Positions 1-23,481 of a stretch of 23,481 bases of DNA are shown here, one piece after another. Within the stretch, counting starts at the first letter, position 1, and every line of letters starts with the position of its first letter. This stretch comes from a virus: IMG/VR virus record IMGVR_UViG_3300047548_000223, positions 1 to 23,481 of that record; one strand, given 5' to 3'. A program made the translations under genes and the position numbers. The notes below the pieces were generated by a model, which ran no database searches, was not told where the DNA came from, and worked only from the letters and a program-made list of their open reading frames with translations.

Positions 1-884
1 TTAAAATTCAAGAAGAATTAAAGCTTAAAATAGCTTCAGCTAAGATTGCTTATCACGAAAATCTAGATAAAGCTAAGCTATGGAGTAGCGAGTTAACTAA
101 CTACCAAGAAGCGCTGAAGCTATTTAAGTTAAATCAAGACGCTATTCATCGTTTTGAGCAACTAACTCAGCTAATTGACACTGAAATTCCTATTTTTTAC
201 CCAGACCATGCAAGCCTTACTAAAGAAAAAAGCGAATTACAAGTTAAGATAGACCAACAAAATAAAATTACACGAGAAGTAACAGAGCATAATAAACGTG
301 TCAGCGCTCACAACGCTAAAATTGAGGCACTAAAAGAGCAAAAATCTGATTTTACAATTAGACAAGATAGTATCAAATTAGATATACTTAATAAGTCGTC
401 AGAATCTAATGCGTTAAATGTATTGAAAAAAGCCTTTAGCACTTCTGGAATCGTAGCATTTAAGTTAGAGAGTTTAACTAAAGAGCTAGAAACGACTATT
501 AACTACTATCTATCTATACTAAGCGACGGTCAATTTCAAGTAGAATTTTCACTAGATAAAGAAAAGCTAAACATTAATGTTATAAATAATGGTGTTAGCG
601 CACCTATTGAAACTATGTCTGGCGGTGAGTTTAGTAGAATACAAACTTCAATACTATTAGCAATTCGTAATCTGTTATCTAAATTAGGAGGTAACAGCAT
701 AAATCTATTATTCTTAGATGAAATCACAGGAGTACTAGATGATGAAGGAAAAGAAAAGCTAATAGAAGTGTTACAACGTGAAGATAATTTGAATGTATTT
801 CTAATTTCTCATGATTTTACACACCCACTAATAGATAAAATATCTATTAATAAGATTGACAATATTAGCTCTATACAAGGCTGA
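1..884 (+). CDS. SbcC/Rad50/gp46-like recombination ATPase, C-terminal part (5' end outside window)
   Basis: The reading frame is open from the first complete codon (position 3) to the TGA at 882-884, so the gene starts before the window. About 293 residues are visible. The first ~140 are rich in Lys, Glu and Gln with heptad-like spacing, as in the descending arm of a long coiled coil. The C-terminal ATPase lobe follows: the ABC signature MSGGEFSRIQ (about 615-644), a Walker B stretch LLFLDE (about 708-725) followed by a D-loop (GVLDDEG), and an H-switch LISHD (about 804-818). This order is typical of SbcC, Rad50 and T4 gp46, the ATPase subunit that works with an SbcD/Mre11/gp47 nuclease in end resection and recombination-dependent replication. 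The nuclease partner is not in the window. A TTG at 423 is not the true start, since the coiled coil and ATPase lobe are one frame. The family call is firm; which member is not. Confidence 0.88.
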   Translation, partial: KIQEELKLKIASAKIAYHENLDKAKLWSSELTNYQEALKLFKLNQDAIHRFEQLTQLIDTEIPIFYPDHASLTKEKSELQVKIDQQNKITREVTEHNKRVSAHNAKIEALKEQKSDFTIRQDSIKLDILNKSSESNALNVLKKAFSTSGIVAFKLESLTKELETTINYYLSILSDGQFQVEFSLDKEKLNINVINNGVSAPIETMSGGEFSRIQTSILLAIRNLLSKLGGNSINLLFLDEITGVLDDEGKEKLIEVLQREDNLNVFLISHDFTHPLIDKISINKIDNISSIQG

Positions 885-924
885 GGCACTAGATAGAGAT
901 TTTTTATGCGTAAGGAGCAAAACA

Positions 925-3048
925 ATGTTAACAATTGGAAAACATCCAATTCTATTTCAATTCAAAAAAGACTTTAGAGAACGTCTACTAAACACACCAG
1001 TAGATTGGGGATATGGCGGATTATCTGCTTTTACGTATTATCGCACATATTCACGTAAAAAAGCAAACGGTAAGCTAGAAACCTGGCAAGAGTGCGTTGT
1101 TAGAGTTATTGAGGGCATGTTCTCAATTCTAAAGACACACGCTATCACATCTGAGCATACTTGGAATGAAAAGCGTGCACACAAGCTAGCGGAAGAAGCT
1201 GCAGAGCGTCTACTAGCTTTTAAGTGGACTCCTCCGGGTCGCGGGCTATGGATGATGGGCACCCCGTTTGTTTATGAAAAAGGTGGAGCCTGTTTAAATA
1301 ACTGTGGATTCGTGTCTACAGAAAATATTGATGCAGAAATGTCTAAACCATTCGCTTTCCTCATGGATATGAGCATGGTAGGTGTTGGTATCGGATTTGA
1401 TACTAAAGGCGCTGGTAAAGTAGCTTCATACGTACCAGAAGGCGATGTTGAAGTAATTACTGTCGAAGATAGTCGTGAAGGATGGGTTGAACTTATTTCC
1501 TGTCTAATCGACTCTTATCTTGAAGAAGGTTCTAACCCCGTTGAGCCAGATACAAGCTTAGTTCGTGATTATGGAGAGCCAATTCATGGATTTGGCGGCG
1601 TAGCTTCTGGCCCAGAACCACTAGTACAAGGTTTCTATGGTATCAAAGATATTCTAGAAAAGCGTGCTCTAAGTGAAAACCCGCTTCTAACCTCAGTAGA
1701 TATTACTGATATTATGAATATTATTGGTAAAATTGTAGTAGCCGGTAACGTTCGCCGTACAGCAGAAATTGCCTTTGGTGAGCCTGAAGACGAAGAATTT
1801 GCAAATATGAAAAACTGGGAACAGTTTGGAGTAGAAACAGGTTCAACAGCTCCACAAGAACTAGAGCTAGTAAATGCAGAAGATTTTGCAGAATATAATA
1901 GCAACTGGGATGCTAGAGCAAAGATTGCTCGCAAATATACTACAGAAGACTGGGCTTATAAGTTTGGCGGATGGCGTTGGGCTTCAAATAACTCTATCTT
2001 TGCTCGTGTAGGTATGGACTATACTGAAGTAGCTAAAAAAGTTGCTTCTAATGGTGAACCAGGTTTTGCTTGGTTAGAAACTATGCAAGCATATGGACGT
2101 ATGAAAGACCCTGCTGACCATAAAGACTATCGTGTTCGTGGTGGTAACCCTTGCTTAGAACAGTCTCTGGAACCTTATGAACTATGCTGTTTAGTTGAAT
2201 CATTCCCTGCAAAGCACGATGATTATTGGGACTATCAGCGTACTCTAAAATTTGCTTATCTGTATGCAAAAACAGTTACTCTAGTACCAACTCACTGGAA
2301 AGAAACTAATGACGTTATCAAGCGTAACCGTCGTATTGGTACTTCTCAGAGCGGTATTCAAGAAGCAATGCTTAAGTTTGGTCGTAAAAAGTATCTAGAG
2401 CAATTCTGTGACCAAGCATATAACTATATTAACTACCTAGATAAAAAGTATAGCGAATGGCTAGGCGTACCACTATCTATCAAAAAGACTAGTGTTAAAC
2501 CAAGCGGTACAGTATCTCTAGTGGCCGGAGCGCTACCAGGTATTCACTATGCTAAGGCAGAAAGCTACTACCGTTTAATTCGTGTAGCTAATACTTCTAA
2601 TCTACTACCTATTCTACGTGCAGCTAATTACCGCATTGAAGATTCTATCACTGACCCGCTAAAAACCAGTGTAGTTTACTTCCCAGTAACTCATGCTCCT
2701 GGTACTATTAGCGATAAGGATGTATCTATTTGGGAACAGTTCGCAAACGCAGTAGACCTACAACACTACTGGGCTGATAACCAAGTATCCATTACTATCT
2801 CTTTCCAACCGCATGAAAAGACTCAGATTGCTCGTGCTCTTAGCTGTTTTGATAGTAAACTAAAAGGCGTAAGTTTATTACCTCTTTCAGACCACGGATA
2901 TGCACAAGCGCCGTATACACAAGCTCCAAGAGAAGAAGTTCTAGCTTACTCAGAACAACTACTACCTCTTGACTTTAGCAGTCTTACTCACGAAGGTGAG
3001 AATGCAGACGCTAATAAGTTCTGTGACGGTGATGCTTGCTTAATTTAA
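925..3048 (+). CDS. nrdJ: Adenosylcobalamin-dependent ribonucleoside-triphosphate reductase (class II RNR)
   Basis: Reduces ribonucleotides to deoxyribonucleotides with a B12-derived radical. At 707 residues it is close to the monomeric Lactobacillus leichmannii enzyme (about 740). I chose ATG 925 because TAAGGAG (911-917) lies 7 bases upstream; the frame also opens at TTG 856, but that would add 23 unrelated residues. Catalytic features are visible: the N-terminal disulfide cysteine in LNNCGF (C127), the thiyl-radical site NPCLE (C410, E412), its redox mate in ELCCL (C421 or C422), the phosphate-contact loop KPSGTVSLVAG (525-535), and the C-terminal shuttle pair C700-x4-C705 close to the end (CDGDACLI). 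All positions needed for activity appear intact. No second subunit is expected for this class. A glutaredoxin two genes downstream is a possible reductant (inference). Leucine is written mostly as CTA and arginine mostly as CGT, unlike several neighbours. Confidence 0.95.
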   Translation: MLTIGKHPILFQFKKDFRERLLNTPVDWGYGGLSAFTYYRTYSRKKANGKLETWQECVVRVIEGMFSILKTHAITSEHTWNEKRAHKLAEEAAERLLAFKWTPPGRGLWMMGTPFVYEKGGACLNNCGFVSTENIDAEMSKPFAFLMDMSMVGVGIGFDTKGAGKVASYVPEGDVEVITVEDSREGWVELISCLIDSYLEEGSNPVEPDTSLVRDYGEPIHGFGGVASGPEPLVQGFYGIKDILEKRALSENPLLTSVDITDIMNIIGKIVVAGNVRRTAEIAFGEPEDEEFANMKNWEQFGVETGSTAPQELELVNAEDFAEYNSNWDARAKIARKYTTEDWAYKFGGWRWASNNSIFARVGMDYTEVAKKVASNGEPGFAWLETMQAYGRMKDPADHKDYRVRGGNPCLEQSLEPYELCCLVESFPAKHDDYWDYQRTLKFAYLYAKTVTLVPTHWKETNDVIKRNRRIGTSQSGIQEAMLKFGRKKYLEQFCDQAYNYINYLDKKYSEWLGVPLSIKKTSVKPSGTVSLVAGALPGIHYAKAESYYRLIRVANTSNLLPILRAANYRIEDSITDPLKTSVVYFPVTHAPGTISDKDVSIWEQFANAVDLQHYWADNQVSITISFQPHEKTQIARALSCFDSKLKGVSLLPLSDHGYAQAPYTQAPREEVLAYSEQLLPLDFSSLTHEGENADANKFCDGDACLI

Positions 3049-3608
3049 GCAGCCCATGTATAAAACTATGCAGGCTCCATTATGGAGCCTGCATAGGCTG
3101 TAGAAGAACTCAAGATGAAATTAGAGAGTGGTACTATGGCGATAGTAATATTAGACAAAAGATACTAGATAGGATAAGTATGAAAGTTAAATTTGTAAAA
3201 GACCACGAAGATGCTCAGTTACCAACCTACGGTACAGCAGGAGCTGCGGGGGCAGATGTTTATAGCGTCAAAGAATATAAAATAGGTCCAGGACAACACG
3301 TATTAGTAGATACTGGATTAAAATGTGATATACCAGAAGGGTTTGAACTACAAGTAAGACCTCGCTCAGGTTTAGCACTAAAGAATAGAATTACAGTACT
3401 TAACAGTCCTGGTACTATTGACAGTGATTATACAGGTAAGCTAGGAGTAATTCTGATGAACCACTCAGATGAAATTTTCTCTGTAAAGCCTGGAGATAGA
3501 ATTGCACAAATAGTAGTTGCGCCAGTCGTACAAGCTACATTTGCATGGGCAGAAGATACAAAGAGTACAGAACGAGGTTCTGATGGCTTTGGCTCTACAG
3601 GAGTTTAA
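3036..3608 (+). CDS. dut: DUF1289 domain fused to trimeric-type dUTPase
   Basis: Hydrolyses dUTP to dUMP and PPi, keeping uracil out of DNA and feeding dUMP to ThyX. The frame has no stop from 3033 to 3608. Residues 49-190 carry all five dUTPase motifs: I (AGAAGADVY, ~68-76), II (PRSG, 109-112), III (GTIDSDYTGKLGV, 126-138, catalytic Asp probably D129), IV (GDRIAQIV, 153-160) and V (RGSDGFGSTG, 180-189). Residues ~6-47 match the small DUF1289 family: SPCIKLC, then ACIGC (cysteines 8, 12, 19, 22), RTQDEI and a W, a likely metal-binding knuckle of unknown role. The only start candidate before the cysteines is TTG 3036, which overlaps nrdJ by 13 bases. An internal ATG at 3180 (codon 49) could make a 142-residue dUTPase of normal length. 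The fusion is seen in the sequence; whether both forms are made is unknown. Confidence 0.85.
   Translation: MLNLSSPCIKLCRLHYGACIGCRRTQDEIREWYYGDSNIRQKILDRISMKVKFVKDHEDAQLPTYGTAGAAGADVYSVKEYKIGPGQHVLVDTGLKCDIPEGFELQVRPRSGLALKNRITVLNSPGTIDSDYTGKLGVILMNHSDEIFSVKPGDRIAQIVVAPVVQATFAWAEDTKSTERGSDGFGSTGV
3066..3096 (+). repeat. Perfect 14-bp inverted repeat (stem-loop) inside the DUF1289 codons
   Basis: Bases 3066-3079 (ctatgcaggctcca) are the exact reverse complement of 3083-3096, with a 3-base loop (tta, 3080-3082). Eight of the 14 pairs are G-C. The stem starts 17 bases after the nrdJ stop, and its right arm runs into the codons of the CxxC knuckle. No T-run follows, so it does not look like an intrinsic terminator. 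A hairpin this stable in the mRNA could affect translation of the fusion, transcript processing or stability (inference). Confidence 0.85.
3171..3182 (+). promoter_or_regulatory. Candidate internal ribosome binding site and ATG for a dUTPase-only product
   Basis: AGGA at 3171-3174 sits 5 bases before an in-frame ATG at 3180-3182 (codon 49 of the fusion). Translation from here gives a 142-residue protein beginning just where dUTPases normally begin. The upstream TTG start has only a weak GGTGA three bases before it. This makes internal initiation plausible, but it is not shown. Confidence 0.45.
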
Positions 3609-3609
3609 T

Positions 3610-3837
3610 ATGCAAGCTATTGTATGGTCAACTAGCACTTGTAGTTTCTGTAAACAAGCAAAAGCATTACTAGATAAACATAATATTCCTTATGAAGAAC
3701 GTCTCATTGGCGATAATTGGACCAAAGAGCAACTTCTAGAAGTTGTACCCAACGCACGTACTGTTCCTCAAATTTTTATTGATGGAAATTACGTGGGAGG
3801 TTATACTGATTTAGTGAGCCACTTAAGCGGCTCATAA
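3610..3837 (+). CDS. Glutaredoxin-like protein
   Basis: A 75-residue thioredoxin-fold protein. The redox-active pair is C11-S-F-C14 (TCSFCKQAKALL), followed by the cis-proline motif TVPQIF (51-56) and GGYTDL (63-68) at the end of the fold, which are diagnostic of the glutaredoxin/NrdH group. ATG 3610 has CAGGAG seven bases upstream, at the end of the dUTPase gene, and gives a normal phage glutaredoxin length. An earlier TTG at 3517 would add 31 residues read out of frame from dut and is rejected. The gene lies one base after the dut stop and two genes after nrdJ, which suggests it re-reduces the reductase shuttle cysteines, as T4 NrdC serves the T4 enzyme. Direct partnership with a class II enzyme is an inference. 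Confidence 0.9.
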   Translation: MQAIVWSTSTCSFCKQAKALLDKHNIPYEERLIGDNWTKEQLLEVVPNARTVPQIFIDGNYVGGYTDLVSHLSGS

Positions 3838-3849
3838 AAAGGAATATTG

Positions 3850-4569
3850 ATGACAAGAAATACAGCTAAACAAAAACCGCGCGTAGCTGCGGAACAAGGT
3901 TATCGTAAGATTAGAATTGATGATTTACTAACTTTTGAACCTATTACTGAGAATCAAAGCAAAGCCAAAAAAGCTTATAATAAAGATAGAAATCTAATGC
4001 TTAAAGGTTATCCAGGAACTGGAAAAACATTTTTAGCATTACTATTTGCGTTGCAAGAAGTATTAGACCCTTCTTCTGATTATAAGCGCGTTGCTATAAT
4101 TCGTTCAGTAGTACCTACCAGAGATATCGGCTTCCTAAAAGGAGACGATAAAGAAAAGATAGCTGTATATGAAACTCCTTACAGAGATATCTGTGAGGAG
4201 CTTTTTAATATAAAGGGTGCTTATGATATACTAAAAGCACAAGGAAGTATTATTTTTGATACAACATCCTTTATACGTGGTAGAAGTTTGCACAACACTA
4301 TATTCATTGTTGATGAATGTGAAAATCTTAATTTTCATGAATTAGACAGTGTTATTACTCGTGTAGGCAATTATAGTAAAATTATATACTGCGGAGACCA
4401 CGGGCAGACAGACTTCACTAAAGAAGGCGATAAAATAGGATTAATCAACTTTAGCCGTATTCTAAAAGAAATGGACAACTTTACATTCGTTGATTTTGGA
4501 ATAGACGACATTGTAAGAAGTGCGCTAGTTAAATCCTATATTATAGCGAAAGACAGATTAGGATTTTAA
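3850..4569 (+). CDS. phoH: PhoH-like P-loop ATPase
   Basis: A 239-residue protein matching the ATPase domain of PhoH. Walker A is GYPGTGKT (53-60). The family-specific RSVVPTRDIGFLKGD stretch is at 85-99, Walker B with a DEx box is IFIVDECEN (151-159), a conserved Arg/Gly (ITRVG) is at 169-173, and the GDHGQTD motif is at 182-188. ATG 3850 was preferred over the adjacent TTG 3847 because AAAGGA (3838-3843) is six bases before the ATG and only three before the TTG. PhoH proteins are common in phage replication clusters; they bind ATP and some have RNA helicase-type activity, but their role in infection is not settled. It stands 12 bases after the glutaredoxin gene and abuts the next gene. Confidence 0.9.
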   Translation: MTRNTAKQKPRVAAEQGYRKIRIDDLLTFEPITENQSKAKKAYNKDRNLMLKGYPGTGKTFLALLFALQEVLDPSSDYKRVAIIRSVVPTRDIGFLKGDDKEKIAVYETPYRDICEELFNIKGAYDILKAQGSIIFDTTSFIRGRSLHNTIFIVDECENLNFHELDSVITRVGNYSKIIYCGDHGQTDFTKEGDKIGLINFSRILKEMDNFTFVDFGIDDIVRSALVKSYIIAKDRLGF

Positions 4570-5025
4570 ATGGTAAATAGAAGTAAAATTAAGGGGTCCG
4601 CTTATGAAGCAAAGATAAAAGACATATTAAATGCTACTTTCCCTAATATTCAGTTTGAACGAGTGCCTCTAAGCGGTGCTATTGAATATTTAAAAGGCGA
4701 TATATGGACTCCTCACGATACAGCAGCATGGCCGTGGTGCATAGAAGCAAAACACTACGCAGAGCTTGAGTGGAACAACCTGCTAACCTCTAAAACAACA
4801 GATATACTCAACTTTTGGAAACAAACGCTTAGAGAAGCAGAAACTATGAAGAAAAAACCGCTATTAATCTTTCGATGGAATAGATCAAAAGATTTTGTGG
4901 CTTTTGACGATGATATACAAATAGAATCTCATATACAAGTAAAATCGTTTGGATATTCCTTTAAGATAGCTTTATTAGACGATTGGCTAAAAGCCGTAAA
5001 AAGTCAAACTAATCTTGCTAAGTAG
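4570..5025 (+). CDS. PD-(D/E)XK nuclease, Holliday-junction-resolvase-like
   Basis: A 151-residue protein whose ATG directly follows the phoH stop, with AGGA about 7 bases upstream. The N-terminal pattern KGSAYEAKIKDIL contains E13. GD at 43-44 is followed by EAK at 59-61, giving E13...D44...E59-x-K61, the metal-binding pattern of the PD-(D/E)XK fold. This layout and size are typical of small phage resolvase-like or Hjc-like endonucleases. The likely role is resolving branched DNA or trimming ends beside the gp46-like ATPase and the exonuclease, but substrate choice cannot be read from the sequence. Confidence is good for the fold and moderate for the resolvase label. Confidence 0.72.
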   Translation: MVNRSKIKGSAYEAKIKDILNATFPNIQFERVPLSGAIEYLKGDIWTPHDTAAWPWCIEAKHYAELEWNNLLTSKTTDILNFWKQTLREAETMKKKPLLIFRWNRSKDFVAFDDDIQIESHIQVKSFGYSFKIALLDDWLKAVKSQTNLAK

Positions 5026-5026
5026 T

Positions 5027-5044
5027 TATATTATTGATAATATA
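5027..5044 (+). repeat. Short all-A/T inverted repeat between nuclease and exonuclease genes
   Basis: Seven bases (tatatta) are repeated inverted after a four-base loop (ttga). The stem is entirely A-T, in a 44-base gap. It is too weak to be a convincing terminator. It might be a transcription-factor site or chance in AT-rich DNA. Confidence 0.25.
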
Positions 5045-5069
5045 AGTAATGTAATAAGGAATACAATAA

Positions 5070-5912
5070 ATGACAAAATCATGGAACGATTTAGAAGATG
5101 TTAAGTCTTTTGATTATGAAGAGTTTAACAACCTGCTAATTCTTGACGCTAACAACGTCTCATATAGATTTTTACAGCGTAACAACTACAACTCATACAC
5201 TGAAGAATTTAAACGCACAGTACAATCTCTAGCAAAATCATACAAAGCTAAACGCACAATTGTATGTTTTGACTTCGGTAAGTCGTATTACCGTATGGAA
5301 ATGCTGGGCGACTATAAAGGTACACGCAAAAAGCCTGAAGAACCAGAAGAAATTAAGCGTTATGAAGAGTTTTTCGAGGTTCTAAATAAGCTACCAGAAG
5401 AATTAGATGAAGAAGTACTAAAATTTCGTGGTATTGAGGCAGATGACTTACTTACATATCTAACTCAACACGTATCTCCTCGTTATGAGCATACTTGGAT
5501 TGTTTCATCTGACAAAGACTTAATTCAACTACTAGATACTAATATCTCAATCTTTAATATCTTCTCAAGAAAAGAAGTGACTATTAACACGTTAGCTGAA
5601 GAACTAGCTCTTACTCCTAGTGAATTTATGATGTCACGCATTATTGAAGGTGATAAGAGCGATAACATTATTGGCATTGAAGGTATTGGTCCTAAACGTG
5701 CACAAGCACTCGCTAAAGAGTATAAAACTCTTGATAATCTACTAAAAGCTCTTCCAATTAAAGGTAAATCTCAGTATATTTCTAATCTCAATGCTGGTCG
5801 TGAGACTCTAGTTAGAAATGAAAAACTAATTAATCTAAAACGCTACTATATCGACGCTATCTCTGCTGGTAAAGAAGGCGACGACCCCTTAGAAGTTCTT
5901 AGCGAACTATAA
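5070..5912 (+). CDS. 5'-3' exonuclease / flap endonuclease (T5 D15, T4 RNase H type)
   Basis: A 280-residue FEN-family nuclease that would remove RNA primers and 5' flaps. Acidic metal-binding positions are visible: D26 in LILDANN, D68 in VCFDFG, the helical-arch region YKGTRKK (82-88), E123 with D125/D126 in GIEADD, D148 and D150 in SSDKD, and D195/D198 in GDKSDN. The helix-3-turn-helix DNA-binding motif IGIEGIGPKRA follows at about 201-211. Length matches phage members of the family (about 280-305), and no polymerase domain is attached. ATG 5070 has TAAGGA about 9 bases upstream. It is the last gene before a strong terminator. Leucine codons are mostly CTA, as in nrdJ. Confidence 0.92.
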   Translation: MTKSWNDLEDVKSFDYEEFNNLLILDANNVSYRFLQRNNYNSYTEEFKRTVQSLAKSYKAKRTIVCFDFGKSYYRMEMLGDYKGTRKKPEEPEEIKRYEEFFEVLNKLPEELDEEVLKFRGIEADDLLTYLTQHVSPRYEHTWIVSSDKDLIQLLDTNISIFNIFSRKEVTINTLAEELALTPSEFMMSRIIEGDKSDNIIGIEGIGPKRAQALAKEYKTLDNLLKALPIKGKSQYISNLNAGRETLVRNEKLINLKRYYIDAISAGKEGDDPLEVLSEL

Positions 5913-5914
5913 CG

Positions 5915-5947
5915 AAAAAGGCGTCAGTAATTCCTGACGCCTTTTTT
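5915..5947 (+). terminator. Intrinsic terminator after the exonuclease gene
   Basis: An 8-bp stem (ggcgtcag / ctgacgcc) with a 6-base loop is followed by six T and preceded by five A, starting 3 bases after the exonuclease stop. The A-run on the left means it could also work for leftward transcripts. It would end the nucleotide-metabolism operon. Confidence 0.88.
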
Positions 5948-6106
5948 ATAAAAATAATTTTAAACAGTGTTTATCTGTAGCTCGAACATTCTAAGTTGTA
6001 AAACTACATATAAAACAATATCGTCCAGTACTTAAATTTTATATACGCTGGATATCCAAAAGACTTCTGAAATTTTATTTTGGAAAAATTTTTAAGAAAG
6101 ATTTAA
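5948..6106 (+). promoter_or_regulatory. Non-coding leader of thyX with a possible promoter
   Basis: This 159-base AT-rich gap between a terminator and thyX holds no convincing small gene. It is the only visible place for a thyX promoter. A TATAAA (6009-6014) could be a -10 box but lacks a good -35. The pair TTGTAA (5996-6001) and TATCGT (6019-6024), 17 bases apart, is an alternative with four matches in each box. A perfect 10-bp palindrome tggatatcca (6049-6058) and an A/T-rich inverted stretch near 6070-6092 could be protein-binding or leader structures. None of these is strong alone. Confidence 0.35.
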
Positions 6107-6778
6107 ATGACTAAAACATACGATGATATTATGAGTGTACGATTAATTGGTTATACTCAGCCAGTTGACATGATTGGAATTGATGATGTACAGGATTTGA
6201 TTGCTTACTGCGCTAAAGTATCTAATCCTCAGTTTCAAACAGACTTTTCTCGCTCTGAAAAACTACTAAACTATCTTAAAGCGCACGCACACTGGTCGCC
6301 TTTTGAAATGGCTAGTGCTACAATGGAAGTAAGTACAACTCGCGATATTGCTCGTCAGTTTTTACGTCACCGCTCATTCAGCTTTCAAGAATTTTCACAG
6401 CGTTATGCTAACCCACAAGATATGGCTACATCGTTTGTGCTACGCGAAGCTAGATTGCAGGATACTACGAACCGTCAAAACTCAATTGTTGTAGATGATG
6501 AAGAGTTGCAGAAGCAATGGAATGCAGCACAGCAAGACGTAATTGATTTAGCACAAGAAGCTTATGATTGGGCTATTGCTAATGGAATTGCAAAAGAGCA
6601 AGCTCGTGTTGTGCTTCCAGAAGGTAATACAGTATCAAAGCTATATGTAAACGGTACAATTCGTTCTTGGATTCATTATACTGAACTTCGTTCAGCAAAC
6701 GGGACACAACGTGAGCATATGGCGCTAGCAGTTGCCTGTGCTCAAGCAATTGTTAAAATATTCCCAATGATTAGTTAA
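6107..6778 (+). CDS. thyX: Flavin-dependent thymidylate synthase
   Basis: Makes dTMP from dUMP using FAD, NADPH and methylenetetrahydrofolate. The 223-residue protein carries the ThyX signature RHR-x7-S as RHRSFSFQEFSQRY (87-100). HWSPFE lies at 62-67, and the C-terminal active-site block spans ARVVLPEG (166-173), IRSWIHYTELRS (185-196) and QREHM (201-205). The start at ATG 6107 is the natural N-terminus by family length, although the ribosome site is poor (AAGAAAG, 6 bases upstream). The gene stands alone between a terminator on its left and one on its right, so it is probably transcribed from its own promoter. Functionally it joins the dUTPase (dUMP source) and the reductase. Confidence 0.95.
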   Translation: MTKTYDDIMSVRLIGYTQPVDMIGIDDVQDLIAYCAKVSNPQFQTDFSRSEKLLNYLKAHAHWSPFEMASATMEVSTTRDIARQFLRHRSFSFQEFSQRYANPQDMATSFVLREARLQDTTNRQNSIVVDDEELQKQWNAAQQDVIDLAQEAYDWAIANGIAKEQARVVLPEGNTVSKLYVNGTIRSWIHYTELRSANGTQREHMALAVACAQAIVKIFPMIS

Positions 6779-6780
6779 CA

Positions 6781-6806
6781 AAAAAGGGAGCCTAAGCTCC
6801 CTTTTT
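6781..6806. terminator. Bidirectional intrinsic terminator between converging gene blocks
   Basis: A 6-bp G/C-rich stem (gggagc / gctccc) with loop ctaa is flanked by A5 on the left and T5 on the right, so both strands read stem plus T-run. It begins 2 bases after the thyX stop. The loop holds the stop codon of a short - strand reading frame. It fits a shared terminator for thyX and the structural operon. Confidence 0.88.
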
Positions 6807-6893
6807 CTTCTTTGGTTTTTTGATAGAAGGCGTCTTTTTAGTCGCCTTCTTTTTTATTTTCATGCTTTGCGTAAACGCTTCAGCAGCTATCAT
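6792..6893 (-). CDS. Possible 33-residue lysine-rich small protein
   Basis: A - strand frame starts at ATG 6893-6891, which overlaps the TGA of the preceding gene as ATGA, a layout typical of translational coupling. It ends with TAG at 6794-6792, inside the loop of the terminator. The product begins MIAAEAFTQSMKIKKKATKK and is about 40% lysine, mostly in its C-terminal two thirds. I do not recognise a family. In favour: the coupled start and a stop placed exactly at the operon end. Against: short length, low complexity and overlap with a second hairpin. If real it is the last gene of the structural operon; such a basic peptide could bind nucleic acid (inference only). Confidence 0.45.
   Translation of the reverse strand: MIAAEAFTQSMKIKKKATKKTPSIKKPKKKKGA
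6825..6855 (+). terminator. Possible second, back-up terminator for thyX
   Basis: An 8-bp stem (agaaggcg / cgccttct, counting the outer A-T pair) with a 10-base loop is followed by a run of T on the + strand. It lies about 20 bases after the first terminator. It also overlaps the lysine codons of the possible small protein on the other strand, where AAA/AAG runs naturally give T-runs, so it may be partly coincidental. Confidence 0.45.
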
Positions 6894-7087
6894 GGTTTTT
6901 CAGTACGAACTTTCTGTAGAAGAGGATTTTTTACCTCTTTTACAACTAGCTTATCACCTTCACGGTAGTATGTTTTAGTAGCAGCAGCTACTTTAGGGTC
7001 ATACTCTTCACGCATACCGTAACGGTTATCGCCAATTTTTACTGTTGTACCATTACGAGTGTCAACACCAGAAAGTGACTTTGCCAT
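6890..7087 (-). CDS. Hypothetical 65-residue protein
   Basis: I do not recognise a family. The protein begins MAKSLSGVDTRNGTTVKIGD and has alternating polar and hydrophobic stretches (for example DKLVVKEVKN) that suggest a small beta-rich domain. There is no signal peptide, membrane segment or cysteine. It starts one base after the stop of the upstream gene, with AAGGA about 13 bases before the ATG, and overlaps the next small frame by ATGA. Its place at the end of the structural operon suggests a virion-associated or accessory part, but nothing in the sequence proves that. Confidence 0.7.
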   Translation of the reverse strand: MAKSLSGVDTRNGTTVKIGDNRYGMREEYDPKVAAATKTYYREGDKLVVKEVKNPLLQKVRTEKP

Positions 7088-7088
7088 T

Positions 7089-7424
7089 TTACTTCATGTC
7101 CTTAATAACACGTCCGCCCATACCACGAGTTACATCTTCTTTAGCTACAGAAACTGCGCCAGAAGTTGCACCACGAGCGCCGGCTTTAGTAAATGAACGG
7201 CTATGACTTACGTCACCCATCATTACTGCACCTTGGTTAATATAACCATCAGCACCCTTTAGAACTTGATTTGAAGTAACTGCGCCTGCTGAACGAGAAT
7301 CGCGAGAACCTTCAAAAGATGTACGTTGTGTGCCACCCATTGGTGTGGTAGGAGCTGTTTTAGCATTTTTCACAAGTTTAAGATCTTCTGTGATCCCAGT
7401 GACTTCTTTTTTAATCATTGCCAT
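7089..7424 (-). CDS. Hypothetical Gly/Ala/Ser/Thr-rich 111-residue protein
   Basis: No family recognised. The protein starts MAMIKKEVTGITEDLKLVKN and is then low in large hydrophobics, with many Gly, Ala, Ser, Thr and Arg (GGTQRTSFEGSRDSRSAG; GARGATSGAVS). That points to a flexible or repeat-like virion component rather than an enzyme. It has no cysteine or membrane segment. The ATG at 7424 has GGAG 10 bases upstream; a second ATG two codons later is further from it. It lies 22 bases downstream of the beta-helix gene and one base upstream of the 65-residue gene, so the three are probably co-transcribed. Confidence 0.7.
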   Translation of the reverse strand: MAMIKKEVTGITEDLKLVKNAKTAPTTPMGGTQRTSFEGSRDSRSAGAVTSNQVLKGADGYINQGAVMMGDVSHSRSFTKAGARGATSGAVSVAKEDVTRGMGGRVIKDMK

Positions 7425-7446
7425 AATTTAGAGTCTCCTTATAAAA

Positions 7447-8082
7447 TTAAGAAATCAGTGCAAGCACTGTTTCTACAGTGTTTCCAGTATTAGAACCGGC
7501 AGAAGTAGAAGCACGAACAGTTACAACTGGTACGCCTGCTCCACCTCCAGGTGTGAAGTAAGCATTAGCTCCGGCATTCATAGCACTCCAGTTAATACCA
7601 ACGTTGGCATTTGCTACAACAGCTTGGTCAACTGCGGATGCATCACAATAGTTTAGCTCTACTTGACGAGTTGTAGTAGCAAAAGCTAGTGTTGCATGGT
7701 GACGAACTGCATGCTCTGCGTTAGAGAATGAGCAGTTGCGGAAATGTAGAGGTGCAGAAGCTGCGCCTAGCTTGCTTACACATACTGAGTCAGAAGTAGT
7801 AACGGCGTTTGCGCCTAGGAAGCTAATATTTTCAAAAGTAGCTACTCCGGTAGAAGTGTTAGCAATAGTCATTGCTCCGCTAATTACGATTTCGTCACGG
7901 TCACCTACACCTACAAAAGCTACGTCGTTTAGTACGATATTTGTAGGAGCGGTATAAGTACCAGGGTACACAAGAATTGTATTATCACCTTGTGCTAGTA
8001 CGGAATCAGGGATATCGCTAAGATTACGATAATTAGCTGTACCATCAGTACCGACTCTATAAGTATTCTTACTAGTAGTCAT
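7447..8082 (-). CDS. Right-handed beta-helix (pectate-lyase-like fold) virion protein
   Basis: A 211-residue protein. An N-terminal region with YRNLSDIPDSV leads to TILVYPGTYT (about 35-44), then short rungs such as NDVAFVGVGDRDEIVISGA, ATFENISFLG and LHFRNCSFSNAEHAV. This spacing of short beta strands with Asn/Gly turns and 'vyPGtY' is characteristic of parallel beta-helices found in phage tailspikes, depolymerases and capsid or fibre decorations. No catalytic site can be assigned. The C-terminal ~60 residues are Ala/Asn/Thr-rich and may form a separate trimer or tip region. ATG 8082 has AAAGGAG upstream, and a promoter-like element lies in the gap before it. Its position just downstream of the fibre genes suggests a surface-exposed adsorption or decoration role (inference). 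Confidence 0.65.
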   Translation of the reverse strand: MTTSKNTYRVGTDGTANYRNLSDIPDSVLAQGDNTILVYPGTYTAPTNIVLNDVAFVGVGDRDEIVISGAMTIANTSTGVATFENISFLGANAVTTSDSVCVSKLGAASAPLHFRNCSFSNAEHAVRHHATLAFATTTRQVELNYCDASAVDQAVVANANVGINWSAMNAGANAYFTPGGGAGVPVVTVRASTSAGSNTGNTVETVLALIS

Positions 8083-8122
8083 GGTTTTCTCCTTTTTTAG
8101 TAATCAATTAATGATTTAACTA

Positions 8123-8151
8123 AGTGTGCCATAAATTAGTTTGCTTGTCAA
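8123..8151 (-). promoter_or_regulatory. Possible promoter for the beta-helix gene and downstream small genes
   Basis: On the - strand a perfect TTGACA (8151-8146) lies in the 73-base gap before the beta-helix gene. The hexamer 17 bases further on is CACACT (8128-8123), which keeps only three consensus positions, including the second A and last T. The -35 is striking; the -10 is weak, so another sigma factor or chance is possible. Confidence 0.4.
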
Positions 8152-8155
8152 AAAT

Positions 8156-8359
8156 TTATTTTTTGGTTTTAGACTGTGGCACACCTGCAGTATTTAACGC
8201 TATAGCTACTGCTTGCCTACGCTGAGCTTCTTTAGGTGACACACCAAGTCGTTTAGATAGGGTTTTTATTCCCTTATTACGAGTTTTACCTGGTTTATTC
8301 ATTAATTCAGAAATGTTAGCAGATATTGTTTTTTGTGATTTTCCTGATTTAAGAGCCAC
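8156..8359 (-). CDS. Small conserved phage protein of unknown function (KSGKSQKTISxNI type)
   Basis: A 67-residue basic protein with a GTG start, overlapping the preceding gene by 11 bases, so probably translated by coupling. It opens with MALKSGKSQKTISANISELM and ends near AVAIALNTAG. I recognise this pattern from many small phage proteins (LKxGxSxKTISxNI...QAVAIAL..A) that lie among structural genes and have no known function. The C-terminal half (KEAQRRQAVAIALNTAG) looks helical. No cysteine, signal or membrane segment is present. A nucleic-acid-binding or virion-assembly role is possible but unsupported. Confidence 0.72.
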   Translation of the reverse strand: MALKSGKSQKTISANISELMNKPGKTRNKGIKTLSKRLGVSPKEAQRRQAVAIALNTAGVPQSKTKK

Positions 8360-8687
8360 TTCTCATCATCCTTGCTGAAGGAGGCATCATATCCTCGTCT
8401 TCCATTTCAGTTTCTGGTTCTTCTGCAGAAGCAGCACCATTACCATTATCTTCTGATTCAACTTCAGTTTCGTCTTCGGATTCTTCTTCCTCGTCAAAAC
8501 CTTGATAAACAGCGTAGTCACGGAGTGAGTTAATGTAAGCGTAGCAAATAGCTAGTTTGTTAGTCCACCAAGTAGGAAGCTCTGCTTCGCCTTCTGGTAA
8601 ACTAGTTAATATTGTTTCTGCGTCTTCGATGATTGACTTACACAGCATTAGTGAAGATGCAACATCTGTATGTCCTGATTTTTTCAT
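8349..8687 (-). CDS. Hypothetical acidic-tailed 112-residue protein
   Basis: Residues 1-70 look helical, with the phrase LPTWWTNKLAICYAYINSLRDY around 37-58. A similar 'lPaWw..Kl..a..Y.ds..dYl' pattern occurs in small proteins beside phage structural genes. The rest (about 70-105) is a highly acidic, probably disordered tail of Glu, Asp, Asn, Gly and Ala (DEEEESEDETEVESED). ATG 8687 has AAAGGAG five bases upstream. An acidic tail next to the basic 67-residue product of the overlapping gene suggests the two might interact (inference). No enzymatic motif is visible. Confidence 0.72.
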   Translation of the reverse strand: MKKSGHTDVASSLMLCKSIIEDAETILTSLPEGEAELPTWWTNKLAICYAYINSLRDYAVYQGFDEEEESEDETEVESEDNGNGAASAEEPETEMEDEDMMPPSARMMRSGS

Positions 8688-8697
8688 TATAGCTCCT

Positions 8698-9174
8698 TTA
8701 TTTTTGAGTTTTTAGTAGTTCTAATTCTGCTTTAAGTTCTTTAATAGCTTCTACTAGTACAGGTACTAGTTTTGCATAGTCTAATGTTAGATATTCATTA
8801 CCTGAAACAGAGTACAGCTTACCATTTTCGTCATAATCAGAATCGAACGGCGCTAGTGTGACTATTTCTGAAAATTCACGTTTAACTTCTTGTGCACTAA
8901 GACCTATTTGTATGTTCTCTGTTTCATATCCGTAGCTAGCAGCTACATCATTAGCTTTATAGTAAAAACCTGTTAGTGAACTAATCTTATCTAAAGGATT
9001 TGCAATAGTAGCTATTTTATTTTTCAATCTCTCGTCTGAGTAGTAAGCTGTTATATTGTTAGTAGCTCTTATTTCTCCTGGAGTACCGGACGCAGTAGTA
9101 TTTACACCAAGACTAGAAACAGTTAAGTTTCTTGAAGTATCAACAATAGTTGTTCCTATTACCTTATATGTCAT
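8698..9174 (-). CDS. Short tail fibre protein with Peptidase_S74 intramolecular chaperone
   Basis: A 158-residue protein. A short stalk (residues 1-45) leads into ATNNITAYYSDERLKNKI, the hallmark start of the S74 auto-processing chaperone found in endosialidase and tailspike C-termini. The self-cleaving Ser-Lys pair is S46 and K51 (SDERLK). The domain continues through IGLSAQEVKREFSEIV and YLTLDYAKLVPVLVEAIKEL, ending in a short coiled coil. S74 domains help trimerise fibres and then cut themselves off. Here the part that would stay in the virion is only about 45 residues, unusually short for a fibre. It is one base downstream of the larger S74 fibre gene, with which it shares the C-terminal EAIKELK. 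Confidence 0.85.
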   Translation of the reverse strand: MTYKVIGTTIVDTSRNLTVSSLGVNTTASGTPGEIRATNNITAYYSDERLKNKIATIANPLDKISSLTGFYYKANDVAASYGYETENIQIGLSAQEVKREFSEIVTLAPFDSDYDENGKLYSVSGNEYLTLDYAKLVPVLVEAIKELKAELELLKTQK

Positions 9175-9175
9175 A

Positions 9176-10312
9176 TTATACGTCCTTTACTTTGCTTTCT
9201 AGATAAGCTACTTTATCTTTTAATTCTTTAATTGCTTCGATAAGTACTCCTACTATGTTCCCATAAGCGACTGTCTTATAGTTATCAGTTGCTACTACCT
9301 CAGGTAAAACTTCTTCTATCTCCTGGGCTATAACTCCTACAGATCTTTTACCTTCAATATCGAAGTATACACCTCTCATTGCTTGTACCTTATCTAACGC
9401 CTTATCAATAGTAATTACATTAGTTTTAACTCTTGCGTCAGACAGAGAGTTGAATTCTGTAGCGGACATTATACCAGAAGACGGATTGAAATATAACTTA
9501 GTACTAGATACAGTAGCAGCTGTGGTGTCTCCAGAAGTTAAACTAGTAAACATTAAGTATCGACTAGCGTTAGTACTAGTGTCATCTGTTATAGATGTAA
9601 CTCCGAATTTTGTCCATGCTGAAGCATAAAAAGCTTCAAAGGCGGTATTAGTACTATTGTAACGGAACATACCGTCAGAACCAGTACCAGGCCTTTGCGC
9701 CGTAGTACCGGCAGGTACTTGGATATAACCGGTACTGCTTATAATGGCATTACCTTGTACGTGTAATCTTTCAGCAGGTGATACAGTACCAATACCGACG
9801 TTAGAAGTAGCTAAAAATCTAATAGCGGTGACACTCTCTCCAGAGAACGTAACGTTATTTAGAGTGCCTAAGCTGTAGCCTTGTGGGGCTCCTACGTCTA
9901 CAAAAGAATTTATAGAATCAGTATTACTACTTCTAAAATAAAGTCTACCTGTATCAATGGTGCCTACTAATTCGCCTATTTCATAGGTAGTTTTATTAGC
10001 AGTTAATGTTGTAATATTCTGCTCTATTCTATTACCTATGCCTGCTCTGGTAAAGTTACCTCCAACAGGTGAGGTCTTTTTATTAACAGAGTCAGAAACA
10101 TATAAAGCACCAGTAGTAGCGCTTCTGTATAGCATACCGTCTGGTGGAGAAAGCGACGCACCGTTAACATTTAGGTTAACGCTAACAGGGGTTGAAGGTG
10201 AATAGAAATTAGTTAATAAAGATCTATAACTATCGTTTTGCTGTAGTCTTGCTGTGTTTAGTGACGTACCAGCAGTAGGTTCTGTGTACGTATTTGAGTT
10301 AGTTAATGACAT
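9176..10312 (-). CDS. Tail fibre protein with Peptidase_S74 chaperone domain
   Basis: A 378-residue fibre. Residues ~60-75 (DGMLYRSATTGALYVSD), ~167-190 (FLATSNVGIGTVSPAERLHV) and ~198-237 (VPAGTTAQRPGTGSDGMFRY...AWTKFG) are repeats typical of phage fibre shafts. The C-terminal chaperone starts at EFNSLSDARVKTNV with the catalytic pair S291 and K296. It runs through VGVIAQEIEEVLPEVV and ends in a coiled coil (IKELKDKVAYLESKVKDV). After trimerisation the chaperone is expected to cleave itself off at S291. The gene starts one base from the tip-protein stop, so it is probably a side or terminal fibre attached to the tip (inference). Confidence 0.88.
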   Translation of the reverse strand: MSLTNSNTYTEPTAGTSLNTARLQQNDSYRSLLTNFYSPSTPVSVNLNVNGASLSPPDGMLYRSATTGALYVSDSVNKKTSPVGGNFTRAGIGNRIEQNITTLTANKTTYEIGELVGTIDTGRLYFRSSNTDSINSFVDVGAPQGYSLGTLNNVTFSGESVTAIRFLATSNVGIGTVSPAERLHVQGNAIISSTGYIQVPAGTTAQRPGTGSDGMFRYNSTNTAFEAFYASAWTKFGVTSITDDTSTNASRYLMFTSLTSGDTTAATVSSTKLYFNPSSGIMSATEFNSLSDARVKTNVITIDKALDKVQAMRGVYFDIEGKRSVGVIAQEIEEVLPEVVATDNYKTVAYGNIVGVLIEAIKELKDKVAYLESKVKDV

Positions 10313-13300
10313 TTATACTCCTATTATTGTGACCATAACATTTGCAGTGCTGTTAGCAGCATAAGTACCTGACCCATCACTTGATACTAACTTAAATTCT
10401 AAATTCTGCTTACTTAAACTAGTAGTCACAGCTATTAATGGGTTAGTTACAGAGTTTATACTATCTAATATAGTAAAATTAACTACTGGTATTGTTGTAA
10501 AGTTAGCTGACGCGTAGTCTACTAATTTTGGATCTGTATTATATACAACTGTATTTGTAAATATAGTCTGTTCTTTATCTATACTATATCTAAATTTGTC
10601 AATTGTAAAGTCAAATTCATTTGAATTATTATTTAGTACGTCATACTTAATTTGGAAATACCTAAAAGTTTTACTACCTGCTTCGTATGGTATCCAACCC
10701 TCTCCTGTGGAGCTAAAAGCAAGAGTATTAACATTTCCATTAGCGTAGTATGGATTTTGCTGTGTATAACGTATAGAAGTTTGCGCAGTTACAGCACCGA
10801 TAGTACCTACGTATGTAGCACTACCAGCGTCATTATATTGAGTTAGATTTACTAATGTGTATGCATCATTACCAGAAGTAACGTTTGCAAAAGAGTTACT
10901 TCCTGTAGATACACCGTTAGCAAAAAATGTATTTCCTAGAGCAATAGCATTAGCGTTTATAAGACCCGCTATCAGCGCATAAGAATTGAGATTAGCAGAA
11001 TCACCAGTAAATTGTCCATGATTCCATATAGCCCAAACATTACCAGATGCACTACCAGTCATCCATGTTTTATTATTTGAATCAAATCTTCCAGTGGTTA
11101 CTAAGCCATTAGCAAAACCTAGTATATGGCCAATACCACCAAAACTAGTATCTATTAGCACATTAGCAGCAGCGGAAGTATCTGATACCATATCTAGAAC
11201 TCTAGTATGCTGGTCAGTATAACTAGACTGAACTTCTTGAGTAGCTTCAATTTCTATATTTATGGAGCCAGTGATTACAGCACCAAAGTCTCTAATCTGA
11301 GTTATATAAGTAGCATTTTCAGGAGCCAGTAAGTTTGTAATAGAGCCGCTAATAGCACTCCAACCAGTCGAGGAACCATTAGCATTATCGACTTTAGAAG
11401 CACCTGGATAGCTTAAGCCGCCAGTACTAGAGTTTGCAAAAGAAGGAAAATAGTATTCAGTGTTGTTAGTATTAGTTAGCCCAGTAATATATGGGTCAGC
11501 AGGGTTATCTTCATTAAAAGCTGCTACAGTAGTAGATCGCTGAGATCTAGTTGTTGTAATAACTGCACCAACTACGTCAGCACTTAAGTTACCGCTGGTA
11601 TCTCTAGTACGAACTAGGTAAGTATAAGTACCGTAATTATCAATAGGTATTGACTTTCTAGCAGAAGGTACAGAAACAGTAACTATAGGAGAAGCTACTA
11701 AAAAGTTATCTAAAGTAACAGGAACGTCGCCAGCTAATCTGTGTACTACTACTTCTTTTAAGTCTAAGTCTGCTAAGTCATTGTTAACTCTGGGGTAGTT
11801 CCAAAATAAAGTAATAACTTCGTTTTGTTGTCCGCCAGTAAAACCATATACGTTTTGTGGGGCTACAGTTTTTCCTTTTATAGCTAGTTCTGCTGTAGCA
11901 GTAAAACCTCTTATATTTTTATTTAAAGGTGTTACTCTTACAGTAACACTATTACTTTCTGCTTGAGTACCTCTATTTATGTTGTTAATAGTGAAACGTA
12001 TTTTTCCATCAGTATCAGTACCTGTAGCAGGAACTTTTACGGTGTTATAAAAAGTAAGAGGAGTACCACCATCATCTATACCAGTACTATCAATAGTACT
12101 AAGCTTGTATGATATTTCATAATCAGTTACTTCTTGGCCTATAATGCTATCAAAAGAACAGGTAACTCTTATAGCCACACCGCCAGTTTGTTCTCTATAC
12201 AGAGATTCGGTGAGTATAAGATTTTCAACCTTCTGTATTGGTAAGGATTCAACATTAACAGATTTTGTAACGTAAGGGCTAAGCCTACCTAATACATTTC
12301 TATTTCTAGCCTTTACTGAAGTAATGCCTATAGGTAATTCAGGTATAGTTAAGTCACTAGTTAAAAATATACGCTCGTAAGGGCTTGCTACTTCAAGAGA
12401 GTACACACCGCTATTAGCTAAACTAAAAATACCAGGGTAGCTATTTGCATTGTAATCTAAGGTAAATGTGTTACCAGTTACATTAGTAATGGTACCGACA
12501 GGATCTTGAGTTACGTTAATAAAGTAATATCCTGATAAATCTAGTTGTGGTTGAGAGTCTAACTGTAATCTAAAAATAGAGTTTGCAGTAAGAGCAACGT
12601 TATATTTAGCACTAGAAGTACTATAGCTAGTATTAACTACTGTATAGCTATTGCCGTAGTTAACTTCTAAGCGGTCACCTACTTCAATAGAGGGAGGCGC
12701 GTAATAATTAACTTCAACTCTGTATGCGGTATCTTGCGGACTAGCTAAATAAGTTACATTTGCTTGCGCACTTAAACTACTATTTAAGTTAACTGTGTAC
12801 AAACCAGAAGCCTTCTTTATGCCATCTACGTAAACAGTGACGTCGCCTTGCTTTCTAGGCTTGTTAGGTAATAATATAGTTTGCAGTGAGCTACTTGTAT
12901 TAATAGTCCCTTCTACTATCTGGTTAATCTCAGTTCCTCGTACGTATACACTACTATTTGCATAATAATTTTTTGCTAATACTTGATTTAGATTAACATA
13001 GAAAGGTGGGTTTACTAAATAACTACTTACAGTAGCAGCACCTGATACAGAATCTTCTATAACGACTTTATTATTAGCCGCGTCGTAAGAAAGTATATCT
13101 CTAGTTATAGAGGTAATTTCAGACTGATAACCTACAAAATTAACAAGACTTTGAGCTTCCGTCTTCTCTTTAATAGGTATGTTAATCTGATCTATACCTT
13201 TTAAATTAGGCACAGATATACCGTCGTTTACCGCTAAAATATGTTGATTGAAATTTTCATCAATACATAAACTGAACCCTTCTAGTGTCAATTCTATTTT

Positions 13301-15967
13301 ACCAGGGATAGCAGTACTTACAGCATTACATAATAGTCTTAGATCGCCAGCAGGAGTAGTAAAACCGTTTTTTCCGCTAATATAGCAGCTTAATAAGTTA
13401 TTAGCTAAACTATCGTTATTAAAGGCTTCAAATCTTAGTGGACTCTGCGAAACAATACCTTTAATAGCTACCGAATCATCAGGTTTAGCGATATAAAACT
13501 CTGTATCAAATTTTTGTCCATAGCCTAAAGACTCTGTTCTATTATTAAGTTTACCGTCATAAACAACAGAACCATCTAATTTACTTCTTGGAACTGCTGC
13601 AAAAGTAAATACTGGTGCCGGAGGAGTACTAAAAGGACTAACTATATCTGTGTAGGCTGTAGGCTCATAGTTTATAAAATTATCAGAATCTATATATATG
13701 TTAGAAAGATATTCTATACCTGAAACTATAACCTCATTTTCATTTGAGTCTCTTTTGATTCCTGTTACTTTGAAAAGTTTACCAGACTTATTTGTGTAGT
13801 AATTTCCTGGATTTTCAAACTCACCAATAGTCCATAAGTCATTAACTCTAGGAGCTTGTGCTTCTGAGAACCCTGAGCCTACGCTATCTAATTGTCTTGT
13901 AATTGGATTGAATCTAGAAATAACTTTTACTACAGCTACGTCAGAACCAGTAGTAGCATCGCTAGTACTTAAAGAAAATACTGAATTACTAATTAGATAT
14001 AGGTCCATTCTATCGCTGTCAGTTCTAAGAATTCTTAAAGCTAAAGGATATGTATTACTAGTAAAAGTCGCATTACTCATACTAGGCACCGTATAATGTT
14101 CTAGTGTAACATTAGTATTAGTTGAACTTACTAACGAATTAGCTCTGATACGACCGCCATATCCATAAGCTACACCAGTACCATTAGTTGATACTGATAT
14201 AACGTCACCAGGAGCTAAACTAAGTGCTTCTGTACTAGTAGCAAAACTAATATTTCTGCGAAGATACCTAGCAGAAGCTAATTGATATTGTCCAAGTCTT
14301 ATAGCTTGGCTTCTACGAGTAACACCAGTTAAGTCTAATGATGCAATATTCTCTACAGTTTGAACATCTCTACCATCATTTGCCTCAGCTAGGTCTAATC
14401 GAACCATTTCTCGTTTAAAATGGTTTGTTGGTTCTACATAATTAATATCTACGCCTGTGTATATCTCACTTTGGCGTACTCCTGATATTTGTAAAGTACC
14501 TTCTTTCATATTAGTTTCGTTAAACAACATAACAGGATATTCATCAGGCATGTCAACAGCTAGACTTATTTTTCCGCCAGCATAAACAAGCATACTCCTA
14601 AAAGTAGCAGTTAGCTTATTTAATAAATCCATCGCTTTTTCTTGGTCTGATATTGTAACATCTACTAAGAATCGTCTTTCAGTCACAGTTGTACCTTTAG
14701 GCAAACCTACTTGGTTTTCCCTTACAGTGCTGTATAATGTTCTTGGTTTATAACGGAAAGAACCATCTGCTACAGCAGTCACACCTATAAATCTACCTGA
14801 GTTAGAATCACAAGCATCGCAGTATTGTGCTACTTGATAAAATTTATATTTGTCAATATTCTCTTCTGGTATACCTAAACCATAACTCTTATTAGTAAGA
14901 ATATCATAGATTATCCAAACAGGATTTTGTGTCCAAGAATATATAAAAGTACCATCCCAAGTACCTGTGTATATAACAGGATTTGGTTCATATAATACTG
15001 TACCTGTACCAGGTCTTTGTAATCTATACCCATAGCTAGCATAGTTTGATTGGCCTACTTCTAATTCTCTCCAGTCTATCTCGCCGTTTGAAAGAATTGG
15101 TTGATTATAATTAGATGGTACTTTTACAAGTAATCCTTTTATTACAGAAGTAAAGTTAGGTACACCACCTGTATACTCATTCATAGCTTTAATAGCATAA
15201 CCTATTAAAGCTGTTCTAGGATATGCTTGAGGAGTATTTTTTATCTCATCCCAGCCAATTACTTTTATAGTATCTCTTAAACGAGGACTATCAGAGTCAT
15301 CACTAGTTTTATCAATACTAAATCTGTAACCATTAGCAGATCTACTATCTACAGGTATACGAATAGTTTCAGAGAATTTATAAGCAGTATCGGTTTTTTC
15401 ACTAACAGTCTTCTCAACACTAGTAATTAGTGTGGTACCTAAGCTATTATATATTCTAATTCTATAAGTAACTGAATTAGATGATACGTTTCCAGAAGTG
15501 TCAGCAGTATATAACTCTTCAATGATGAAGTTAAAACGCAAGATATCCCAATCATTAGCACTAGTTTCTTGTAAAGTAATACTAGATGATGGAATACCTG
15601 TCAAGTTTCCTTTTTTTAGTGAAACTTGTGATGCAAAAATCTGAGGACTGACTACTTCTTCACCGAATTTTGGTAATGGGTCTTGAGTTACTGTGCCTGT
15701 AGAACTTACAGTTAAAAACTTATCTGTATTTTCTAAACCATTACTATCTAAATTAATAAGGTCGTCTATAGCGCCATCTTGAATTTCTATATCCTGAGGA
15801 CCATTTGGGTTAATTCTGTAAATAGGGCCTTCACCTATAGCAGTAGTTACATATAAAATATCTGTAGAAAACAAAGAGTTGGGTGCAATAGTGCTGCCAC
15901 CCTTACCGCCTTTGCCTCCTACGATTATAGGAATATCTTTACCGCCCTGTTTAATAACTCTTTTCAT
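10313..15967 (-). CDS. J: Tail tip / host-specificity protein, lambda gpJ-like
   Basis: A very large (1884 residues; lambda gpJ is 1132) central tip protein. The N-terminus has the Gly/Lys-rich GGKGGKGG followed by APNSLFSTDILYVTTAIGEG, as in gpJ. The conserved core continues with PVWIIYDILTNKSYGLGI at about 350-370 and AQYCDACDSNSGRF soon after. Residues about 1245-1475 look like two fibronectin-III-type modules (VENLILTESL..., PQNVYGFTGGQQNEVITLFW...). The last ~400 residues are Asn/Ser/Thr/Gly-rich beta structure and are the likely receptor-binding part. ATG 15967 lies 9 bases after the gpI-like stop. gpJ-type proteins form the baseplate hub and contact the receptor. The hub assignment is firm; the domain borders in the second half are approximate. 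Confidence 0.92.
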   Translation of the reverse strand: MKRVIKQGGKDIPIIVGGKGGKGGSTIAPNSLFSTDILYVTTAIGEGPIYRINPNGPQDIEIQDGAIDDLINLDSNGLENTDKFLTVSSTGTVTQDPLPKFGEEVVSPQIFASQVSLKKGNLTGIPSSSITLQETSANDWDILRFNFIIEELYTADTSGNVSSNSVTYRIRIYNSLGTTLITSVEKTVSEKTDTAYKFSETIRIPVDSRSANGYRFSIDKTSDDSDSPRLRDTIKVIGWDEIKNTPQAYPRTALIGYAIKAMNEYTGGVPNFTSVIKGLLVKVPSNYNQPILSNGEIDWRELEVGQSNYASYGYRLQRPGTGTVLYEPNPVIYTGTWDGTFIYSWTQNPVWIIYDILTNKSYGLGIPEENIDKYKFYQVAQYCDACDSNSGRFIGVTAVADGSFRYKPRTLYSTVRENQVGLPKGTTVTERRFLVDVTISDQEKAMDLLNKLTATFRSMLVYAGGKISLAVDMPDEYPVMLFNETNMKEGTLQISGVRQSEIYTGVDINYVEPTNHFKREMVRLDLAEANDGRDVQTVENIASLDLTGVTRRSQAIRLGQYQLASARYLRRNISFATSTEALSLAPGDVISVSTNGTGVAYGYGGRIRANSLVSSTNTNVTLEHYTVPSMSNATFTSNTYPLALRILRTDSDRMDLYLISNSVFSLSTSDATTGSDVAVVKVISRFNPITRQLDSVGSGFSEAQAPRVNDLWTIGEFENPGNYYTNKSGKLFKVTGIKRDSNENEVIVSGIEYLSNIYIDSDNFINYEPTAYTDIVSPFSTPPAPVFTFAAVPRSKLDGSVVYDGKLNNRTESLGYGQKFDTEFYIAKPDDSVAIKGIVSQSPLRFEAFNNDSLANNLLSCYISGKNGFTTPAGDLRLLCNAVSTAIPGKIELTLEGFSLCIDENFNQHILAVNDGISVPNLKGIDQINIPIKEKTEAQSLVNFVGYQSEITSITRDILSYDAANNKVVIEDSVSGAATVSSYLVNPPFYVNLNQVLAKNYYANSSVYVRGTEINQIVEGTINTSSSLQTILLPNKPRKQGDVTVYVDGIKKASGLYTVNLNSSLSAQANVTYLASPQDTAYRVEVNYYAPPSIEVGDRLEVNYGNSYTVVNTSYSTSSAKYNVALTANSIFRLQLDSQPQLDLSGYYFINVTQDPVGTITNVTGNTFTLDYNANSYPGIFSLANSGVYSLEVASPYERIFLTSDLTIPELPIGITSVKARNRNVLGRLSPYVTKSVNVESLPIQKVENLILTESLYREQTGGVAIRVTCSFDSIIGQEVTDYEISYKLSTIDSTGIDDGGTPLTFYNTVKVPATGTDTDGKIRFTINNINRGTQAESNSVTVRVTPLNKNIRGFTATAELAIKGKTVAPQNVYGFTGGQQNEVITLFWNYPRVNNDLADLDLKEVVVHRLAGDVPVTLDNFLVASPIVTVSVPSARKSIPIDNYGTYTYLVRTRDTSGNLSADVVGAVITTTRSQRSTTVAAFNEDNPADPYITGLTNTNNTEYYFPSFANSSTGGLSYPGASKVDNANGSSTGWSAISGSITNLLAPENATYITQIRDFGAVITGSINIEIEATQEVQSSYTDQHTRVLDMVSDTSAAANVLIDTSFGGIGHILGFANGLVTTGRFDSNNKTWMTGSASGNVWAIWNHGQFTGDSANLNSYALIAGLINANAIALGNTFFANGVSTGSNSFANVTSGNDAYTLVNLTQYNDAGSATYVGTIGAVTAQTSIRYTQQNPYYANGNVNTLAFSSTGEGWIPYEAGSKTFRYFQIKYDVLNNNSNEFDFTIDKFRYSIDKEQTIFTNTVVYNTDPKLVDYASANFTTIPVVNFTILDSINSVTNPLIAVTTSLSKQNLEFKLVSSDGSGTYAANSTANVMVTIIGV

Positions 15968-15976
15968 GTGTATTCC

Positions 15977-16744
15977 TTAAAAACTATTAAAACCTGATAA
16001 GAATTCAGATCTGGCTGCTTGTTGTTCAGCAGCAGAAGTAGTTCCGCTAGCCATAACTTCGCCATATATATTAGTAGTCTGAGTCTTACTATGTCCCATA
16101 CTAAGTACGTACCCGCTTATCATTTGACCTGCTACTCTAACCATACCATAGTTGAGAGCTACTGGAGTTCCTGAATTAGTACTGTTAGTCAGCGAGCCGA
16201 ACATATCGTTTTGTCTAGTATTTTCTTCACTAGGTTTTGTGGCAAATAGAGACGATAGTAAGGCTAATCCTATATTAATTACTAGATTTTGTAAAAACCC
16301 ACCCATACTACCAGCGATACCTGCTACACCTCCAGCTATTCCGCCTGCACCAGCAACGGTAGCTCCAACAGGGGCGGCTGCGCCAGCAGCCGCAGCTCCT
16401 GCTGCCATAGGTAAGAAAATGAACATGGCTATCGCTAAAACAGCCAGTATACCGCCACGTTTTCCACCACCGCCTACAATTGCAGGAACTATATGAATTA
16501 CATCATCTTTACGTGCAATTTTAATTTTTAGCTCATCTGGTGATATTATCTTTAGGTTCTTATCCAAGAACACAAAACTTTCTTCAATGTTTTGCGCTCT
16601 TTGCTTACGTAAGTAGTTGATAAAACGACGATGCATACCATTTAAATAAAATAAAATGTCGTTATATGTTTTTATATCAGCCACATACTCTGATTTATCA
16701 AAAAACTTACTAAAAGAGGAATGTGGTCTAATCTTAACTAACAA
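15977..16744 (-). CDS. I: Tail assembly protein, lambda gpI-like
   Basis: A 255-residue protein with a ubiquitin-like beta-grasp region (1-~90, ending DDVIHIVPAIVGG), a GGGGKRGG hinge, and a long Gly/Ala-rich hydrophobic stretch (99-168) that looks membrane-seeking. The C-terminal NSGTPVALNYGMVRVAGQMIS motif (about 187-206) is characteristic of gpI/TipI proteins. The start codon is TTG at 16744, supported by GAGGAG about 8 bases upstream; the gene overlaps the JAB gene by 11 bases. In lambda, gpI is needed for tip assembly with gpK and gpJ, and the order here is the same. Confidence 0.88.
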   Translation of the reverse strand: MLVKIRPHSSFSKFFDKSEYVADIKTYNDILFYLNGMHRRFINYLRKQRAQNIEESFVFLDKNLKIISPDELKIKIARKDDVIHIVPAIVGGGGKRGGILAVLAIAMFIFLPMAAGAAAAGAAAPVGATVAGAGGIAGGVAGIAGSMGGFLQNLVINIGLALLSSLFATKPSEENTRQNDMFGSLTNSTNSGTPVALNYGMVRVAGQMISGYVLSMGHSKTQTTNIYGEVMASGTTSAAEQQAARSEFLSGFNSF

Positions 16745-17102
16745 AATGTTTCTCCTCTAATTTTTCAAACTTTAAAGCATCTACATTTACATCATACCAG
16801 TATATATAAAATTTATTATTAAAGCCTACTAAGAACTTATACTGATTAAAAGCAGCACTAGTTTTATCTTCGGAACTAGGTAATGGGTTATCAGACCCAG
16901 GATGAGAATGAAATATACCCCAGATATTACCATCGTGTTTAACTAAGTCTGCAGGGTCTAAGAAAAATGTAAATTTAGGATTATCGCTTATATTTTTACA
17001 AGGTATGTATGTATAATTTTTAGTTATAATACCTACACACTCTTTAGGATAATCTCGTAAAGCATGATTATTCATGTCTTCTAATAGTTTTAAGTAGTCC
17101 AT
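16734..17102 (-). CDS. JAB/MPN (JAMM) metalloprotease, N-terminal half of lambda gpK equivalent
   Basis: A 122-residue Mov34/MPN-fold protein. The zinc-binding JAMM pattern is visible: E21 in PKECVG, then H65-S-H67-P (GIFHSHPGS) and S76/S77-E-D79 (PLPSSED). The spacing between the histidines and the Ser/Asp is one residue longer than the usual consensus, but all ligand types are present. In lambda this domain is the N-terminal half of gpK and is fused to an NlpC/P60 domain; here it is a separate gene. It overlaps the upstream NlpC-like gene by 13 bases and the gpI-like gene by 11, which suggests translational coupling and an assembled tip-complex function. Its proteolytic target is unknown. 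Confidence 0.88.
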   Translation of the reverse strand: MDYLKLLEDMNNHALRDYPKECVGIITKNYTYIPCKNISDNPKFTFFLDPADLVKHDGNIWGIFHSHPGSDNPLPSSEDKTSAAFNQYKFLVGFNNKFYIYWYDVNVDALKFEKLEEKHFVS

Positions 17103-17512
17103 CTGTAAATGCCTGTCGTATATTGTTTATAATAAGTTCCGTAAGGGCTTACCCAGCTAGACCTACCTATCATAGTATGTATTATTTTGTTACTTCCTAA
17201 AAACATAGCACAATGATTAGTAACATTTGTAGAGCCTATGCTCATGAAAATAAAATCATGTATAGCTGGGTTAGTTACGGATAGGCATCTATTATCTTGT
17301 TCTACAGCTATTCTAAAAGAATCTGTATTAGTTTTATTGTACCAATCGTTATCTACTATGTTACAATGCTCAAAGGATAAGTGTGGTATTTCGATATCAA
17401 GCTCCTGCTTATAAATATAGCGACATAGATTAAAACAATCCATGCCGCTAACAATATCATTGCCGAGATGTTTATAAGGTATATTAACGTATTTATCGTA
17501 CCAATTTGTCAT
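17090..17512 (-). CDS. NlpC/P60-type cell-wall peptidase, tail-tip copy 2
   Basis: A 140-residue papain-like protein. The catalytic Cys is C26 in SGMDCFNLCRY, the His is H100 in TNHCAMFLG, and H112 (IIHTM) is the likely third polar residue. This layout matches the C-terminal half of lambda gpK and other phage tip NlpC/P60 domains that cleave peptidoglycan crosslinks during DNA entry. It overlaps the preceding NlpC-like gene by 20 bases and the JAB gene by 13. Of the two adjacent copies, this one has the fuller set of recognisable motifs and lies directly before the JAB gene. ATG 17512. Confidence 0.85.
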   Translation of the reverse strand: MTNWYDKYVNIPYKHLGNDIVSGMDCFNLCRYIYKQELDIEIPHLSFEHCNIVDNDWYNKTNTDSFRIAVEQDNRCLSVTNPAIHDFIFMSIGSTNVTNHCAMFLGSNKIIHTMIGRSSWVSPYGTYYKQYTTGIYRWTT

Positions 17513-17885
17513 GCCGATATATCGCGTGTATATGTTCTATCCAATAATCAGATAGTTGTTCTACTTGCGAAGTTTTCCCCTCTTCAACGTGTAGCATACG
17601 GTTTGGTTTTATATACAAACCAAAATGAATTAATAAGTTAGACTTTTTTGACTTAAAACTAATTAAATCATAGTTCTGAGCGTCTGTCAATGAAACTTTT
17701 GTTCCATAATTAGATGCCCAACCGTCTAAAAAATCTGTGGTATATTGTTTCATCCATAGCCTAGATTGCGGGTATGTAGGTAGATTAAAGCTGCAACCTA
17801 ACTCATTTTGATAAAACTGTTGAACTAGGGTTATACAATCATAAGTCCCATAGCAGTGCTTAATCCCTAAATACTTATATATCAT
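17493..17885 (-). CDS. NlpC/P60-like peptidase, tail-tip copy 1
   Basis: A 130-residue protein with a similar papain-like layout: C17 in GTYDCITLVQQFY, H87 in LLIHFGLYI and H99 in MLHVEEG. The Cys-His order and the 'yDC..L...f' and 'iHfGlYi' phrases fit the NlpC/P60 superfamily, but overall similarity to the next gene's product is low. The ATG at 17885 overlaps the stop of the gpL-like gene (ATGA). Two adjacent NlpC-like genes are not part of the standard lambda layout. This copy may be a second wall hydrolase or a structural paralogue; the active residues look intact. Confidence 0.75.
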   Translation of the reverse strand: MIYKYLGIKHCYGTYDCITLVQQFYQNELGCSFNLPTYPQSRLWMKQYTTDFLDGWASNYGTKVSLTDAQNYDLISFKSKKSNLLIHFGLYIKPNRMLHVEEGKTSQVEQLSDYWIEHIHAIYRHDKLVR

Positions 17886-20131
17886 GCTCGTGGTATTGAT
17901 CTACCTACACCTGGAAAACCTCCAAAGTGTATAGAGTTATTTCTAACAGTACACGCTGCCAAAGATTTGGCACATACGTCTGTGCTAGTTTTGGATACTA
18001 AAGCTGCAGGAGAGTATGTTAATAGTTCTGCAATTGTTGGTTGAGAACCACTAATAATATCTACTCTAGGAGCATAGAATTGTTGATTTGTAGTTGGGTC
18101 TGTAGAGTAGTATAAGTAACTTCTATGCTGACTCTGTGTGTTAAGTGCTTGCCATACAAAATCAGCTATAGTTGTTAGTTTTGTACCATTAGATCTATAA
18201 ATACCAGTATCTACGTGTACTGCTCCAGTGCCGCTGCCTGTAGGCCATACGTGCCCAACAAGTAACAACCACTCGTATGCGGAATATGGCCATCCTGAAG
18301 CATAAAAATACGGATTGGTGTTAGTAACACCATTAGATCTATTAAGAACTCCTATATTAGTACCGCCAGCATTATAGCCACTTAACCCTAAATAAGTAGA
18401 ACCATTTCCAATATTTTTTCTACGAATCCATGTTGAAAATCTATACATGTTAGCACTGTTAATACCAAAAAGATCAGTATTCCAGCCACCGTCGGCATCT
18501 GAAGCTACGTCTTGGTTAGTAACATCCCAAACAGGTTGTAAATCTCCGTAAGGAGTAGAATCCATAGTTATAGAGTTTCCGTCACCGTTTAAAAAGTAAC
18601 CAGTAATTCCACTAGTTCTACCTAATACCCAACTATCCATATTTATTATAGAAGGAGCTCTACTAGTAGCGACTCTATTATCTAATCCTATAGGACTGCT
18701 ATTAGATACTAAATTAGTACCAGGAATTGATAAACCTCCAGGTCCTGGATATTGACACTCTGGTCCTTTATATACCCACTGACATGTATTTTTATAATAC
18801 TTTCTTCTTGGAGTAACAGCTTTGAAATACTGCAACCAAGATACTAAGGCAAAAGTTGCTTGGTGTTCTGTTAGACTTTCTAATTGGTCTATTTTAAACT
18901 TATCTTCTATGTAACTTTCAGTATCTGCTTCTTCGTTGATAATGTACAGTGGAGTTCCTACAGTGCTACCGATACCTAATTCATTACTCAAATATATCTC
19001 ATGAGTAACATCTATAAACTGTATGGTAGCTGTTACGTTACTAGAATAAGAACGCACAGTATCACCAACTCTATATGGCGAAGAGTTAACAACAGTAACT
19101 ACATTACTATTAAGTAGTGTTATGGTGCTGTACTCAGGCCAGTAGTCTAAGAAATTAGCAAAAGTAGTTTTGATTTCTACTACACCACCTAATAAGTCTC
19201 TAGAATCTTCTTTATCTGCAGACCAAGTTCCACCTATAGATTTAGCTTGAGCATAAGTAAAAGTAGCGTTTGCTCGTCCATACTGATTTACTATATCTAC
19301 ATCGTAGAATAATCCTTGAGCTCTAGCTAATGACAGGGCTTGGTATTCATTACTTCCTAAAGGACCTAAGTCAATAGGGCTGGCGTTAACTGTTCTTGGG
19401 TCTATACCAGTTACCACCTCACCATTTACTACAGCAAAAACAGCATTAGATATATTATTTCCTGCTAAATATGGGTCTTCTACTAATCTAGAAATTATAT
19501 TATCTACGTTAAACACAGTTAACGATAACTCATTAATCTTACCATCTGATGTTTGCTCTATACCACTTATAGAAACTGGAAATGGAGAATAAGACGTTCC
19601 AGCATAAGTAACATTATAACTTATATCGTCACTTAAGTCGCCTACTACTTCTGCAAAACGTATAGGAAAGTCACTAGGCCAGGCACGACCTTCACCATTT
19701 TCAGTAGGATTGCCGTGTTCGTTAGAAGGATACCATTCTCCTGGGTAATATATTGAATATAGTCTAACTATAGGATTTTGAGTAAATGCATTTTTCTCAG
19801 CAATAAACGTGCTAGGTCTTATATTAAATATAGTATCTGTAGCAGTGATTACATTACCACTCATCACGTTAGCTTGAAAAGGTAACGCGCTAGCATTATT
19901 TATAGCACCGTTGGCGGTTCCTGTAACAGTTATATACTTAGAATGTATGCTTTCTACAGCACTAAACTCATTATATATATTAGCAAGCTTAACCTTTAAT
20001 AAGTTATTAGCAGTATCAATGCCAGCAATTAAACCAACGGCTTGCGTAGTATTGCCTACTACTACATTACCTGTTTGAAAAGCTGTAGCATTTGATACTG
20101 TTAATATTACGTCGTATGTTCTAGAAGTCAC
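17882..20131 (-). CDS. L: Minor tail protein, lambda gpL-like, with a large inserted beta-domain
   Basis: A 749-residue protein (lambda gpL is about 230). The gpL core is recognisable at ~120-230 (IVRLYSIYYPGEWY; SYNVTYAGTSYSPFPVSISG; LSLTVFNVDNIISRLV). Four cysteines follow: C450 and C459 (NTCQWVYKGPECQY), C720 and C727 (DVCAKSLAACTVRN), then HFGGFPG, the C-terminal pattern of gpL, which binds an iron-sulfur cluster in lambda. Between C459 and C720 lies an extra ~250-residue segment (about 467-712) with aromatic beta motifs (YRFSTWIRRKN, TNPYFYASGW, RSYLYYSTD, YAPRVDI) that resembles carbohydrate-binding beta-sandwiches. Residues 1-~105 and ~340-400 are further beta modules absent from lambda. 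Start is GTG 20131 with CGGAGC seven bases upstream. Role: links the tail tube end to the tip. Confidence 0.85.
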   Translation of the reverse strand: MTSRTYDVILTVSNATAFQTGNVVVGNTTQAVGLIAGIDTANNLLKVKLANIYNEFSAVESIHSKYITVTGTANGAINNASALPFQANVMSGNVITATDTIFNIRPSTFIAEKNAFTQNPIVRLYSIYYPGEWYPSNEHGNPTENGEGRAWPSDFPIRFAEVVGDLSDDISYNVTYAGTSYSPFPVSISGIEQTSDGKINELSLTVFNVDNIISRLVEDPYLAGNNISNAVFAVVNGEVVTGIDPRTVNASPIDLGPLGSNEYQALSLARAQGLFYDVDIVNQYGRANATFTYAQAKSIGGTWSADKEDSRDLLGGVVEIKTTFANFLDYWPEYSTITLLNSNVVTVVNSSPYRVGDTVRSYSSNVTATIQFIDVTHEIYLSNELGIGSTVGTPLYIINEEADTESYIEDKFKIDQLESLTEHQATFALVSWLQYFKAVTPRRKYYKNTCQWVYKGPECQYPGPGGLSIPGTNLVSNSSPIGLDNRVATSRAPSIINMDSWVLGRTSGITGYFLNGDGNSITMDSTPYGDLQPVWDVTNQDVASDADGGWNTDLFGINSANMYRFSTWIRRKNIGNGSTYLGLSGYNAGGTNIGVLNRSNGVTNTNPYFYASGWPYSAYEWLLLVGHVWPTGSGTGAVHVDTGIYRSNGTKLTTIADFVWQALNTQSQHRSYLYYSTDPTTNQQFYAPRVDIISGSQPTIAELLTYSPAALVSKTSTDVCAKSLAACTVRNNSIHFGGFPGVGRSIPRA

Positions 20132-20144
20132 AGATTAGCTCCGA

Positions 20145-20561
20145 TTAATCAAAAGATTCTTTTAAAGAAAAAGATACAGTATAGTAGTTTTGTAGTGCGT
20201 TAGCACCAAGAGATAAAATATGATCTACTTTTAAAGATCCGTCAAATCTGACTCTGAGTGTACCGGTCTCATTAACGTGTGATAAGTCAAAGTAAAAAGA
20301 GTCAAAATTACCGCTTCTATCTCTATAAAAAGTTTCTATAGCTGATTTTTCTAAACCTGTGACGTTTGTATACTTTAAACTGTAACTACGTTTTGGTCTA
20401 CGAGAACGAAGACGCCTTTTTTCGTAGCCGGCTTCTGTTTCAAAGATGATAGTATTGAACTCTTGGTCTGAACTAAATCCAGCATCAGGCTTAGTATCAG
20501 CCATAGAAGTGAAAGTAGCAGTAGTAAAAAGACCTACTGCTTCAGTTGGGTATGTAGCCAT
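20145..20561 (-). CDS. M: Minor tail protein, lambda gpM-like
   Basis: A 138-residue protein between the tape measure and gpL genes, the position of lambda gpM (about 109 residues). It has alternating beta strands and a basic stretch YEKRRLRSRRPKRSYSLKYT (about 45-64), followed by IETFYRDRSGNFDSFYFDL (about 75-93). These are characteristic of the gpM/distal-tail group that caps the tail tube below the tape measure. ATG 20561 overlaps the tape measure stop (TAATG), with GGAGG six bases upstream. No cysteine or enzymatic motif is seen. Family membership rests on pattern and position together. Confidence 0.82.
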   Translation of the reverse strand: MATYPTEAVGLFTTATFTSMADTKPDAGFSSDQEFNTIIFETEAGYEKRRLRSRRPKRSYSLKYTNVTGLEKSAIETFYRDRSGNFDSFYFDLSHVNETGTLRVRFDGSLKVDHILSLGANALQNYYTVSFSLKESFD

Positions 20562-23481
20562 TATAATCCTCCACGACCACGAAGAGATCTACGAATAGGT
20601 CCATTATTAGCAATATCACGCATAACAATGTCAATAACATATTTTTCTCCATCGAACTTAGGCGAGCTAGCCTCAGCCTGTTTTGGTGAACCTTCGTTAG
20701 TCACGTTTACAAACACGTTACCATTACCGCCGCCAGCTTCTCCAGTAGCATTCATAGCTTGAAGTGCTGGTACACCAATACGTTCTGCTGATTGCTTGCG
20801 AATGACAAATTCGCCAGGCTCAAGCATTGCAGGAATACGGTCGCGATTTAGGGTCGCAGAGGCTGCGGCACCACCAGCAGCAAGATGAACTAGTCCGCCT
20901 TGTGAGAACCCTAGTAAACTAGTGAAGAAACCACCAATACCACTAAATAGTCCAGATAGTATTCCGCCCTCACCCATTAAACCTTTAAATAGATTAGACA
21001 CAAAACCATTCTGTCCAAAGATATTACTGAATAGTGAGGTAATCTGATCGAAGAAATTACCAAATATACCCTTTGTCTTGCCAGTAGGATCTTCCGGGTT
21101 AGTAACTGCAGAGGCTGGATTCATAAAGTCAAACGCATTAGTAACTTTTACTAATAAAGAGTTACCCTGATAGCTAAGGCCATCTGTGCCTTTTTTAAGT
21201 GCAGCCCCTTCGACACCTAGTGCACTGAATAAGCTAGTAGTTAGGAAGTCGGATACAGGCTCGGCAACAGTGGTTTTAAAGAAGTCTTGTTGTACAGATT
21301 TAAAGAAGCCGCCCATGATTTCTTTAAAGCTTCCTTCACCGTAGAATACAAGGTTATTTAGGCTCATTAAAGTATTTTCTATATTCCCTTTAATAGCATT
21401 AAACAATGCTTTTAATCTTTCTTCTAATGCAGTTAGTTCACGGTCTTTGTCTTTACCGCCAGCTTCTGCAGCTTCTCTGGCTCTAGATATTGCATTTTCT
21501 TTTTCTATTTCAGTTAATTTTTCGTTCGCTAGTATTCTTGCTTCGTAATTGGCTAGTGCTTTTTCTTGTTCAGCATCCATCAAATCAGAAGCACGTTGTC
21601 TAGCTGCTAACTCAGCATCAGTAAGAGCTTTCTGTTCTACGCGTATTTTTCTGATAGCCCCCATGCTATCTACTGCAAAATTTTGAGCAGCTTCTGTTAC
21701 TCTATTAGATGTAGCTTCAGCTAAGTTAGGTGCTTCTGCTGAACCGCCTTGTACAGCATTTGAAAAAGTTGTAGACTTATTTAATCCGGATACAATAGCG
21801 GAGTTTATAGCATTTGCCCCAGATTGAAGTGTTTTAGCCCAGCTATCAGAAGCACTATTAGCTGCGTCTACTATACCTTGTACTTGTCTATCAGCAGATT
21901 CATTTAAACCTGCAATAGCAGCATCATACATACCTGCTACTCCAGTAACATAGTCTTTATCTGCTAAAATCTTTTTAACTTGTAAATCAGCTTCAGCTGC
22001 TATAGACTGTACTCTAGATTCCGATTCTGCAATCATAATCTCTCTACGGGCTTCTATAGCTAGAAACTCATTATCATATTGCTGTTTAAGCAAGTTAGCT
22101 TCTTCTTGTAATAGCTGTTGACGGAGAGCAGTCTCCTGAGACGCCCCTTCTTCAGGTGTTATACTTTTAGAATCTACTTTTGCTTTGCTTAAATCTATAT
22201 CTAACTGTATTTGCTCAATTAAAGATTCTTGCTTAATTAACTCTATATCTCTATATACTTGTTCTAAATCAGTTTCAAACTTAATTTTAAACACAATCTC
22301 GTCTTGGGCTATTTTTCTTATCTCTGCATCAGCAGATTCAATTGTCTGTTTTAGTTGCCCAAGTTTTTCGTCGATAAACTGCGGCAGATTTTCAGCAGCC
22401 TGACGAACTAATTGATTTATTGCCTCAGCAGCCTGTAAAGAGACACTAGCTACACTACCTACATTATCTTTTAGTAAATCAAGACTAGCAGTTTCTTCTA
22501 ATGCTCTATTACCTACATTAGTTGTTACTGTTAGTACACCGCCACTAAAAGTAGCTTCAATACTTTTTTGTGAATCAGTAAGTTTTTGCGCTAAAGCCTC
22601 TCCATCTGCTATAGAAGAAAGTAATATTTCTTGTTCTTCACTGTCTGTTAAGCTAAGAGGGCTTAATTGGTTTTTTAATTTATTGTAGGCCTCTATCTCT
22701 GTTTTAGAAGCCGTAACAAATTGTTGTAAATAGCCTACCTGTGCAGCTAATTTATTCTCAGAACCCGCAGTAATAAGTTCTAATTCCAGTGTTAGTGGAT
22801 TTTTTGCTTCTTTAGAAAAGCTCTTGAAGAAAGAACTGAGAGTAATTTGGTTTTTAAGGATAGCTTCTTGAGCCGCATACTCTTTAGTAATATTTTTTTG
22901 TTCAGCTAAGTTGGCAGAAGTAAGTTCTTGCCCTTGTCTTAGTTGATATATAACATCCTCAAGACCCGCAGCCAACTCTGGATTAACCTTTTGTAATTCT
23001 ACTAGGCGCTGTTCAAGTATAGCTATTTCTTTATCAACGGAAGCATAGCCACGCTCTGCCTCGATAACAGCATTTTTAGAATTAGCTAATCCTTGAGTAA
23101 AGCTTTCTAAAGTAGCTGTACCATCACCAAGACTATCAGATAATTGGCGTTGAACTTCTAGAGCTCGTATGCTTGACTGCTGATATGCGTTATAAGCGCC
23201 TACTGCTTCTTCTATTGGTTTTTTTAATGTGCCAAAAGCAAACCCGCCAGCTAATGCTATTTTTTCTGATTCAGACAAACTATCTATGGTAGTTATAAGC
23301 TGCTCTATTTCCTGCGCTCTAGCAGGATATACACTTAGCAAGTTCTTTTCTGTGTCTGCCAGAGCTTGTGTTATATTTTGATTCTCTAAGTAGCTGCCTG
23401 TAAGAGTATTTATAGCGTCGTCAACTAGTACGGTATCTACATCAGTAGTTAACGTTACTGGAATATCTATTTTATAGTCAG
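20561..23481 (-). CDS. H: Tape measure protein, C-terminal 972 residues (5' end outside window)
   Basis: The frame is open up to the window edge (last full codon ends at 23479), so the start lies outside; a TTG at 23341 is not needed as a start. The visible part has long Glu/Gln/Lys/Ala-rich helical regions, as expected for a protein that sets tail length. A hydrophobic Gly/Phe/Leu-rich stretch follows near 20895-20990 (GLFSGIGGFFTSLLGF), a possible membrane-insertion segment. The C-terminal block DRIPAMLEPGEFVIRKQSAERIG (about 20770-20845) is very typical of lambda gpH-type tape measures. FFKTTVAEPVSDFL (about 21240-21290) is another family-like region. It would sit inside the tail tube and pass into the host envelope at DNA ejection. 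Confidence 0.9.
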   Translation of the reverse strand, partial: DYKIDIPVTLTTDVDTVLVDDAINTLTGSYLENQNITQALADTEKNLLSVYPARAQEIEQLITTIDSLSESEKIALAGGFAFGTLKKPIEEAVGAYNAYQQSSIRALEVQRQLSDSLGDGTATLESFTQGLANSKNAVIEAERGYASVDKEIAILEQRLVELQKVNPELAAGLEDVIYQLRQGQELTSANLAEQKNITKEYAAQEAILKNQITLSSFFKSFSKEAKNPLTLELELITAGSENKLAAQVGYLQQFVTASKTEIEAYNKLKNQLSPLSLTDSEEQEILLSSIADGEALAQKLTDSQKSIEATFSGGVLTVTTNVGNRALEETASLDLLKDNVGSVASVSLQAAEAINQLVRQAAENLPQFIDEKLGQLKQTIESADAEIRKIAQDEIVFKIKFETDLEQVYRDIELIKQESLIEQIQLDIDLSKAKVDSKSITPEEGASQETALRQQLLQEEANLLKQQYDNEFLAIEARREIMIAESESRVQSIAAEADLQVKKILADKDYVTGVAGMYDAAIAGLNESADRQVQGIVDAANSASDSWAKTLQSGANAINSAIVSGLNKSTTFSNAVQGGSAEAPNLAEATSNRVTEAAQNFAVDSMGAIRKIRVEQKALTDAELAARQRASDLMDAEQEKALANYEARILANEKLTEIEKENAISRAREAAEAGGKDKDRELTALEERLKALFNAIKGNIENTLMSLNNLVFYGEGSFKEIMGGFFKSVQQDFFKTTVAEPVSDFLTTSLFSALGVEGAALKKGTDGLSYQGNSLLVKVTNAFDFMNPASAVTNPEDPTGKTKGIFGNFFDQITSLFSNIFGQNGFVSNLFKGLMGEGGILSGLFSGIGGFFTSLLGFSQGGLVHLAAGGAAASATLNRDRIPAMLEPGEFVIRKQSAERIGVPALQAMNATGEAGGGNGNVFVNVTNEGSPKQAEASSPKFDGEKYVIDIVMRDIANNGPIRRSLRGRGGL

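Follow-up and report, generated by a model that had tools for sequence, protein, structure and literature searches.

In phage lambda, Cys173, Cys182, Cys205 and Cys212 of gpL surround the iron-sulfur density of the solved structure, and the role of this cluster has been described as still to be characterised (PMC10721106). Lambda gpL holds no inserted domain between Cys182 and Cys205, which are spaced by 22 residues. In the gpL-like protein encoded by the viral DNA analysed here (23,481 nucleotides, hereafter referred to as the window), the spacing between the equivalent cysteines C459 and C720 is 260 residues. What has been placed between the two cysteine pairs, where did it come from and how might it serve the phage?

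A lambda-type gpL with a split iron-sulfur region

The gene, which starts with a GTG codon, matches the Pfam family PF05100 (Phage_tail_L; E 3e-26, 92.4 bits against a curated cut-off of 25), the PHROG family phrog_18 (“minor tail protein”, 5e-29) and, by phmmer, the solved lambda gpL chain 8iyk_L (1.1e-14). Judged by these sequence matches, the protein is a homologue of lambda gpL. Its surroundings, as annotated with Pfam and PHROG, follow the lambda gene order L - K (NlpC/P60, JAB) - I - J: on the 3' side of gpL lie two NlpC/P60 genes, a gpK-like JAB gene, a gpI-like gene and a gpJ-like gene of 1884 aa. Within the interval separating gpL and gpI (16734–17885), the adjacent NlpC/P60 genes encode 130 and 140 aa and the gpK-like JAB gene, which is separate, encodes 122 aa.

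The four conserved cysteines occur in CxWxYxGxxC and DxCxKxxxxC contexts, as is typical of the PF05100 family. The phmmer alignment to 8iyk_L falls into three pieces (query residues 173–226, 399–465 and 714–743, corresponding to chain residues 48–102, 122–188 and 199–228), from which it follows that about 10 lambda residues are replaced by about 250 in the window protein. An initial reading of this DNA, made from the sequence only, had described two cysteine pairs (C450/C459 and C720/C727) some 260 residues apart; counting gives exactly 260 and the pairs align with the lambda ligands. The presence of an insert is likewise confirmed, while the limits proposed for it (467–712) proved slightly wide, since residues 467–487 belong to the loop shared with insert-less relatives (GGLAIPGTSLTSNANPIAANN..A) and the domain proper spans about 493–709. 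In the alignment, the first 25–30 residues of the relatives' short loop are still present in the window protein, which places the new domain near the third cysteine. Chance resemblance is ruled out by the domain profile (E 2e-84 on the window ORF, the window sequence being itself part of the profile), by independent tblastn matches in other phages down to 5e-49 and by the confident AlphaFold2 model described below. All coordinates are collected in Table 1.

Compared with lambda gpL, the protein has two more long additions (18935–20131; gpL residues 1–172 and 226–399), located before residue 173 and between residues 226 and 399, which are found throughout the window's clade. An internal likeness between residues 9–54 and 344–386 (P 0.0034, probability 9.6 %) is a weak hint of a repeat.

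Table 1. Features of the gpL gene in the window and pilin-type carriers of the same module (the latter in coordinates of their own loci)
Feature	Position	Strand	Basis
gpL-like tail hub protein, 749 aa	17882..20131	minus	PF05100, phrog_18 and 8iyk_L matches
C450, equivalent of lambda Cys173	18782..18784	minus	phmmer alignment to 8iyk_L; ligand list of PMC10721106
C459, equivalent of lambda Cys182	18755..18757	minus	phmmer alignment; PMC10721106
C720, equivalent of lambda Cys205	17972..17974	minus	phmmer alignment; PMC10721106
C727, equivalent of lambda Cys212	17951..17953	minus	phmmer alignment; PMC10721106
Loop residues 460–492, between C459 and the insert, mostly common to insert-less relatives	18656..18754	minus	alignment with relatives' loops
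Inserted CBM4/22-like beta-sandwich domain (residues 493–709)	18005..18655	minus	profile envelope, AF2, PDB matches
Prepilin-like or pilin-like carrier L136	5617–6630		C-terminal module
Prepilin-like or pilin-like carrier L137	5611–6630		C-terminal module
Prepilin-like or pilin-like carrier L138			C-terminal module
Prepilin-like or pilin-like carrier L142	2796–3923		C-terminal module

Distribution and divergence of the insert among gpL relatives

Scanning IMG/VR with the full window gpL yielded 80 loci, in 79 of which the loop could be read. A short loop of about 35–39 residues, of the type GGLAIPGTSLTSNANPIAANNEIASDAFGDVC, is found in 77 of them, including proteins with 58–65 % identity, and a loop of insert length in only two (L002, 266 residues; L003, 260 residues). 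In both these contigs, which are sister to the window, the insert is in frame and at the same site, with 68–70 % identity. The three insert-bearing proteins form one group in the tree of the gpL core as well as in that of the domain (100/100 and 99/98), so that a single acquisition suffices to explain their distribution. The comparison of homologues thereby refutes the idea that the segment is part of a core fold common to all close relatives.

L002 and L003 stem from a single metagenome. Between them, 35 % of the residues differ in the insert (dN 0.25) and 8 % in the gpL core (dN 0.05), with similar dS values of 1.2–1.3. The dN of the insert is thus about five times that of the core, a rough figure since dS is near saturation; the window and L002 show no such contrast in rate. 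Faster divergence is as expected for a part in contact with the host, and a swap of the insert by recombination might produce the same sequence pattern.

Fold of the inserted domain

AlphaFold2, run on residues 487–710 with 35 relatives, predicts an all-beta structure with one short helix (mean pLDDT 94.1, pTM 0.92). Residues 395–749 were modelled separately, as full-length mixed alignments smeared the domain rows; the inserted domain again reaches a pLDDT of about 80–99, compared with 32–60 for the flanks and 32–56 for the iron-sulfur flanks in particular. This second model fits a separate domain, the way in which the cluster would close the graft lying outside its confident part.

When solved structures were compared by Foldseek and VIA-align, the top matches had Z scores of 11–12.6 at identities of about 4–14 %. 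They are led by CBM4-2 of the Rhodothermus marinus xylanase (2y6j, 2y64; Z 12.6, rmsd 2.6 over 151 residues) and include CBM16, CBM61 and CBM22 (Z 11.1) together with the jelly rolls of the K2-2 Klebsiella phage tailspike (Z 12.5) and CBA120 TSP4 (Z 11.8). The predicted model therefore has the jelly-roll beta-sandwich of CBM4/CBM22-type modules, and the separate carbohydrate-binding-like domain that the sequence-only reading had proposed finds support at the level of the fold. K2-2 TSP (8iqe), CBA120 TSP4 (5w6h) and Kp7 gp52 (7xyc) combine the same fold with a function in host contact, although their jelly rolls lie within larger spike proteins and are only 7–10 % identical to the window domain. 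The matches with this fold also include proteins that do not bind sugar, namely MAM domains, an ephrin receptor domain and HpiC-type bacterial cyclases; since MAM domains and cyclases follow so closely, the fold alone is no proof of sugar binding.

At the sequence level, the window domain gives no significant family in Pfam or PHROG. PF02018 (CBM_4_9) does not match it, the best value being an E of 0.008 and confined to 2 of the 36 relatives, and hmmsearch with the domain profile against PDB sequences returns matches at chance level. The domain is about 12 % identical to solved CBMs, among them CBM4-2, whose fold it is predicted to share, and in view of the missing CBM profile match it is CBM-like by fold rather than a member of a CBM family. 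We infer that it may bind glycans, influence host range and be anchored by the cluster.

The same module on other phage and cellular proteins

By alignment search, the module was found at 47 viral loci. Cultured phages that carry it in a tail or fibre protein are the 156-kb phage C48C1, the Vibrio podovirus SBP1, the Vibrio phages F86, D485 and 6E35.1a (gene within the long-tail-fibre cluster) and, as a weak match, the Acinetobacter phage ME3. In one gpJ-like central fibre (L119), it follows the fibronectin region. Eight of 36 module members match phrog_5499, “host range and adsorption protein” (best 1.5e-4). SBP1 gp62 was considered as a further gpL-like protein on account of the cysteines after its domain, and was rejected: with 41 cysteines, it is instead a cysteine-rich protein that resembles a fibre. 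The C48C1 protein (L083), which is 3.3 thousand residues long, has a full module copy at 1847–2063 and a partial end copy at 2100–2138, whose matched stretch is identical to that of the full copy.

In cellular genomes the module is rare, with at least seven loci in a pattern-based scan of about 85,000 species, a figure that is a lower bound; its frequency is one in 380 genomes in the phylum of L136 and one in 87 in that of L142. Type IV prepilin-like proteins of three Saccharibacteria genomes have it as their C-terminal part, and PF07963 scores above its cut-off in both of those tested (L136 and L137). It is also the C-terminal part of a pilin-like protein of a Diapherotrites archaeon, and in Bacteroidetes it lies inside very large secreted-looking proteins. 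Pilins of modular build that act as adhesins through grafted domains have been described (PMC8179133). One adhesion module would thus link phage tails with pilin-like proteins of very small bacteria.

Other inserts in the gpL loop

Is the loop open to other modules? The pattern CxWxYxGxxCxYxG, which is independent of overall similarity to the window, was sought across viral contigs, and the matches listed are a sample. They comprise 80 ORFs, three of which end before the loop. The loop of the remaining 77 measures 21–39 residues in 58 proteins, a few residues in four and 94–327 residues in 15. The 15 long inserts among the matches listed belong to at least four unrelated groups, and the module of the window is in none of them. 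Five inserts of 308–327 residues (L159, L216, L208, L210 and L181) resemble one another and contain B-type lectin repeats (QxDGNxVxY). Searched against the PDB, the L159 insert matches pyocin L1 (9e-16) and monocot mannose lectins of the garlic and snowdrop type (about 1e-9 to 5e-14), and three inserts of this group hit B_lectin in Pfam at 3.4e-7 to 1.4e-4, under the curated cut-off. Seven inserts of about 94–145 residues (L201, L175, L158, L209, L176, L186 and L214) are CBM5/12-like, a weak label resting on a Pfam value of 0.04 and on PDB matches to chitin deacetylase and chitinase A1 domains at 0.013–0.26. Further unrelated types are represented by L160 and L167 on the one hand and L202 on the other (136 aa and 186 aa).

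There is precedent for a domain that separates the cysteine pairs of such a hub: in the gpL-type hubs of RcGTA (PMC7296036) and R4C (PMC10276861), an oligosaccharide-binding domain lies between two iron-binding-domain segments. As in the window, a domain named for sugar binding splits an iron-binding domain with four cysteines. However, that domain counts about 82 residues and has been likened to the insertion domain of LKA1 gp49, while the window carries about 217 residues of a CBM4/22-type fold; no match between the two is among the sequence hits listed, and the RcGTA hub is absent among the fold matches listed, although the domains may still be related. New here is a different and larger module that is rare among relatives and whose origin can be traced.

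With the 15 inserts among the 77 proteins listed and the hubs of RcGTA and R4C, the gpL loop is a recurrent insertion site in which sugar-binding families are prominent, and the lectin and CBM-like modules in this loop lend further weight to a carbohydrate-binding jelly-roll reading of the window's insert. More tentatively, at chances somewhat below even, the loop may be a general exchange socket for repeated, unrelated glycan-binding grafts (the jelly roll, B-type lectins, CBM5/12-like modules, the RcGTA/R4C domain and at least two further types), with the iron-sulfur cluster as the rigid staple by which the fold tolerates them. The searched literature, mostly non-subscription, yielded no description of B-type lectins in the gpL loop or of the loop as a general insertion site. 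The wider point is that the gpL loop accepts several unrelated modules. Were it indeed such a socket, the cluster would gain a testable purpose; and if it is a standard mount for glycan modules, gpL would join fibres and Dit among the places where phages tune first contact, and the length of its loop would be a simple sequence marker for such modules.

A probable accessory adhesin and its alternatives

We consider it likely that the domain is an accessory glycan adhesin at the exterior of the tail tip, a CBM4/22-type module inserted into the gpL of a small clade's ancestor. According to this proposal, a mobile adhesion module with a jelly-roll fold would have entered the loop between the first two and the last two cysteines, most simply once, in an ancestor of the small clade that includes the window phage. 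By homology with lambda, where the iron-sulfur domain of gpL lies at the exterior of the tail tip and each tip has three gpL copies, the module would project outwards in the form of three arms next to the foot of the central fibre gpJ, apart from both the gpJ tip and the side fibres (S74-bearing genes, 8698–10312). Reversible, weak and multivalent binding of a surface glycan (capsule, EPS or LPS) could then contribute to adsorption by keeping the tail tip close to the cell before gpJ engages its receptor. Among tested systems, the closest parallel is the evolved Dit of lactococcal skunaviruses, where CBM insertions restore adsorption to EPS-bearing lactococci (PMC10688798), and the gpL module may work in a similar mode. 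In both cases a CBM-type insertion sits in a ring protein of the tail end and is absent from close relatives, although the carrier, the insertion site and the hosts differ.

Alternatively, the jelly roll could serve the virion itself, as a structural or assembly decoration that provides a docking site for side fibres or stabilises the gpL/gpJ ring without binding sugar. Jelly rolls and Ig-like folds are common on tails and the fold list contains protein-binding members, but we regard such a decoration as rather unlikely: relatives with 58–65 % identity manage without it, the module is shared by unrelated fibre, prepilin-like and large secreted proteins that have no common assembly partner, a lectin is among the other modules of the same loop, and the insert diverges faster than the core between L002 and L003. 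Binding might also be directed at a glycan or protein that is not the host's (mucus, marine particles, a pilus or surface protein) and serve residence in a niche instead of host contact. The occurrence of the module on prepilin-like and very large secreted proteins and the capacity of this fold to bind proteins as well speak in favour of this quite improbable alternative, while a position at the tail tip, and not on the head or along the tube, suggests the cell surface as the target. That the segment belongs to the gpL core fold, or arose as an artefact of assembly or gene calling, is already refuted and retains virtually no probability, given that it recurs in frame at this site in two further contigs (68–70 % identity), that 77 of 79 relatives are without it and that it is predicted to fold alone (pLDDT 94).

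As to the side-fibre region of the window, the adjacent ORFs at 8698–9174 and 9176–10312 each match tail fibre families at their S74-type ends. Of the two, the shorter ORF (8698–9174) matches the terminal part only and resembles a spare or duplicated fibre tip.
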